From contig NZ_CP034449.1 in assembly GCF_003952425.1 (NCBI RefSeq), positions 620,001 to 684,000 on the forward strand: a stretch of 64,000 nt of DNA, in the 5' to 3' direction. Positions 1-64,000 of this stretch are shown here, piece by piece (the first letter of the stretch is position 1; every line of letters starts with the position of its first letter). This DNA comes from Mesorhizobium sp. M2A.F.Ca.ET.046.03.2.1 (GTDB lineage: Bacteria; Pseudomonadota; Alphaproteobacteria; Rhizobiales; Rhizobiaceae). Below the pieces are notes generated by a model. The model saw only the letters and a program-made list of their open reading frames with translations. It was not told the origin of the DNA and made no database searches. A program made the translations under genes and the position numbers.

Positions 1-244
1 CCTTCCCCTCTCCAAGCAGGACCAAGCTCTCGGGCTCATGCATCTTGTCCAGGGTCACCATCCCTTTGAACGTCGCCTTAACCGGACCAACCTTTTGAAC
101 GACCGTCGCCTCAAAGCCTTCTTCCGGACTGCCGAGCATCTCCTGGCATCCCGGAACGCATTCCTTGAGCACTGAAGGGTCGAGAAGCCGGGACCAGACC
201 GTGCCCACAGGAGCGCCGACCGTCTGAGAACCCTTCATTTCCAT
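1..244 (-). CDS. CoxG-like SRPBCC-fold protein (3' end outside the window)
   Basis: The visible 81 N-terminal residues begin MEMKGSQTVGAPVGTVWSRL and contain PSVLKECVPGC, VGPVKATFKG and a VTLDKM stretch. This is the pattern of the CoxG (carbon monoxide dehydrogenase subunit G) family, SRPBCC-fold proteins often encoded beside molybdenum hydroxylases. The start is the ATG at 244, with AAGGAGG on the coding strand just upstream; an in-frame ATG two codons later is possible. It runs in the same direction as the ring-cleavage dioxygenase behind it (86 bp gap), so it probably belongs to the same catabolic operon. A role in maturing or anchoring a hydroxylase is inference, since the downstream genes are outside the window. 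Confidence 0.75.
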   Translation of the reverse strand, partial: MEMKGSQTVGAPVGTVWSRLLDPSVLKECVPGCQEMLGSPEEGFEATVVQKVGPVKATFKGMVTLDKMHEPESLVLLGEGK

Positions 245-330
245 GTCATCCTCCTTCGACTTGGCCATGATGCCGAAATCGTGCCTGTTCTATTGCGGGC
301 GCCGCCATCAGGGCGGCATCGCTGCTCAAC

Positions 331-1332
331 TCAGCCGGATTGTTTCATTGCATCCCACCAGGCGCATTGCCCGGACATCACACTGTGATTTCCTTCGAGC
401 ACCTGAACGCGCTCGCGACGGCCCGCCCGGGCCGCATCGAGCCGCATCTCCCGGGCCTCTGCCCGCCGCGCATCGTCGAGCCATGTCCGATCGTGGCCCC
501 AAAGGCTCGGACCGTAGACAAGCTCCTCGGGCTGCCATGCCGCCTGGTCAATTTCCCGGCCACCCCAGCCATACTCGACCATGAATTTCGACGGCGTCCA
601 GGAATAGAAGGACGTCATGAAATCGTTGGTATGACGGCCAAGCGTCGCGCCGATATTGCCAGACCTCATCTGCGCCAGGTCGTAGCCTTGTCCAACGTCA
701 TCGAAATTCATGAGCTCCATCATCAGATGATGCACGCCCCTCCTGCCAGTCTCCACAAAAGCCAAGCTGTGATGACGAGCATTCACGTGAAGGAAGAACG
801 CCTTGAAAGGCCTCAGGGCATAGTCGCTAAGCTGGAAGCCCAAAACATCACGGTAGAAGGGAAGGATGTCTTCTATGCGCTCTGCCGTGAGAACGACGTG
901 GCCCAGACCCAAGGGACCGGTTCGGAAACCTGAGATTGCACGCCCCGGACTGAATGGAGTGTCGGCCACCTCCGCTTCATGGAAAAGCTCGACGCGGTTG
1001 CCGGCCGGATCGAAGAAATAAATAAGATCCGCCACCCGTCGCTGGGCAGCAAGCGCAGGATAACCTCGGTTCACCCTGATGCCTTGGGCCTCGAGGTCGG
1101 CTGCCGCGTGGTCAAGCGCTTCCGCGCCCGGCAGTTCCCAGCCGAAGAAGCGGCAACCCTCGAGGCCGTCATCCTCGACATGCAGTCGCTGCAACCGATC
1201 GTCCATGCGAAACGCGACACCACGTCTGGAACGATCAACCTGCTGTAGGCCCAGCAGATTCACACCGTAGTCCAGCCAATCATCAAGACGATCAGTGCTG
1301 ATGCCGACATAGCCGAGCGAAAGGATGTTCAT
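331..1332 (-). CDS. Type I extradiol ring-cleavage dioxygenase (BphC-like)
   Basis: A 333-residue two-domain vicinal-oxygen-chelate protein. These enzymes cleave catechols next to the paired hydroxyls using Fe(II) and O2. The C-terminal domain shows the expected ligands: His145 in GLGHVVL, His202 in GVHHLMMEL and Glu253 in MVEYGWGG. Second-sphere residues also match: His188 in NARHHSLAF and His234 in GRHTNDF. The spacing follows 2,3-dihydroxybiphenyl 1,2-dioxygenase with a shift of seven to eight residues, so the active site looks complete. The gene diverges from the FAH-family gene across about 140 bp. The natural substrate cannot be read from sequence; a catechol produced by the neighbouring O-demethylase is a reasonable guess. 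The tail after about residue 285 is charged and may be variable. Confidence 0.88.
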   Translation of the reverse strand: MNILSLGYVGISTDRLDDWLDYGVNLLGLQQVDRSRRGVAFRMDDRLQRLHVEDDGLEGCRFFGWELPGAEALDHAAADLEAQGIRVNRGYPALAAQRRVADLIYFFDPAGNRVELFHEAEVADTPFSPGRAISGFRTGPLGLGHVVLTAERIEDILPFYRDVLGFQLSDYALRPFKAFFLHVNARHHSLAFVETGRRGVHHLMMELMNFDDVGQGYDLAQMRSGNIGATLGRHTNDFMTSFYSWTPSKFMVEYGWGGREIDQAAWQPEELVYGPSLWGHDRTWLDDARRAEAREMRLDAARAGRRERVQVLEGNHSVMSGQCAWWDAMKQSG

Positions 1333-1404
1333 CGTCTTCCCTTCTAAGAATCGCCAGCGCCGAACCGATCGGGTCTGGTTGTCTTGATTTCCAAATTAGC
1401 ATAT

Positions 1405-1421
1405 ATTGCGAATATTGCAAT
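1405..1421. promoter_or_regulatory. Candidate operator between the divergent dioxygenase and FAH genes
   Basis: The 17-bp site reads ATTGCGAATATTGCAAT. Its ATTGC and GCAAT arms are exact inverted repeats, and six of eight base pairs around the centre are complementary. The heptamer ATATTGC also occurs twice as a direct repeat, 9 bp apart (1403-1409 and 1412-1418). The site lies in the AT-rich spacer between two divergent start codons and near an IclR-family regulator gene, so it is a good candidate binding site. No binding evidence exists; this is pattern plus position. Confidence 0.45.
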
Positions 1422-1476
1422 CAATTTAAGCGCGGATTCGCCTGCCGGTGCGGCACATCAAGCGAAGAGGGGTATC

Positions 1477-2463
1477 ATGAAGCTTGGAAGTTTGAAGGTA
1501 GGCGGCCGTGATGGCAGGCTGGTGATCGTTTCGACCGATCTCTCGAAACGCATTGACGCCTCTGACATAGTGCCGACATTGCGGGAGGCGATCGAGTCCT
1601 GGTCGACAGTCGAGCCAGCATTGCGCGGCCGCGCGACAGAGTTGGCCAATGGGGCGATTGCCGGCGCCGTGGCGTTCGACCCAATCGAAATGGCATCTCC
1701 GCTGCCGCGTTCTTTCCAATGGGTGGACGGCAGCGCCTATCTCAGTCACATGCGCCTGGTGCGCAAGGCTCGCGGCGCCGAAGTTCCGCCTGACGCCGAA
1801 ACCAATCCGCTTGTTTACCAGGGCGGCTCAGATATCTTTCTGGGTCCAACAGACGACATCTTGATCCGCGATGTATCATGGGGCCTGGACTTCGAGTCCG
1901 AGGTCGCCGTCATCGTCGATGACGTCGCCTGCGGCACGAGCGCAGAGGAAGCGAAAAGCCACATCAAGCTGGTCATGCTTTGTAATGACATCTCGCTGCG
2001 CGAGGTCATGCGCCCAGAGTTGCAGAAAGGTTTCGGCTTCTTCCAGTCCAAGCCCGCCAGTGCGTTTTCGCCGGTATGTGTGACGCTGGACGAACTCGGC
2101 GCTTCCTGGGATGGCGGGAAGCTCTGCCTGCCGCTCATCTCTACCTATAATGGCAAATGGTTTGGCTCGCCCGATGCCGGCAAGGATCTCTCGTTCGATT
2201 TTCCGGCTCTCATTGCGCATGCCGCCATGACGCGAGACCTTGCCGCCGGCACGATCATCGGTTCGGGCACGGTCTCGAACAACAACCACCACGAAGTAGG
2301 CTCTTCCTGCCTCGCAGAGCGTCGCACCATTCAAATCATCGAGAAAGGCGCGACGGATACCCCTTTCATGAAGCCGGGCGACACCGTCCGCATCGAGATG
2401 CTGGACCGGCAAGGCGATTCAATTTTCGGGGCCATTGAGCAAAAGGTCGTCTCGTCCTCCTGA
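1477..2463 (+). CDS. Fumarylacetoacetate hydrolase (FAH) family enzyme
   Basis: A 328-residue protein of the FAH / 2-oxohept-3-ene-dioate hydratase superfamily, which hydrolyses or hydrates ring-fission products in meta-cleavage pathways. The C-terminal domain shows the metal-binding pattern: Glu140 and Glu142 in LDFESEVAV, and Asp171 in CNDISLRE. The later SKPASAFSP, GTVSNNN and FMKPGDTVRIEM segments are also typical. The start is placed at the ATG at 1477, preceded by AGAGG; the frame is open further upstream, but only through the promoter region. It follows the dioxygenase divergently and is followed after 61 bp by the IclR regulator, which fits a shared catabolic role. Exact substrate unknown. 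Confidence 0.85.
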   Translation: MKLGSLKVGGRDGRLVIVSTDLSKRIDASDIVPTLREAIESWSTVEPALRGRATELANGAIAGAVAFDPIEMASPLPRSFQWVDGSAYLSHMRLVRKARGAEVPPDAETNPLVYQGGSDIFLGPTDDILIRDVSWGLDFESEVAVIVDDVACGTSAEEAKSHIKLVMLCNDISLREVMRPELQKGFGFFQSKPASAFSPVCVTLDELGASWDGGKLCLPLISTYNGKWFGSPDAGKDLSFDFPALIAHAAMTRDLAAGTIIGSGTVSNNNHHEVGSSCLAERRTIQIIEKGATDTPFMKPGDTVRIEMLDRQGDSIFGAIEQKVVSSS

Positions 2464-2524
2464 GGCAAGAGCCCGGCGGATGGCTGCCTTTGCTTCGGAG
2501 AGCCACTTTGTCTAACTAGACTAG

Positions 2525-3274
2525 ATGATAGGCAAAACACGAACTCTCAGCCTTCTTCTCCTCTTCTCGGAAGAGGAGAATTCCCTGTCGGCCGAAGAAA
2601 TCGCCCAGCGCCTGGGTGCGACGCTCAGCACAACGTATCGTGATCTGAAGAAGTTGCGGGAACTTGGGCTTGTCGAGACCGTCCCAGGCGAGCGCTTCAT
2701 CCTGGGCGGCCAGATCAGCATCCTCGACCGGGTCGCACGGCTTGGCACACCGCTCCTCAAGGCAAGCATCGACGAAATGGAGCGGCTTGCTAAGGTGACT
2801 GGCGTTACGGTTACGCTAACCAGGCTATATTTTGACTCCATCATCGGACTCGGCCATGTCGAGGGCGACCGCAATGTCAGCATCGGATATGAACGCGGCC
2901 AGGTTGTGCCGCTCTTTTACGGCTGCACGGGAAAGGCAATCCTTGGTGCTCTTCCGTGGCGCCAGCTTAAGCGAATCTTCGAAGCGAACACCGACGCGAT
3001 ACGCCAGGCCGGATTGGGTGGCAGCTGGGACGCGTTTTTAGGGACGGTGCGGACTTGGGACCGCGATTCTTTCCTCTGGACCGAAGGTGAGATCAATCCC
3101 GACAATATTGCCGTCGCGACAGCCGTGCTTGGAGCCGATGCCGTGCCGCTTGGAAGTCTGACGCTGATCATACGTCGACGCGACATCTCGCTGTTTGACC
3201 GCTCTCAGATCGAGACAGAACTGATGCGATCGCGTGGAAAGATCCAGGGCGTGATTGCGCAGAGTTCGCCATGA
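2525..3274 (+). CDS. IclR-family transcriptional regulator
   Basis: A 249-residue regulator with an N-terminal winged helix (about residues 1-60; LSAEEIAQRLGATLSTTYRD is the helix-turn-helix) and a C-terminal effector domain (about 75-245) containing VVPLFYGCTGKAILGALP, a hallmark of IclR effector domains. Family members commonly control aromatic-acid and ring-fission catabolic genes in response to a pathway intermediate. It is co-oriented with the FAH gene, 61 bp downstream. The start ATG lies directly after a short TCTA-TAGA inverted repeat, and no strong ribosome binding site is visible, so weak translation or autoregulation is possible. Target genes are inferred from position. Confidence 0.85.
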   Translation: MIGKTRTLSLLLLFSEEENSLSAEEIAQRLGATLSTTYRDLKKLRELGLVETVPGERFILGGQISILDRVARLGTPLLKASIDEMERLAKVTGVTVTLTRLYFDSIIGLGHVEGDRNVSIGYERGQVVPLFYGCTGKAILGALPWRQLKRIFEANTDAIRQAGLGGSWDAFLGTVRTWDRDSFLWTEGEINPDNIAVATAVLGADAVPLGSLTLIIRRRDISLFDRSQIETELMRSRGKIQGVIAQSSP

Positions 3275-3759
3275 GTGATGCTCGTTAGCGCCCGACGTCC
3301 ATCAGGCCGTTCCATTGCATCGACCCCGGCTTGCCAACACCGGAGCCACTCTTCGCCATGAAGACTAGGTGATGTTGCCCTAGCTCAGCCTGGATCTGCG
3401 CTCGTTGTCGCCTACCGAGCGGAACAACGAGCTGAAAGCGGTGGCGCTCCATTGAGATGACGACCATGGCTGGTTTGGCGTGGCAGAGCCACGGAAACAA
3501 AAACGATCGATGGTCACTGCTGGCTCCGCGGACTATCTACAGAAAGCGCCGATCGAGGGCGTTTGGCCGGAGCGCTTGGCCCTCGTTGCCCTTGGGCTGG
3601 CGAGCCGCAGCCGGCAAACCTAGTTCACAAAAAATTTTGATTACACTGGAAAATGTTTTTTCTGTTGTCTGCCTTTCGGATTGACGTTAAAAACATTCTG
3701 GCAAGTCGGCTGAGGAGGCTGGCGGCGATAAGCGCCGCGCATAAGGAGGTCCCGTCTCA
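3275..3759. other. Intergenic stretch with promoter region and possible gene remnant
   Basis: No convincing gene fills these 485 bases. A 37-codon frame at 3510-3623 reads MVTAGSADYLQKAP and ends SRSRQT. It faintly resembles a LysR effector-domain fragment, but this is too short to name. The 3' part is AT-rich and carries the inverted repeat at 3652-3697. The last bases hold the strong AAGGAGG ribosome binding site of the O-demethylase gene. The stretch is best read as a decayed remnant followed by the promoter of the next gene. Confidence 0.4.
3652..3697. promoter_or_regulatory. Perfect 9-bp inverted repeat upstream of the O-demethylase gene
   Basis: AATGTTTTT at 3652-3660 is exactly mirrored by AAAAACATT at 3689-3697, with centres 37 bp apart. 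The pair lies 63-108 bp upstream of the 3760 start codon in an unusually AT-rich patch. The spacing suits a regulator that bends or loops DNA better than a simple terminator. The neighbouring IclR protein is the obvious candidate binder, by position only. Confidence 0.4.
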
Positions 3760-5187
3760 ATGCATCCATTCCCCAAGAACCGGTCCCTGCAGGACCTTAT
3801 CGATGAGACCCCGGATCTCGTCAGATATTTTCGCAACAACCCGGTGTCGCCGCATGCGCGCAACCGCCCGAGCAGCGCACCGCTTCCCGCAGAGCACACA
3901 AACTGGCGCGAAGAGCAGCGGGCTTGGCGAGAAACCGCCATTCTGTTCGACCAGTCCCATCACATGCCGGAGCTCTTTCTCAAGGGGCCGGATGCGTTGA
4001 AGCTGCTTTCGCATGTCGGCATCAACAGCTTCGAAAATTGGGGGCCTGGACGAGCCAAGCAGTTCATCGGCTGCAATCACAAAGGCCAGATCATCGGGGA
4101 ATCGGTGCTTCACTGGCTGGCCGAGGATCACTTCGAGCTGATTTCGGGAATGCAGCTGCAGGACTGGATCCAGTTCAACGCCGAAACGGGCGGCTATAAC
4201 GTTACGGTGACGCGCGACCTGCAGACCGCGCAGAACCCGAAAGGGCCCGACGGGCGAACGAATTTCCGCTTCGGCATGGACGGGCCCAACGCGGAGAAGA
4301 TTTTCCAGGAGGTCGTTGAAGGCCAGGCGCCCGACATCCCGTTCTTCCGCACCGCGATAGTCAAAATCGCCGGCGTCAACGTCATGGCGCTGCGCCACGG
4401 CATGGCTGGACACAAGGGCGTCGAGCTATCCGGGCCCTATGCTGAGTGCCAGAAGGTGCGCGACAAGCTGCTCTCCGTCGGCGCGAAATATGGCCTCAAG
4501 CCGGGCGGACGCCTCGCCTATTTCAGCGTCAGCAGCGAGTCCGGATGGTGGGCCTACCCGCTCCCCGCCATCTACACTGATCCGGAACTGCGGGCGTTTC
4601 GTGAATGGCTTCCCGACACATCCTGGGGCGCGCAGGCCCAACTCTCCGGCAGTCTCGTCTGCGACTCGGTGGAAGGCTACCACCTCACCCCCTGGGAAAC
4701 CGGCGTGAACCGCGTGATGAAGTTCGACCATGACTTCGTCGGACGCGCGGCCTTGGAGGCCATGGTCGCCAAACCGCATCGCAAGAAGGTGACCCTTGTC
4801 TGGAACCCGGACGATGTCGCCGCGATCCAGAGTTCGATCTTCCGGCCGGGCCTGCCTTGCAAATATATCGAGTTGCCGACAGCCTCCTACGGCTTTCCCC
4901 AGGCCGACGCCGTTCTCGATAGCGGTGGCAGACTGATTGGCATGGCGGGCTTTGCGGGATCCACGGTCAACGAAGCCTCGATGGTGTCGTTGGCCGTCGT
5001 CGAAGAAGCGCATGCTCAGCCCGGCACCAGTGTCACCCTCGTGTGGGGAGAACCCGACGGCGGCACAAGCAAGCCGCAGGTGGAGCGTCACCGTCAGTAT
5101 GAGGTGCGGTGCACCGTCGCCCCTGCTCCATACGCATCTGCCGTCCGCGACATGAAATATGCGGGAATCGGCAGGGCCGCTGCGTGA
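3760..5187 (+). CDS. LigM/DesA-like tetrahydrofolate-dependent aromatic O-demethylase (GcvT fold)
   Basis: A 475-residue GcvT-fold protein, close in length to LigM (about 470 residues), the vanillate and 3-O-methylgallate demethylase of sphingomonads. These enzymes move the methyl group of a methoxyarene to tetrahydrofolate. Supporting features are the N-terminal SLQDLIDETPDLVRYFRNNP region, the HMPELFLKGPDALKLL segment, the folate-domain RFGMDGPNAEKIF motif and the PWETGVNRVMKFDHDFVGR block shared by GcvT-like proteins. A strong AAGGAGG precedes the ATG. Its place beside a ring-cleavage dioxygenase supports demethylation of a methoxylated aromatic. It could instead act on another methylated compound (dimethylglycine-like), because the fold is shared. 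Confidence 0.75.
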   Translation: MHPFPKNRSLQDLIDETPDLVRYFRNNPVSPHARNRPSSAPLPAEHTNWREEQRAWRETAILFDQSHHMPELFLKGPDALKLLSHVGINSFENWGPGRAKQFIGCNHKGQIIGESVLHWLAEDHFELISGMQLQDWIQFNAETGGYNVTVTRDLQTAQNPKGPDGRTNFRFGMDGPNAEKIFQEVVEGQAPDIPFFRTAIVKIAGVNVMALRHGMAGHKGVELSGPYAECQKVRDKLLSVGAKYGLKPGGRLAYFSVSSESGWWAYPLPAIYTDPELRAFREWLPDTSWGAQAQLSGSLVCDSVEGYHLTPWETGVNRVMKFDHDFVGRAALEAMVAKPHRKKVTLVWNPDDVAAIQSSIFRPGLPCKYIELPTASYGFPQADAVLDSGGRLIGMAGFAGSTVNEASMVSLAVVEEAHAQPGTSVTLVWGEPDGGTSKPQVERHRQYEVRCTVAPAPYASAVRDMKYAGIGRAAA

Positions 5188-5452
5188 ACAAGCGGCATTT
5201 TCAGCTCGACAAGAAGAGGGGCCAGGTAGGCCCTCATCACGCCCGAGCCGCAAAAAGTCCGGCCCGCCAATGTGACGAGCATCCATATCGCCATGCTCTG
5301 GTCGACCGTGTCCGAATGAGACTGTCGCCAAGTTGGTCACCGCCAGTTGGCGGATGTCCATTGCAGAATACCCTTATTCTTCAGTGCCCTGATGCGGATC
5401 AGCGTGCTGTTGGTCGCCCTGCCGGGAATCGCGCTCCAATCAAGGAAACGCA

Positions 5453-6118
5453 ATGGGAAAGCTCGACGGAAAAACGGTCATCATCACCGGCGGTGTGCAT
5501 GGCTTCGGCGCAGCCTATGTGCGAGCGGCAGCGGCGGAAGGCGCAAACGTCGCGGTCTGTGACGTCCTGGATGCGGCCTCGATCGTGGCGGAGGTCGGCG
5601 ACAAGGCCTGGGGACGCACGTGCGACGTTTCAGACCGGGACTCGGTTGCCAGCTTCGTGGCGGAGACGGTCGACCGGTTCGGTTGCGTGGACGGCCTCGT
5701 GAACAATGCCGCCGTCTTCGCCTCCCTGATGAACAAGCCCTTCGAGGACATCGACCCCGACGAGTTCGATCTGGTCATGAGGGTCAATATCCGCGGTGTC
5801 TTCGAGATGTGCCGGGCGGTGCTGCCCTCCATGCGGGCGCGAGGCTATGGCAAGATCGTCAACATCTCCTCCGGCACCTTCTTCAAGGGCTCACCCGGAA
5901 TGGCGCACTATGTTGCGTCGAAGGGAGCAGTGATCGCGCTCACGCGGGTCGTCGCCCGCGAGGCCGGTGGCGACGGCGTGCGCGTCAATTGCATCGCGCC
6001 CCGTGACCAGGAGCCTGAGGATATCAATGGAGCGGTCATGTTTCTGCTTTCGCCGGAAAGCGATTTCATTTCCGGCCAGACGCTGGCCGTCGACGGCGGG
6101 TCGGTCATGATCAATTGA
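5453..6118 (+). CDS. Short-chain dehydrogenase/reductase with an internal deletion
   Basis: A 221-residue classical SDR. The cofactor motif TGGVHGFG is at 12-19, NNAA follows near 85, and the catalytic residues Ser140, Tyr153 and Lys157 are present. After VRVNCIAP (ending at 183) the sequence jumps straight to RDQEPEDINGAVMFLLSPES, and the C-terminal SGQTLAVDGGSVM is intact. Full-length relatives carry about 30 residues between these blocks, the substrate-binding loop and helix. The frame is kept, so this looks like an in-frame deletion. NAD(P) binding may survive, but substrate binding is doubtful. The 265 bp before it holds no clear gene; AAGGAAACGCA precedes the start. Confidence 0.8.
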   Translation: MGKLDGKTVIITGGVHGFGAAYVRAAAAEGANVAVCDVLDAASIVAEVGDKAWGRTCDVSDRDSVASFVAETVDRFGCVDGLVNNAAVFASLMNKPFEDIDPDEFDLVMRVNIRGVFEMCRAVLPSMRARGYGKIVNISSGTFFKGSPGMAHYVASKGAVIALTRVVAREAGGDGVRVNCIAPRDQEPEDINGAVMFLLSPESDFISGQTLAVDGGSVMIN

Positions 6119-6332
6119 TGACGCCGCCTTTGCGGATCGGCCTGACGGTCTCCCTCCCGACCTGACGGCCGGTCCGTCTTTCCCGCAGCGGGCATGTTTG
6201 ATCGGCCGCTGAAATCAATTGGACGCGTACCGCATCTCAGCGCCGGTTCGGAGATGACGTTGCATTTTTGGGCCACGTCGCTCAACGGCGATATTCGGAA
6301 AGACATTAATGCGCGACATCCCCAGGCTGAAC

Positions 6333-7241
6333 TCAAGCGACGACTGCCAAGCCCGGCGCAGCGCGCAAGCGGGCTATGTCGCGTGCCGGCGGTTCTCCAA
6401 AGTGGCGGCGATATTCGCGACTGAACTGCGACGGGCTTTCGTAACCCACGTGGAAGGCGGCAGTCGTGGCGTCGATATCCTGGACCAGCATCAGGCTGCG
6501 CGCATCCTGCAGCCTGAGCTGCTTCTGGAATTGCAGCGGCGTCAGCGCCGTCACGGCACGAAAATGCTCGTGCAGGCTCGACGGACTCATGCCTACTTCC
6601 GCGGCGAGCCGCTCGATGCTGAACCGTTCCCGGAAGTTCTTCCCGATCCAAGCGATGGCGCGACCGACCTGGGCCACCCGACCCTGGCTGGAGGTGATGT
6701 GGCGCATCCTGGCACCGTCCGGGCCAGCGAGCAGGTGATAGAGAATTTCCTGCTCGGCGAGCGGCCCAAGCACGGGCAGCGCTGCCGGATCATCGAGCAG
6801 GCGCAGCAAGCGCAGCGTCGCATCGAGCAGGCCGGCGCCAGCGTCAGACACCGTCTTGCCAATCGGTGGGGACGGCGCTCCCGGCGGCGGGGGCACGCGC
6901 AGCGCCAAATCCCCCAGCATGACCGGATCGAAATCGAGGTACAGGCAGAGATATGGCTTGTCGGGCGTCGCCTCGACCACATGGCCCGTCGCCGGCAGGT
7001 CGTAGGTCACGATCCCATAGCGCCCCGGTCCGTATTTGAACACACGGTCGCCCAGCCTGACCTCCTTGTGTCCCTGTGCGACGAGGCACAGCTGCGGCCG
7101 GTAAACATTCGGCATCGGCATCGTCACCGTGGAGGATCGAACAAGCGTAACGCGCTCGATGGGAGTGGCGTGGAAGCCATCTTTCGAGACGTGACGGGCA
7201 ATGACGCCTGCGATTTCGGTCAGTTTATCCATGATTTCCAT
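6333..7241 (-). CDS. AraC-family transcriptional regulator
   Basis: A 302-residue regulator with an AraC N-terminal sensor domain (about 20-180; RPQLCLVAQGHKEVRLGD and YGPGRYGIVTYDLPA) and a C-terminal double helix-turn-helix (about 200-300; FSIERLAAEVGMSPSSLHEH and VGYESPSQFSREYRRHFG). The frame stays open upstream to 7448, but those residues look non-domain, so the start is placed at MEIMDKLTEIAG; the Met three codons later is an alternative. It diverges from the aldo/keto reductase gene. This regulator type commonly controls a neighbouring oxidoreductase. Confidence 0.85.
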   Translation of the reverse strand: MEIMDKLTEIAGVIARHVSKDGFHATPIERVTLVRSSTVTMPMPNVYRPQLCLVAQGHKEVRLGDRVFKYGPGRYGIVTYDLPATGHVVEATPDKPYLCLYLDFDPVMLGDLALRVPPPPGAPSPPIGKTVSDAGAGLLDATLRLLRLLDDPAALPVLGPLAEQEILYHLLAGPDGARMRHITSSQGRVAQVGRAIAWIGKNFRERFSIERLAAEVGMSPSSLHEHFRAVTALTPLQFQKQLRLQDARSLMLVQDIDATTAAFHVGYESPSQFSREYRRHFGEPPARDIARLRAAPGLAVVA

Positions 7242-7411
7242 GAACTGACCATCGCACGTGCGCGGGAGGGGTGGCAACGGGAACTCGCAATTTCTGGAGG
7301 ATTGGGCAGTGAATCCGGCGTATCGGGCTAACGGTTCGATGTCGCCGCGTACCACAATGTCAGCAGCGCTTGGGTCACAGCAACCTGGCCGCAGAACAAG
7401 TAGGAGCAAAC

Positions 7412-8371
7412 ATGACAATCGATAAACTGAAAACCCCCACTGTCGCACTGGGCACCTGGGCCTGGGGTGACAGCGGCGAGATTGGCAACGGCTACTTCGG
7501 CAGCAGCCTCACCCAGGCTACCCTGGAAGAGGTCGCCGACAAGGCACATGCGGCCGGGCTCACCCTGTGGGACACCGCCATTGTGTACGGCATGGGCCGT
7601 TCAGAGACCGTGCTCGGGGAGGTCCTGAAGCGCTACGCCCGCAGCGACTACCAGCTCTCCACGAAGTTCACCCCGCAAGCCGCGGGAACCGGCGACGACC
7701 CGATGGCGGACATGCTGGAACAGAGCCTCGCACGCCTCGGCACCGACTACATCGACCTCTATTGGATTCACAATCCAACCGATGTGGCGCGGTGGACGCC
7801 CCACCTGATCCCGTTGCTGAAGAGCGGGAAAATCAAACATGTCGGCGTCTCGAATCACAACCTGAGTGAAATCGAACTCGCGAACCAGATCCTCGGCGAA
7901 GCCGGGTTCCGGGTCGAGGCCATCCAGAACCACTATAGCCTCCTCTACCGCAGCTCCGAGGAAGCCGGTATCCTGGACTACTGCCACAACCACGGCATCC
8001 AATTCTTCGCCTATATGGTGCTTGAACAGGGCGCCCTGACCGGCAAGTACAGTCCGGAGAACCCGCTACCGGAAGGCACCAATCGGGCGAAGGCTTACAA
8101 TGGCATACTTCCTCAGTTGAAGGCCCTGACGGACAAGCTCGCCTCGATCGGCCAGAAGCAGGGTGCAGCAGCACCCGATGTCGCGACGGCTTGGGCTATC
8201 GCCAAGGGCACGACGCCGCTCGTCGGCGTCACCAAGCCCAACCACATCGATGGTCTGGTCCGAGCCAGCAAGATCACGCTCACCAGCGACAACATCGCGG
8301 AGCTGGAAGCTCTCGCCGGCGCCGCTAACGTGAATACCCGCGGCTGGTGGGAAAAAGAGATGCAGGTTTAA
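7412..8371 (+). CDS. Aldo/keto reductase
   Basis: A 319-residue NADPH-dependent aldo/keto reductase. The catalytic tetrad is visible: Asp54 and Tyr59 in WDTAIVYG, Lys85 in STKFTPQ and His120 in DLYWIHNP. Cofactor-binding segments GVSNHNLSEIE and the late AWAIAKGTTPLVGVTK are also present. The start is the ATG at 7412, preceded by AGGAG; an upstream in-frame extension lacks this signal. It probably reduces an aldehyde or ketone under control of the divergent AraC regulator. The substrate cannot be predicted. Confidence 0.9.
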   Translation: MTIDKLKTPTVALGTWAWGDSGEIGNGYFGSSLTQATLEEVADKAHAAGLTLWDTAIVYGMGRSETVLGEVLKRYARSDYQLSTKFTPQAAGTGDDPMADMLEQSLARLGTDYIDLYWIHNPTDVARWTPHLIPLLKSGKIKHVGVSNHNLSEIELANQILGEAGFRVEAIQNHYSLLYRSSEEAGILDYCHNHGIQFFAYMVLEQGALTGKYSPENPLPEGTNRAKAYNGILPQLKALTDKLASIGQKQGAAAPDVATAWAIAKGTTPLVGVTKPNHIDGLVRASKITLTSDNIAELEALAGAANVNTRGWWEKEMQV

Positions 8372-8810
8372 AGCGCCGCCGTCCTGAAACCTCGGACCGC
8401 AATTCCGAGCAATGTGGCAGGCGATCATCTCCTTCCGTGGGGTGATCGCCTGACCAACCGCCGACCAGCCGATTGGCGGCAACCTTCTGAAATCTCCCGC
8501 CCCAACTTCGGGCCTACCGAATGTCGAAGCGCGCGAGCAAATGGCTGCTGCGATGCCTGTGAACTGCATCGCTAACCCGAGGACATGGCTCGGTCGGCGC
8601 TTTCCTACGGTCTGAAGAAGCGCGCTGGACGACGGGCATCATTCTCTGGTGCGATGGCGGACGAAGCGCCTCTGAGGCAGGGCTCTCGCCACGAGCGGCG
8701 GAGAGAAAAGTGCACGACAAGTGGCCCGGCCGTTACGCCGAAGCCCTGTCCGAGGTTGGTTCAGAGCGAGCTGATCCGGCCTGCAGATGATGGGGGATGG
8801 TGCGGTGTGA
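8372..8810. other. Intergenic stretch without a recognisable gene
   Basis: The stretch lies between the 3' ends of the aldo/keto reductase and the YafY-type regulator, which face each other. It contains a hairpin at 8420-8450. Short open frames on both strands have no recognisable domain and are probably chance frames in GC-rich DNA. Nothing else is supported here. Confidence 0.5.
8420..8450 (+). terminator. Hairpin after the aldo/keto reductase gene
   Basis: GGCGATCA and TGATCGCC form a perfect 8-bp stem that can extend through GC and GU pairs to about 12 bp, closing a short loop. It lies 49 bp past the stop codon. No uridine run follows, so it is either a weak intrinsic terminator or an mRNA-stabilising 3' hairpin. 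Confidence 0.4.
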
Positions 8811-9542
8811 TTACGACGCATCACTCGATCGCGCTCGTCTCGCGGCCGCTCCGGCGTTCAGCTGCTCCTGCAGCTGTTCCAGATATCTCCGCAATAGAAC
8901 GACGCGCCGCGGGCGGAAGCTGCGACCGGTTGATCGGATCTCGATTATCCGGTCGGTCCTGAACATTCGGAAATCGTCGCGCAGGCAGCACCAGGAGAGA
9001 ACGGTGACGCAGTCTTCATTATAGACCAAGGAAAGCGGCAGGATCTCGCGCTCGCTGTCGCGGTCCTGCAAATCGCGGTAGCCGATTTTCACTGCCACCT
9101 CCTGCCAGCAAGCATCGCGTAGAGGTGCAAGATCCATATCGCCCGCATATCGCGGCTCGGGCTGGAAAACGCGCGCGATCGCATGGACAAGTTGCCGCCC
9201 GCGTTCATCCGACAGCGTGGCCGCAACCTTTGTGAGGACAGAAGCGGCCGCCCTCGCCAGCATCGGATCGCCCCAGGAACCAACCTCGGCTAGACCCAGC
9301 GCAAGAGCTTCGATCTCGTCGCGATCTAACGATTGCGGCGGTAGTGACGGATCTTCGATCAGTTTGTAGCCATAGCCGCGCTGCCCTTCGATCCGTGCGC
9401 CCGCCGCACGAAGCGCGTCGATGTCGCGGTAAAGCGCCCGGACGGATATGCCTGTGTCCTCGGCGAGACGCGCCGCGGTGATCGGCGGCGACATCATGCG
9501 GATAAGCTGGAGCAGGCGCAGAAGACGATCAGAGCGCGGCAT
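8811..9542 (-). CDS. YafY-type transcriptional regulator (HTH_11 plus WYL domain)
   Basis: A 243-residue regulator. The N-terminal winged helix reads ITAARLAEDTGISVRALYRD (residues 21-40). A linker leads to a WYL domain (about 130-220) with VVLLRRY near its end. The name-giving WYL motif appears as LSWCCLRDDFRMFRTDRI, a common variant. It diverges from a VOC-superfamily gene across 90 bp, a pairing seen widely in proteobacteria. The likely role is repression of that neighbour. WYL domains sense small ligands or nucleic acids, but the ligand here is unknown. Confidence 0.88.
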   Translation of the reverse strand: MPRSDRLLRLLQLIRMMSPPITAARLAEDTGISVRALYRDIDALRAAGARIEGQRGYGYKLIEDPSLPPQSLDRDEIEALALGLAEVGSWGDPMLARAAASVLTKVAATLSDERGRQLVHAIARVFQPEPRYAGDMDLAPLRDACWQEVAVKIGYRDLQDRDSEREILPLSLVYNEDCVTVLSWCCLRDDFRMFRTDRIIEIRSTGRSFRPRRVVLLRRYLEQLQEQLNAGAAARRARSSDAS

Positions 9543-9632
9543 CGTTTGCTGACGGAAATTGGCAGTTGCCTTGCGCTATACAGCCAAGGCGCGACGAAAG
9601 CCAACGCCGCCAGCGTCAACCAGGAGCAAATA

Positions 9633-10055
9633 ATGACCTTTACTGTGACGACCCATCTCAACTTTAATGGACAGGCTCGCGCTGCGCTCGACTTCTATGT
9701 CCGAGTATTCGACGGAGAGCAGGTTTTGATGACCTATGAGGCGATGGGCCAGGCCGAAGTCGCCGCCGCGCCTGACAACATCATTTGGGGCCAGGTCATC
9801 TCCAAAGAGGGCTTCCGGATCATGGCCTTCGATGTGCGGGCGGGGCAGGAATACAATGCAGGCAAGAACGCCTTTTATGTGTCGCTCAGCGGATCGAGCC
9901 TTGAAGACAATAGGGCGCGCTGGTCGCGATTGGCAGAAGGCGCCACGATCCTGCAAGATCTTGCGCCGACGCAATGGTCCCCGCTCTTTGGCATGCTGAT
10001 CGACCGTTTCGGCATTACATGGGTGGTCGACGTTGCGACCGGCGCCACGCACTGA
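9633..10055 (+). CDS. VOC-superfamily protein (PhnB / 3-demethylubiquinone methyltransferase-like)
   Basis: A 140-residue single VOC domain beginning MTFTVTTHLNFNGQARAALD, followed by FYVRVFDGEQVLMTYEAMGQ and ending FGITWVVDVATG. This is the PhnB-like branch of the glyoxalase/bleomycin-resistance superfamily, for which no general reaction is established. The start is the ATG at 9633 behind an AGGAG site. It is divergent from, and probably regulated by, the YafY-type protein. A metal-dependent or stress-related function is inference. Confidence 0.85.
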   Translation: MTFTVTTHLNFNGQARAALDFYVRVFDGEQVLMTYEAMGQAEVAAAPDNIIWGQVISKEGFRIMAFDVRAGQEYNAGKNAFYVSLSGSSLEDNRARWSRLAEGATILQDLAPTQWSPLFGMLIDRFGITWVVDVATGATH

Positions 10056-10399
10056 GTTGCGGCACTCGACGCTGATACGTCTTCGCTGACCGCGCCGTGA
10101 GAACAATGGTGGCATTTCCGACCGATGCCGTTGAGTGAATAAATGCCGCTTTGGCGAACATGGCACCATTTCAGAGAGTTTTCCACCCTGTGTCCGGCTT
10201 GAGGCGGCGCGGCGTGAGCTACATTGCAACGGAGAGAACGTCTCGATCGAAAGCTCCCCTGATCCGCACCGGTGTCGAACAATTTGCTTACAGCCCGAAA
10301 TGTACGCCTGCACAGCGTCAGAAAGTGTTTGGGCATAACAAAAATTGATGCCACGAACGCAGTGTCGGTCTTCCTGCACGCAGATTAAGGAACGAGTTG
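10056..10399. other. Intergenic stretch with nested inverted repeats
   Basis: No gene is supported here. AATGGTGGCAT at 10105-10115 pairs with ATGGCACCATT at 10160-10170 (one mismatch in 11). The overlapping GGCATTT at 10111-10117 pairs exactly with AAATGCC at 10141-10147, so two mutually exclusive hairpins are possible. This could be a fragment of an old mobile element end or a leader structure. The final bases hold the AAGGA ribosome binding site of the KAP NTPase gene. Confidence 0.4.
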
Positions 10400-12301
10400 A
10401 TGGACGAGACTGTAGCTAGAGCGAGCCACCGAGAGGCGGAGGAATACCTCAGCCGATACCTTGCAGCGGAGGGGACCGATTATGCTGTCATGATCGACGG
10501 TCCATGGGGCTCGGGCAAGACCTATTTCCTGAAATCGTTCCTGGATCGGCGCAACGCTGCAGTGCTCAACTGGGATCCTTTGAGTGCGAGCGGCCGCTAC
10601 TGGTACGCGTCGCTGGCCGGAGTTAGCAATGTCAATCAAATCTACGAGCAGTTCTTCGCATCCGAACATGGTAAGTCCGGCCGGATCGCCACGGAGATTG
10701 CGCTGCGTGCCAGCGCCTATTTTTCGAAGAATACGGTAGGCACGCCAGCAGACGCAGCGAAAATCCGTCGCGCCATGCTCGATCCGCGCGAACGAGTGCT
10801 AGTGTTCGACGATCTCGAACGTTCCTCGATGCCCGTGCTTGAAGCGTTGGCGCTCGTGTACTCGTTCGCAAAGGACGGTGTAAAAGTCATCGTCATTGCG
10901 AACGAGGAGGAAATAGCGTCGCCGGTGCGCAACATCAATAAGATCCCCGAGGAGGCTGAGCCCGCCCGATCGGACTACGAACGGCAGAAGGAGAAATTCG
11001 TCAGCAAGACGATAAGAGTTGGTTCGGACCCGGAAGTAGTCTTGCCCTTATTCACTGCGCGGATGACGTCGCCGACTGCGAAGGCGTGCGTGGAACGTTC
11101 CACGGAAACAGTTTTGGGCGTGTTCCGAGCGTCCAAAATGCAGAATCTTCGAAGCCTCCGCCAGGCCATTGAGGACTTCGATCACTTAGTCGGCATGCTC
11201 GAAGCGACGCTGAGGGAACACCCCAAGGCAGTGGACGCGATCCTGGTTTATCTCGTTGCGGTTGAGATGGAGTTTCGCGGCGGCACCAACGGGATGTCGG
11301 TCGAAGGCATCCGCGCGCTGCGTTCAGAACGCTGGTCGAGCCTGCTTGGCAAAGGTCCGAGCGGGACTGGAGTTCGCCTGCTGGCGTCCTACCCGATGGT
11401 GTCTTGGAATGATCCGATCATCCCGCCCGAGCATGTGGCAACGCTGCTCAAAGCCGGAACAATCGCAATCGAAGAACTTATAAGTCGGGTTCAGTCGCAC
11501 CCAGCAGTTGCCCCACCGCAAAATCTAGCCCCTTGGAGAGCCCTATGGGACTGGACCTCTTTGTCGAGGGCACAGTACGTTTATTTTCGGGACCTTTTGG
11601 TAGGGCAACTTGCCAATCGCTCGATCCTCCATCCCGGAGAACTTCTCCATGCAATCGGCGAGGTTCTGCGACTTCGCAAATTTGGTGACGATCTGATCAA
11701 CGGGGCCGATCCAGACGCCTACTTCAGACAGTATGTCGATGAGGTGGTTGCCGACCGGCGGCTTCAGCCTTTGACAGAATTGTTCGGATTCAGCTCTGGC
11801 TCGCATGCCGGTCTGGTCTACCCGGAGAATGACACCCCTGAATTCCAAATGCTGAGGCACCTGGTCCGTGAGGGTGTCGGGAAAGTTCGGGACGCGAAAC
11901 TGGCTGACATGCTCCCAGCTTTCCTGGCGGATTTACGACTCGATCAGCGGGCAGCTCTCCGCCTTAACAACTACGGAGAGAAAGAAGGCAACCTGCAGGG
12001 CGTTCCATTCCTCCAACTCTGCGATCCTAAGGAGTTCGCCGAACTACTCGTCGATGGGTCGACGCCACGGGAGACCGTGATGGCCGCATTCCTAGATCGC
12101 TACTCGAACGATGTTCACGAGAAGTCATTAGCGGCCGAACACCCCTGGGTCGAGGATGTCGAAAGGGAGTTTGCGGTGTTAGTGGACCGCGAGGCACCTC
12201 CGTATAAGCGTCTTCTGGAGTATCGACAGAGTTGGATGAAAAGCGAACTAAACAAGAGTCTTAGACGCACGGGAACTCCAGCAACTTCAACAGCCGCGTA
12301 G
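10400..12301 (+). CDS. KAP-family P-loop NTPase, orphan
   Basis: A 633-residue protein. Walker A is GPWGSGKT at 34-41 and Walker B is VLVFDDLER at 133-141. The KFVSKTIRVGSD segment after the ATPase core resembles the second conserved block of KAP NTPases. Unlike many KAP proteins it shows no obvious transmembrane segments, so it is probably cytosolic. The C-terminal 350 residues have no domain I recognise. KAP proteins in bacteria are patchily distributed and several occur in defence or plasmid contexts. Here the gene stands alone, with weakly coding DNA on both sides. The ATG at 10400 directly follows a TTG that could also start translation. Confidence 0.8.
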   Translation: MDETVARASHREAEEYLSRYLAAEGTDYAVMIDGPWGSGKTYFLKSFLDRRNAAVLNWDPLSASGRYWYASLAGVSNVNQIYEQFFASEHGKSGRIATEIALRASAYFSKNTVGTPADAAKIRRAMLDPRERVLVFDDLERSSMPVLEALALVYSFAKDGVKVIVIANEEEIASPVRNINKIPEEAEPARSDYERQKEKFVSKTIRVGSDPEVVLPLFTARMTSPTAKACVERSTETVLGVFRASKMQNLRSLRQAIEDFDHLVGMLEATLREHPKAVDAILVYLVAVEMEFRGGTNGMSVEGIRALRSERWSSLLGKGPSGTGVRLLASYPMVSWNDPIIPPEHVATLLKAGTIAIEELISRVQSHPAVAPPQNLAPWRALWDWTSLSRAQYVYFRDLLVGQLANRSILHPGELLHAIGEVLRLRKFGDDLINGADPDAYFRQYVDEVVADRRLQPLTELFGFSSGSHAGLVYPENDTPEFQMLRHLVREGVGKVRDAKLADMLPAFLADLRLDQRAALRLNNYGEKEGNLQGVPFLQLCDPKEFAELLVDGSTPRETVMAAFLDRYSNDVHEKSLAAEHPWVEDVEREFAVLVDREAPPYKRLLEYRQSWMKSELNKSLRRTGTPATSTAA

Positions 12302-12795
12302 TGTACATTGCGATCGGCATCGTTACACAGCCTGTTCCCTGATGGTAAGCGGCCATTCCCCTCCAGGAAACGCGGACGTGATCTTTAAGTCAGCTACTGA
12401 CTAAACCAACAGTGGTGCTGCTCTGGGTAAAGGAGTCTGCCGGTTGAGTCTTTACGCCTATTGGCTTGAGCGGCTAGCCTCGAAGATCCCATCGAGCCAG
12501 CAACAGGCTTGCGCAGCTCTATGGCAACGGTTCTACCTTCGAGACGAATGCGCGGACCTGATCAGCGAGGAGTCTATCTGACTGACGACCGACTTTGGAA
12601 TAAGGTCGAAGAGCACGCCCCAACTTGACGCTACAACTGAATCTTGACGACAGAGCGGCACTTTCCTAAGTGTCTGATATTATACGTAAAAATGGAAGCA
12701 AAAAATGAAAAGTCAGGATCCTGGCGCCCCAGCCATCCCTCACATTGCCAACCAGCTCCGCCCCGGGCATCGCCCAGCGCAGGATCAGCGTTGTT
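12302..12795. other. Intergenic stretch after the KAP gene, with candidate small ORF
   Basis: Between the KAP gene and the 3' end of the transporter operon there are 494 bases without a recognised gene. A 45-codon frame with a good ribosome binding site (12444-12581) is listed separately. An overlapping frame continues with MATVLPSRRMRG and ends VEEHAPT. The patch around 12660-12715 is AT-rich compared with its surroundings. This looks like degraded or recently acquired DNA, but no terminal repeats were found. Confidence 0.4.
12444..12581 (+). CDS. Candidate 45-residue small protein downstream of the KAP NTPase
   Basis: Starting at TTG, this frame reads SLYAYWLERLASKIPSS early and ends CADLISEESI, a plausible helical protein with three tryptophan/tyrosine-rich positions. 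AAAGGAG lies 8 bases before the start, a good ribosome binding site. It is 142 bp downstream of the KAP gene in the same direction. The frame is also open for some codons upstream, so it may instead be a fragment of a larger lost gene. No family recognised. Confidence 0.3.
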   Translation: MSLYAYWLERLASKIPSSQQQACAALWQRFYLRDECADLISEESI

Positions 12796-13596
12796 TCAAC
12801 TGCGCTGCGTGGCGATCTGCCTCGGAACCAGGAACCTGGCCGCAAGGGCGCAGAGCAAGATGGTGAACATCAGGATCAGCGCCACCAGCGCGTTGATATC
12901 CGGCGAGAAACCCAGTCGCATCATCGCCCACAGGCGTACCGGCAGCGTCGTCTGGGTGCCGGTGACCAGAATGGTGATCATGGTCTCGTCGAATGACAGG
13001 GCGAAAGCCAGGATGGCGCCGCCCACCGTCGCGCTCGAAAGGTTGGGCAGGATGACGCGCCAGAAGGTCTGCCATTTGGTCGCGCCGAGGTCGTAGGAGG
13101 CCTCGACCAGCGTGCGGCTCATCGACTGCAGGCGCGTCAGCACCGTGCGATAGACGATGGCGAGCACGAAGACCGTATGGCCTATGACGACCGTCAGCAG
13201 CGAGCGTTCGAGCCCGATCTCACGGAAGAAGATCAACAGCGCCAGGCCGCTGATGATGGGCGGCATCAGGAACGGCAGAAAGACGATGAACTGCAGCAGC
13301 GAGCGGCCGGCGCGGCGGCCATGATAGTAGAGGGCCAGCAATGTGCCGCTCACGACCGAGAGGACGACCGTGCAGACGCCGACGACGAGCGTGGTGCGGA
13401 GGGCGGCCAGAATCTCGTGATTCCCAGCCAATGCGACATAGGTCTCGACCGTCGGTGACGACCAGTCGACCTCGCCGCGCGCCACGGGAAAGAAGGACGA
13501 CGCGATGGGCACGAAAAGCGGGCTGTAGAGCAGCGCCGCGACCAGGACGGTTATCGCGGCGAGAAGGATGGTGGAGAGGCGCGGCGCTGCGATCAA
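12796..13596 (-). CDS. ABC transporter permease (PotC-like)
   Basis: A 266-residue inner-membrane permease with about six hydrophobic segments. The cytoplasmic EAA loop EASYDLGATKWQTFWRVILP couples it to the ATPase. Length and pattern fit the PotC/PotI side of spermidine/putrescine-type importers. Its start overlaps the end of the previous permease gene by 4 bp (ATGA), showing translational coupling. It is the last gene of the transporter operon. Given the sugar-acid enzymes upstream, the substrate is probably an organic or sugar acid and not a polyamine; that is inference from context. Confidence 0.88.
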   Translation of the reverse strand: MIAAPRLSTILLAAITVLVAALLYSPLFVPIASSFFPVARGEVDWSSPTVETYVALAGNHEILAALRTTLVVGVCTVVLSVVSGTLLALYYHGRRAGRSLLQFIVFLPFLMPPIISGLALLIFFREIGLERSLLTVVIGHTVFVLAIVYRTVLTRLQSMSRTLVEASYDLGATKWQTFWRVILPNLSSATVGGAILAFALSFDETMITILVTGTQTTLPVRLWAMMRLGFSPDINALVALILMFTILLCALAARFLVPRQIATQRS

Positions 13597-14465
13597 AGCG
13601 AGGTCCCCCGATTGCGCCCGAAGCGCTCGCCGAGAAGGATCGCGACGATCACCACGACGGCCAGCGCCACCGACAGAGCGGCGCCGAAGGGCCAGTTATA
13701 GGCGGTGCCGAACTGGCTGTAGAGGATGCGGCCGAAGGTGAAGCCGCTGATGCCGCCGACCATCTGCGGCGTCAGGAAATCGCCGATCGCCAGCACGAAG
13801 ACGAAGCTCGCCGCCGAGGCGACGCCGGGCAGGGACAGCGGCAAGGTGATGCGCAGGAACGTCTGCAGGCTGCTTGCGCCGAGATCGTCGGACGCGCGCA
13901 ACAGCACCTGCGGGATGCGCTCCAGTGCCAGGAAGATCGGCAGGATCGCGAAGGGAATCAAAAGCAGCGTCAGCGTGAGCAGGATAGCGTTCATGTTGAA
14001 GACGAAGAGCGTCGACGGCTCGGCGAGAATGCCAAGTCCGACCAGCGCCTTGTTGAGAAAACCATTGAGGCCGAGAATGCTGCGTATCGCGTAGATCTTG
14101 ATGACGTAGCTCATCAAGAGCGGCACCATGAGCAGCATCAGCAGCGCGTAACGCCAGCGGCCGCGCAGCGTGGTCAGGAAATAGGCTGTCGGATAGGCGA
14201 GCAGGATCGAGATCACCGCCACCGACAGGCAGAGCACGATCGTGCGCCAGAACACCGGGAGGAAGACGGGATCGGTGAAGAAGCGGAGATAGTTGGCGAG
14301 CGTCGGCGCATAGACGATCTGGCCCTGGTCGACGCTGAAGAAGCTGTAGACCAGGAAGATCGCCAGTGGCACCAGGACGAACACCACCGGCAACGCAAAG
14401 GCAAGCGCGGTGACCAGCGGCGACCAGCGGATGGCGACGGGACGCGCCAGGCCAGCGCTCTTCAT
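13593..14465 (-). CDS. ABC transporter permease (PotB-like)
   Basis: A 290-residue membrane protein with about six transmembrane segments and the EAA-type loop RASDDLGASSLQTFLRITLP. Features such as PFWRTIVLCLSVAVISILLAYPTAYFL-like early helices and QMVGGISGFTFG near the end are typical of PotB/PotH permeases. It overlaps the ATPase gene upstream and the PotC-like gene downstream by 4 bp each, so the three are co-translated. It forms the heterodimeric channel with the PotC-like protein. Confidence 0.87.
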   Translation of the reverse strand: MKSAGLARPVAIRWSPLVTALAFALPVVFVLVPLAIFLVYSFFSVDQGQIVYAPTLANYLRFFTDPVFLPVFWRTIVLCLSVAVISILLAYPTAYFLTTLRGRWRYALLMLLMVPLLMSYVIKIYAIRSILGLNGFLNKALVGLGILAEPSTLFVFNMNAILLTLTLLLIPFAILPIFLALERIPQVLLRASDDLGASSLQTFLRITLPLSLPGVASAASFVFVLAIGDFLTPQMVGGISGFTFGRILYSQFGTAYNWPFGAALSVALAVVVIVAILLGERFGRNRGTSL

Positions 14466-15562
14466 GCCAGCACCAGATGGCCTTCGTGCGGCGCGAAGGA
14501 AAGCGCCACGGTCTCACCGGTCCTGAGCGCGCTGCCGTCCACCCGGCTCGGAAAGCGCAGCCTGAGGCGATGCGCGGCATCGCCGCCGGCCGTGATGGTG
14601 GCGACCGTCGAGGAGCCGGCAAAGGCAAGATCGGCGACGATGCCGGAAAGACGGTTCCCGGCATCGCCGTCGCCGGCAAGTCGCAGCGCTTCGGGGCGGA
14701 AGGCGGCGAAGCCGCTGGCGCCGGTCGCCGCGGCCTTGAGATGCGGCTGGCCAGCGACCGAACAGACCAGCCGGCCGAGCGCCGTCTCGATCGCGCGGAA
14801 TTCGCCCTGCGTCTCAGCGAGCCTGCCTCCCACGAGATTGTTCTCGCCGAAGAAGCGCGCCACGAACTCGCAGTTCGGCTTGTAATAAAGCTCGTGCGGG
14901 CTGCCGAGCTGGCGGATATGGCCGGCCTGCATGACGCAGATCCGGTCGGCCATGCCGATGGCTTCCTCCTGGTCGTGGGTGACGAACAGGAAGGTGGTCT
15001 TGACCTCGCGCTGGATGGATTTCAGGAACTCCTGCATCTGCCGGCGCAGTTCGAGGTCGAGAGCCGCGAGCGGCTCGTCGAGCAGGACGAGCCGGGGCTG
15101 GCAGATCAGGGCGCGAGCGAGCGCCACGCGCTGGCGCTGGCCGCCGGAGAGCTGGGCTGGAAAGCGGTCGGCGAACCGCCCGAGCTGCACCAATTCCAGA
15201 GCCTCGGCGACGCGGCGCGCGATCTCCTTGCGCGCCACGTGGCGAACCGACAGGCCGTAGCCGACATTGCCGGCGACGGTAAGATGCGGGAACAGCGCAT
15301 AGTCCTGGAACACGGTGTTGAAGGGCCGCCGGTTGATCGGCATGCCGCTGATGTCCTGGCCGTCGAGGCGGATCTCGCCCGAAGTCAGCGGCTCCAGGCC
15401 GCCGATCAGCCTGAGCACCGTGGTCTTGCCCGAACCGGACGGTCCCAGCACGGTCAAGAACTCGCCATCGCGGATCGCAAGGTCGATGTCGTAGAGCACG
15501 GGAACGGTGCCATAGGACTTCGAGACGGAGCGCAGCGTGAGAAGGTCGCTGGTCTGGTTCAT
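14462..15562 (-). CDS. ABC transporter ATP-binding protein (PotA-like)
   Basis: A 366-residue ATPase. Walker A is GPSGSGKTT near residue 40, the signature is LSGGQRQRV near 140, Walker B is LVLLDEPLAALD, and the switch histidine lies in VTHDQEEA. The C-terminal third (about 245-366) is a TOBE-type regulatory domain, including VRLRFPSRVDGS-like strands. It energises import through the two coupled permeases. A 77-bp gap separates it from the binding-protein gene, a common place for differential mRNA processing. Confidence 0.92.
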   Translation of the reverse strand: MNQTSDLLTLRSVSKSYGTVPVLYDIDLAIRDGEFLTVLGPSGSGKTTVLRLIGGLEPLTSGEIRLDGQDISGMPINRRPFNTVFQDYALFPHLTVAGNVGYGLSVRHVARKEIARRVAEALELVQLGRFADRFPAQLSGGQRQRVALARALICQPRLVLLDEPLAALDLELRRQMQEFLKSIQREVKTTFLFVTHDQEEAIGMADRICVMQAGHIRQLGSPHELYYKPNCEFVARFFGENNLVGGRLAETQGEFRAIETALGRLVCSVAGQPHLKAAATGASGFAAFRPEALRLAGDGDAGNRLSGIVADLAFAGSSTVATITAGGDAAHRLRLRFPSRVDGSALRTGETVALSFAPHEGHLVLA

Positions 15563-15639
15563 GGCTGACTTCCAAGAATAGCGTGTCGGCGGTCCGGTCC
15601 GGCCCGGACCGCCAGGTCCTCAAGGATCGCGAGGGCGGG

Positions 15640-16665
15640 TCAAGGCGCCGCCTTGATCTCGTTCCACAGGTCGGAGCGCTTGGTCGGGTCCTCGACATTG
15701 TTGAGCCAGACCAGCTTGTCGTTGCTGCCGGCGCTGCTCGACTCGACCACGGTGTTGCCGAAGCCGGTGCGCTCGGACAAGGCGCCGCTCACCTTCTTGC
15801 TCAGCATGAAGTCGATCCACTTCTCGGCCGCGTCCTTGTCGCGAACGCCCTTCGAGATGACCCAGTTGTCGAGCCAGGCGAGCGCGCCCTCGCTCGGATT
15901 GATGTAGGCGACGTGGGCGCCGATCTTCTGCAAGGCCTTGACCTGCTGCTGGCCGTAATTGGCCCAGATCAGGGCGACGTCGTTGTTCTGGTAGATCTGC
16001 TGGGCCTCGTCGGCGGTGGTGTAGAAGCTCAGCACATTGCCCTTCAGCTCGACGAGCTTGGCCTTGACCGCCGCCATCTGCTCGGCGCTGAGGTTGAACG
16101 GGTCCTTGTAGCCCAGCGTCAGCGCCGTGAAGGAGAAATTGTGCTCTCCATTGTCATAGGCCAGCACCTTGCCCTTGTAAGCCGGATCCCACAGCACTGA
16201 CATCGATGTCGGCGCCGGCTTCACCTTGTCGGTATCGTAGATCAGGCCAATGGAATCGAAGCAGAACGGGATGCCGTAGACCTTGCCGTCCTTGGTGTCG
16301 CCGCTGACCTTTGTTATGTCGCGGAAGCGCGGCAGCGTGTCCTTCTGGTTGGGAAGCTTCGACAGGTCGATCGGCGTGACGAGGTCGGCCTGGATGTAGC
16401 GCTGCAGCTGCGCGGTGTTGACGGCGAAGACATCGAAGTCCTGCCCCTCGCTGCCCTTGATCTTGGCCCAGATCTCGTCGTCGCTGCCGATGAAGACGAC
16501 ATCGACGCCGATGCCGGTCTCGGCGGTGAAGTCCTTGACCCAATCGGCGTCTGCATAGCCATCCCAGGCCAGCACGCGCAGGTTCGCCGCGAGCGCCGAC
16601 GACGCCATCAGGCCGATGCCGAGGCCGACACCCGCTATCCCTAGAAGCAGTCTCTTCAGTAGCAT
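15640..16665 (-). CDS. Periplasmic substrate-binding protein (PotD/PotF-like)
   Basis: A 341-residue exported binding protein. The signal peptide (about 1-27; LLLGIAGVGLGIGLMASSAL then AANLRVL) precedes the mature WDGYADADWVKDFTAETG. Later motifs YGIPFCFDSIGLIYDTDKV and YNNDVALIWANYGQ fit the spermidine/putrescine binding family. The ATG at 16671 sits one base from a GGGAG site, too close to be used; the ATG at 16665 has a 7-base spacing and is chosen. It delivers ligand to the PotABC-like transporter encoded downstream. Ligand identity is unknown; genes upstream suggest an aldonic acid or related sugar. Confidence 0.88.
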   Translation of the reverse strand: MLLKRLLLGIAGVGLGIGLMASSALAANLRVLAWDGYADADWVKDFTAETGIGVDVVFIGSDDEIWAKIKGSEGQDFDVFAVNTAQLQRYIQADLVTPIDLSKLPNQKDTLPRFRDITKVSGDTKDGKVYGIPFCFDSIGLIYDTDKVKPAPTSMSVLWDPAYKGKVLAYDNGEHNFSFTALTLGYKDPFNLSAEQMAAVKAKLVELKGNVLSFYTTADEAQQIYQNNDVALIWANYGQQQVKALQKIGAHVAYINPSEGALAWLDNWVISKGVRDKDAAEKWIDFMLSKKVSGALSERTGFGNTVVESSSAGSNDKLVWLNNVEDPTKRSDLWNEIKAAP

Positions 16666-16717
16666 GATCATTCTCCCATTTGTTGTTTGTGATGATCTCA
16701 GTCCGCGGGTCTTGCCG

Positions 16718-17716
16718 TCACAGCGGGGTGACGGCCACCAGCCCCTCGTCCGGCACCGCCTGCATCCGGTTGCGCAACGGCTTTCCGAATTCCGGCGCCT
16801 GGATCTCGTATTCGTCGCCCGGCGCCGTCTTGATGCCGGAGGCGTAGCTCATCACCGCCGCGCCGAAGAAATAGGCATGCAGGTCGCCCGGCCGGCGGTG
16901 CATCGGGTAGCGGAAATGGTAGTGCTCGAGATTGGCGATCGAGTGCGACATGTGCGTCTCGCCCGACAGGAATTCCTGTTCCCAGATGACGGCGCCGTCC
17001 CGCCGGATGCGGGAATGCCCGCGCACCTCCGCCGGCAGCTCGCCAATCAGCAGCTCGGGGCCGATCGAGCAGGAGCGGAGTTTCGAGTGCGCGAGGTAGA
17101 GGTAGTTCTCGGCCTCGGTCACGTGGTCGGAATACTCGTTGCCCAGCGCGTAGCCGATGCGATAGGGGCGGCCGTCCGGTCCGTTGAGATAGAGGCCGAC
17201 GATCTCAGCCTCCTCGGCACCCGCCTTGGCGAAGGCCGGCAGCGGCAGCGCGGCACCAGGCGGAACGACGCAGGTGCCGACGCCCTTGAAGAACCATTCC
17301 GGCTGGACGCCCAGCTCTCCCGGCGCGGGTTTGCCACCCTCCAGCCCCATGCGGAAGATTCTCAGCGAATCGGATTCGCCGGCGTCCTCGCCATGGGTCA
17401 GCACATGCATCTTGTCGCGCGCGGCAGCGCTCCCCGTGTGCGTCAGGCCGGTGCCGGTGATAAGGAAACGCGCCGGCTCCGGATGATCGACCGGAACGAG
17501 AACCCGGCCTTCGCGCAGCAGCTGGTCGTAATCGACTTTCTCGCCGCCGTTCCGCTCCTCGACGACCGACGCGATGGACCTGCCCTCGGCGACAGCCGCA
17601 GTGGCAAGTTCGAGAACCGTGTCGGTGCCGAGAAGGATGTGGAGCTGATCGCCGTCGGCGCTGACGCAGCCCACATGACGGCTGCCATCGGGCAAGTTGA
17701 ACTGAACGAGACGCAT
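16718..17716 (-). CDS. gguC: GguC / AraD1-family protein (FAH superfamily)
   Basis: A 332-residue protein of the GguC family, an FAH-superfamily branch associated with sugar uptake loci; some members are proposed 2-keto-3-deoxy-L-arabonate dehydratases (AraD1). Diagnostic segments are ARFLITGTGLTHTGSA, EAEIVGLYLNGPDG, GYALGNEYSDHVTE and HSKLRSCSIGPELL. It is 27 bp after the SDR gene and 52 bp before the binding-protein gene. With an aldonate dehydratase two genes upstream it could catalyse the next step of an L-arabinose-type pathway. The catalytic role of this subfamily is not fully settled. Confidence 0.82.
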   Translation of the reverse strand: MRLVQFNLPDGSRHVGCVSADGDQLHILLGTDTVLELATAAVAEGRSIASVVEERNGGEKVDYDQLLREGRVLVPVDHPEPARFLITGTGLTHTGSAAARDKMHVLTHGEDAGESDSLRIFRMGLEGGKPAPGELGVQPEWFFKGVGTCVVPPGAALPLPAFAKAGAEEAEIVGLYLNGPDGRPYRIGYALGNEYSDHVTEAENYLYLAHSKLRSCSIGPELLIGELPAEVRGHSRIRRDGAVIWEQEFLSGETHMSHSIANLEHYHFRYPMHRRPGDLHAYFFGAAVMSYASGIKTAPGDEYEIQAPEFGKPLRNRMQAVPDEGLVAVTPL

Positions 17717-17743
17717 GAACCTACCTTTTTCCTTCTCGCCGGG

Positions 17744-18523
17744 TCACACCCAGCCGCCGTCGACGATGAATTGCTGGCTCGAGCACATGCGGCTGTCATC
17801 GGCGGCCAGGAACAGCGCCATGCGCGCAATGTCGGATGGCTGCAGCCGGTCGGGCAGGCACTGCCTTTCCTCGATCTGGCGCTCGCCGGCCGGCGTCAGC
17901 CACAGACGCATCTGGCGCTCCGTCATCACCCAGCCCGGCACCATGCAGTTGACGCGGATGCGCTCGGGCCCGAGTTCGCGGGCAAGCGCCCGCGTCATGC
18001 CGTAGACGGCCGCCTTCGCCGTCACATAGGCGGGACAATCCGGGTCGCCGACCATCCAGGTGATCGAGCCGAAATTGATGATCGAGCCGCCGCCAAGGGC
18101 CTTCATCTGCGGGCGCACGGCCTGCGCGGCGAAGAACTGGTGGCGCAGGTTGACGGCCATACGGTCGTCCCAATAGGCGACGCTCACATCGGCGGTCTGA
18201 TGGCGGTCGTCATTGCCGGCATTGTTGCAGAGAGCCTGGATGGGGCCGTTGCGGTCCCTCGCCTGCTCGACCGCCGCCTGCAGGGCCTCGACATTGCGCA
18301 GGTCGCAGGGAATGAACAGCGGTTCGGGATGGCCCTGCGCCGCGACCGCCGCCACCAGCTGTCGGGACGGCTCCACCGCCAGGTCGACGAAGGCGACGCG
18401 GCTGCCTTGCGCGCAGAAATGGCGCACGAGGCTCTCGCCGATGCCGCTGCCGCCGCCGGTTATGAAGACGCTGCGGCCCCGCAGGCTGGGGTAGATCGCA
18501 TAGCTCCCGGTCTCGTCGCTCAT
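17744..18523 (-). CDS. Short-chain dehydrogenase/reductase in the sugar-acid operon
   Basis: A 259-residue classical SDR with cofactor motif TGGGSGIG (22-29), NNAGN, the catalytic serine in IINFGSITW, and Tyr/Lys in AYVTAK. It is full length, ending SSQQFIVDGGWV. The start is the ATG at 18523; the frame is open upstream only where it overlaps the dehydratase gene. In aldose oxidation pathways such enzymes oxidise the free sugar to its lactone, so this is a likely first enzyme of the operon's pathway. It lies 8 bp after the dehydratase gene. Confidence 0.88.
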   Translation of the reverse strand: MSDETGSYAIYPSLRGRSVFITGGGSGIGESLVRHFCAQGSRVAFVDLAVEPSRQLVAAVAAQGHPEPLFIPCDLRNVEALQAAVEQARDRNGPIQALCNNAGNDDRHQTADVSVAYWDDRMAVNLRHQFFAAQAVRPQMKALGGGSIINFGSITWMVGDPDCPAYVTAKAAVYGMTRALARELGPERIRVNCMVPGWVMTERQMRLWLTPAGERQIEERQCLPDRLQPSDIARMALFLAADDSRMCSSQQFIVDGGWV

Positions 18524-18531
18524 TGCGGCAC

Positions 18532-20256
18532 CTAATGCGAATGGCGGGGGATGCCGGCATCGCGGCGCCCGACAAGGAAATCGAAATCGCAGCCCCGATC
18601 GGCCTGCAGCACGCGCTCGACATAGAGGCTCTGGTAGCCGCCCTCGGGTGGCGCCGGCGGCTTCCAGTCGCGGCGGCGGGCGGCAAGCTCCTCTTCGGAA
18701 ACCAGCAACTCGAGACGCCTGCCGGCCACGTCGAGATCGATGAGGTCGCCGTCGCGAACCAGGGCAAGCGCGCCACCCGCAGCAGCCTCGGGAGCAACAT
18801 GCAGGACCACGGTGCCGTAGGCGGTGCCGCTCATGCGCGCATCGGAGATGCGGACCATGTCGGAAACACCCTGTTTCAGGAGCTTGGCCGGCAGCGGCAT
18901 GTTGCCGACCTCGGCCATGCCGGGATAGCCGCGCGGCCCGCAATTCTTGAGCACCATCACCGACGAGGCATCGATGTCGAGGTCCGGGTCGTCGATGCGG
19001 GCGTAGTAGTGCTCGATATTCTCGAAGACCACCGCCCTGCCCCGGTGCTGCATCAGCGCAGGGGTCGCCGCCGACGGCTTTATGACGGCGCCGTTGGGCG
19101 CAAGGTTGCCGCGCAGCACCGATATGCCGCCTTCCCTGGTCAGCGGCCGGTCGAGCGGCCGGATTACCTCGCTGTTGTAGTTCGGCGCACCGTCGACTAG
19201 CTCGCCGATCGTCTTTCCGCTGACGGTCATGGCGTCGCGATGGAGAAACCCCGCCCCATCCAGCGACGCCATGACCGCAGCCAGCCCCCCGGCGTAGTAG
19301 AAATCTTCCATCAGGAACCGGCCCGACGGCATCAGGTCGACGATGGTCGGCACATCGCGGCCGAGGCGATCCCAGTCGTCGAGGCTGAGATCGACGCCGA
19401 CGCGATGCGCGATCGCTATGAGGTGCAGCACCGCGTTGGTCGATCCGCCGATGGCGCCGTTGACGCGGATGGCGTTCTCGAAGGCCTGCCGGGTGAGGAT
19501 TTGCGAAATCGTCACGTCCCGGTGCACAAGATCGACGATCTGCCGCCCGGCAAGCTGCGCAAGCACGCCACGGCGCGAGTCGACCGCCGGTATGGCGGCA
19601 TTGTCCGGCATGCCGATGCCCAGCGCCTCGACCATGCTGGCCATTGTGGAAGCGGTGCCCATGGTCATGCAGCTGCCGGCCGACCGGCTCTGGCCCTGCT
19701 CCGCGGCGAGGAAGTCCTCGACCTTCATGCGCCCGGCCTTCACGTCCTCGGCTAATTTCCAGACATGGGTGCCGGAGCCGATGTCCTGACCGCGGAACTT
19801 GCCGTTCAGCATCGGGCCGCCCGACAGGGCGATGGTCGGCAGGTTGCAGGACGCCGCTCCCATAAGGAGCGACGGCGTGGTCTTGTCGCAGCCGACCATG
19901 AGCACGACGCCGTCGATAGGGTTGCCGCGAATGGACTCTTCGACGTCCATGCTCGCCAGATTGCGGAACAGCATCGCGGTCGGGCGCATGTTGCTTTCGC
20001 CGAGCGATGTCACGGGAAATTCGACCGGCAGGCCGCCGGCCTCATAGACGCCGCGCTTGACGTGATCGGCAAGCGCCCGCAAATGCGCATTGCACGGGGT
20101 CAGTTCCGACCAGGTGTTGCAGATGCCGATCACCGGGCGACCGTCGAACGCATCGTCCGGAATGCCCTGGTTCTTCATCCAGCTGCGGTGCATGAAGGCG
20201 TTCTTGCCTTCACCGCCGAACCAGGCTGTCGACCGCAGCTTTCGTCTTTCGCTCAC
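18532..20256 (-). CDS. IlvD/Edd-family aldonate dehydratase, probably L-arabinonate type
   Basis: A 574-residue iron-sulfur dehydratase. The cluster cysteines are Cys55 (SELTPCNAHL), Cys123 (VGCDKTTPS) and Cys196 (AGSCMTMG). The conserved Lys125 next to Cys123 and the catalytic Ser in VRISDARMSGTAYG are also present. It aligns by eye through most of its length with rhizobial L-arabinonate dehydratase, including RPTAML, LMGAASC and GGSTNAV blocks. It removes water from a sugar acid to give a 2-keto-3-deoxy acid. D-xylonate, D-fuconate or other aldonates are possible substrates. It overlaps the GntR gene by 4 bp. Confidence 0.88.
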   Translation of the reverse strand: MSERRKLRSTAWFGGEGKNAFMHRSWMKNQGIPDDAFDGRPVIGICNTWSELTPCNAHLRALADHVKRGVYEAGGLPVEFPVTSLGESNMRPTAMLFRNLASMDVEESIRGNPIDGVVLMVGCDKTTPSLLMGAASCNLPTIALSGGPMLNGKFRGQDIGSGTHVWKLAEDVKAGRMKVEDFLAAEQGQSRSAGSCMTMGTASTMASMVEALGIGMPDNAAIPAVDSRRGVLAQLAGRQIVDLVHRDVTISQILTRQAFENAIRVNGAIGGSTNAVLHLIAIAHRVGVDLSLDDWDRLGRDVPTIVDLMPSGRFLMEDFYYAGGLAAVMASLDGAGFLHRDAMTVSGKTIGELVDGAPNYNSEVIRPLDRPLTREGGISVLRGNLAPNGAVIKPSAATPALMQHRGRAVVFENIEHYYARIDDPDLDIDASSVMVLKNCGPRGYPGMAEVGNMPLPAKLLKQGVSDMVRISDARMSGTAYGTVVLHVAPEAAAGGALALVRDGDLIDLDVAGRRLELLVSEEELAARRRDWKPPAPPEGGYQSLYVERVLQADRGCDFDFLVGRRDAGIPRHSH

Positions 20257-21047
20257 GATCTCTGCTCCTTACGGCGCCTGTTGCGGTTCTCGACGCTGCG
20301 GCGAACGTCTTCCTCGGCATTGTCGATGAGGACGAGAAGCGCCTGCTGCGCGCCGCTTCCATCGCCGGCGGCGATCTTCTCGGCCACCTCGCGATGCAGC
20401 GGCAGCGAGTGGCGCTGCCCCTCCGGATTGTCGTTGGAGAGACGGAAGCTCATCATCAGGGCCGTTTCCACCAGCGCTGCCAGCGAGCCGATCAGTTCGT
20501 TGCCCGTCATGCGCAGGATGGTCTGGTGGAAGATGAGGTCGGGCTTAGCAAAGCGGTCGCCGTCGTCGCCCACGACCTCCATTTCGGCGAGCGCGGCGTT
20601 GAGATCGGCAAGCTGCGCCGGCGTCGCGCGCTTGGCCGCAAGCGCGGCCGACATCGGCTCGATCGCCCGGCGCAGCTCGAAAAGGGCGGTGACGTCCTCG
20701 GCGCTGACGCCCGCCGCGTAGCGCCATGAAAGGACGTCCGGATCGAGGAAATTCCAGTCGGAGCGTGGGCGCACCCGGGTGCCGGTCTTAGGCCGCGACT
20801 CGACCAGCCCCTTGCCCGCCAGGACCTTGATGGCCTCGCGCAGCACGGTGCGGCTGACGCCCAGCATCTCACTGGAATCATCGGCATTGGGGAGTGCCTC
20901 GCCCGGCAGGAAATCGCCCTGGACAATGCGCAGCCCGATCTGCTCGACGACCGTCGCATGCAGCGCCGTCGAGCCGCTGGCGACCGCCGCGACGACCCGC
21001 GACGTGCGTGCGGTGCTGAAGGATTTTGTATTCTTCATACTATTCAT
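20253..21047 (-). CDS. GntR-family (FadR subfamily) regulator of the sugar-acid operon
   Basis: A protein of about 264 residues with an N-terminal winged helix (MLGVSRTVLREAIKVLAGKG, after PGEALPN) and an all-helical FCD effector domain (FELRRAIEPMSAALAAKRAT onward; metal-type His in FHQTILR and LHREVA). FCD regulators sense sugar acids and similar ligands. It is the first gene of the minus-strand operon and overlaps the dehydratase gene by 4 bp, so it probably controls its own operon. Start choice is uncertain: ATG at 21047 is taken, with 21038 possible. A palindrome covers this start region. Confidence 0.85.
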   Translation of the reverse strand: MNSMKNTKSFSTARTSRVVAAVASGSTALHATVVEQIGLRIVQGDFLPGEALPNADDSSEMLGVSRTVLREAIKVLAGKGLVESRPKTGTRVRPRSDWNFLDPDVLSWRYAAGVSAEDVTALFELRRAIEPMSAALAAKRATPAQLADLNAALAEMEVVGDDGDRFAKPDLIFHQTILRMTGNELIGSLAALVETALMMSFRLSNDNPEGQRHSLPLHREVAEKIAAGDGSGAQQALLVLIDNAEEDVRRSVENRNRRRKEQRS

Positions 21048-21055
21048 ATGATATG
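21036..21055. promoter_or_regulatory. Imperfect palindrome over the GntR start, candidate autoregulatory operator
   Basis: CATACTATTCATATGATATG has CATA and TATG ends and matching inner AT pairs, six of ten base pairs being complementary. It lies in the narrow gap between the GntR gene and the divergent epimerase gene and overlaps possible GntR start codons. FadR-type regulators bind short AT-rich palindromes of about this size. Evidence is pattern and position only. Confidence 0.4.
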
Positions 21056-21098
21056 TCTTTATCCAGCCATAGTTGAGAGTCAAGCCGCTGGAGAGAGG

Positions 21099-22013
21099 AT
21101 GGATGGAAATTTTGAGACAAGAGGCGCGGACGGCCTGGTCACGATCACCGACGGTCTGGCGACGGTCGAGATCGCCCCGGCCGCCGGCGGCGCGCTGGCG
21201 TCATATCGCTGGCGGAAAATGGGCATGCCGTCGATTGGCTACGCCCCGCCCTGCCCGCCGCGTTCGACAGCCGCGACGCGGGCGCGATGGCCTGCTTTCC
21301 GCTGGTCCCCTACTCCAATCGTGTAAGGGGCGGCCGCTTCAGCTTCGCCGGCCGGACCATAGAGTTGCCGACGCGACCAGACGACCCGCATTATGAGCAC
21401 GGCCATGGCTGGCGACTGCCGTGGACGCTGGCCGGACACCAGCAAGCCAGGGCGATCCTGCGCTATCGCCACGATGCCGATTCCTGGCCCTGGAGCTACG
21501 AGGCCGAGCAGAGGATCGGACTCGTACGGGGCTGCCTGAGCATCCGGATCTCGCTGCGCAACCTCTCGGACACGCCCATGCCGGGCGGGTTCGGGCTTCA
21601 TCCCTATTTTCCCGCCACGCCGTGGACGCATATCCAGGCCGATGTCACCGGGATGTGGGAAACCGACGCCCAGGTTCTGCCCACACGCCATGTTTCGCCG
21701 CCCGCGGGCGCCGATCCGACAACGGGCTTCGACGTCGCCGAGGCCGCATTCGACACCGTCTTCACGGGATGGACACGCCGTGCCCGCATCACCTGGCCGG
21801 ATGAGGAACGGCTATTGGACATCGAGGCCGAAGCACAGCTCGATTTCCTGGTGCTCTACACACCGCCAGGCGAGCCGTTCTTCTGCGCCGAGCCGGTCAG
21901 CAACGTCACCGACGCCTTCAACCGGTTGGACGAAGACACAGGCTGCATGGTGCTACGCGCCTGGCGAGAGCCGCTCGGCAAGCGTCCGCTTCATGCCGTC
22001 ACAGACAGTCTGA
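21099..22013 (+). pseudogene. Aldose 1-epimerase family gene with two compensating frameshifts
   Basis: The reading frame starts MDGNFETRGADGLVTI with a GGAGAGAGG-like site and encodes an aldose epimerase-like N-terminus to ALASYRWR. One base then seems missing near 21213-21216; the expected sequence resumes in the next frame (NGHAVDWLRPALP, then MACFPLVPYSNR). The main body (FGLHPYFPATPWT, DTVFTGW, FFCAEPVSNVTDAFN) continues to CMVL. A surplus base near 21955-21957 then shifts back to the first frame, giving APGES and SVRFMPSQTV at the stop. The whole would be about 304 residues. Its place beside the sugar-acid operon suggests mutarotation of the imported sugar. It is either a pseudogene or carries assembly errors. 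Confidence 0.8.
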
Positions 22014-22073
22014 TGTATGCCGCCCGGAGCCACGGAGCGGGTTCCGGTTGGCGCACCTTGGGGCGTGCGCTCC

Positions 22074-22991
22074 TCAGCCGACGGATGCCGGAAGCCATCG
22101 CTTTTCGACAAGGCAGACCATCGTGTAGGCAGGATCAAAGACGTTTCCGACGTGATACCGGACAACCTGTCCCATCAGATGCGATGCGGCGGCGGCGGAC
22201 AATCCATAATCGCTGGTCAGCCAGTTGAGCATGTCCGTGGTCGCATGCTGAAGGGCCTGATCCAGCGGCCGCGCGTTGCCGACCGAGAAAATGTGCGTTT
22301 CGTTTTCACCGCGAGGCCATGTCAACCGCCTGTTCTTTTCCACGCTAAGGCGTAGCTGCACTTCAAAACAGGTCTCGATCCCGGTTCCGACGATCTCCCC
22401 ATCGCCCTGCGTTGCATGGCAATCGCCCGCAAAGAAGAGCGCACCCTCCACGGCGACGGGAAACCAAACGGTCGCGCCAGGCCGAAAGCCGCGATAATCC
22501 ATGTTCCCGCCATTCTCCGCGCTTGTCGCGGTGGAGAAAGCCTGGCCCATCGCGGGCGCCACGCCAAAGCAACCGATCATCGGTTCGAGCGGCAGCACGA
22601 AGTTCTCAAGGCCTGGCGGCGGCTCCTGCAACTTCGCGATTCGCGATTCCAGATCGACCAGCCAGTCGGCTCTGTCGCGCGCCGGCAATTGGCGAGCAGC
22701 CTCGGGATCGACAACATTCGCGGCCAGCGACGAGATCGTCCAGCCGGAGGGGCGGATAGGATCCATGCGCAGGATGTCCACGCGGAGCGCGTCGCCCGGT
22801 TCGGCTCCCGTCACGAAGACCGGGCCGTTCATCGGGTTTGGACCATGAGCCGGTCGCGCACCGTTCTTGTCGAAGCCCCTGGCGTCCAGCGTCTCTGTGA
22901 TCACGACATCGCCGGATGCAATTGTGAGCGCCGGCGCGACCGTCCCGAGGACATTGTGCCACGTGCTGTTGATGAGCCTGTGCGTTGCCAT
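22074..22991 (-). CDS. Acetamidase/formamidase family protein
   Basis: A 305-residue FmdA/AmdA-type amidase, which releases ammonia from formamide, acetamide or similar short amides. Typical segments are NGPVFVTGAEPGDALRVDIL near 80, FVLPLEPMIGCFGVAP near 140, GGNMDYRGFRPGATVWFPV and FFAGDCHATQGDGEIVGTGIE near 200. The start ATG at 22991 follows the usual family N-terminus; no strong ribosome binding site is seen, and an upstream start cannot be excluded. It converges on the frameshifted epimerase gene, 60 bp away. It is probably unrelated to the sugar-acid operon. Confidence 0.87.
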   Translation of the reverse strand: MATHRLINSTWHNVLGTVAPALTIASGDVVITETLDARGFDKNGARPAHGPNPMNGPVFVTGAEPGDALRVDILRMDPIRPSGWTISSLAANVVDPEAARQLPARDRADWLVDLESRIAKLQEPPPGLENFVLPLEPMIGCFGVAPAMGQAFSTATSAENGGNMDYRGFRPGATVWFPVAVEGALFFAGDCHATQGDGEIVGTGIETCFEVQLRLSVEKNRRLTWPRGENETHIFSVGNARPLDQALQHATTDMLNWLTSDYGLSAAAASHLMGQVVRYHVGNVFDPAYTMVCLVEKRWLPASVG

Positions 22992-23220
22992 GGAATGGCA
23001 GTAGCGAAGGCGTTGCCGCGGGGCAAGTGGGCGGATCGAGATCCTGGCGCCCGATCGTTCCATTGGTATCGGCGAGTTGGCCGCCACGATGCAGGACGGA
23101 CCTGGCGCCAGCCCGACAAATCCAGTGCCCGGCCTAAACCTTTTCCACCAACAGGCGTTGTTGTCCACCCGGCCGGTTTTCCAGGCGACCGGCAAAACGG
23201 ACGATGGAGAGGCTCAACCG

Positions 23221-24933
23221 ATGTATTTCATGGCATTGGCCACCGACTATGACGGCACGCTGGCGCATGATGGCCTGGTCACCGCGAGCACGATCTCGGC
23301 GTTGGAGAAGCTGAAGAAATCCGGGCGAAAGCTCATCCTGGTCACCGGGCGCGAGCTGCCCGACCTGAAGGAGGTGTTTCCCGAACTGTCGCTGTTCGAC
23401 AAGGTCGTGGCCGAAAACGGCGCGCTGATCTACACGCCGGCGAGCGAGGAAGAGCGCACGATCTCGCCCTCGCCTTCCGCGGATCTCGTCGACAGGCTGA
23501 AGAAGCGCGGCGTGAAGCCGCTCTCGGTCGGGCGATCGATCGTCGCCACCTGGGAACCGCATCAGGCGACCGTGCTCGATGTCATCAAGAAGCTCGGGCT
23601 GGAGCTGGAAATCATCTTCAACAAGGGCGCGGTGATGATCCTGCCTTCCGGCGTCAACAAGGCGACCGGGCTGGCGGCGGCGCTCGAAGACCTGAAACTG
23701 TCGGCGCACAATGTCGTGGCGGTCGGCGACGCCGAGAACGACCACGCTTTTCTCAGGGCCTCGGGCTGCAGCGTCGCGGTGGCCAACGCGCTGCCCGCCG
23801 TCAAGGAAACCGCAGATCTCGTCACCAAGGAGGTGCGCGGCAAGGGCGTCGAGGAACTGATCCGCAAGCTGATCAAGCACGACCACCTCATTGCCAAGAA
23901 GCGCTTGGGCGGCGTGCTGCTCGGAACTTCGCGCGGCAAGGACATCTATCTGTCGCCGACCGAAACAGTGCTGATCGCCGGCAGCTCGGGCATCGGCAAA
24001 TCGACCCTGGCCACGGCGCTCACCGAGCGGCTGGTCGAGAAGGGTTTGCAGTTCTGCATTTTCGACCCCGAGGGCGACTATGACGGGCTGAAAGGCGCGG
24101 TGCCGCTCGGCAACGGCTCGACCGCGCCCAACAAGGAGCAGCTGCTGGAACTGATCGAGAAGCCGCAGAACAATGTCGTGGTCAACGGCCTGGCGCTGAA
24201 GGTGGACGAGCGGCCTGATTTCTTCGCCGAATTGCTGCCCGGCCTCGGCAATATCCGCTACCGGACGGCAAGGCCGCACTGGCTGATCATCGACGAGGCG
24301 CATCACTTGATGCCCAAGCGGCGCGGGGATACGCGTTCGGTGCTTTCGATCGAGCTGCCCGGCACGGTGCTGATCACCGTCCACCCCGAAGCAATCTCCA
24401 CCGACGCGCTCGGCCTGGTGACGGCGGTGATCGCGCTTGGCCCCCAGGCGAAGGGCGTGATCAAGACCTTCTGCAAGGAAACGGGACTCCCGGCGCCGAA
24501 GGACATTCCATCGCCGAAGGGCGACCGCGTGCTGTTCTGGCGCCCGCATGACGGCAAGGCGCCGTTCTCGGTCAAGGCGATCGAGCCCGCCCAGTCGCTG
24601 AAGCGCCACAGCCGCAAATATGCCGAGGGCGAGCTCGACGAAGAGGGCAGCTTCTATTTCACCGGACCGAAGAAGGCGATGAACCTCAGAGCCCATAACC
24701 TCATCATCTTCGCGCAGATGGCGGAAGGCATCGACGACAAGACATGGGAACACCATTTGCGCGCCGGCGATTATTCCAAATGGTTCCGCCAGCAGATCAG
24801 GGACAAGGACCTCGCCCGAGAGACGGCGGAGGCGGAGAAGAACAAGGCGTTGTCGGCCGAGGAAAGCCGCAAGCTGGTGATCGACGCCGTGCGGCGCAGG
24901 TATACGGCGCCTGCGACAGCTCCGGAAAAGTAG
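23221..24933 (+). CDS. HAD phosphatase fused to a HerA-like P-loop ATPase
   Basis: A 570-residue fusion. Residues 1-225 form a Cof-type HAD hydrolase with nucleophile Asp9 and Asp11 (ATDYDGTLAHDG), motif II VTGRELPDL and motif IV VAVGDAENDHAF. After a linker, residues 240-460 carry Walker A GSSGIGKST (254-262), FDPEGDY (281-287) and Walker B LIIDEAHHLM (355-364), resembling HerA/FtsK-like or DUF87 ATPases. The last 60 residues are highly charged. GGAGAGG precedes the ATG. The two activities suggest a nucleotide-switched sugar or metabolite phosphatase, but no function is established for such fusions as far as I know. Confidence 0.82.
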   Translation: MYFMALATDYDGTLAHDGLVTASTISALEKLKKSGRKLILVTGRELPDLKEVFPELSLFDKVVAENGALIYTPASEEERTISPSPSADLVDRLKKRGVKPLSVGRSIVATWEPHQATVLDVIKKLGLELEIIFNKGAVMILPSGVNKATGLAAALEDLKLSAHNVVAVGDAENDHAFLRASGCSVAVANALPAVKETADLVTKEVRGKGVEELIRKLIKHDHLIAKKRLGGVLLGTSRGKDIYLSPTETVLIAGSSGIGKSTLATALTERLVEKGLQFCIFDPEGDYDGLKGAVPLGNGSTAPNKEQLLELIEKPQNNVVVNGLALKVDERPDFFAELLPGLGNIRYRTARPHWLIIDEAHHLMPKRRGDTRSVLSIELPGTVLITVHPEAISTDALGLVTAVIALGPQAKGVIKTFCKETGLPAPKDIPSPKGDRVLFWRPHDGKAPFSVKAIEPAQSLKRHSRKYAEGELDEEGSFYFTGPKKAMNLRAHNLIIFAQMAEGIDDKTWEHHLRAGDYSKWFRQQIRDKDLARETAEAEKNKALSAEESRKLVIDAVRRRYTAPATAPEK

Positions 24934-24961
24934 GATTGGTCGTCGAACCTGAGAGGTGAGC

Positions 24962-27900
24962 TCAGCTCGCCTCGCGCATCGCTTCGGCCGCTTGCAGGTC
25001 GACCGAGACCAGCTGGCTGACGCCCTGCTCGGCCATGGTGACGCCGAAGAGGCGATCCATGCGCGCCATGGTGATCGGGTTGTGGGTGATGATGACGAAG
25101 CGGGTTTCCGTCGTCTTCGCCATCTCTTCCATCAAATTGCAGAAGCGCTCGACATTGTGGTCGTCGAGCGGCGCGTCGACCTCGTCGAGCACGCAGATCG
25201 GCGCGGGGTTGGTGAGGAAGACGGCGAAGATCAGCGACATCGCCGTCAGCGCCTGCTCGCCGCCGGAAAGCAGCGTCATGGTCTGCGGCTTCTTGCCGGG
25301 CGGGCGAGCGAGGATTTCAAGGCCAGCTTCCAGGGGATCTTCCGACTCGATCAGCTGCAGCTCGGCCGTGCCACCGCCGAACAGATGCGAAAACAGCCGC
25401 TGGAAATGGCCGTTGACCACCTCGAAGGCGGACAGCAGCCGCTCGCGGCCCTCGCGGTTGAGGCTCTGGATCGCCTGGCGCAGTTTCCTGATCGCCTCGA
25501 TGATGTCCTCGCGCTCGGAAACGATGGTCTCCAGCCGCTCCGATAGCTCCCGCTGCTCTTCCTCGGCGCGCAAATTGACCGCGCCAAGCCGCTCGCGCTC
25601 GATCTTCAGGCGGTCGAGCTGTCGCTCGATCTCGGCCATGTCGGGCATCGGATCGTCGGCTTTGAGCCCGGTATGCTGGAAGACCAGATGCGGCGGCGTG
25701 TTCAGCGCTTCCTGGATGCGCGCCTCGACCTCGGCGCGGCGTTCGTCCGCCGCGGTGAGCCGCTCCTCGGCGCGCACGCGGGTCTCGCGCGCCTCGGCGA
25801 GCGACTGGATCGCCGCGGTGGCCGCCTTGTCGAGCTCGGCCTGCTTGTTCTCCGCCTCCTGCAGGCGGTCGCTCGCCGTCTGGCGCAACGCCTCCGCCTC
25901 TGAAAGCTGCGTCAGCAAAGCGCGGCGCTTGGCATCGATCTCGTCCGGCGCATCGGCCAACCGCTCGCGTTCGGCCTCGGCCTCGGCCTTGCGCTCGCCA
26001 AGCGCGGCAATCTGCGTCGAGGCGTTCTCGGCGCGCTCCACCCAGTTCCTGCGCTCCGCGCCGATGGCGTCGAGCCGGCGCATGCGCACCTCGGCCTCGC
26101 GGCGCAGCCCCTCATGCACGGCCCGCGCGTCGGCAAGCGTAGCGCGGTCGCGCGAGACATTGGCCGAAGCCTGTTCGAGCTGCCGCTGAAGATCGCCGAG
26201 ATCGGGCGCGTCCTTGAGCATCTCCTCGGCTTCGAGGAAGGCAGCCTGCGTCTCCTCATGGCTTTCGACGATGCGCGCGCGGGCGTCGTCCAAGGCAGCG
26301 CGGCGGCTCACCAGCTCGCCGCCGGCCTTCTCGGCGTCGGCCAGCGCATTGCGGGCGGCATCCAACGCATGCTGTGCGTCGCGGCCGGCCTGGCGCGCAT
26401 TGCGCTCGGCCTCGCTTGCCTGGCGCATCGCCTGCTCGGCGCGCGCCAGCGCCTCCTCCGCCTCGCGCACGACGCGCGTCGCCTGCACGGCTTCGGCATC
26501 GAGCTCGGCCAGTCGATTCTTCTGCGCCAGCCGCAGCGCGGCGGCAGTCGGCGCGTCGGCGCTAGCGGTGAGGCCATCCCAACGCCAGAGCGCGCCATCG
26601 CGGCTGACCAGCCGCTGGCCAGGAGCCAGAAGCGCTTGGAGCCGGCGACCGTCGGCGGCTTCGACAACGCCGGTCTGCGCCAGGCGGCGGGCGAGCTGCG
26701 ACGGCGCATGCACCACGCTTGCCAGGCTCTTCACACCCTCGGGCAATACGGCATCTCCCGGCTGAACCGCACTTTCGCCCCAATGCACCGGGGCGCTGCG
26801 GTCGAGCGGGACGTCGAGGTCCTCGCCGAGCGCCGCGCCAAGCGCCGTCTCATAGCCGCGCTCGACGCTGATCTGTTCAAGCACTGAAGGAAAAAGATCG
26901 CCGCCGCTGGTGGCGTTGAGGATTTTTGCCAGCGTGCGTGCTTCGGTCTCGATGCGCGCCAGTTCCGCCCTGGCATCCTGCAGCGGAGGCCTTGCGGCGC
27001 TTTCGGCCGCGCGCGCCTCGGCGACGGCCTGCTCGGCTGCGATGGCGCCGGCCTCGCTCTCTTCAAGCCTGGCCAGCGCATCCTCGACCAGCAGCCGCTT
27101 TTCAGCGGGATCCGGCAGCCCGGAAATGCGCGCGACGATGTCGGAAAGCTCGCGGTCGACGTCGGCGAGCTGGCGGGCGAAGCGGTCGCGGCGCTCGGCT
27201 GTTTCGCGCAACGAGCGCTCGATCTGGTGGCGCGAGGCCGCCGCCTCGGCGCGCTCGGCGGTCAGCGCGGCAAGTCTTGCCTCGCTCTGCGACAGCGTAG
27301 CACCTGCCTGCTCGAAAGCGGCGCGCGTGGTCGCCTCGCGCTCGGCGGCGCCGGCATTTTCCGAATTGAGCTCGGCTTCCTCGACGCGCAGGCGCTCGAG
27401 GATATCGGCATTGTCGCGCACCATCCGCTCCTCGCGGGCGATGTCGGCGTCGAGCTGCTGCAGACGGCGTTCGAGCTCGGTCTGGCGGGCACGGATGCGG
27501 CCGGCCTCCTCCTCGATCTGCGTCTTGGCGATCGACAGGCGCTGGAAGGCGGCGGCCGCGGCGGCTTCGGCGTCGCGCAGGTCCGGCAGCCGGTGCGCGG
27601 CGATGCCCTGCTCCCTGGCGGCGGCCATCTGGGCGGCGGCGCGGTCGCCGACCAGCGTGGTGGCGACGGCAAGCGCGGAGCGCGCCTCGCCTTCCTGGGT
27701 CTTTGCCAGCGTCCAGCGCAGATGCAACAGCGTCGCTTCGGCCTTGCGGATATCGGCCGACAGGTTCTTGAAGCGCGAGGCCTGGCGCGCCTGGCGCTTC
27801 AGGCTTTCGATCTGGCCTTCCAGCTCGCCGACGACGTCGTCCAGCCGTTCCAGATTCTGCTCGGCGGCCTTCAGCCGAAGCTCGGCTTCATGTCGGCGCG

Positions 27901-28423
27901 TGTGCAGGCCGGAAATGCCGGCCGCTTCTTCGAGCAGCGCGCGGCGCGCCTGCGGCTTCGCCTGGATCAACTCGCCGATACGGCCCTGGCCGACCATGGA
28001 GGGCGAGCGGGCGCCGGTCGACTGGTCGGCAAAGAGCAACTGCACGTCCTTGGCGCGGGCTTCCTTGCCGTTGATGCGGTAGAGCGAGCCGGCCTCGCGC
28101 TCGATGCGGCGCGAGACCTGCAATTCGTCGGCGTCGTTGAAGGCGGCCGGCGCCGTGCGGTCTGTGTTGTCGAGGAAAAGCGTGACTTCGGCGGTGTTGC
28201 GCGCCGGGCGCGCGCCGGAGCCGGAAAAGATCACGTCGTCCATGCCGGACGCGCGCATGTTCTTGTAGGAGCTTTCGCCCATCACCCAGCGCAAAGCTTC
28301 GACGAGGTTTGACTTGCCGCAGCCGTTCGGCCCGACAATGCCGGTCAGCCCGCGTTCGATGACGAACTCGCCGGGCTCGACGAAGGATTTGAAACCGAGA
28401 AGGCGAAGGCGCGAAAATTTCAT
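24962..28423 (-). CDS. smc: Chromosome segregation protein SMC
   Basis: A 1153-residue structural-maintenance-of-chromosomes ATPase, of normal length for alphaproteobacteria. Walker A is GPNGCGKSN at 31-39. Two long coiled-coil arms flank a hinge around 500-660. The C-terminal head holds the signature LLSGGEQALTAMSL and Walker B CVLDEVDAPLDD. With ScpA and ScpB it compacts and resolves origins. It is downstream of the DsbA-like lipoprotein gene on the same strand, separated by a hairpin; the same neighbourhood is familiar in related bacteria. Confidence 0.97.
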   Translation of the reverse strand: MKFSRLRLLGFKSFVEPGEFVIERGLTGIVGPNGCGKSNLVEALRWVMGESSYKNMRASGMDDVIFSGSGARPARNTAEVTLFLDNTDRTAPAAFNDADELQVSRRIEREAGSLYRINGKEARAKDVQLLFADQSTGARSPSMVGQGRIGELIQAKPQARRALLEEAAGISGLHTRRHEAELRLKAAEQNLERLDDVVGELEGQIESLKRQARQASRFKNLSADIRKAEATLLHLRWTLAKTQEGEARSALAVATTLVGDRAAAQMAAAREQGIAAHRLPDLRDAEAAAAAAFQRLSIAKTQIEEEAGRIRARQTELERRLQQLDADIAREERMVRDNADILERLRVEEAELNSENAGAAEREATTRAAFEQAGATLSQSEARLAALTAERAEAAASRHQIERSLRETAERRDRFARQLADVDRELSDIVARISGLPDPAEKRLLVEDALARLEESEAGAIAAEQAVAEARAAESAARPPLQDARAELARIETEARTLAKILNATSGGDLFPSVLEQISVERGYETALGAALGEDLDVPLDRSAPVHWGESAVQPGDAVLPEGVKSLASVVHAPSQLARRLAQTGVVEAADGRRLQALLAPGQRLVSRDGALWRWDGLTASADAPTAAALRLAQKNRLAELDAEAVQATRVVREAEEALARAEQAMRQASEAERNARQAGRDAQHALDAARNALADAEKAGGELVSRRAALDDARARIVESHEETQAAFLEAEEMLKDAPDLGDLQRQLEQASANVSRDRATLADARAVHEGLRREAEVRMRRLDAIGAERRNWVERAENASTQIAALGERKAEAEAERERLADAPDEIDAKRRALLTQLSEAEALRQTASDRLQEAENKQAELDKAATAAIQSLAEARETRVRAEERLTAADERRAEVEARIQEALNTPPHLVFQHTGLKADDPMPDMAEIERQLDRLKIERERLGAVNLRAEEEQRELSERLETIVSEREDIIEAIRKLRQAIQSLNREGRERLLSAFEVVNGHFQRLFSHLFGGGTAELQLIESEDPLEAGLEILARPPGKKPQTMTLLSGGEQALTAMSLIFAVFLTNPAPICVLDEVDAPLDDHNVERFCNLMEEMAKTTETRFVIITHNPITMARMDRLFGVTMAEQGVSQLVSVDLQAAEAMREAS

Positions 28424-28442
28424 TCGCGCCGCCCTACACTAC

Positions 28443-28481
28443 AGGCCATCGCGCCAAAGCCTGACCGCTTCGGCGCGGCCT
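28443..28481 (-). terminator. GC-rich hairpin between the dsbA-like and smc genes
   Basis: AGGC and CGCGCC on one side pair with GGCGCG and GCCT on the other, separated by a 3-base bulge, around a 16-base loop. It begins 6 bases after the dsbA-like stop codon and ends 20 bases before the smc start. No uridine run follows, so it may attenuate or stabilise instead of fully terminating. Confidence 0.35.
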
Positions 28482-28486
28482 GGATG

Positions 28487-29233
28487 TCAGAGCAGAGGGT
28501 CGATGATGGCCGACATTTCCTCAATCGACATCGCCCCTTTGTAGGTCTTTCCGTTGATGAAGAAGGTCGGCGTCGAGTCGACCTTGAACTCGTCCGCTCC
28601 GCGTTTCTGGACTGCTCTCACATCGTCCAGAAGTTTCTGGTCCGTCAAGCAGGACTCAAAGGACTCCTGTGTAAAACCGGCGAGCTTGGAGATCTGCAGC
28701 AGCGCTTCCTTGGTGTTGTTGACGCCGACCCAGCTCGGCTGCTGCTTGAACAGCACGTCGACCATGGCGAAGTAATTGTCCTTGGAGCAGCGCGCCAGCA
28801 TGAAGCCGGCCTCGGCGCTCGGGTCGAACGGGAATTCGCGCAGGATGTAACGCGCCTTGCCGGTGTCGATATACTTGGTCTTCAGCTCGGGGAAGGTGGT
28901 CATGGCGAAATGCGCGCAATGCGGGCAGGTCATCGAGGCGTATTCGACGATGGTGACCTTGGCGTCGTCCTTGCCGAGCTGCTTTTCGGGCAGCGCGCCG
29001 GGCTTGAGCAGTTCCGCCATGTCGACCGTGCCCTGTGCCTCCGGCACCTGGGCGGCCGCCGGAGTGGCGGCGGGCTTGGCAGGCGTCGACGGGTCGGCGG
29101 GCTTCACGTCGGCGGCCTTGGCCTCCTCGCCGGAGTCGCTGCATGCGGCAAGCAGCGCCACCGCAGGAACAGCGGCCAGCGCTGTCAGAAGGTTTCTGCG
29201 GGACAAGCTATTGCCAAACGGGGCACGGTTCAT
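28487..29233 (-). CDS. DsbA-like thiol-disulfide oxidoreductase, Tat-type lipoprotein
   Basis: A 248-residue exported protein. The N-terminus carries SRRNLLTALA (twin arginine) and a lipobox ending LLAAC at Cys31, so it is probably a Tat-exported lipoprotein. A low-complexity Ala/Pro linker (35-68) precedes a thioredoxin-fold domain with active site CPHC at 103-106 and the cis-Pro region STPTFFING. It should introduce or exchange disulfides in periplasmic proteins. The ATG at 29233 has AGGTG six bases upstream; a GTG three codons earlier is less likely. Confidence 0.9.
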   Translation of the reverse strand: MNRAPFGNSLSRRNLLTALAAVPAVALLAACSDSGEEAKAADVKPADPSTPAKPAATPAAAQVPEAQGTVDMAELLKPGALPEKQLGKDDAKVTIVEYASMTCPHCAHFAMTTFPELKTKYIDTGKARYILREFPFDPSAEAGFMLARCSKDNYFAMVDVLFKQQPSWVGVNNTKEALLQISKLAGFTQESFESCLTDQKLLDDVRAVQKRGADEFKVDSTPTFFINGKTYKGAMSIEEMSAIIDPLL

Positions 29234-29387
29234 GCGAATCACCTGATATCGGTTGGATTTTGCAATGCAAGGGCTAGAAAAGGCGAGAGTTGGCGCGAAT
29301 TAAGGCATCCCGATCCCCAATCCAATCGCGAAACTTGATCACGAGCATCACGAATGCGCGAGATTGGTGACGCATTCATGACGCTTC

Positions 29388-29897
29388 TTACGACCCTTTG
29401 GGCTTCCTTTCACCCAAAATTGTGGCGCCAAGCCGCTCCAGCGAAGCGCGCAGGCCGTCGTCCTCGATCTTGCCGACCAGATGCGAAAGCTTTGCCTTCT
29501 CGGCCTCGGTCAAGGGTCGCGGCGCGGGCTTCGGCCGCGCCTTTTGCGAAAGCACCGGTTTCTGCAGGATCTTGATGCGGCCGATAGCGTTGAAGCCCAG
29601 GAAGGCGTTGACGCGGTTGATGACCTCGCCGGCCTCGTGCTGCAGATGCAGAGCCGCCATGCCTTCGCAGGCGATGATCAGCGTCGCCGGCTCGAACGGG
29701 TCGTCCTCATGCAGCCGGCGCGGCCACTGGATTTTTTCCGGGCGCGAATGAGTGGCCAGGCGCGGCCCGGCGATTTCCTCCCAGGACTGCACCAGCCCGA
29801 TCGAGATGCCGGCGCGCTTCTTCAGCACCGGGTCGAGGATCTCGGTGGCGAGATCGCTCACCGGAACGGGATTGCCGAAGGGCCTTTTCCCTGCCAT
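29388..29897 (-). CDS. DUF721 protein (DciA-related)
   Basis: A 169-residue protein. The N-terminal DUF721 domain (about 10-100) shows SIGLVQSWEEIAGPRLATHS and LIIACEGMAALHLQHEAGEV followed by INRVNAFLG. This fold is shared with DciA, the ancestral loader of the replicative helicase DnaB. The C-terminal part is charged and varies in the family. It diverges from mutY with a 32-bp gap. A helicase-loading role in this organism is inferred from the family. Confidence 0.85.
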   Translation of the reverse strand: MAGKRPFGNPVPVSDLATEILDPVLKKRAGISIGLVQSWEEIAGPRLATHSRPEKIQWPRRLHEDDPFEPATLIIACEGMAALHLQHEAGEVINRVNAFLGFNAIGRIKILQKPVLSQKARPKPAPRPLTEAEKAKLSHLVGKIEDDGLRASLERLGATILGERKPKGS

Positions 29898-29929
29898 GTG
29901 CGTTCTCCATTCCCCAATTCATCCGATCA

Positions 29930-31054
29930 ATGGCACCGCTCGACCAGACCCGCAAGGCATCACAGAAAGCCGCGTCCGAAGACACGGGCATCGCGTCCCG
30001 CCTGCTTGCCTGGTACGACGCGCATCACCGCGACCTGCCCTGGCGCGTCACGCCGGTTGCGTTTGCGCGCGGCGTGAGGGCCGATCCTTATCGCGTGTGG
30101 ATGTCCGAGGTGATGCTGCAGCAGACCACGGTCGAGGCGGTAAAGGCCTATTTCCGCAATTTCGTCGAGAAATGGCCGACGGTCGAGGCGCTGGCGGCGG
30201 CCCCCGCCGAAGACGTGATGAAAGCCTGGGCCGGGCTCGGCTACTATTCCAGGGCGCGCAATTTGAAGGCCTGCGCCGACCTCGTCGCGCTGCGCGGCGG
30301 CCGCTTTCCCGACACCGAGGCCGGCCTGCGCGAATTGCCGGGGATCGGCGCCTATACGGCGGCGGCGATCGCGGCGATCGCCTTCGACCGGCCGGCGGCA
30401 GTCGTCGACGGCAATGTCGAGCGGGTGATGACCCGGCTCTATTCGATCGAAGCCCCGCTCAGCGAAGCGAAACCCGAAATCCGCGCACTGGTCGAAAAGC
30501 TGGTGCCGCAGGCCAGGCCCGGCGATTTCGCCCAGGCGATGATGGATCTCGGCGCGACGACCTGCACGCCGAAGCGGCCGCGCTGCATGCTCTGCCCGGT
30601 CCGCGAGGATTGCAGCGCCATTCTCACGGGCGATCCCGAGCGTTTCCCGGTCCGCCTGCCGAAGGACGACAAGCCGCTGCGCAGGGGTGCTGCGTTCGTC
30701 GCCGAGCGCGCCGACGGCGCCATCCTTATGCGCAAACGGCCGGAGAAAGGCCTGCTCGGCGGCATGACCGAGGTGCCGACCACGGGCTGGACGGCGCGGA
30801 TCGACGGCGCCACGACAGCCGGCGCCGCGCCCTTTCCCGCCGATTGGCGGCGCGCCGGGCAGATCGGCCATGTCTTCACCCATTTCGCGCTCGAGCTCGA
30901 AATCTTCCACGCCCGCGTCAACGGCGCCGCGCCATCCGGGCATTTCTGGTCGCTGGCCCACGAGATTTCCGGGGAGGCGCTGCCGACTGTCATGAAAAAG
31001 GCAATCGAAGCGGCCATACCGGGCGCGACCAAGAGACCGAAAGGCATGCAATGA
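29930..31054 (+). CDS. mutY: A/G-specific adenine DNA glycosylase MutY
   Basis: A 374-residue base-excision repair enzyme that removes adenine mispaired with 8-oxoguanine. The helix-hairpin-helix region reads LPGIGAYTAAAIAAIAF, the catalytic Asp lies in AAVVDGNVERV, and an iron-sulfur cluster is formed by cysteines in CTPKRPRCMLCPVREDC. The C-terminal NUDIX-like domain that recognises 8-oxoguanine is present. The ATG of the following HAD gene overlaps its stop codon by 4 bp, so the two are coupled. Confidence 0.95.
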   Translation: MAPLDQTRKASQKAASEDTGIASRLLAWYDAHHRDLPWRVTPVAFARGVRADPYRVWMSEVMLQQTTVEAVKAYFRNFVEKWPTVEALAAAPAEDVMKAWAGLGYYSRARNLKACADLVALRGGRFPDTEAGLRELPGIGAYTAAAIAAIAFDRPAAVVDGNVERVMTRLYSIEAPLSEAKPEIRALVEKLVPQARPGDFAQAMMDLGATTCTPKRPRCMLCPVREDCSAILTGDPERFPVRLPKDDKPLRRGAAFVAERADGAILMRKRPEKGLLGGMTEVPTTGWTARIDGATTAGAAPFPADWRRAGQIGHVFTHFALELEIFHARVNGAAPSGHFWSLAHEISGEALPTVMKKAIEAAIPGATKRPKGMQ

Positions 31055-31662
31055 CCGAAATCCGCCATATCGTCTTCGACATCGGCAAGGTGCTGGTCCA
31101 TTACGATCCGGACATTCCGTTCAGCCGCCTGATCCCCGATGCCGGGGAGCGGAAATGGTTCTTCGATAATGTCTGCACCAGCGCATGGAATCTCGAGCAG
31201 GATCGCGGCCGGACCTGGGAAGAAGCCGAGGCGCTGCTGATCGCCGAGCATCCCGACCATGCCGAGAACATCCGCAATTTCCGCCGCTACTGGCACGAGA
31301 TGGCGCCGCACGCCTATGAAGACAGCGTCGCTTTGCTGGAAGGCCTGATCGAGGACGGCCACGACGTGACGCTGCTCACCAACTGGGCCTCGGACACGTT
31401 CCGCGAGGCCCGCGCCCGCTTTCCGTTCCTGGAAAAGCCGCGGGGCGTCACCGTCTCCGGGGATATTGGCCTGATCAAGCCCGACCGCGCCATCTACGAC
31501 CATCACGTCGTGTCGTTCGAACTCGATCCGTCGGCCTCGCTATTCATCGACGACAGCCAGAAGAATGTCGACGGCGCCAAGGCCGCCGGCTGGCAGGCGC
31601 TGCTGTTCACCGACGCCCCGACGCTTAAAGCGGATCTTGAACGGCTCGGGATTGTGGCCTGA
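31051..31662 (+). CDS. HAD-superfamily hydrolase (YihX-like)
   Basis: A 203-residue HAD hydrolase. Motif I is VFDIGKVLVHYDPD, with the nucleophile Asp in the DxG pattern seen in YihX-type sugar-phosphatases. Motif II lies in LLTNWASDT, the lysine in GLIKPDRAIYD and the motif IV acids in LFIDDSQKNVDGA. YihX acts on glucose-1-phosphate in Escherichia coli; the substrate here is not determined. Its start overlaps mutY by 4 bp. Confidence 0.88.
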   Translation: MTEIRHIVFDIGKVLVHYDPDIPFSRLIPDAGERKWFFDNVCTSAWNLEQDRGRTWEEAEALLIAEHPDHAENIRNFRRYWHEMAPHAYEDSVALLEGLIEDGHDVTLLTNWASDTFREARARFPFLEKPRGVTVSGDIGLIKPDRAIYDHHVVSFELDPSASLFIDDSQKNVDGAKAAGWQALLFTDAPTLKADLERLGIVA

Positions 31663-31717
31663 ACTGAATCGCTTGCGGCGATCCGTTGAAGCGTCGTTTC
31701 AAGAGCGGACCGGCGGC

Positions 31718-32872
<1,155 letters not shown>

Positions 32873-33024
32873 TTACGGTTTACTGGCTGTTATGGTTACC
32901 GATCAGCGTAAACATTCGGTGAAGGCCCGACGCCTGACCCTCGGCGGTTTGCGCAGGCCGGCCCGTTGGTGTATGCCGCGCCGCTTAAGCCAGTCAGGCT
33001 CCTCCCCCAACGACCCAGATTGCC

Positions 33025-33714
33025 ATGCCCCAGCCAGATCTTGTCATTTTCGATTGCGACGGCGTGCTCGTCGATTCCGAAATCATCGCCGCGCGCGTCG
33101 AGGCCGAGCTTCTGACATCGGCCGGCTTCGAGATTTCGGCTGTGGAGATTTCCGAGACCTATGCGGGGCTGACCTTCAAGGACATCATGCTGCGGCTCGA
33201 GGAGAAGTCGCACATTCCGTTCCAGGCCTCGCTGATCGACCGCGCCGAGGAGCTGGTCGACCGCAAGCTGCGCAGCGACGTGCGCATCATCGACGGCGCC
33301 CGGGAGGCGGTTGCGGCCGTCACGGCACCGCGCGCCGTCTGCTCCAACTCACGCACCGAGCGGGTCGAATTCATGCTGGAGAGGGTGCGGCTGCTGCCGT
33401 TCTTCGCCGGCCGTATCTTTTCGGGCCTGGACATACCCAGCAAGAAGACCAAGCCGGCGCCGGATGTGTTCCTCTACGCCGCAGAGAAGCTCGGCGCCAA
33501 CCCGAAGAACACTTTCGTCATCGAGGACTCCGTGCACGGCATCGCCGGCGCCAGGGCGGCCGGCATGCGCGTGATCGGCTTCACCGGCGCCGGGCACAGC
33601 TATCCGGGCCACGCCGACGCGCTGACCGAGGCCGGCGCCGAAACGGTCATCCGGCGCTGGGCGGAGCTCAACAGCACGATTGCGGCGCTCTCGGAGTGGT
33701 CGGAAGACGCCTAA
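33025..33714 (+). CDS. HAD-superfamily hydrolase, phosphoglycolate/beta-phosphoglucomutase type
   Basis: A 229-residue HAD hydrolase with nucleophile in FDCDGVLVDSE, a helical cap, motif II CSNSRTERV, the Lys in SKKTKPAPDVFLYAA and motif IV FVIEDSVHGIAGARAAGM. It belongs to the phosphatase and phosphomutase branch of the family, where substrate prediction is unreliable. It diverges from ccrM with about 170 bp between the start codons. Confidence 0.88.
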   Translation: MPQPDLVIFDCDGVLVDSEIIAARVEAELLTSAGFEISAVEISETYAGLTFKDIMLRLEEKSHIPFQASLIDRAEELVDRKLRSDVRIIDGAREAVAAVTAPRAVCSNSRTERVEFMLERVRLLPFFAGRIFSGLDIPSKKTKPAPDVFLYAAEKLGANPKNTFVIEDSVHGIAGARAAGMRVIGFTGAGHSYPGHADALTEAGAETVIRRWAELNSTIAALSEWSEDA

Positions 33715-33737
33715 ATCCGTTCCGATCCCAGCCCTGC

Positions 33738-34484
33738 TCAGTTCGTCGCCGGAGCGCGTTTCTTCCGCTTGCCTTTCGACTTGTCCGCTGGGGCGGCCGG
33801 CGTGTTTTCGTCAAAGCCCGCATAGGCCTGGTAATCCTTTGCGGAAGGCTCCGGCACCACGACATTGGTATCGGTGAAGACGAACTGGGTTGCGGCCGAA
33901 GGATCGGTGACCTGCACCTGGTACTGATGGAGCTGCGAATAAAGCACCTCGTCGCCACGCTGGACGGCGATGCGGATCGGCATCATGACGGTTCCGGGCG
34001 CGAACATCGGGCCCGGCACGACCTTGCCCGCGACCGCGATCTTCATCGACAGCTGGCCGTTGGCATGGGTGCAATCGCGCGTCATGTCCGCGATCGAGGC
34101 CTGGTAGATGATCTTGGACGGATCGTGAGCGGGATCGACCGGCTGGCCGTTGGGGACGGTCTGGGCTGCGGCGGCCGCCACCTCGGCTTCAGCGTCGGCC
34201 GCGGCGTCAACCTTCTTTTTCTTCGGCTTCGCCGCCGTGCCCTTGGCATAGGTGTTGAAGAAGGCTGTCCCGTCGCGCAGCGTCACTTTCGGGCAATAGG
34301 CCTGCAACTGGCTGGCGAGTATCTTGGGGTCCTGCGGCGGTATCGGAGCTGTCGGATCGGGTTTCTTGCCGATGCCGAGGTTCAATATGCCATTGTCGCT
34401 CGATTGGCAGCCGGCGGCGGCAAGCATAAAGCCGGCGAGCGCCAGACCCGCGACAAAGCGACGGTTGACCGAAAAAAACGCCAT
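33738..34484 (-). CDS. Conserved exported lipoprotein of unknown function
   Basis: A 248-residue lipoprotein precursor. The signal ends LAGFMLAAAGC, a good lipobox, preceded by basic residues. The mature part has YCPKVTLRDGTAFFNTYAKG, a lysine- and alanine-rich linker (about 90-125) and a domain containing ADMTRDCTHANGQL and VQRGDEVLYSQLHQYQVQV. It ends with a Lys-rich tail. The start is the ATG at 34484, behind GAGGGAAG. Similar proteins occur through the Rhizobiales; no function is known to me. Likely located in the outer membrane or periplasm. Confidence 0.78.
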   Translation of the reverse strand: MAFFSVNRRFVAGLALAGFMLAAAGCQSSDNGILNLGIGKKPDPTAPIPPQDPKILASQLQAYCPKVTLRDGTAFFNTYAKGTAAKPKKKKVDAAADAEAEVAAAAAQTVPNGQPVDPAHDPSKIIYQASIADMTRDCTHANGQLSMKIAVAGKVVPGPMFAPGTVMMPIRIAVQRGDEVLYSQLHQYQVQVTDPSAATQFVFTDTNVVVPEPSAKDYQAYAGFDENTPAAPADKSKGKRKKRAPATN

Positions 34485-34612
34485 GAAACTGCACTTCCCT
34501 CTCACAAAGCCGGTGACGTATAGCAACGGCGCGGCAAAAATGCGACTGAGCCGGCTCGGAAAATTAACCAATTGCCGTGGATGACGCGACCGGCAGCAAT
34601 GGGCCTTTTACG

Positions 34613-36010
34613 ATGCAATATGTGAGTACCCGCGGCGATGCGCCCGCGCTTGGATTTTCAGACGCGGTGCTGGCCGGGCTGGCGCGCGACGGCGGGCTTT
34701 ACCTGCCGCGCGAATGGCCGCGGTTTTCGCCCGCCGACATCCGCGCCATGCGCGGGCTTGCCTATCCGGACCTTGCCATCCGCGTGCTGACGCCCTTCCT
34801 CGGCGGCGAGATCCCGGCGCCCGTCTTCGAGCGGCTGGTGCGCGAGGCCTATGCCACTTTCCGGCATGAGGCCGTGTGCCCGCTGGTGCAGACCGGCAAG
34901 AACATCTTCATCCTCGAGCTGTTCCACGGCCCGACGCTGGCCTTCAAGGACGTGGCGATGCAGTTGCTGGCGCGGCTGATGGATCACGTGCTTGCCGACC
35001 GCGGCCAGCGCGCCACCATCGTCGGCGCGACTTCGGGGGACACCGGGGGTGCCGCGATCGACGCCTTCGCCGGCCGCGACCGCACCGACATCTTCATCCT
35101 TTTCCCGCATGGCAAGGTTTCGCCGGTGCAGCAGCGGCAGATGACGACGTCAAGCGCTGCCAACGTCCACGCGCTGTCGGTCGAAGGCAATTTCGACGAC
35201 TGCCAGGGCCTGGTGAAGGACATGTTCAACGACCACGTTTTCCGCGACAGGGTGTCGCTATCGGGCGTCAATTCGATCAACTGGGCCCGCATCATGGCTC
35301 AGATCGTCTATTATTTCTCGTCCGCTCTGTCGCTCGGCGCGCCAGACCGGCCGGTTTCCTTCACCGTCCCGACCGGCAATTTCGGTGATATTTTCGCGGG
35401 TTACGCCGCCAAGCGCATGGGCCTGCCGATCGAGCGGCTGATCATCGCCACCAACGACAACGACATCCTGGCGCGCACGCTGGCGAGCGGCGAATACCGG
35501 ACCAGGGGCGTGTTCGCCACGACCTCGCCGTCGATGGACATCCAGGTGTCGTCGAATTTCGAGCGCCTGCTTTTCGAGGCGGCTGGCCGCGACGCCGAAA
35601 CGGTGCGCCGCTACATGAACGGGCTGAAGCAGTCCGGCGCCTTCACCATTGAGGAAGGCGAACTTGAGCGCATCCGCGCCGAGTTCGACGCCGGCCGCGC
35701 CACGGTGGACGAGGTCGCGGCCACCATCCGCGCGACGCTCGAGAAAAGCAACTACCTGCTCGATCCGCACACGGCCGCCGCCGTTCATGTCGCCGCGTCC
35801 CACGCTTCCGGTCCGGTGCCCATGGTGGTGCTCGGCACCGCGCATCCGGCGAAATTCCCGGCCGCGGTCGAGGCAGCGAGCGGCGTCACCCCTGCCCTGC
35901 CCGCATGGCTAGGCGGCTTGATGACAGCCGACGAAAAATACACGATACTTCCATCCGACTTGAAAATGGTGGAAGATTACGTGAACCGCCACTCGCGGGC
36001 GGCGCGTTAG
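34613..36010 (+). CDS. thrC: Threonine synthase
   Basis: A 465-residue PLP enzyme converting O-phosphohomoserine to threonine. MQYVSTRG at the start and the PLP lysine region HGPTLAFKDVAMQLLARL are typical, as are GATSGDTGGAAIDAFAGR and TGNFGDIFAGY. The start is placed at the ATG at 34613, matching relatives; an in-frame GTG at 34577 would add 12 residues. It works with the homoserine kinase encoded at 44258-45220 in the same pathway. An M16 peptidase gene follows 14 bp later, as in related genomes. Confidence 0.95.
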   Translation: MQYVSTRGDAPALGFSDAVLAGLARDGGLYLPREWPRFSPADIRAMRGLAYPDLAIRVLTPFLGGEIPAPVFERLVREAYATFRHEAVCPLVQTGKNIFILELFHGPTLAFKDVAMQLLARLMDHVLADRGQRATIVGATSGDTGGAAIDAFAGRDRTDIFILFPHGKVSPVQQRQMTTSSAANVHALSVEGNFDDCQGLVKDMFNDHVFRDRVSLSGVNSINWARIMAQIVYYFSSALSLGAPDRPVSFTVPTGNFGDIFAGYAAKRMGLPIERLIIATNDNDILARTLASGEYRTRGVFATTSPSMDIQVSSNFERLLFEAAGRDAETVRRYMNGLKQSGAFTIEEGELERIRAEFDAGRATVDEVAATIRATLEKSNYLLDPHTAAAVHVAASHASGPVPMVVLGTAHPAKFPAAVEAASGVTPALPAWLGGLMTADEKYTILPSDLKMVEDYVNRHSRAAR

Positions 36011-36024
36011 GGAGTACTTGCCAT

Positions 36025-37317
36025 ATGGGTGTTGAGGTAAGCCGTCTGTCGAACGGCCTGACAGTCGCCACCGAAACCCTTCCAAGCATCGAATCGGTTG
36101 CCCTAGGGGCCTGGGTGAAGTCCGGCGCCCGCAACGAGCGCGACGAAGAGCATGGCATGGCCCATCTGCTCGAGCACATGGCGTTCAAGGGTACGAAGCG
36201 CCGCAGCGCTTTCCAGATCGCCTCGGAAATCGAGAATGTCGGCGGCGAGATCAACGCCGCCACCAGCGTCGAGACGACCTCCTATTATGCCAGGGTGCTT
36301 TCCGACGACGTGCCGCTGGCGGTCGACATCTTGGCCGACATCCTGCAGGAATCCGAATTCGATCCCGACGAGCTGGAGCGCGAGCAGCATGTGATCCTGC
36401 AGGAGATCGGCGCCGCCCACGACACGCCCGACGACATCGTCTTCGACCGTTTCACCGAAACCGCCTTCCGGCATCAGACCATCGGCCGCTCGATCCTGGG
36501 CACGCCGGAGACGGTCAAGTCCTTCACTTCCGGACAGTTGCACGACTTCATCGAGCGGCAATACGATGCCGAGCGCATGGTCCTCGTGGCGGCCGGCGAC
36601 ATCAAGCACGACAATTTCGTGCGTGAGGTGGAGAAGAAGCTCGGCGGCTTCCGCGCCAAGGCGGCGGGCAATATCCCGCAATACGCGCAATATGTCGGCG
36701 GCGACTTCCGCGAGGACCGCGACCTGATGGATGCGCAGATCGTGCTCGGCTTCGAGGGCCGCGCCTATCATGTGCGCGACTTCTACGCCTCGCAGGTGCT
36801 GTCGATGATCCTGGGCGGTGGCATGTCGTCCAGGCTGTTCCAGGAAGTGCGCGAGAAGCGCGGCCTCTGCTACTCGGTCTATGCCTTCCACTGGGGTTTT
36901 TCCGACACCGGCATCTTCGGCGTGCACGCCGCCACCGGGCAGAGCGACATCGCCAAGCTGGTGCCGGTGATCATCGACGAATTGCAGAAGGCCGGCCAGA
37001 GCATCCAGCAGGAAGAGCTCGACCGGGCGCGCGCGCAATATCGCGCCGGCCTCATCATGTCGGCCGAAAGCCCGGCCAGCCGCGCATCTCAGATCGCCAG
37101 GCAGATGCTCCTGTTCGGCCGGCCGATCGCCAAGGAGGAATTGATGGAGCGGCTTTCGGCGCTGACCGTCGAGCGGCTGACCGACCTCTCCTCGCGGCTG
37201 TTCTCGACCAAGCCGACGCTGACTGCGGTCGGCCCCGTGGGCACGCTTGCGCCCTACGAGGCGATCCTCGAATCGCTTGCGGGTCCGCAGACGACGGCCC
37301 GCAGGCTCGCCGTCTAG
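36025..37317 (+). CDS. M16-family zinc peptidase (mitochondrial processing peptidase beta-like)
   Basis: A 430-residue peptidase. The inverted zinc motif HLLEH is at 47-51 (His47, His51), with the downstream glutamates in the NVGGEINA region. The C-terminal half has GGGMSSRLFQEVREKRGLCY, typical of the processing-peptidase branch. It probably degrades or processes small peptides in cytosol or periplasm; no signal peptide is seen. GGGAG precedes the start, which lies 14 bp after thrC. Confidence 0.93.
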   Translation: MGVEVSRLSNGLTVATETLPSIESVALGAWVKSGARNERDEEHGMAHLLEHMAFKGTKRRSAFQIASEIENVGGEINAATSVETTSYYARVLSDDVPLAVDILADILQESEFDPDELEREQHVILQEIGAAHDTPDDIVFDRFTETAFRHQTIGRSILGTPETVKSFTSGQLHDFIERQYDAERMVLVAAGDIKHDNFVREVEKKLGGFRAKAAGNIPQYAQYVGGDFREDRDLMDAQIVLGFEGRAYHVRDFYASQVLSMILGGGMSSRLFQEVREKRGLCYSVYAFHWGFSDTGIFGVHAATGQSDIAKLVPVIIDELQKAGQSIQQEELDRARAQYRAGLIMSAESPASRASQIARQMLLFGRPIAKEELMERLSALTVERLTDLSSRLFSTKPTLTAVGPVGTLAPYEAILESLAGPQTTARRLAV

Positions 37318-37332
37318 CTCCGTTCCAGAGCC

Positions 37333-37929
37333 GTGTTCGCGCTCCCTTTCTTTCGCCGCGACCTGCCGGCACTGAAGGGCGAAAAGGTCACGCTGCGCGT
37401 GCCGCTGACCAATGACTATCGCGAATGGTCGACGGTGCGCGGCGAAAGCCGCGCCTTCCTCGAGCCCTGGGAGCCGCGCTGGCAGCCGGACGAGCTCGAC
37501 CGCACCGCCTGGCGGCTGCGCATCAGCCGGTACCGCGAGGATTACGCGCAGGGCACGGCCATCGCTTTCTTCATCTTCGAGAAATCGAGCGGCAAGCTTG
37601 CCGGCGGCATCACGCTCGGCAACATCCGCCACGGCGTCGCGCAGAGCGGCCATATCGGCTACTGGATCGGCGAACGCTTCGGCAGCCGCGGCCTGATGAC
37701 CGAGGCGGTCAAGCTGGTGTCGCGCTTCGCCTTCGATACGCTGAGGTTGCACCGGATCGAGGCTGCCTGTATTCCCGAAAACGCCCGGTCGATCCGCGTG
37801 CTTGAAAAAGCCGGATTCCGGCGCGAAGGACTTCTCCGATCCTATCTCAGGATCAACGGCATCTGGCAGGATCACTACCTCTACGCCCGGATCGCGGACG
37901 ATCCGCCGGGTGATGGAACGAAGGGCTGA
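37333..37929 (+). CDS. GNAT N-acetyltransferase, RimJ/RimL type
   Basis: A 198-residue GNAT-fold acetyltransferase. The acetyl-CoA binding segment IGERFGSRGLMTEAVKLV and the later ENARSIRVLEKAGFRREGLL match RimJ-type enzymes that acetylate ribosomal protein N-termini or related targets. The start is GTG at 37333, 15 bp after the peptidase stop. Co-directional with thrC and the peptidase, so probably one operon. Confidence 0.9.
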   Translation: MFALPFFRRDLPALKGEKVTLRVPLTNDYREWSTVRGESRAFLEPWEPRWQPDELDRTAWRLRISRYREDYAQGTAIAFFIFEKSSGKLAGGITLGNIRHGVAQSGHIGYWIGERFGSRGLMTEAVKLVSRFAFDTLRLHRIEAACIPENARSIRVLEKAGFRREGLLRSYLRINGIWQDHYLYARIADDPPGDGTKG

Positions 37930-37931
37930 AT

Positions 37932-40820
37932 GTGACGAATTTTTCGCGATTAGCGTCGCTGTTCGCCCTTATCCTGGCGGTCGTCGTCACGTTTTTTGCG
38001 GCCATGCCGGCTTTCGCCGTCGAGCCCATCAAGATTGCGCGCGACGACAAGGCGCTCGACCTTTCCGGCGCCGTGCAAATCTACCGAAACCAGGGCGAGA
38101 ACTTCCAGGTCTCGACCGCGCCAGGCCCTGACGGCATCGTGCGGCGCATCGAGGTGGAGGCCAATGACGCGCGCTCCAGCGGCGACTGGGCCGTCTTCGC
38201 GCTGGCCAACACCACCGACCAGCAGCTCGACCGGCTGATCGTCGCGCCGCATTTCCGCCTGGTGAACTCCGGCATCTTCTGGCCCGACCTCGGCTCGACG
38301 CGCATCGCCGCGATCACGCCCAGCGAGGGCTTCGCGCTCGACCGCCAGACAAGCCCCGACGCCGACGTGTTCCGCGTGACGCTGAACCCTGGAACGGTGG
38401 TGACCTTCATCGCCGAGCTCGCCTCGCCGAAACTGCCGCAGGTCTATCTCTGGGAGCCGGATTCCTACAAGGACTCGGTCAATTCCTACACGCTGTTCCG
38501 CGGCATCGTCATCGGCATCTCAGGCCTTCTGGCGCTGTTCCTGACCATCCTGTTCGTGGTTAAAGGAACCTCGATGTTTCCGGCAACGGCAGCGCTCGCC
38601 TGGGCGGTGCTGGCCTATATCTGCGTCGACTTCGGCTTCCTCAACAAGATCATCGAAATATCGCCCGGCAACGAGCAGATATGGCGAGCCGGCACGGAGG
38701 TGGCGCTTGCCGGAACCTTCGTGGTGTTCCTGTTCGCCTATCTCAACCTCAACCGGTGGCACGGCCATTTCAGTTACGGAGCGCTGGTCTGGATCCTTGG
38801 GCTGCTCTTGATCGCGGGCGTCGCCATCGTCGATCCCGCGGTCGCCGCCGGCATCGCCCGCATCTCCTTCGCCGCCACCGCGCTCACCGGCATTGGCCTG
38901 ATCATCTTCCTCGGCATCCGCGGCTACGACCGAGCGATCATGCTTGTGCCGAGCTGGGTGATGGTGCTGCTCTGGCTATGCGGGTCGTGGATGGCCACCA
39001 CCGGCATGCTGGACAACGACATCGCTCAGCCGGCGCTGGGCGGCGGGCTGATCCTGATCATCCTTTTGATCGGCTTCACCGTCATGCAGCACGCCTTTGC
39101 CGGCGGCGCGCTGCACCAGGGCCTGTTCTCCGATCTCGAACGCCAGGCGTTGGCGGTGGCCGGCTCGGGCGACATCGTCTGGGACTGGGACGTGCTGCGC
39201 GACCGCGTGGTGACCAAGCCGGACATCAGCCTGCAGCTCGGCCTAGCGCCGAACAGCCTTGGGGGTGCCGCCCGCAACTGGCTGCCGGTGCTGCACGCCG
39301 ACGACCGCGACACATTCCGCACCACGCTCGACGTGGTGCTGGAGCACCGCCGCGGCAAGGTGGCGCAGAATTTCCGCCTGCGCGGCGCCGACGGCCACTA
39401 CCACTGGTTCTCGCTGCGCGCGCGCCCGGTGATCGGCTCCGACGGCGAAGTGATCCGCTGCGTCGGCACCATGGTCGACGTCACCGAGCAGAAGAAATCC
39501 GAGGAAAGGCTGCTGCACGACGCCGTGCACGACAACCTCACCGGCCTGCCGAACCGCGAATTGTTCATGAACCGGCTGGAGGCGATCATCTCGATCGCCC
39601 GCACCGAGGACAAGGTGCGCCCGACGGTCTTCATCATCGACATCGACCGCTTCAAGCAGGTCAATGACGGCCTTGGCATTTCCGCCGGCGACACCATTCT
39701 GCTCACCGTCGCGCGCCGGCTGCACCGGCTGTTGAAGCCGAAGGATTCGCTGTCGCGCTTTGCCGGTGACCAGTTCGCGCTGATGCTGCTTTCCGAGCAG
39801 GACCCTGCCCGCATCGCGGCCATGGCCGACGCCATCAAGCACGCGATCAACAACCCGATCACCTTCGCCAAGCGCGAGATCGTGCTCACCGCCTCGATCG
39901 GCCTGATCACCTGGACGACGGCGCAGACTTCCGCCGAGGACATGGTCAAGGACGCCGAGCTTGCCATGCACCAGGCCAAGCGTTTCGGCGGCGACAGGAT
40001 CGAGCCGTTCCGGCCTGCCTTCCGCACCGTCGGCACCGATCGCCTGCAGTTCGAATCCGACCTTCGCCGCGCCATCGAGCGGCGCGAGTTCACGCTTGCC
40101 TACCAGCCGATCGTGCGGCTGGAGGACGGCAGCGTCGCCGGCTTTGAGGCGCTGCTGCGGTGGGACCACCCGCGCCGCGGCATGATCCCGCCGGGGGATT
40201 TCATCCCGGTGGCCGAGAATTGCGGGCTGATCGTGCAGCTCGGCCTGTTCGCCATGCAGCAGGCGGCCGAGGACCTCGCGGGCTGGCAGAAGCAGATCGG
40301 CGACGCGCCGCTGTCGGTTTCGGTCAACCTGTCGAGCCGCCAGCTCATCCGCCGCGACCTGGTGAGCGATGTCCGCTCTGTCATCGCGCGGGCCAATCTG
40401 AAGCCGCGCTGCTTCCGGCTCGAACTCACCGAATCCCTGGTGATGGACAATCCCGAGCAGACCGCGCATGTGCTGACTAAGCTGAAGCAGCTCGGCATCG
40501 GACTGTCGCTCGACGATTTCGGCACCGGCTATTCCTCGCTCTCCTACCTGACGCGCTTCCCCTTCGATACGATCAAGATCGACAAGAGTTTTGTTGACGA
40601 CGCGACGCCCAAGCGCGCCGTGCTGCTCAAATCCATGGTCAACATGGCGCATGAGCTGGGGCTGTCGGTCGTGGCCGAAGGCATCTCGGACGAAAGCGAC
40701 GCGCTGGAACTGCGCCAGATGGGCTGCGAATATGTCCAGAGCTTCATGTTCGGCGCGCCGATGCCCGGCGACCAGGTGCTGAAGACGCTGAGGGAACAGT
40801 ATCCGCTGACCCAGGCTTAA
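37932..40820 (+). CDS. Membrane-bound GGDEF/EAL protein with degenerate GGDEF motif
   Basis: A 962-residue multidomain protein starting with GTG. A signal peptide ending at MPAFAVEP (about 29) leads to a periplasmic 7TMR-DISM-like sensor (about 30-190), a multi-helix membrane region (about 195-400), a PAS domain (about 415-520), a GGDEF domain (about 535-690) and an EAL domain (about 705-955). The GGDEF active-site motif reads AGDQF at 611-615, so cyclase activity is doubtful. The EAL domain keeps EAL at 739-741 and DDFGTGYSSL, so it could act as a cyclic-di-GMP phosphodiesterase. It is 2 bp after the GNAT gene. Confidence 0.92.
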   Translation: MTNFSRLASLFALILAVVVTFFAAMPAFAVEPIKIARDDKALDLSGAVQIYRNQGENFQVSTAPGPDGIVRRIEVEANDARSSGDWAVFALANTTDQQLDRLIVAPHFRLVNSGIFWPDLGSTRIAAITPSEGFALDRQTSPDADVFRVTLNPGTVVTFIAELASPKLPQVYLWEPDSYKDSVNSYTLFRGIVIGISGLLALFLTILFVVKGTSMFPATAALAWAVLAYICVDFGFLNKIIEISPGNEQIWRAGTEVALAGTFVVFLFAYLNLNRWHGHFSYGALVWILGLLLIAGVAIVDPAVAAGIARISFAATALTGIGLIIFLGIRGYDRAIMLVPSWVMVLLWLCGSWMATTGMLDNDIAQPALGGGLILIILLIGFTVMQHAFAGGALHQGLFSDLERQALAVAGSGDIVWDWDVLRDRVVTKPDISLQLGLAPNSLGGAARNWLPVLHADDRDTFRTTLDVVLEHRRGKVAQNFRLRGADGHYHWFSLRARPVIGSDGEVIRCVGTMVDVTEQKKSEERLLHDAVHDNLTGLPNRELFMNRLEAIISIARTEDKVRPTVFIIDIDRFKQVNDGLGISAGDTILLTVARRLHRLLKPKDSLSRFAGDQFALMLLSEQDPARIAAMADAIKHAINNPITFAKREIVLTASIGLITWTTAQTSAEDMVKDAELAMHQAKRFGGDRIEPFRPAFRTVGTDRLQFESDLRRAIERREFTLAYQPIVRLEDGSVAGFEALLRWDHPRRGMIPPGDFIPVAENCGLIVQLGLFAMQQAAEDLAGWQKQIGDAPLSVSVNLSSRQLIRRDLVSDVRSVIARANLKPRCFRLELTESLVMDNPEQTAHVLTKLKQLGIGLSLDDFGTGYSSLSYLTRFPFDTIKIDKSFVDDATPKRAVLLKSMVNMAHELGLSVVAEGISDESDALELRQMGCEYVQSFMFGAPMPGDQVLKTLREQYPLTQA

Positions 40821-40896
40821 TTGGGCACCGTGATGCGGCCTGCCGTTCCGGTGGAGTAGCAAGGCCCTCTGCGACTGGCCGTGACATCCATCACAT

Positions 40897-41052
40897 CGTC
40901 ATCCTCGGGCTTGACCCGAGGATCCATTCCGTGACGTTAAAGCGTTGAAAACGTATCAGAATTCTGCATCGCTGCACTCTACGGTCGGCGTAACGGCATG
41001 GATCCTAGGGTCTGCGCGCGTCGCTTCCTCCTTGCTCCGCCCTAGGATGACG
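40897..41052. repeat. Large palindromic intergenic repeat element
   Basis: The left part begins CGTCATCCTCGGG and contains CCCGAGGATCCAT followed by CCGTGACG. The right part contains CGTAACGGCATGGATCC, TAGGG, and ends CCTAGGATGACG. Reversed, the right part matches the left with few changes, so the element is a mosaic of two nested hairpins in mirror order. It fills most of the 309-base gap between the GGDEF/EAL gene and the YqgE gene, which converge on it. Such elements are typical of rhizobial intergenic DNA; a transcription-end role is possible. Confidence 0.6.
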
Positions 41053-41129
41053 ACCACAACGGGCGGCTCGGCCAACCTCGAAGGTTTGCGATGATCCGAT
41101 GCAAACGGTTCCGACCGACGTCGCGAGCG

Positions 41130-41738
41130 TCACGCGTGCCCGGCGGCGGCGCTCAGATGGGCGAGGTCGATTCCGATCGAGGCCAGGATACGGTCGTATT
41201 TGCGCTCGATATCGGCATCGAACAGAAGCTCCTGCGTCGCCGGACAGGTGAGCCAGCCATTCTCGGCGATCTCGGTTTCGAGCTGGCCGGCGCCCCAGCC
41301 GGCATATCCGAGCGCCATCAGCGCATGTCGGGGGCCGCGCCCAGTGGAGATGGCGCGCAGGATGTCGACGGTCGCGGTCAAACAGATATCGTCGGAAACG
41401 TTGAGCGAGGATTCCACGCGATAGTCGCCGGAGTGAAGCACGAAGCCGCGGCTGCGGTCGACCGGCCCGCCATTGCGCACGACGAAATCGCGCGTATGCG
41501 CCGGCAGTCGGATCGCTTCCTGCTCGTTCATGATGCCGAGCTGCACCAGCAGATCCGGAAACAGCATCTGCTGCGTCTGGTTGATGATCAGCCCCATCGC
41601 GCCCTCGTCGCTGTGGGCGCAGATATAGATGACGGAGCGCGCGAAACGGTCGTCCTTCATGCCGGGCATGGCAATCAGGAACTGGTCGTCTAGGAAGCCG
41701 CGTCCGGCGGCCGCCTTCTTGTGGCGCAGCAAGTCCAT
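41130..41738 (-). CDS. YqgE/AlgH-family protein (DUF179)
   Basis: A 202-residue protein. Diagnostic segments are [49 protein letters not shown] and [16 protein letters not shown]. The family is widespread in proteobacteria; proposed roles in transcriptional regulation or envelope stress are not settled. The start is the ATG at 41738, with a perfect hairpin 18 bp upstream. Confidence 0.92.
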
Positions 41739-41755
41739 GGGTTGAGCGTAACGCG

Positions 41756-41772
41756 TTTCGGCTGCGCCGAAA
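41756..41772. promoter_or_regulatory. Perfect short hairpin upstream of the YqgE gene
   Basis: TTTCGGC and GCCGAAA flank a three-base TGC loop, a perfect 7-bp stem. It sits 18 bp before the YqgE start and 93 bp before the divergent DsbD-like gene. It could be an operator or a 5' leader hairpin on the YqgE mRNA. Function is not shown. Confidence 0.3.
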
Positions 41773-41864
41773 AGATGGTGTCAGTCCCCGATGTCACGCA
41801 AATATGATACCGGAGGAGCGACGAGGCCATTGCGCGGCCAAGAACGGACGGTCAAATCACCGCC

Positions 41865-42671
41865 ATGCGATACATGAAGATATTGGTTCTCGGGATCGTT
41901 TTCGGATGGGCTACGGGCCTCCCGGCCGAGGCCTCTTCCTCGATCTGGTACAATTCGGAGGGCGGCAAGGTCCGGCTGGTGACCACCGGCAAGCCCGACG
42001 AGGCCGGCAAGATCCGCGGCGTGCTCGACATCGCGCTGAAGCCGGGCTGGAAGACCTATTGGCGGGATCCCGGCGATGCCGGCGTGCCGCCGCAGCTCGA
42101 CATATCGGGCAGCACCAACATCGCCGACGCGCAATTGTCGTTCCCGCCGCCGCAGCGGCATGACGACGGCTACGGAAAATGGGCCGGCTATGATCGTCCG
42201 GTGTCGCTGCCTGTGACCTTCACGGTGTCTTCGCCCGGCCAACCTGCGACGATTGACGCTCATGTCTTCCTCGGCATCTGCGAGACGATCTGCATTCCGG
42301 TGCAGACCCGGCTCAGCGTCGACCCCGGCTCCGATCCCGACAATGCGACCGACGCCGCGCTGGTAAAAACCGCGCTTGCGACGCTGCCTTCCCCGGCCCG
42401 GTCCGATTTCGGCATCAACGTGCTGCCCGGCGACCACGAAACCCTTGTCGTCCAGGCGCAGTCGCCCGGGGATCCGGAATCGGTCGACTTCTTCATCGCC
42501 GGCGAGCGCGACTACATGTTCGGCGCGCCGGTGCGCAGCCAGAAGGACGGCAAGCTCGTCTTCACCGTGCCGATCCTCGACCGGCCGTCGGCGACGCCGA
42601 GCGATGGCGGGCTGTATTACACGCTGACCAGCGCCGAGGGTTCGGTCGACGGGTTGCTGCCTTTCCCTTGA
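41865..42671 (+). CDS. Exported protein with DsbD-like N-terminal domain
   Basis: A 268-residue exported protein. A signal peptide (about 1-25; KILVLGIVFGWATGLPAEAS) precedes a domain resembling the thiol-disulfide interchange protein DsbD alpha region. GWKTYWRDPGDAGVPPQLD and HVFLGICETICIPVQT are typical; the two cysteines in the latter (CETIC) could form a redox pair. No membrane domain follows, so it may be a partner that passes electrons to periplasmic substrates. ATG at 41865 is used; a second ATG follows three codons later. Confidence 0.82.
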   Translation: MRYMKILVLGIVFGWATGLPAEASSSIWYNSEGGKVRLVTTGKPDEAGKIRGVLDIALKPGWKTYWRDPGDAGVPPQLDISGSTNIADAQLSFPPPQRHDDGYGKWAGYDRPVSLPVTFTVSSPGQPATIDAHVFLGICETICIPVQTRLSVDPGSDPDNATDAALVKTALATLPSPARSDFGINVLPGDHETLVVQAQSPGDPESVDFFIAGERDYMFGAPVRSQKDGKLVFTVPILDRPSATPSDGGLYYTLTSAEGSVDGLLPFP

Positions 42672-42756
42672 TCCAGCATTAGCGCAACGGTTGCGGGAAA
42701 CTGTCCGGTCCGATATCGAAAGCATCAATCTTCCCCATCTCGCAAGCGAGGAACCC

Positions 42757-43238
42757 ATGACCATTTCGGTTGGCGAAAAACTGCCGCATCGAACTTCAAG
42801 GTGATGACCGCCGACGGCGCCAAGCCGATCACCGGCGACGAGATCTTCGCCGGCAAGAAGGTGGTGCTGTTCGGCGTCCCCGGCGCCTTCACGCCGACCT
42901 GCAGCAACAACCACCTGCCCGGCTATCTCGAGAACCATGACGCCATCCTCGCGCGCGGCGTCGACACGATCGCCGTGGTTTCGGTCAACGACGTCCACGT
43001 CATGGGCGCCTGGGCGCACTTCACCGGCGGGGAAGGCAAGATCCTCTACCTCGCCGACGGCAGCGGCGATTTCGCCAAGTCGGTCGGCCTCGACAACGAT
43101 CTTTCCGCGGCCGGCATGGGCCTGCGCTCGAAGCGCTTCTCGATGATCGTCGACGACGGCAAGGTCACCGCGCTCAATGTCGAAACCAAGCCGGGCGTCG
43201 ACGAGAGCGGCGCGGCTCATATCCTCGGGCAGCTCTAA
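42757..43238 (+). pseudogene. Peroxiredoxin gene with a single-base frameshift near the N-terminus
   Basis: The expected start MTISVGEKLP (ATG at 42757, behind GCGAGGAAC) runs into a stop after 15 codons. Dropping one frame at about 42784-42788 restores SNFKVMTADGAKPITGDEIF and then a full Prx5-type peroxiredoxin: catalytic Cys in GAFTPTCSNNHLPGY, plus GMGLRSKRFSMIVDDG. One missing base would explain this. Starting translation at the GTG at 42801 would give a protein lacking the first strand and without a good ribosome binding site. It is a real mutation or a sequencing error. The next gene overlaps its stop codon. Confidence 0.8.
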
Positions 43239-43714
43239 TGCTCGACATCGCCTGGCGCGCGGTCGCGATCGGCATCGGCGCCACGGTGTTCATGGATATC
43301 TGGGCGATCATCCTCAACAAGGCGGTCGGCCAGCCCTTGCCCAATTGGGGCATGGTCGGACGCTGGGTCCGGCATCTGCCCGAAAAGGTCTTTCACGACG
43401 ATATCGGCAAGGCCGCGCCCTATGCGCATGAAAAGGCGCTAGGCTGGGTCTTCCACTACCTCGTCGGCATGCTCTACGGCGTAATCCTGGTCGTGCTCGC
43501 CGGCGCGGGCTGGCTGGCCGCGCCGACCTTCCTGCCCGCCTTCATCCTCGGCATCGTCACGGTCGGCGCCGGATGGTTCCTGCTGGCGCCGGGCATGGGC
43601 GCCGGTTGGGCGGCATCAAAACTTCCCAATCCGACGAAGGTGCGCGCGCTGAACCTCGTGGCGCATACGGTGTTCGCGCTCGGCATGTTCTCGACGGCGC
43701 TTCTGATCCGTTAG
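43238..43714 (+). CDS. DUF2938 membrane protein
   Basis: A 158-residue membrane protein with about four hydrophobic segments (AVAIGIGATVFMDIWAII near the N-terminus; LGWVFHYLVGMLYGVILVVL; FILGIVTVGAGWFLLAPG; ALNLVAHTVFALGMFSTALL). It matches the DUF2938 family, for which no function is known. Its start codon shares one base with the peroxiredoxin stop (TAATG), so the two are probably co-translated. Confidence 0.82.
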   Translation: MLDIAWRAVAIGIGATVFMDIWAIILNKAVGQPLPNWGMVGRWVRHLPEKVFHDDIGKAAPYAHEKALGWVFHYLVGMLYGVILVVLAGAGWLAAPTFLPAFILGIVTVGAGWFLLAPGMGAGWAASKLPNPTKVRALNLVAHTVFALGMFSTALLIR

Positions 43715-43730
43715 CTGTAGAAGTCTCGCG

Positions 43731-44261
43731 TCAGTAGCTCTGCGTAGAGCGCCGGGGTGCGCGTTTGCCGGTTGGAGCGGCTTTCTGTGGCGCTGCCGCA
43801 ACCGGCGCAGGCCGTGCCAGCTTCGGCTTGAACGGCGCCATGCCTTGCCGGGCCAGTTCGTCGGCGCGTTCGTTCTCCGGGTGGCCGGCATGGCCCTTCA
43901 CCCAGTTCCAGGTGACCTTGTGGCGCCGGTTGGCCTCGTCGAGCGCCTGCCAGAGCTCGCCATTCTTGACCGGCTTCCTCTCGCCGGTCTTCCAGCCGTT
44001 CTTCTTCCAGCCATGGATCCACTTGGAGATGCCGTCCATGACGTATTTGCTGTCGGTGTAGAGGTCGACCGTGCAAGGTTCCTTCAGCGCATTGAGCGCG
44101 GTGATGGCGGCCAGCAACTCCATGCGGTTGTTGGTGGTCTCGGCCTCGCCACCGGACAGTTCCTTGGTGACGCCGTTGTAGCGCAGTACGGCGCCCCAGC
44201 CGCCCGGCCCGGGATTGCCCGAGCAGGCGCCGTCGGTGAAGATCTCGATCTTTTTGTTCAT
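43731..44261 (-). CDS. rnhA: Ribonuclease HI
   Basis: A 176-residue RNase HI that degrades the RNA of RNA-DNA hybrids. All catalytic residues are present: Asp10 (FTDGACSG), Glu48 (NNRMELLAA), Asp70 (LYTDSKYV), His124 (VKGHAGH) and Asp134 (ERADELA). A Pro/Ala/Lys-rich tail of about 30 residues extends beyond the usual length, as in other rhizobia. Its start overlaps the thrB stop by 4 bp. Confidence 0.96.
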
Positions 44262-45220
44262 GTCAGCCCGTATTCGGATGGCGACCTGATCGCGCGGTGG
44301 AAGCGCATGCGGCGGATATATTCGGTCGGGTCGCGCTTCATCACCAGTCCGCCATCCGGGATGGTCAGCCAGTCATAGAGGCGGGTCAGCATGAAGCGCA
44401 GCGCCGAGCCGCGCGCCAAGATCGGCATAGCCGCCTTCTCGTCGTTTCCAAGCGGCCGCACCGACTGGTAGCCGGCGAGCAGCGCTGTCCCCTTGGTCAG
44501 GTTGAAGGAAAAATCCTTCTCGAAGCACCAGGCGTTGAGGCAGGTGGCGACATCGTAGGCGTAGAGATCGTCGCAGGCGAAATAGAAGTCGATCAGCCCG
44601 GACAGCTTCTCGCCGAGGAAGAAGACATTGTCCGGGAACAGGTCGGCGTGGATGATGCCTTGCGGCAGGTCGTTCGGCCAGTTGCGTTCGAAATCGGCGA
44701 AGTCGGCATCGACTTCGGCGGCGAGGCCCGGCTCGACCTCGTCGGCCCGCTCGCGCGAGGCCGCCCAGAGCTTGCGCCAGCCATCGATCGCCAGCGCGTT
44801 CGGCCTTCTCATCTGGAAATCCTGGCCGGCAATATGGAGGCTGGCGAGCGCCTTGCCCACTTCCGCGCAATGCGCGGCGGTCGGGCGCCTGAGCGACAGG
44901 CCTTCGAGGAAGGTGATGATGACGGCCGGACGGCCGGCGAGCGTGCCGATGACGGTGCCGTCATGCGCCGTGACCGGCAGCGGGCAGGAAATGCCCTTCC
45001 TGGCGAGATGGCCCATCAGGCCGAGGAAGAACGGCAGATCGGCCTTGTCGACGCGCTTCTCGTAAAGCGTCAGGATGTAGGAGCCGGTGGAGGCGTGGAC
45101 CAGGAAATTGGAATTCTCGGTGCCCTCGGCGATGCCCTTGTAGGAGAGCAGTTCCCCCACCGGATAGGCTTTGAGGAATGCGGTCAATTCGCCTTCGCTG
45201 ACGTCGGTGTAGACGGCCAT
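44258..45220 (-). CDS. thrB: Homoserine kinase (ThrB2, choline-kinase fold)
   Basis: A 320-residue kinase of the APH/choline-kinase fold used by alphaproteobacteria for homoserine phosphorylation. Key segments are [20 protein letters not shown], the catalytic loop [14 protein letters not shown] (catalytic Asp, then Asn) and the metal site [17 protein letters not shown]. It supplies O-phosphohomoserine to threonine synthase (thrC at 34613). It sits 6 bp after ispH and overlaps rnhA, the usual rhizobial order. Confidence 0.95.
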
Positions 45221-45226
45221 CCGGTT

Positions 45227-46231
45227 TCACGCCGCTCCATTGACGAAGGCCATGTCGGCCGCCGTCAGTTCGACATCGCGCAGTACCCGCATCACCGGAA
45301 AATCCTCCGTTTCCGTGGCCGTTATCGCCAGGTCGATGGTGACGTCGAAACGCTGCCGGAACGCATCGATGATCTCGTCGACGATGATCTCCGGCGCCGA
45401 GGCGCCGGCCGACAGGCCAAGCGTCCTGATCCCGGCGATCTCATCCCACGGAATTTCGGCGGCGCGCTGCACGAGAAGCGACATGGTGGCGCCGGCGCGC
45501 TCCGCCACTTCGACAAGACGACGCGAATTGGACGAGTTGGGCGCGCCGACAATGAGGAACAGATCGGCACCGGCGGCCGTCTCCTTCACCGCTTCCTGGC
45601 GGTTGGTGGTGGCATAGCAGATCGATTCGGCCGCGGCCGCGTGCAGTTCGGGAAACCGCTCCTGCAGAGCCCGGATGATGCCGGCGGTGTCCTCGACCGA
45701 CAAGGTCGTCTGGGTGACGAAGCCCAGCGCCGAGGCGTCGACGGGCACAAAGCGCGCGGCGTCGGCCTCGGTCTCGATCAGCGTCACGGCGCCTTCCGGC
45801 AACTGGCCCATCGTGCCAATCACCTCCGGATGCCCGGCGTGGCCGATCAGAAGCACATGGCGGCCAAGCCGCTGGTGGCGCATCGCCTGCTTGTGCACCT
45901 TGGAGACGAGCGGACAGGTGGCGTCGAGGTAGAAGAGGTTGCGCGCCTCGGCATCCGCCGGCACCGATTTCGGCACGCCATGCGCGGAAAAGACCACGGG
46001 CGACTGGCGATGCTCCGGCGGAATCTCGGACAGTTCCTCGATGAAGACGGCGCCGAGGCTCTGCAGCCCTTCGACGACGTAGCGGTTGTGCACGATCTCG
46101 TGGCGGACATAAACCGGCGCGCCGTATTTCTTCAGCGCCAGCACCACGATCTGGATGGCGCGGTCGACACCGGCGCAGAAGCCGCGCGGCTGGCAGAGCC
46201 TGATCGTCAGCGGTGGCTTTTTCTCAATCAT
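45227..46231 (-). CDS. ispH: 4-hydroxy-3-methylbut-2-enyl diphosphate reductase (IspH)
   Basis: A 334-residue iron-sulfur enzyme of the MEP isoprenoid pathway, which makes IPP and DMAPP. The three cluster cysteines are Cys19 ([13 protein letters not shown]), Cys106 ([10 protein letters not shown]) and Cys205 ([11 protein letters not shown]). The catalytic Glu lies in [12 protein letters not shown] context near 155, and His pairs are in SAHGVP and GHAGHPE. The start is the ATG at 46231; the preceding TTG is also in frame. Dxs at 62786-64000 is another step of the same pathway. Confidence 0.96.
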
Positions 46232-46306
46232 CAAATTCAGGCCGGTTCAGTCGGAAAGCTGGAGGGAAATGAGGTGCGCACCCCTGCCCTGTCAAGAGCG
46301 GCCGTT

Positions 46307-47062
46307 TCACGCTTCTTTCGCCGGGCGGCGCAGACTCAGGATCAGGACGGCGGCGAGAGCGGCGGCCAAGCCATACCAGGTGACCGCGTATTGCAGGTGG
46401 TTGTTCGGCAGGTCGATGATGGTGACGCCACCGACCGGCAGGCCGCCGGGATTCGGCGTCTTGTCGGCATCGATGAAGAACGGAACCAGCACGAACCCGG
46501 CCGGCAGGCCGGCGGTCGCCGCCATGACATCGCGGTCCTTCCAGTAGAAGATGTTCTTGGCGACATCATTGTCAGGAAGCATCATCGACGGTTTTGCGGG
46601 AAGCGGATTGCGCGCAAGCCCGGTCACCGTCACCTTGCCGGCGACCTCGCCCTGTCGGCGCTTGGCCGGATCCTTGAGGTCGTAGGGAACGAAGCCGCGG
46701 TTGACGAGCACGAAGCGGCCGTCCTCGAGTTGCAGGGGCGTGTAGACGTTGAAGCCGCTTTCGCCTTCCCAGGTGGAAAAGAAATGCCGCTCGCCCTGGT
46801 GCAGGAAGGTGCCCGTCACCGTCACCGGGGTGTAATCGACATCACGGGAGGCGGCGAATTGCTGCTCGACGTCGGCCAGCGGCAACGGCGCGGAATGCGT
46901 GCGCTTGTCAATGGTGGCGAGCAGGTCTTCCTTCCAGTGCAGGCGCTGGACCTGCCAGGTGCCGAGCCCGATCAGGATGGCGAACAGGACAAGGCCGAGG
47001 CCGATGAGCAACGCCGAACGCGGCCGCGAACGGCCGGCCGCCGAACCGGTCGCCTCGGTCAT
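46307..47062 (-). CDS. SURF1-family cytochrome oxidase biogenesis protein
   Basis: A 251-residue membrane protein with two hydrophobic helices, ALLIGLGLVLFAILIGLGTW near the N-terminus and WYGLAAALAAVLILSLRR near the C-terminus, flanking a periplasmic domain. LGTWQVQRL, STWEGESGFNVYTPL and VLVNRGFVP are typical SURF1 segments. It helps insert heme a into subunit I of the aa3 oxidase. Its ATG overlaps the DUF983 stop by 4 bp, in the oxidase operon. Confidence 0.92.
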   Translation of the reverse strand: MTEATGSAAGRSRPRSALLIGLGLVLFAILIGLGTWQVQRLHWKEDLLATIDKRTHSAPLPLADVEQQFAASRDVDYTPVTVTGTFLHQGERHFFSTWEGESGFNVYTPLQLEDGRFVLVNRGFVPYDLKDPAKRRQGEVAGKVTVTGLARNPLPAKPSMMLPDNDVAKNIFYWKDRDVMAATAGLPAGFVLVPFFIDADKTPNPGGLPVGGVTIIDLPNNHLQYAVTWYGLAAALAAVLILSLRRPAKEA

Positions 47063-47444
47063 TCGTGGGATTCCAGTCTGCCCTCGGAGGCCTTCTTCGA
47101 GTACTGCAAGGTGATCAGCACGCCCTTGATCAGGCGCAGCGCCGTCAAGCAGAGCACCAGCGCCAGCGGTATCCATAAGATGAAGTGCAGCCAAAGCGGC
47201 GGGCTGAACGTCACCTCCATCCACAATGCGAGGCCGACGACGAGGAAGCCGATGATCAGGATGACGAACACCGCAGGCCCATCGCCGGCATCGGCGAAGG
47301 AATAGTCGAGCCCGCAATTGTAGCAGCGCTTGCCGACGGTGAGGAAGCCCGAGAACAGCTTGCCCTCGCCGCAGCGCGGGCAGCGGCCATGCAGGCCGGC
47401 CGAGATCGGGTCAATGGGGGCCAGATCGCCTTGTCTTCGCTCAT
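47059..47444 (-). pseudogene. DUF983 membrane protein gene with frameshift in a G/C run
   Basis: The ATG at 47444 starts MSEDKAIWPP, the normal N-terminus of the DUF983 proteins found beside SURF1 in rhizobia. At the run of five G on the + strand (47416-47420) the frame changes. The remainder (IDPISAGLHGRCPRCGEGKL, two CxxC pairs, two hydrophobic helices) is in another frame, ending LQYSKKASEGRLESHE. One extra base in the run would restore a protein of about 128 residues. This is most easily explained as a homopolymer error in the sequence, but a real mutation cannot be excluded. DUF983 function is unknown; its position implies oxidase assembly. Confidence 0.82.
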
Positions 47445-47514
47445 ACCGGCACCGTAGACCCTTTCGCTTGAAAAGATAAGGCGGCCACGTCGCCGCGGCC
47501 GCCCGTCGCTCCAA

Positions 47515-47559
47515 GCAATTCCGGAAAACCGCTACGCGCTTTCCCTGAATTGCCCTCTA
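47515..47559. repeat. Short palindromic repeat related to the 62.6-kb copy
   Basis: GCAATTCCGGAAAACCGC starts the element and TTTCCCTGAATTGC ends its core. The GCAATTCCGG/GAAAACCGCT block and the GAATTGC end recur at 62609-62653. It separates ctaE from the DUF983 gene, and its ends are inverted repeats (GCAATTC and GAATTGC). It is probably a RIME-type or related rhizobial repeat acting as mRNA hairpin. Confidence 0.5.
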
Positions 47560-48441
47560 TCAGTGGCCTTCGATCAGCGCGCCGTTCGACGCCCAGACAT
47601 AGATGGCGCTGAACAGGAACAGCCAGACCACGTCGACGAAGTGCCAGTACCAGGCGGCCGCCTCGAAGCCGAAATGCTGCTTCGGCGTGAAGTCGCCGCG
47701 CATGGCGCGCACCAGGCAGACAGCCAAGAAGATGGTGCCGATGATGACGTGGAAGCCGTGGAAGCCGGTCGCCATGAAGAAGGTGGCGCCGTAGATCGAT
47801 TCCTTGAACGCGAAGGGCGCGTGCATGTACTCGTAGGCCTGCACCATGGTGAACAGCATGCCGAGGCCGACGGTCAGCACAAGGCCGTTGACCAGGCCCT
47901 TGCGGTCGCCATGCAGCAGCGCGTGGTGCGCCCAGGTCACCGTCGTGCCCGACAGGAGCAGGATGATGGTGTTGTAAAGCGGCAGGTGGAAGGGGTCGAG
48001 GACTTCCATGCCCTTCGGCGGCCAAACGCCGCCGGTGAAGGCGGTGCGGGCATACTGGTTTGCCTCGCCGGGAAAGAGACTGGCGTCGAAGAAGGCCCAG
48101 AACCAGGCGACGAAGAACATCACCTCGGAAGCGATGAACATGATCATGCCGTAGCGCAGATGCAGCGACACGACGCGCGTGTGGTAGCCTTCATGCGCTT
48201 CCTTGATGGTGTCCGACCACCAGGCGAACATCGTGTAGAGCACGATGATCATGCCGATGAAGAACAGCCACGGATTGGCGATGTTGTGACCGAAGACCGG
48301 GAAGTTGCCGCCCTTCAGATACTGCATCAGGCAGACGCCGCCGATGGCGGTGACCAGCGCGCCGACCGAACCCAGGAAGGGCCAGGGGCTCGGGTTGACG
48401 AGATGGTAGTCGTGGTGTGGTTTTGCGTGCGCGTCTGCCAT
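47560..48441 (-). CDS. ctaE: Cytochrome c oxidase subunit III
   Basis: A 293-residue subunit III of the aa3 oxidase with seven hydrophobic segments. It opens HHDYHLVNPSPWPFLGSVGA, and HTRVVSLHLRYGMIMFIASE and FWAFFDASLFPGE are classical. HGFHVIIGTIFL and HFVDVVWLFLFSAIYVW complete the C-terminus. It stabilises the core and the proton-uptake path. It is encoded 1 bp after ctaG. Confidence 0.97.
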   Translation of the reverse strand: MADAHAKPHHDYHLVNPSPWPFLGSVGALVTAIGGVCLMQYLKGGNFPVFGHNIANPWLFFIGMIIVLYTMFAWWSDTIKEAHEGYHTRVVSLHLRYGMIMFIASEVMFFVAWFWAFFDASLFPGEANQYARTAFTGGVWPPKGMEVLDPFHLPLYNTIILLLSGTTVTWAHHALLHGDRKGLVNGLVLTVGLGMLFTMVQAYEYMHAPFAFKESIYGATFFMATGFHGFHVIIGTIFLAVCLVRAMRGDFTPKQHFGFEAAAWYWHFVDVVWLFLFSAIYVWASNGALIEGH

Positions 48442-48442
48442 A

Positions 48443-49069
48443 TCAACCCCCGAGGCTTGCTTCGGAATCTGGAATTTTGTTGCTGCTGCCAGCGGCCGGC
48501 GCCGACGAAGCGACCGGCTGTTTCTTTTCGACCGGGAACATCGTGTAGGACAGGGTAATGGTCTTCAAGTCCTTGAGTTCCGGCACGTTGACGATGTCTG
48601 GATCGACATAGAACACGACCGGCATGTCCAGCGTCTCGCCGGGCTTCAGCGTCGTGTCGGTGAAGCAGAAGCACTCCACCTTGTTGAAGTAGGCGCCGGC
48701 CATTTCCGGCTGCACGTTGAACGAGGCGCGGCCGGTGATGGGGCGGTCGAACTTGTTGGTGGCGCTGTAATGCGCCTGCGTCGTCTCGCCGATCTTGATC
48801 GTTACCGAACGGGCGACGGGCTCGAACTGCCACGGAATGCCGTTGGTGTTGGCGTCGAAGCGGATGGTGATGTCGCGGTCGAGCACGCGGCCGGCATATT
48901 GCTTCTCGGCGCGTTGCGTGGTGCCGCCATAGCCCGTGACCTGGCAGAACATCTTGTAGAGCGGCACGGCAGCGTAGGCCATGCCGACCATGCCGGTGAA
49001 AAAGGCGAGGCAGACCGCGGCGACGATGCCGTTGTTCACCTTGCGGGGCTTGCTCACGTCGCCGCCCAT
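48443..49069 (-). CDS. ctaG: Cytochrome c oxidase assembly protein CtaG/Cox11
   Basis: A 208-residue Cox11-type copper chaperone that delivers copper to the CuB site of subunit I. One N-terminal membrane helix (IVAAVCLAFFTGMVGMAYAA) precedes the periplasmic domain with VPLYKMFCQVTGYGGTTQ, and the copper motif CFCFTDTTL. It overlaps coxF by one base. The last 30 residues are variable. Confidence 0.95.
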   Translation of the reverse strand: MGGDVSKPRKVNNGIVAAVCLAFFTGMVGMAYAAVPLYKMFCQVTGYGGTTQRAEKQYAGRVLDRDITIRFDANTNGIPWQFEPVARSVTIKIGETTQAHYSATNKFDRPITGRASFNVQPEMAGAYFNKVECFCFTDTTLKPGETLDMPVVFYVDPDIVNVPELKDLKTITLSYTMFPVEKKQPVASSAPAAGSSNKIPDSEASLGG

Positions 49070-49260
49070 CAGCCGCCTCCGAACAGACCCGAGCCGGTCA
49101 GGCTCGCGCCATGGTGGCCGAAGCGCGCGATGGTGACGACGTAGAAGATGATGACCAATGCGGCCAGCGCCAAGCCGATGGCAGCGGAACGATTGCGGCG
49201 CGCCTTCAGCTGGCGCTCGGTGAGCGTGACCAGTTCGATCTTCTTGTCGGCCACGATCAT
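49069..49260 (-). CDS. CoxF-like small membrane protein of the oxidase operon
   Basis: A 63-residue protein with one membrane helix ([20 protein letters not shown]) after a basic cytosolic part ([14 protein letters not shown]) and a Gly-rich end. Proteins of this size and layout lie between ctaB and ctaG in many alphaproteobacteria. The start overlaps ctaB by 4 bp. Probable assembly or structural accessory; function not established. Confidence 0.8.
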
Positions 49261-50201
49261 ATCCCCCCCATGACGAGGGCGCGCCCGACCACGCAGTCGA
49301 CGAGATAGGCGGCGAAGATGGCGAAGAGATAGAGCAGCGAATAGCCGAAGAGCGCCTTGGCCGGCTTCATCGCGCGGTCGCCGTCAGCCATGCCCAGCAC
49401 TTTCCAGGCATACCAGACGAAGCCTAGGCCCAGCAGCGCGGAAACCACGCCGTAGCCGGCGGTGGTATAGCCGAGCGCCCAGGGCAGCACGCCGATCGGC
49501 GCCAGGATCAGCGCATAGGCAAAGATCTGCCGGCGCGTCGGGGCCTGGCCGGCCACATTCGGCATCATCGGGATGCCGGCGCGGGCGTAGTCATCGGACT
49601 TGAACAGCGCCAGCGCCCAGAAATGCGGCGGCGTCCACAGGAAGATGATCAGGAACAGGATCACGCTTTCGAGGCTGACCGATCCGGTCACGGCGGCCCA
49701 GCCGATCACCGGCGGGAAGGCGCCTGCGGCGCCACCGATGACGATGTTCTGCGGCGTCCAGCGCTTCAGCCACATCGTGTAGATGACGGCATAGAAGAAG
49801 ATGGTGAAGGCGAGAAGCGATGCCGACAGCCAATTGACCAGCACGCCGAGCGTCATCACCGACAGCACCGACAGGACCAGCCCGAAGGTCAACGCCTCGC
49901 CTGGCGTGACGCGGCCCGCCGGCACCGGGCGGGATGCCGTCCTGGTCATCACCGCATCGATATCGGCGTCGTACCACATGTTGAGCGCGCCGGAGGCGCC
50001 GGCGCCTATGGCGATTGCCAGGATGGCGACCATAGCGATCAGCGGATTGATGGCGACGGGCGCGGCGACCAGGCCGACAAAGGCGGTGAAGACGACCAGC
50101 GACATAACGCGCGGCTTCAACAGGGCGAAGTAATCGCCCGCTGTCGCTTCCGAGATGCGAAAGCCCGCGTCCTTCATCAATCTGTGGTCGGCAAGGGCCA
50201 T
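49257..50201 (-). CDS. ctaB: Protoheme IX farnesyltransferase (heme O synthase)
   Basis: A 314-residue UbiA-fold membrane enzyme that farnesylates heme b to heme o. The two Asp-rich motifs are [19 protein letters not shown] and, in the second half, [17 protein letters not shown]. About nine hydrophobic helices are visible. It supplies heme for the aa3 oxidase encoded around it. It lies 70 bp after ctaD. Confidence 0.96.
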
Positions 50202-50271
50202 GCGTACTTAAAGTCCATCATTCCGTTGGCCAAGACCGCCGGCTGTCCGGCGATCTCGTGATAGGGCTGCC

Positions 50272-51936
<1,665 letters not shown>

Positions 51937-51959
51937 CTAAATCTTGCTAACCCGCGGCA

Positions 51960-52844
51960 TCAGTTGCCGGCGGCCGCTACCTTGTTGGTACCATCGATCT
52001 CGGCCATCAGCGCCTTGTTGGCGGCGGGCACATCGGTCTTGGCCGTTTCCAGCCAGGTCTTGAACTGCGCATCGGAAACGACGCGGACCGCGATCGGCAT
52101 GAAAGCGTGGTCCTTGCCGCAGAGCTGCGAGCACTGGCCGTAGTAGAGGCCCTCCTTCTCCGCCTTGAACCAGGTCTCGTTGGTGCGGCCGGGAACGGCG
52201 TCCATCTTGATGCCGAAGGACGGCACGGCGAAGGAGTGGATGACGTCGGTCGCGGTGATCAGCACGCGGGTCGTGGTGTTGACCGGGACAACCAGCTCGT
52301 TGTCGACCGCGAGCAGGCGCGGATAGAGGGCGCGATCCTCCTTGCCGGCCTTGGCGCGGTCGCCATCCTGCAGAACCGCCGAGTTGAAGGAGAAGGTCTT
52401 GTCGACCTGGTACTCGTAATCCCAGTTCCACTGGTTGCCGGTCGCCTTGACGGTGAGCTTGGCTTCTTCCGGCGGCGTATATTGCGCGGTGAGCAGCTGG
52501 AAGGAGGGAATGGCGATGAGCAAGAGCACGATCACTGGCCCGACGGTCCAGATCACCTCGATCAGCGTGTTGTGGCTGGTTTTTGACGGCACCGGATTGG
52601 CGCTGGCGCGGAACTTAACGATGCAGACCAGCAGAAGCACCAGCACGAGAACGGTGATCGGGACGATGAACCACATCGTGTAGTTCCCGAACCGCTCGAT
52701 CTGCCGCATCATGTCGGTGGCCGGAGCCTGGAAGCTCACCTCCCATTCCCGCGGCTGGTCGGCACGGGCCGCGGCACCGGAGAAGAGCACGGCCGAAGCT
52801 GCCGTACCTGCCAAGAATTTAGCGCTTGCCAGGAATTTCCTCAT
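51960..52844 (-). CDS. ctaC: Cytochrome c oxidase subunit II
   Basis: A 294-residue subunit II. The signal peptide (about 1-28; FLAGTAASAVLFSGAAARAD) leads to two membrane helices and the CuA domain. Electron-entry and copper residues are in TGNQWNWDYEYQ, HSFAVPSFGIK and CSQLCGKDHAFM, the last giving both Cys ligands. The start is the ATG at 52844, preceded by GAGAGGG; the frame extends upstream without that signal. First gene of the oxidase operon. Confidence 0.97.
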   Translation of the reverse strand: MRKFLASAKFLAGTAASAVLFSGAAARADQPREWEVSFQAPATDMMRQIERFGNYTMWFIVPITVLVLVLLLVCIVKFRASANPVPSKTSHNTLIEVIWTVGPVIVLLLIAIPSFQLLTAQYTPPEEAKLTVKATGNQWNWDYEYQVDKTFSFNSAVLQDGDRAKAGKEDRALYPRLLAVDNELVVPVNTTTRVLITATDVIHSFAVPSFGIKMDAVPGRTNETWFKAEKEGLYYGQCSQLCGKDHAFMPIAVRVVSDAQFKTWLETAKTDVPAANKALMAEIDGTNKVAAAGN

Positions 52845-53171
52845 CGCCCTCTCGTCTCCCACTTCCCGCGATCTTGTCGCACCAATAGCGGACGATGCCG
52901 GGATTGGGAATCCCGGTCTGTCCCTGGGTGGTTCAAACCATACTCTTTTTCCCTCCGCAAGAAAGGAGCGGAGGAAACCGTGCGGCATTTTTGCGCGCAG
53001 CCCGAAGGCCGTGTTCAGCGCTCGCCATGCTATATGCCGGGCGGCCCCAATTCGGGCGAATTTGCTTTGGAAAAGCACGCAATTGCCGGTATCGGGGCGC
53101 ACCGGCGACGGTCTCGTCCTTTACTTGGCCCGGGCGCAGCTTAAAGTGCCGTGATTCGCAATGGAGCCGTC
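52845..53171. other. Divergent promoter region of the oxidase operon and IalB-like gene
   Basis: This 327-base gap separates ctaC (minus) from the IalB-like gene (plus), so it must contain both promoters. A perfect 8-bp inverted repeat lies at 52898-52916, 54 bp before ctaC. No complete small gene is supported, although the ctaC frame remains open upstream. The strand-specific promoters were not resolved. Confidence 0.45.
52898..52916. promoter_or_regulatory. Perfect 8-bp inverted repeat upstream of ctaC
   Basis: CCGGGATTGGGAATCCCGG has two exact 8-bp arms around a 3-base centre. It lies in the ctaC 5' region and includes one GAATC site, a target for CcrM-type methylation. It may be a regulator site or a leader hairpin. 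No matching known motif is claimed. Confidence 0.4.
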
Positions 53172-53711
53172 ATGACTTCCTGGCTTTCGAGAACCTTGGC
53201 GAAGGTCGTTCTTGCCGTCGCCTTGCTCGGCGTCGGCATAGCCGTTGGCGCCGCCGCCTCGCCGAACAACGCCACGCCACCCAGCGGCACGGTGAAGTCG
53301 ACGCATGGCGCATGGTCGATCATCTGCGATACGCCGGCGGGAGCGACCTCCGAGCAATGCGTGATGATGCAGAATGTCGTCGCCGAGGATCGTCCTGAAA
53401 TGGGCCTTTCGGTCGTGGTGCTGCGCACCGCCGACAACAAGGCCGAGATCCTGCGCGTGCTGGCGCCGCTCGGCGTTCTCCTGCCCAACGGCCTCGGTCT
53501 CAATGTCGACGGCAAGGATATCGGCCGCGCCTATTTCGTGCGCTGCTTCCAGGATGGCTGCTATGCCGAGGTGATCCTCGAAAAGCCGCTGCTCGACACG
53601 TTGAAGAGCGGCACCTCGGCCACCTTCATCGTCTTCCAGACGCCGGAAGAAGGCATCGGCATTCCCGTCGACCTCAAGGGCTTTGCGGAAGGCTTCGCCG
53701 CCCTACCTTGA
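53172..53711 (+). CDS. IalB-family (invasion-associated locus B) exported protein
   Basis: A 179-residue exported protein. A signal peptide (LAKVVLAVALLGVGIAVGAA) precedes the IalB domain with THGAWSIICDT, PLGVLLPNGLGLNVDGKDIG and FVRCFQDGCYAEVILEKPLL. Cysteines in these segments probably form disulfides. IalB was first linked to erythrocyte invasion in Bartonella, but it is widespread in Rhizobiales without that role. The ATG at 53172 has GGAG upstream; an earlier GTG is less likely. Confidence 0.88.
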   Translation: MTSWLSRTLAKVVLAVALLGVGIAVGAAASPNNATPPSGTVKSTHGAWSIICDTPAGATSEQCVMMQNVVAEDRPEMGLSVVVLRTADNKAEILRVLAPLGVLLPNGLGLNVDGKDIGRAYFVRCFQDGCYAEVILEKPLLDTLKSGTSATFIVFQTPEEGIGIPVDLKGFAEGFAALP

Positions 53712-53786
53712 TCTTGCCGTCCACGCGCAGCGGCCGCCCCTCAGGCTGAGGCGCGGTGGTGATGCGGTTGACGGCCAGGAGGCTTG

Positions 53787-54254
53787 ATGCGCGCGACGTT
53801 ATCCATTTCCATTGCAGGTCTGGCGCTTGCCTACGTGGCCTCGGCGGCCCGGGCCGAGGATGCCGCAATCCTCCAGACGCCGGACCCCGCGACGGTTCTC
53901 GATATCGCCAAGGGCTTCGGCTCGGCCAGGATGGGCAAGGACGACAATGGCGACCCGATGATTTCCGGCCGCGTCGAGGGCGTCAAATACCTGATCTATT
54001 TCTACGGCTGCGAAGACCACGAGAACTGCAAGTCGCTGCAGTTCTCGACCGGCTACACCGATCCGCTGACCGTCGACCAGGCCAATGCCTGGAACGCAAA
54101 ATACCGCTGGGTGAAGGCCTATTCGGGCGACGGCTCGAACTTCAAGATGGATGTCAGCTTCGCCGGCGGCATCACCAGGGCCAATCTCGAGGAACAGTTC
54201 TCCAACTGGAACGCGATGGCCGGCAACATCAAGGACTTCGTCAACGGCAGGTGA
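53787..54254 (+). CDS. YbjN-domain exported protein
   Basis: A 155-residue exported protein: signal peptide (about 1-23; SISIAGLALAYVASAARA), then a YbjN-type domain with TVLDIAKGFGSARMGKDDNG, YLIYFYGCEDHENCKSLQFS and ANAWNAKYRWVKAYSGDG. The two cysteines in GCEDHENC may pair. YbjN proteins are loosely linked to stress and type III secretion; function is not known here. AGGAGG precedes the ATG strongly. Confidence 0.86.
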   Translation: MRATLSISIAGLALAYVASAARAEDAAILQTPDPATVLDIAKGFGSARMGKDDNGDPMISGRVEGVKYLIYFYGCEDHENCKSLQFSTGYTDPLTVDQANAWNAKYRWVKAYSGDGSNFKMDVSFAGGITRANLEEQFSNWNAMAGNIKDFVNGR

Positions 54255-54352
54255 CGGCGTCGCAATCGCCGGCTTCAACTCGTTAGCGATTGTCTGAGGC
54301 CAGCTTCGCGCCTACATCCGGTGCAAGATTTGTTTCCACGAATGGATTTGCC

Positions 54353-55765
54353 ATGAACAGCCTGATCGGCCAATTCGATATTTCCGATGATCGCGTCAAG
54401 GAGATCGTCACCGAGACCATCAAGGGCGCCGACGACGGCGAGTTGTTCCTCGAATACAGCGAAAGCGAGGCGCTGATGTTCGACAATGGCCGGCTGAAGA
54501 CGGCCAATTTCAACACCGATCAGGGTTTCGGCCTGCGCGCCGTGGCCGGAGAGGCCACCGGCTATGCGCATTCCAGCGATCTTTCCGAAGCCTCCCTGCT
54601 GCGCGCGGCCGACGCCGTCTCGGCGGTCAAAGGCGGCTATTCCGGCACATTGGCCGGAGCACCCGCCCGTACCAACCGCCATCTCTATGGCGACGAGAAC
54701 CCCATCCCCTCGCCGTCCTTCGAGGCCAAGGCCAAGCTGTTGCAGGAGATCGACGGCTGGCTGCGCGCGAAGGATCCGCGCGTGCGGCAGGTGACGGCCT
54801 CGCTGGCAGCATCCTGGCAGCATGTCGAGATCGTGCGCGGCGACGGCCAGATCGTGCGCGACATCCGCCCGCTGGTCCGCATCAACGTCTCGGTCGTGGT
54901 CGGCAGCGGCGACCGGCAGGAGAGCGGCTCCTACGGGATGGGCGGCCGCAAGAGCTTCGGCGAGTTCGTCAGCGAGGAAAGCTGGAAGCATGCGGCAAGC
55001 GAGGCGCTGCGGCAGGCGCTGGTCAATCTCCAGGCGGTTCCCGCGCCGGCCGGGACGTTTGACATCGTGCTCTCCAGCGGCTGGCCGGGCGTGATGCTGC
55101 ATGAAGCGGTCGGCCACGGGCTCGAGGGCGATTTCAACCGCAAGAAGACATCGGCCTTCGCCGGCCTGATGGGCCAGCAGGTGGCGGCGAAGGGCGTCAC
55201 GGTTGTCGACGACGGCACCATCCCCGAGCGGCGCGGCTCGCTCACCGTCGACGACGAAGGAACGCCTTCGGCGCGCAACGTGCTGATCGAGGACGGCAAG
55301 CTCGTCGGCTACATGCAGGACCGCCAGAACGCCCGGCTGATGGGCATGAAGGCGACCGGCAACGGAAGGCGCGAGGGCTATGCGCACCAGCCGATGCCGC
55401 GCATGACCAACACCTACATGACCGCCGGAGACATGGAGCCGGAAGAGATCATCGCCTCGGTCAAGAACGGCATCTACGCCGTCTCCTTCGGCGGCGGCCA
55501 GGTCGACATCACGTCCGGCAAGTTCGTGTTCGGCTGCACCGAGGCCTATATGATCGAGAACGGCAAGGTGACACAGCCGATCAAGGGCGCGATGCTGATC
55601 GGCAACGGTCCGGACGCCATGCACCGCGTCAGCATGGTCGGCAACGACATGAAGCTCGACAACGGCATCGGCATGTGCGGCAAGGCAGGACAGGGCGTGC
55701 CGGTGGGCGTCGGCCAGCCGCATCTGCGGATGAACCAGATGACGGTGGGCGGCACCAGGGTTTGA
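54353..55765 (+). CDS. tldD: TldD metalloprotease
   Basis: A 470-residue protease subunit. The zinc motif HEAVGH is at 250-255 (HExxxH), within GWPGVMLHEAVGHGLEGDFN. Supporting segments are GLRAVAGEATGYAHSSDL and PRMTNTYMTAGDMEPEEI. With TldE it cleaves modified or unfolded peptides. TldE is not in this window. It stands alone 98 bp after the YbjN gene, divergent from nothing. Confidence 0.95.
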   Translation: MNSLIGQFDISDDRVKEIVTETIKGADDGELFLEYSESEALMFDNGRLKTANFNTDQGFGLRAVAGEATGYAHSSDLSEASLLRAADAVSAVKGGYSGTLAGAPARTNRHLYGDENPIPSPSFEAKAKLLQEIDGWLRAKDPRVRQVTASLAASWQHVEIVRGDGQIVRDIRPLVRINVSVVVGSGDRQESGSYGMGGRKSFGEFVSEESWKHAASEALRQALVNLQAVPAPAGTFDIVLSSGWPGVMLHEAVGHGLEGDFNRKKTSAFAGLMGQQVAAKGVTVVDDGTIPERRGSLTVDDEGTPSARNVLIEDGKLVGYMQDRQNARLMGMKATGNGRREGYAHQPMPRMTNTYMTAGDMEPEEIIASVKNGIYAVSFGGGQVDITSGKFVFGCTEAYMIENGKVTQPIKGAMLIGNGPDAMHRVSMVGNDMKLDNGIGMCGKAGQGVPVGVGQPHLRMNQMTVGGTRV

Positions 55766-56121
55766 GGCGCTGGGCACGTCCCGCTATTCTCGCGTGCCTG
55801 CGGTGCTCACCCCACGGAGTCCACAATGTCGAAATCCGAAAGCCCATCAGAGGGCGCTGATCTGAAACCGGCAACGCCCTTTGCCCCGACGCGGCCAAAG
55901 GACGTGTTTGGTAGCCTACGGCCCCCCTGGCAAGCCAAAAACGCTGGAGGATATCGACACCGCCCTGCTAGCTGAAGCGCAGCGGCGCCAAACTGCCGTT
56001 TGAGACCGGTCTGCGGCAGCCTTCGCCCAACGCAAAACACAATCGCGTTAGAACATTATTAATTGTTCAGTTGCCTTGGCCTGCCTTTGCGCATTAGCCT
56101 GCGGCCAGTCTTCTCGTTGCG
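55766..56121. other. Intergenic stretch with a broken small reading frame
   Basis: A 356-base gap between tldD and the cysteine proteinase gene. It contains the apparently frameshifted small ORF at 55826-56003, listed separately. The final 100 bases are more AT-rich (TTAGAACATTATTAATTG) and probably contain the promoter of the proteinase gene. Nothing else is supported. Confidence 0.4.
55826..56003 (+). pseudogene. Small reading frame broken by a one-base shift
   Basis: From ATG 55826, behind GGAG, the frame reads MSKSESPSEGADLKPATP to KDVFG and soon stops at 55975. A shift of one base near 55916 gives AYGPPGKPKTLEDIDT and ends EAQRRQTAV at 56003. Joined, this would be about 59 residues. The last part resembles the C-terminal tails of AbrB/MazE-type antitoxins (acidic TLEDID-like segment), but the N-terminal DNA-binding domain is absent. 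It may be an antitoxin remnant or a small rhizobial protein. Confidence 0.3.
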
Positions 56122-56802
56122 GTGGTGTCGGTAGTGCAGCATTCCCCAGGCGTCCTGACCTCTTCCCTCTTCCTTGGTTTTGCGTTGATCGGCGCGACTT
56201 CGCTACAAGCAGGCCCTGCGGCGGCGCAATCGTCGCTGTTCAAGCTAGCGTCGACACGACCTGCCGCCAGTTCCGCCACTGTCGGCGCAAGCACCAGCGT
56301 TCCTTATGGCTGGCTCGACTTCTGTCATCGTCGGCCGAAAGAATGCAAGGTGCCTGCCCTGCCGGCCGCCAGCGTCAAGCTGACAGCGCGGAACATGAGC
56401 ATCCTCAAGCGGGTGAACCAGAAGGCGAACCGCTCGATCAAGCCCGTCAGCAACTACGATCACTGGGGCACGATGATGGACCACTGGGACTATCCCGTGG
56501 ACGGCAAGGGCGATTGCAAGATTTACGCGCTCTACAAGCGCAAGCTTCTTCAGGAAGCAGGATTTCCCCGGCAGGCATTGCTGATGACGGTGGTTCGCGA
56601 CCTGCACAACGAGGGCCATACCATCCTGACGGTGAAGACCGACAAGGGCGATCTCATCCTTGACAATCTGGTCGACGAGGTCAGGCCCTGGAACGCAACT
56701 GGCTATTATTTCCTGAAACGGCAGTCGCAGCAGAACCCGAACACCTGGGTTTCGATCAACCAGCGTGGCGGCACTGCAAAGCGGCTATCGCCGAGCTCAT
56801 AG
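56122..56802 (+). CDS. Bacterial transglutaminase-like cysteine proteinase (BTLCP)
   Basis: A 226-residue exported protein starting with GTG. A signal peptide (about 1-35; LFLGFALIGATSLQAGPAAA) precedes a BTLCP domain. The catalytic triad is Cys132 (DGKGDCKIYALYKR), His166 (NEGHTILTV) and Asp181 (LILDNLVDEV). Family homologues include the LapG-type periplasmic protease, although this one carries the shorter BTLCP/DUF920 form. It converges on the pseudo-caspase gene at 56933. Confidence 0.88.
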   Translation: MVSVVQHSPGVLTSSLFLGFALIGATSLQAGPAAAQSSLFKLASTRPAASSATVGASTSVPYGWLDFCHRRPKECKVPALPAASVKLTARNMSILKRVNQKANRSIKPVSNYDHWGTMMDHWDYPVDGKGDCKIYALYKRKLLQEAGFPRQALLMTVVRDLHNEGHTILTVKTDKGDLILDNLVDEVRPWNATGYYFLKRQSQQNPNTWVSINQRGGTAKRLSPSS

Positions 56803-56932
56803 GTCGGATTGTCCGCCTGTCCCGTTCAGCCAGCATCGGCTGAAGCGCCGCGAGCCAGCGATCTCTTGATTTGCAGGCGATGAGCCGGGAAACCCCGGCC
56901 CATCGACGGAGAATTGCTGTCCAACCCTGCCG

Positions 56933-59569
56933 CTATTGTTTGCAGGGCGGCTCGCCCGGCTTGCCGCAGGCGAATTTCTTGTTGTTACCCTGCGGCGGTT
57001 GTTCCTTGGGCTGTTGTGGCAGACGCCGCGCCTGAGCGTTGGGGTTTTCCTGTAGCTTGAGCTGGCGCTGCACATTCTCGTTCGGTCGGTTGACCTTGAA
57101 GTTGCGCTGGACGTTGACTTCGGGGCCGACGGAACCTTCCTCGTTCTGCGGCCTGCGGAACTTCCTGGCCCGGTCGTTCCCGCCGGCGGAGCCCTGATTC
57201 TCGCCGGAGAAGACATCCGGATTGTTCTTCCTGAGCCGCTTCTGCATACTCGGCCCATTGTCGGCCGGCTCACCATTGACGGTCGGCGGTCTGCGGACCT
57301 TCTTGACGTTCCTGTCGATCGAGCCCTGGTCGGAGAACCCGTCCGGATTGTTCCTCCTCAGGTGCTTCCGCACGCTCGGCCGGTTGTCAGCCGGCTCACC
57401 ATTGACGGTCGGCAGCTTGCCGAATTTTCTGCCTTTGTCGTTTCTGTTGGCCGAGCCCTGATCGCCTGGCTCGACTATGGACCGGCCGGCTGACAAATCC
57501 TTGCGCATCAGCCTTTTCGGTTTGCCGTTGCCCTGGTCGGACAACGCGTTGGGATTGTTCTTCCTTAACTTCTCCCGTGAGTTGAGTCCGTTGTCGGCCG
57601 GTAAGCCGTTGACGGTCGGCAGTTTGCGGAATTTCTTGCCCTTCCGCTGATCCGTGCCCTGCACTCCGGTCGCCGCGGCGCCGGCATTTCCCGTCGCCTC
57701 CTGGTTGCCCTCCACAATGCCTTGCTTGCCAAGCAGCTTCCTCGACCTGTCGTTGAGCAGATTCCGGCCGTTGAGCACCGGCTTGCCGTTGACGAGCGGC
57801 AGCGTTTTGCCATCGGCTCCCGGCAAGGCGTGGTCGGTTCCGAGCTTGCGGGTGGACAGGTTCTTCGACAGCGGACGCGCAGCACCAGGCTGCTGGCCCT
57901 GCGTCACACCCTGACCGGGCTTCAGCGGCAAGGCGCCCTGATTCTGGTTGAACTGGGCCTGACCGGATACGGCCGCCCTCTTCTTCAAGAGCGGCGGCAG
58001 CGCGATCCTGGCCGCCAGCGTCGCGCCGGCACCGATGGCAGCTCCGGTCATTTTCTGGCCGGTGGTGAGGCCGCCCTCTGCATTGCCGTCTGGCTGCCCG
58101 GCCTGATTGGCGGTCTCGTTGCGGATCGTGGTGTTATTGATGTTGTTGATGACGGTCGTGTTGTGGATGTTGTTGAAAATGATGTTGTCCGGCGGCGGCA
58201 CGATGTCACGCGGCGGCCTGACCCAGACCGGCACGGGGACGAAGACCGGCGTCGGCAGGACGTAAACATCGACTGGCGGCGGAGGCGGCGGCAGCACGAC
58301 AAAGTCCGGCGGTGGAGGAGGTAGGAATATCACGTCGACCGGCGGCGGAGGCTCGAAATCGAAATCGGGATCGTCGAAATAGAGCACCGGCCTATCGACA
58401 TAGACGATTTCCTCCTCCGGCGGCGGCGGCACATCGTACACGATGACTGTAAAGCTCGCCGGTGGCTCGAGCTCGGCGTCGAAATGCTCCAGCCGGCGCC
58501 GCGCGTCCCAGGCATGCGGCCCGTGCGGATAGCGTTCGAGATAGGACCAGTAGGCCTCAGGCGTGTCCCGCAGCCATGTTTCACGCCAGGTGATCGCCTC
58601 GCGCCGCGCCGCGATGATGGCGCGCACGCGTTTGGCCATTGGGTCGTGCGGATAGGCGACGATGAAATCCTCGTAGCCGCGCATCGTGTCGCGATCGAGT
58701 GCCGCGAGATAGGCGTCGTGCGCATTGAAGTCGCGGATCGCCCTGGTCCGGTTAGTCCGTTCTTCGGCCTCGGAAACCTTCGGCGGCGGCGCGTCCGGAG
58801 CGCGCTCGAAGAAGACGAAAGGCACGTCGATCTTCGAGACATCCCATGGGATTTCGGCGCCCTGCGTCACCTCGTTGACGCGCAGCCGCGTGCGGTCGAA
58901 AACCTCATCGAGCGACAAGCCGCCGTCGCGCATCATCTCGGCGAGCGCCTGGGCATAGGCGCCGTATGGGCCCTCACCTTCCGGCGCAACCGTTCCGGGA
59001 GCGGCGTTGAACGCGATCAGCATATTGGGCTCGGGGTCGACCAGCGCCAGCCCGCTGGCCAGCGGCTGGCTCATTTTTGGGAGGGCATTCGGCCGGGCCG
59101 CGTCGAGGACGACTATATTAACCTTCGTCGGCAGTCCGGCCAGCGACTTGGTGATATCGGAGAGCCGCATGGCCTGGAGCGGCACGTCGGCCGGATTGGC
59201 GATCTGGGCATCGACCGGCAAGAAGTAGTTCTCGCCTTCGAACTGCACGCCACGGCCGGCGAGGTACACGAAAACGGTAGCGTCCGGACCGGCGGCGGAA
59301 ACTTTCGCAAGGAAATCACGCAGCGCGCCACGCAGCGATTCCTGGTCGACATCGCGCGCGCCGACCACATCGAACCCGGCTGCTTGCAGGGTCTGCGCGA
59401 TCAGACCGGCGTCGTTCGCGGAGGTGACCAACGCATCGGACGGATAGGCGGCGTTGCCGATGACGAAAGCGAGACGTTTCTGCTGTTGCGCGAGCACATC
59501 GGTCGCGGAGGCGACGGTGAACGCGATGAGAAGAACGAGAAGACCGATGACTTTCCGAAGCGAGAGCAT
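56933..59569 (-). CDS. Exported caspase-fold protein with degenerate catalytic residues
   Basis: An 878-residue protein. A signal peptide (1-28; LLVLLIAFTVASATDVLAQ) is followed by a caspase (C14-type) fold at 31-255. The catalytic His position reads AGRG (Arg106) where active members have SGHG, and the catalytic Cys position reads LDAARP (Ala158) where active members have DACR. The protein is probably proteolytically inactive. After a helical part (260-365) comes a proline-rich stretch (380-460; PPPPP blocks), an Asn-rich stretch, a Gly-rich hydrophobic segment (AAIGAGATLAARIALPP) and a basic repeat tail. The start ATG at 59569 has AAGGATGG upstream; 59599 is an alternative. Confidence 0.85.
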   Translation of the reverse strand: MLSLRKVIGLLVLLIAFTVASATDVLAQQQKRLAFVIGNAAYPSDALVTSANDAGLIAQTLQAAGFDVVGARDVDQESLRGALRDFLAKVSAAGPDATVFVYLAGRGVQFEGENYFLPVDAQIANPADVPLQAMRLSDITKSLAGLPTKVNIVVLDAARPNALPKMSQPLASGLALVDPEPNMLIAFNAAPGTVAPEGEGPYGAYAQALAEMMRDGGLSLDEVFDRTRLRVNEVTQGAEIPWDVSKIDVPFVFFERAPDAPPPKVSEAEERTNRTRAIRDFNAHDAYLAALDRDTMRGYEDFIVAYPHDPMAKRVRAIIAARREAITWRETWLRDTPEAYWSYLERYPHGPHAWDARRRLEHFDAELEPPASFTVIVYDVPPPPEEEIVYVDRPVLYFDDPDFDFEPPPPVDVIFLPPPPPDFVVLPPPPPPVDVYVLPTPVFVPVPVWVRPPRDIVPPPDNIIFNNIHNTTVINNINNTTIRNETANQAGQPDGNAEGGLTTGQKMTGAAIGAGATLAARIALPPLLKKRAAVSGQAQFNQNQGALPLKPGQGVTQGQQPGAARPLSKNLSTRKLGTDHALPGADGKTLPLVNGKPVLNGRNLLNDRSRKLLGKQGIVEGNQEATGNAGAAATGVQGTDQRKGKKFRKLPTVNGLPADNGLNSREKLRKNNPNALSDQGNGKPKRLMRKDLSAGRSIVEPGDQGSANRNDKGRKFGKLPTVNGEPADNRPSVRKHLRRNNPDGFSDQGSIDRNVKKVRRPPTVNGEPADNGPSMQKRLRKNNPDVFSGENQGSAGGNDRARKFRRPQNEEGSVGPEVNVQRNFKVNRPNENVQRQLKLQENPNAQARRLPQQPKEQPPQGNNKKFACGKPGEPPCKQ
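57258..57622. repeat. Tandem repeats within the tail of the pseudo-caspase gene
   Basis: Three near-identical blocks of about 31 bases start at 57258, 57384 and 57591, each encoding TVNGEPADN or TVNGLPADN in the minus-strand protein. The protein repeat unit is about 40 residues: KLPTVNGxPADN, then RKxLRxNNPD, then SDQG. Spacing varies, so the repeat unit has diverged between copies. A weaker partial copy precedes it in the protein (TLPLVNGKPV). Confidence 0.75.
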
Positions 59570-59737
59570 AGCAATTCGCCATCCTTGTTCGCCATCCATC
59601 CCACGCGATAACGCCGGGGAGGCAGGAATGTTTCCCTAACAGCGAAATTAAGGTCCGGCAAAAAGGCGGCTTTAGGGCGCGATTTCACCGAAAGAACAGA
59701 GACTTCACAATTTTTCCAGCGAACCTCCGGCAGTCGA

Positions 59738-60979
59738 CTAGCGCCGCCGCTTCGGCTTCTCCAGCAAGGCCACGGCCTCGACATGCGACGACCACAGGAA
59801 CTGGTCGATCGGGGTGACACTTTTCAGCGTATAGCCGCCGTCGAGAAGGATGCGCAAATCCCGCGCCAGCGTCACCGGATTGCAGGACACGGCGGCGACC
59901 AGCGGTACGTCGGAGCGGGCGATCTGCTTCGACTGATCCTCGGCGCCGGCGCGCGGCGGGTCGAAGACCAGGCCGTCAAAGGCGTTCAACTCCTTGAAGG
60001 TCAGCGGCCTGCGGAACAGGTCGCGGCGTTCGCTGGTCACCCGCCTCAGGCCGGTGGCGAAGCGGTAGGCGCGATCGAGCGCGGCAAGTGCCGCGGCTTC
60101 GCCTTCGACGGCATGAACCTCGGATTTTGCCGCCAGCCGGAGCGCGAAGCTGCCGCAGCCGGCAAACAGATCCGCGACCTTCTTGGCGCGCGACAGATGC
60201 TGGCCGACTAGGCCGGCCATCGCCTGCTCAGCGGCTTCCGTCGCCTGCAGGAAGGCGCCAGGCGGCACGGCCACGGCGACCGGTCCGAACTGCACCACCG
60301 GCTTCTTCGGCTCGACCACGATCTCGCCGTCGACGGAAAGCCGCGCCAGGCCCTCGGCCATGACGAAGTTGGAGGCGATGCGCCGCTGGTGGTCGCCAAG
60401 CATGCCGGCCTCATGGACGGCAATGTCGAGGCCGGAAGCGGTGACGGTCACCGTCATATGAAAGGCTTTCGGCGTGGCGCAGACCAATCCGGCCAGGGCG
60501 CGCAACTTAGCGAGCGCCGAGACGATCGCCGGCAGCGAGATCGGGCATTCCTCGATCGGGATGATCTCCGAAGACAAAGCGCGCACGAAGCCGAGCAGCA
60601 TGCCGGCCTCGGTGCGCCGGGCGCTGAAGGTGACACGGCGGCGGCTGTGCGGCGCGCACGGCACCAGCGCGGCGACCTCGCAAGCGATACCCTTGGCCTT
60701 CAGCGCCTGCACGACTTTTTCGCGCTTCCATTCCTGATAGGCTGCGGCCTCGTAGTGCTGCAGCGCGCAGCCGCCGCATTCGGTGAAATGGCGGCAGGCC
60801 GGGTCGGTCCTGAGCGCCGAGGCTTCCAGCACCGACATCAGCGTGGCGCGGTCCTTCTGGCGCGCGGCGGTGACTGTCTCGCCCGGCAGCGTGAACGGGA
60901 CAAAAACCTCCCCGCCCTCGGCGTTGGCAATGCCGTCGCCCTGGGAGCCCAGCCTGGCGATGGTGAAGCGTGTGCTCAT
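59738..60979 (-). CDS. 23S rRNA (uracil-5-)-methyltransferase, TrmA/RlmD type
   Basis: A 413-residue RNA m5U methyltransferase. A TRAM-like N-terminus (GSQGDGIANAEGGEVFVPF) precedes an iron-sulfur motif (CRHFTECGGCALQHY). The SAM site is in VADLFAGCGSFALRLAAKSE; FDPPRAG and VSCNPVTLARDL carry the catalytic Cys and binding loop. It likely modifies 23S rRNA. Its ATG overlaps tlyA by 4 bp. Confidence 0.93.
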   Translation of the reverse strand: MSTRFTIARLGSQGDGIANAEGGEVFVPFTLPGETVTAARQKDRATLMSVLEASALRTDPACRHFTECGGCALQHYEAAAYQEWKREKVVQALKAKGIACEVAALVPCAPHSRRRVTFSARRTEAGMLLGFVRALSSEIIPIEECPISLPAIVSALAKLRALAGLVCATPKAFHMTVTVTASGLDIAVHEAGMLGDHQRRIASNFVMAEGLARLSVDGEIVVEPKKPVVQFGPVAVAVPPGAFLQATEAAEQAMAGLVGQHLSRAKKVADLFAGCGSFALRLAAKSEVHAVEGEAAALAALDRAYRFATGLRRVTSERRDLFRRPLTFKELNAFDGLVFDPPRAGAEDQSKQIARSDVPLVAAVSCNPVTLARDLRILLDGGYTLKSVTPIDQFLWSSHVEAVALLEKPKRRR

Positions 60980-61749
60980 CCCGAACCGGCGTCCTTTATG
61001 GCGGCGAGCAGGAACTCGCGGTTGCCGTCGCCGCCTTCGATCGGCGACGGGTGAAGTCCCAGCACGCGCCAGCCGAGAATGCCGGCGAGCCAATCGCGCA
61101 GATTCCCGGCAATGCGCTCGGCATCGCCTGGATCCTTCAGCATGCCGCCCTTGCCGATCGCCTCGCGGCCGGCCTCGAATTGCGGCTTGACCAGAAGGAC
61201 TGCCCTGGCGCCCTCGCCCGCCAGCTCAAGCGCCGGCGGCAGCGCCAGCTTCAGCGAGATGAAGCTGACGTCGCAGACAAGGAAATCCGGAACGCGGCCG
61301 CCGAGATCGGCTGCCGTCAATTCTCGGGCGTTCAGCCCTTCGATCATCGTCACGCGCGGGTCCCCGGCAATCTCGGGATGGATCTGGCCGTGGCCGACAT
61401 CGATCGCGGTGACATGCGCCGCGCCTCGCTCCAGCAGCACCTGGGTGAAGCCGCCGGTCGAAGCGCCGATGTCGAGCGCCTCGCCGCCGGAAGGATCGAG
61501 GCCGAAACGGTCGAGGCCGGCGATCAGTTTCAACGCCGCCCGCGACACATAGGCCTGGGCCGGATCGTCGATGGCGACCAGGCAGTCCGGTGCAACGGGC
61601 TGGCCGGGCTTGCGGGCAATTGTGCCGTCAACCGTCACCGTGCCGCGCTCGATCGCGTCGCGGGCGCGCGAGCGGCTGGCAAACAGGCCGCGCCCGACGA
61701 GCAATTCGTCGAGCCGCTGGCGCCGGCTTAATGGCAAAGGGGAACTCAT
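60976..61749 (-). CDS. tlyA: TlyA-family rRNA methyltransferase / hemolysin-like protein
   Basis: A 257-residue protein. An S4 RNA-binding domain (about 8-65; RQRLDELLVGRGLFASRSRA) precedes an FtsJ-like methyltransferase domain with GGEALDIGASTGGFTQVLL as SAM site and VCDVSFISLKLALP. Mycobacterial TlyA methylates 16S and 23S rRNA; the same is likely here. It is directly upstream of, and overlaps, the uracil methyltransferase gene. Confidence 0.93.
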   Translation of the reverse strand: MSSPLPLSRRQRLDELLVGRGLFASRSRARDAIERGTVTVDGTIARKPGQPVAPDCLVAIDDPAQAYVSRAALKLIAGLDRFGLDPSGGEALDIGASTGGFTQVLLERGAAHVTAIDVGHGQIHPEIAGDPRVTMIEGLNARELTAADLGGRVPDFLVCDVSFISLKLALPPALELAGEGARAVLLVKPQFEAGREAIGKGGMLKDPGDAERIAGNLRDWLAGILGWRVLGLHPSPIEGGDGNREFLLAAIKDAGSG

Positions 61750-61849
61750 CGGCCTTCATTGGCGAAAGCCGGGCGCGAACGCAATGGGTTTGAATACGGC
61801 GCAAGAGGCTGCAGAATGCCGCCACGCAGGCTGTCGATCGGAGGTGTCG

Positions 61850-62251
61850 ATGCTGAAGGGAACTTGTCATTGCGGCGCGGCCCGCTGGACGCTGGAAGGC
61901 GATCCCGGTGGGATCACCGCCTGCAACTGCACGCTTTGCCGCCGCTACGGCGCCCTCTGGGCGTATGACTATCTCGACGAGCGCATCCGCATCGCGGGAC
62001 CGCTGAAGTCCTATACGCGCGCCGAGGTGACGGAGCCCGCGCTGGAAATCCTGTTCTGCCCGACCTGCGCCTGCGTGGTCGCCTGGCGCGGCCTGCGCGC
62101 GGCCAAGAGCGGCCGCACGCGCATCGCCGTCAATGTCAGGCTGGCGCCGCCGGAGGAAGTCGCCCACCTGCCGATCGACCATTTCGATGGCCTCGACACA
62201 TTCGACGACCTGCCGCGCGACGGCCGCTGCGTGCGCGATGTGTGGTTTTAG
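61850..62251 (+). CDS. GFA-family protein
   Basis: A 133-residue protein with the zinc motifs of the GFA (glutathione-dependent formaldehyde-activating) family: CHCGA near the start, CNCTLCRRYG and CPTCAC further on. Most members outside the original Gfa enzyme have unknown substrates. GGAGG lies five bases before the ATG. Its 3' end overlaps the convergent small gene by 4 bp. Confidence 0.88.
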   Translation: MLKGTCHCGAARWTLEGDPGGITACNCTLCRRYGALWAYDYLDERIRIAGPLKSYTRAEVTEPALEILFCPTCACVVAWRGLRAAKSGRTRIAVNVRLAPPEEVAHLPIDHFDGLDTFDDLPRDGRCVRDVWF

Positions 62252-62535
62252 AAAACGGTCCGGGAGACGCGGCGCTCGACAGCCGGTGTCAGGCCGTCAT
62301 TGCCGGAGGCTTCCTTGCGCGGCGGTTCAACCGGAGTGGGTGCGACGGGCGTAGCATCCGGCGGCATGACGAGTTGAGGCCTCTGCTTGTAGGAGAAGCC
62401 GCCGCGGATGCTGCCCATCTTGGCGGCGACGATGTCCATCGCCGCCTTTTCGATATTGCGGTCGTAACGCGTTTCGGCTGTCGCCGGCGCGGCCATGGCG
62501 GCCAGCAAGGCCGTGCCGCAAAAAAACGACTTCAT
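62248..62535 (-). CDS. Small exported protein of unknown function
   Basis: A 95-residue protein beginning MKSFFCGTALLAAMAAPATA, a clear signal peptide, then AETRYDRNIEKAAMDIVAA and a Pro-rich middle (VMPPDATPVAPTPVEPP). AGGGG lies nine bases before the ATG at 62535. It has no family I recognise. It is probably periplasmic and perhaps Rhizobiales-specific. The composite palindromic repeat lies just upstream. Confidence 0.65.
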   Translation of the reverse strand: MKSFFCGTALLAAMAAPATAETRYDRNIEKAAMDIVAAKMGSIRGGFSYKQRPQLVMPPDATPVAPTPVEPPRKEASGNDGLTPAVERRVSRTVF

Positions 62536-62552
62536 TGTTCTTATCCCCTGCC

Positions 62553-62653
62553 TAGAGCGTTTCACCGTTTCAGCGAAATGGCGAACCGCTCTATCCCTTT
62601 GTTTTTATGCAATTCCGGGCGGAAAACCGCTCACTCTTTTCCTTAATTGCTCT
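62553..62653. repeat. RIME-like composite palindromic repeat
   Basis: This 101-bp block holds two palindromes. The first (62553-62593) runs from TAGAGCG to CGCTCTA with TTTCAGCGAAA at its centre. The second (62609-62653) begins GCAATTCCGG, contains GGAAAACCGCT and ends AATTGCTCT. This two-palindrome plan and size match the rhizobial RIME type of intergenic element. The second palindrome is shared with 47515-47559. Confidence 0.6.
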
Positions 62654-62785
62654 GGGGCCAAGGTCTTAGCAGGGCGCCGTTGAAAATCGGCCAAGAGACA
62701 GGGTAAGCGAACCGCCAAACGGAAGCGTTAACAAAAGCTTACGGCCGGAAGCCGGCAAACCGATTCAGCGTGTTGAAGTCCTGAT

Positions 62786-64000
62786 TCAGGCGCGCTGCGC
62801 CTGCACGCCATGGCCGAGCGTCGCGAAGACCGTGCGCACGATGCCCGCCGAATCCAGGCCGGCATCGGCATACATCTTTTCGGGTTTGGCGTGGTCGGTG
62901 AAGACGTCCGGCAAGACCAGCGGGCGCACCTTGAGGCCGCTTTCCAAGAGGCCTTGATGGGCAAGGAAATGCAGGACTTGGGCAGCGAAGCCGCCGATGG
63001 CGCCCTCCTCCACGGTCACCAGCACCTCATGCGAACGGGCGAGGCGCCGGATCAGATCCTCGTCCAGCGGCTTGGCGAAGCGGGCGTCGGCGACGGTGGT
63101 GGAAAGGCCCGCGGCGCCGAGTTCCTCGGCCGCCAGCAGGCAGTCCTGCAGCCGCGCGCCGAAGGAAAGCAGCGCGACCTTGGTACCCTCTTTCAAGACA
63201 CGGCCCTTGCCGATCTCGAGCACCGAGCCGCGCTCCGGCATGTCGACGCCGACGCCGTTGCCGCGCGGATACCGGAAGGCGATCGGACCGTCATCATAGG
63301 ACGCCGCCGTGCGCACCATATGGCGAAGCTCCGCCTCGTCGGCCGCGGCCATGACGACGAAGCCCGGCAGCGTCGCGAGGAAGGTCGTGTCGAAGGCGCC
63401 GCAATGGGTGGCGCCGTCAGCGCCGACGAAGCCGGCGCGGTCGATGGGAAAACGCACCGGCAGCTTCTGGATCGCCACGTCGTGCACGACCTGGTCGTAG
63501 GCGCGCTGCAGGAAGGTCGAATAGATAGCGGCGAAAGGCTTGTAGCCTTCGGTGGCGAGGCCCGCGGCAAAGGTCACCGCGTGCTGCTCGGCGATGCCGA
63601 CATCGAAGGTGCGGGACGGAAACACCTCGCCGAACAGGTCGAGGCCGGTGCCGCTCGGCATGGCGGCGGTGATGGCGACGATGCGCTCGTCCTCGCGCGC
63701 TTCCTGGATCAGGCTCTCGGCGAAGACCTTGGTGTAGGCGGGCGCGTTGGCCGGCGCCTTGGCCTGCGCGCCGGTGATGACGTCGAACTTGTTGACGCCG
63801 TGATATTTGTCGGCCGCGGCCTCCGCAGGCGCGTAGCCCTTGCCCTTCTGGGTCACGACATGGATCAGCACCGGGCCCTTGCCGTTGTCGCGCACATTCT
63901 TCAGCACCGGGATCAGATGCTCCAGATTGTGCCCGTCGATCGGGCCGATGTGGTAGAAGCCGAGCTCCTCGAACAGGGTGCCGCCGGTGACATAGCCGCG
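62786..64000 (-). CDS. dxs: 1-deoxy-D-xylulose-5-phosphate synthase, 3' part
   Basis: The window contains the last 404 residues; the 5' end is outside. Visible segments are the end of the TPP domain ([20 protein letters not shown]), [10 protein letters not shown], the pyrimidine domain ([19 protein letters not shown]; then [13 protein letters not shown]) and the C-terminal domain ending GHGVQAQRA. The catalytic Glu is in the GIAEQHAV motif. It starts the MEP pathway whose last step is ispH at 45227. The stop codon is at 62786. Confidence 0.96.

Follow-up and report, generated by a model that had tools for sequence, protein, structure and literature searches.

What purpose does a caspase-fold protein serve once the residues that should make it a protease are gone? 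The question is raised by a gene of Mesorhizobium sp. M2A.F.Ca.ET.046.03.2.1, found in a stretch of 64,000 nucleotides (the window) that is part of a single 7.37-Mb contig. An earlier note, made from the sequence alone, had described its product as an exported pseudo-caspase and had read the loss of both catalytic residues as the result of selection for binding over cleavage. Comparison of the gene with its relatives supports the main part of this description and leads to a different history for the two catalytic positions.

Results

The reading frame is intact and lies on the minus strand at positions 56933 to 59569, the former being the final base of its TAG stop codon. The start codon is likely the ATG at 59569, which yields 878 residues; an in-frame ATG upstream, at 59599, would yield an 888-residue form. 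Two residue numberings are therefore used here, Arg116 and Ala168 of the longer form being Arg106 and Ala158 of the shorter one. The 878-residue form begins with a signal-peptide-like sequence, MLSLRKVIGLLVLLIAFTVASATDVLA, and the presumed Sec-type signal peptide (59489 to 59569, minus strand; residues 1-27 of 878) is the most hydrophobic segment of the protein. It is followed by the caspase domain, a helical module, a proline-rich linker, an Asn/Thr-rich stretch, a Gly/Ala-rich hydrophobic segment, a basic repeat tail and a terminal CGKPGEPPC. The closest named relatives are Mesorhizobium records, with at most 98% identity across the domain. In a hydropathy test, which is not a signal-peptide predictor, a hydrophobic core precedes the caspase domain in all 70 Mesorhizobium rows of the alignment, bearing out the export-type N-terminus, which is also present in 71 of 72 other rows of the Cys-less (pseudo) branch defined below, two more being too short.

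The caspase-fold (p20-like) domain (58829 to 59479, minus strand; residues 41-257 of the 888-residue form) matches Pfam Peptidase_C14 (PF00656) at 123.2 bits against a cut-off of 21.4. This is the sole domain that Pfam reports for the protein, with no further match after residue 257 at E values up to 1, and the score against the EACC1-associated caspase model (NF047832), 30 bits, is below the NCBI cut-off of 140 bits. The caspase fold assigned by the earlier note is also predicted with confidence in three dimensions by AlphaFold2, in a model built from 38 rows that include 19 diverse caspase domains from viral contigs; an earlier model, built from 24 close relatives, was poor (pLDDT 56.7) and was set aside. 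Viral contigs scanned with the pseudo branch's own profile yielded no relative.

Within this domain, AGRG occupies residues 114-117 and DAAR residues 166-169 (888 numbering), which places Arg116 (CGT; 59252 to 59254, minus strand) at the position of the catalytic His and Ala168 (GCC; 59096 to 59098, minus strand) at that of the catalytic Cys. Sequence alignment with MALT1, in which AGRG falls on AGHG and LDAAR on LDMCR, and a profile alignment both confirm the replacements originally described. The catalytic His-Cys dyad of active orthocaspases is thus absent. The earlier note had also raised the possibilities that another Cys serves in the active site or that the sequence is in error, and both are ruled out. 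The only two cysteines of the protein are residues 868 and 876 of 878, so that none from residue 1 to 867, and hence none in the domain, can replace the nucleophile, while Arg recurs in 11 and Ala in all of the 70 distinct Mesorhizobium rows.

The history of the two positions was read from a tree of 168 distinct domains, built by a quick method with the two dyad columns left out and rooted on a His-Cys row. It splits 24 His-Cys rows from 144 Cys-less rows with an SH-aLRT value of 99, although 65 of its 165 inner branches fall below 80, single counts could change, and the tree carries a warning of meeting long branches (L057 and one more with L211). The 168 rows were kept from 216 aligned after removal of identical domains, a truncated one (L058), one row gapped at the dyad, and L177 and L178, which are both Tyr-Ser and therefore also Cys-less. 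The 24 distinct His-Cys domains stand for 28 rows, all of which keep both dyad residues. Among the 144 pseudo rows, the Cys position holds Ala in 134, Ser in 5 and Gly in 5, and the His position holds Tyr (62), His (36), Gln (21), Arg (11), Leu (7), Glu (4) and one each of Ile, Val and Asn. The 70 rows of the Mesorhizobium branch show the same freedom at the latter (His 32, Gln 21, Arg 11, Tyr 3, Glu 2, Asn 1). Parsimony counts 13 changes there, where the average site has 2.4, which ranks it joint third of 239 sites, two having changed more and two equally often. Position 168 underwent no change within Mesorhizobium, but neither did 100 other sites of the 239, so that its constancy does not by itself show that Ala is selected.

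In the parsimony reconstruction, the His position held Tyr in the ancestor common to Mesorhizobium, Bradyrhizobium and Rhizobium and Gln in the ancestor of Mesorhizobium, His and Arg arising later; judged from these reconstructed states, the numerous Mesorhizobium His residues and the Arg of the present protein look secondary. The Mesorhizobium codons at this position (CAT, CAC, CAG, CAA, CGC, CGT, CGG and four single ones) are linked through changes of one base at a time. The state at the root of the entire pseudo branch is ambiguous, and it becomes His once the outgroup is included, which suggests that the Cys may have been lost before the His position changed. The tree and the parsimony reconstruction lead us to reject a joint loss of His and Cys, as the earlier note had it: the Cys is missing branch-wide, and the His position changed by way of Tyr and Gln to later His and Arg. 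Nor can selection of both replacements be upheld, and of the two residues whose conservation was to be checked, only the Ala is conserved in Mesorhizobium, the Arg being one of several residues found at its position.

Other parts of the former active site have been retained. Asp63 of the NDA motif (59411 to 59413, minus strand), an acidic residue of the presumed specificity pocket, is present in 140 of the 144 pseudo rows, and Asp166 (59102 to 59104, minus strand), two residues before the former Cys, in all 144; both occur in 28 of 28 His-Cys rows. By position Asp166 matches the specificity-pocket Asp two residues before the Cys, which would be Asp211 of TbMC2, and Asp63 may correspond to Asp95, the other Asp of the TbMC2 pocket. 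Two specificity-pocket Asp residues are kept in pseudo-orthocaspases according to Klemencic et al. (2019; PMC6426788). A second feature marks the branch itself: Tyr212-Gly213 (58961 to 58966, minus strand) is found as Tyr in 142 and Gly in 137 of the 144 pseudo rows, whereas His-Cys rows have mostly Asn (17/28) and then invariably Ser (28/28). The segment YGAYAQALAE, which includes this pair and had been listed as a landmark of the active family, is thus rather a departure from it. The SGHG that had been taken as the catalytic motif of active members does occur in 7 of the 28 His-Cys rows, but AGHG is commoner (21/28).

Selection was estimated as the median dN/dS of as many as 200 randomly chosen pairs from 52 sequences (51 of the 53 named Mesorhizobium-branch loci plus the window). 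The caspase domain has the lowest value of seven segments, 0.11 (200 pairs), followed by the helical module (0.14), the proline-rich linker (0.20), the hydrophobic segment (0.27) and the Asn/Thr-rich stretch (0.43); the signal peptide and the tail both stand at 0.41, the latter on 191 usable pairs and with the highest median dN (0.35). The low value for the domain implies that selection maintains a role of the head distinct from Cys-dependent cleavage, even though one of the old catalytic positions is not under selection, and it agrees with the earlier view of a caspase-fold pseudoprotease kept for a role beyond such cleavage.

Behind the head, the helical module (58550 to 58813, minus strand; residues 253-340 of 878) has no Pfam match but is predicted by AlphaFold2 to form helices, with pLDDT blocks of 71-92. 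The proline-rich linker (58184 to 58549, minus strand; residues 341-462 of 878) has 34 Pro in 122 residues and is recognisable in Rhizobium, Bradyrhizobium, Afipia and a Xanthobacteraceae MAG (L131, L135, L149 and L143); a counterpart resembling the Asn/Thr-rich segment with NNIHNTTVINN (58055 to 58183, minus strand) occurs in these four and in L077, L089 and L110. The Gly/Ala-rich segment (57950 to 58054, minus strand; residues 506-540 of 878) contains the most hydrophobic 19-mer past residue 260. It leads into the fast-evolving tail of (L/P)PxVNG repeat units (56969 to 57949, minus strand), whose copy number ranges from 0 to 4 across 52 Mesorhizobium proteins. With a net charge of +34 over the 338 residues 541-878 of 878, the basic repeat tail noted before is confirmed, as is the proline-rich spacer, but the tail is basic in Mesorhizobium and Pro/Ala-rich in the other genera compared, so that a role based on charge cannot be general.

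This segment of highest median dN is closed by a near-invariant loop, CGKPGEPPC (56942 to 56968, minus strand), which contains the only two cysteines of the protein and presumably forms a disulphide. Its C, G, E, P and C are invariant in 51 of 51 Mesorhizobium tails, the 52nd protein being truncated at 476 residues. A Cx(4-10)C end is found in all 63 Mesorhizobium rows with a complete and sufficiently long C-terminus; elsewhere in the branch it is limited to 36 of 49 rows. Past the start of the domain, exactly two Cys are present in 62 of these 63 and only 31 of these 49. These counts omit rows shorter than 500 residues or lacking a usable end (7 of 70 Mesorhizobium rows and 25 of 74 others).

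Near-full-length orthologues are present in at least 45 of 89 genomes of the genus by a hand count among the matches listed by E-value; among the same matches, three of these genomes hold two copies, and one further genome has a remnant. Of 12 Mesorhizobium genomes that lack a full copy, two have remnants and ten keep the flanking genes with no match in between, which indicates that the gene is dispensable. Long intact frames are nevertheless found in most of 80 named loci. In one locus (L282, genome G086, 2202-2675) a remnant of at most about 160 residues from the start of the caspase domain adjoins the C93 peptidase gene. In another (L283, genome G015) the caspase domain is gone and the tail remains, with a RES/Xre-MbcA toxin-antitoxin-like gene pair beside it (8107-8748 and 8606-8977, minus strand). 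Genome G376 (L228) carries two adjacent pseudo-caspase domains of the branch.

The flanks are mostly fixed within Mesorhizobium, where a methyltransferase gene lies upstream in 48 of 53 named loci (hand count), but other genera have other flanks and no neighbour is common to all genera examined. The C93 (BTLCP) cysteine peptidase gene (56122-56802, plus strand), convergent with the pseudo-caspase gene, is at the expected place in 41 of the 53 Mesorhizobium-branch loci by hand count, the contig ending in some of the other 12. As a conserved operon partner it was rejected, since it was found in none of 20 long-flank loci of other genera, and a DUF1800-DUF1501 pair was rejected on the same count. 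That pair lies downstream in six of eight Bradyrhizobium loci with enough sequence, with DUF1800 fragments in one more, and in Phyllobacterium sp. 628 (L152), whose pseudo-caspase frame ends early; the loci concerned are L130, L137, L139, L145, L147, L151 and L152. It is known from chitin-synthase gene clusters of some bacteria (PMC5122149). The DUF1800 gene of the present genome, outside the window (G000:C1:2240117-2241519), gives its match in two reading frames, as if frameshifted. Near the locus lie genes of the IalB (PF06776; 53151-53711) and YbjN (PF10722; 53784-54254) families, both on the plus strand.

Relatives on plasmids of Methylocapsa, Rhizobium and Chelatococcus (L294, L295 and L296) have the Cys-less domain and the terminal Cys pair; all three are annotated as "caspase family protein", and two are also assigned the GO term proteolysis. 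An anti-phage role was discarded, no PADLOC family being matched at E 0.01. A tie to phototrophy, suggested for pseudo-orthocaspases by Klemencic et al. (PMC6426788) though not as a defining trait, is not supported for this branch: of 44 genomes with the branch, 7 carry reaction-centre genes, as do 68 of the 353 that lack it (Fisher p 0.69), in an order-level tally that defines membership by E at most 1e-80 and in which dyads were read for a subset of loci rather than for all 44 genomes. Among 55 Mesorhizobium genomes, the present one included, such genes occur in one (G009), which carries the pseudo-caspase.

Discussion

The protein is an exported-type, non-catalytic pseudo-orthocaspase, of a kind already reported. 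We propose that it has a binding head that does not cleave and serves as an adaptor or scaffold of the cell envelope through an anchored tail, a reading to which we give an even chance and which draws on the fold, the missing nucleophile, purifying selection, the acidic pair, the export-type N-terminus, the linker and the terminal Cys pair. The domain would bind a ligand without cutting it, the simplest candidate being a basic peptide side chain, held in the retained acidic pocket whose shape the Tyr-Gly pair of the branch would have altered. The helical module, proline-rich linker, hydrophobic segment and tail would hold this head away from an anchoring point in the envelope, the end of the tail being closed by the presumed disulphide loop. 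A bolder form of the proposal, which we regard as rather doubtful, is that an exported protease has turned into a peptide receptor, with a pocket that reads basic peptides and a near-invariant Cys loop that acts as a new sorting or anchoring element, fixing the far end of a long proline-stiffened rod.

Several other explanations draw on the same observations. That the protein is a decoy or regulator of active orthocaspases, tuning their activity by binding their substrates or pairing with them, is unlikely on present analysis, although several observations favour it: the genome encodes four further PF00656 proteins, each of which has the His-Cys dyad, 23 of 24 His-Cys rows show an N-terminal hydrophobic core too, the acidic pair is kept, and dead mammalian homologues can regulate caspases (PMC3501461). 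The active-type copies of the genome lie more than 1 Mb away, however, and none of the 80 named loci, searched together with as much as 6 kb of flanking sequence, holds a second caspase domain (E 1e-15, frames of at least 150 residues). The freely varying His position, the near-invariant loop at the end of the highest-dN segment and the linker recognisable across genera would also suit a purely structural envelope protein, whose head, with a vestigial pocket, serves for dimerisation or bulk only and whose conserved linker and Cys loop do the work. A head with the lowest dN/dS of the seven segments, and with Asp63 and Asp166 intact, speaks against such a vestige, and we consider it improbable.

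Outright decay of an active protease is very unlikely. The active site drifts and 12 Mesorhizobium genomes lack a full copy, as expected of a relic, but the intact frames and low dN/dS are at odds with it, and the Cys-less branch spans many genera, beyond the survival of pseudogenes. Least credible of all is that the pocket houses a different hydrolytic chemistry, based for example on Tyr212 or water; Tyr212 is almost fixed in the pseudo branch, whereas Arg, Gln, Glu, Leu, Val and others are found at the former His site, a range incompatible with acid-base chemistry there.

The branch shows across many species that the catalytic positions of a pseudoprotease need not go or stay as a pair. The Cys site stays closed and the His site wanders, even back to His, so that a surviving His says little about activity. 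Literature searches, supplementary files aside, found no functional study of this rhizobial branch; the retained acidic pair, the Tyr-Gly signature and the Cys loop at the C-terminus provide three testable handles on it, and the conserved loop is a new lead on the role of the protein.

Among the closest known systems are active-type alphaproteobacterial orthocaspases such as the four paralogues in the same genome, which share the fold and motif order of this protein but keep His and Cys; the one at C1:1751232 is 37% identical over residues 22-274. MALT1 paracaspase is an active protease flanked by other domains. An intact dyad is the rule among homologues, being present in 84% of bacterial and 75% of alphaproteobacterial ones according to Asplund-Samuelsson et al. 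(2012; PMC3501461). Of 582 alphaproteobacterial pseudo-orthocaspases reported by Klemencic et al. (PMC6426788), 561 come from Rhizobiales; common dyads are YS, YA, FS, QC and HA, and the YS and YA forms mostly have long C-termini with no identifiable domains. The present protein likewise combines a substituted p20 dyad with a long, domain-less C-terminus. Its branch is mainly Tyr-Ala, His-Ala and Gln-Ala, and Arg-Ala and Gln-Ala lie outside the dyads named there as common; the drift at the His position, the Tyr-Gly signature and the C-terminal Cys loop go beyond the description in that paper, its supplements aside. SyOC of Synechocystis (PMC7889975) is an inactive orthocaspase as well, albeit a cyanobacterial one likened here by description alone, and its deletion leads to higher tolerance of oxidative stress.
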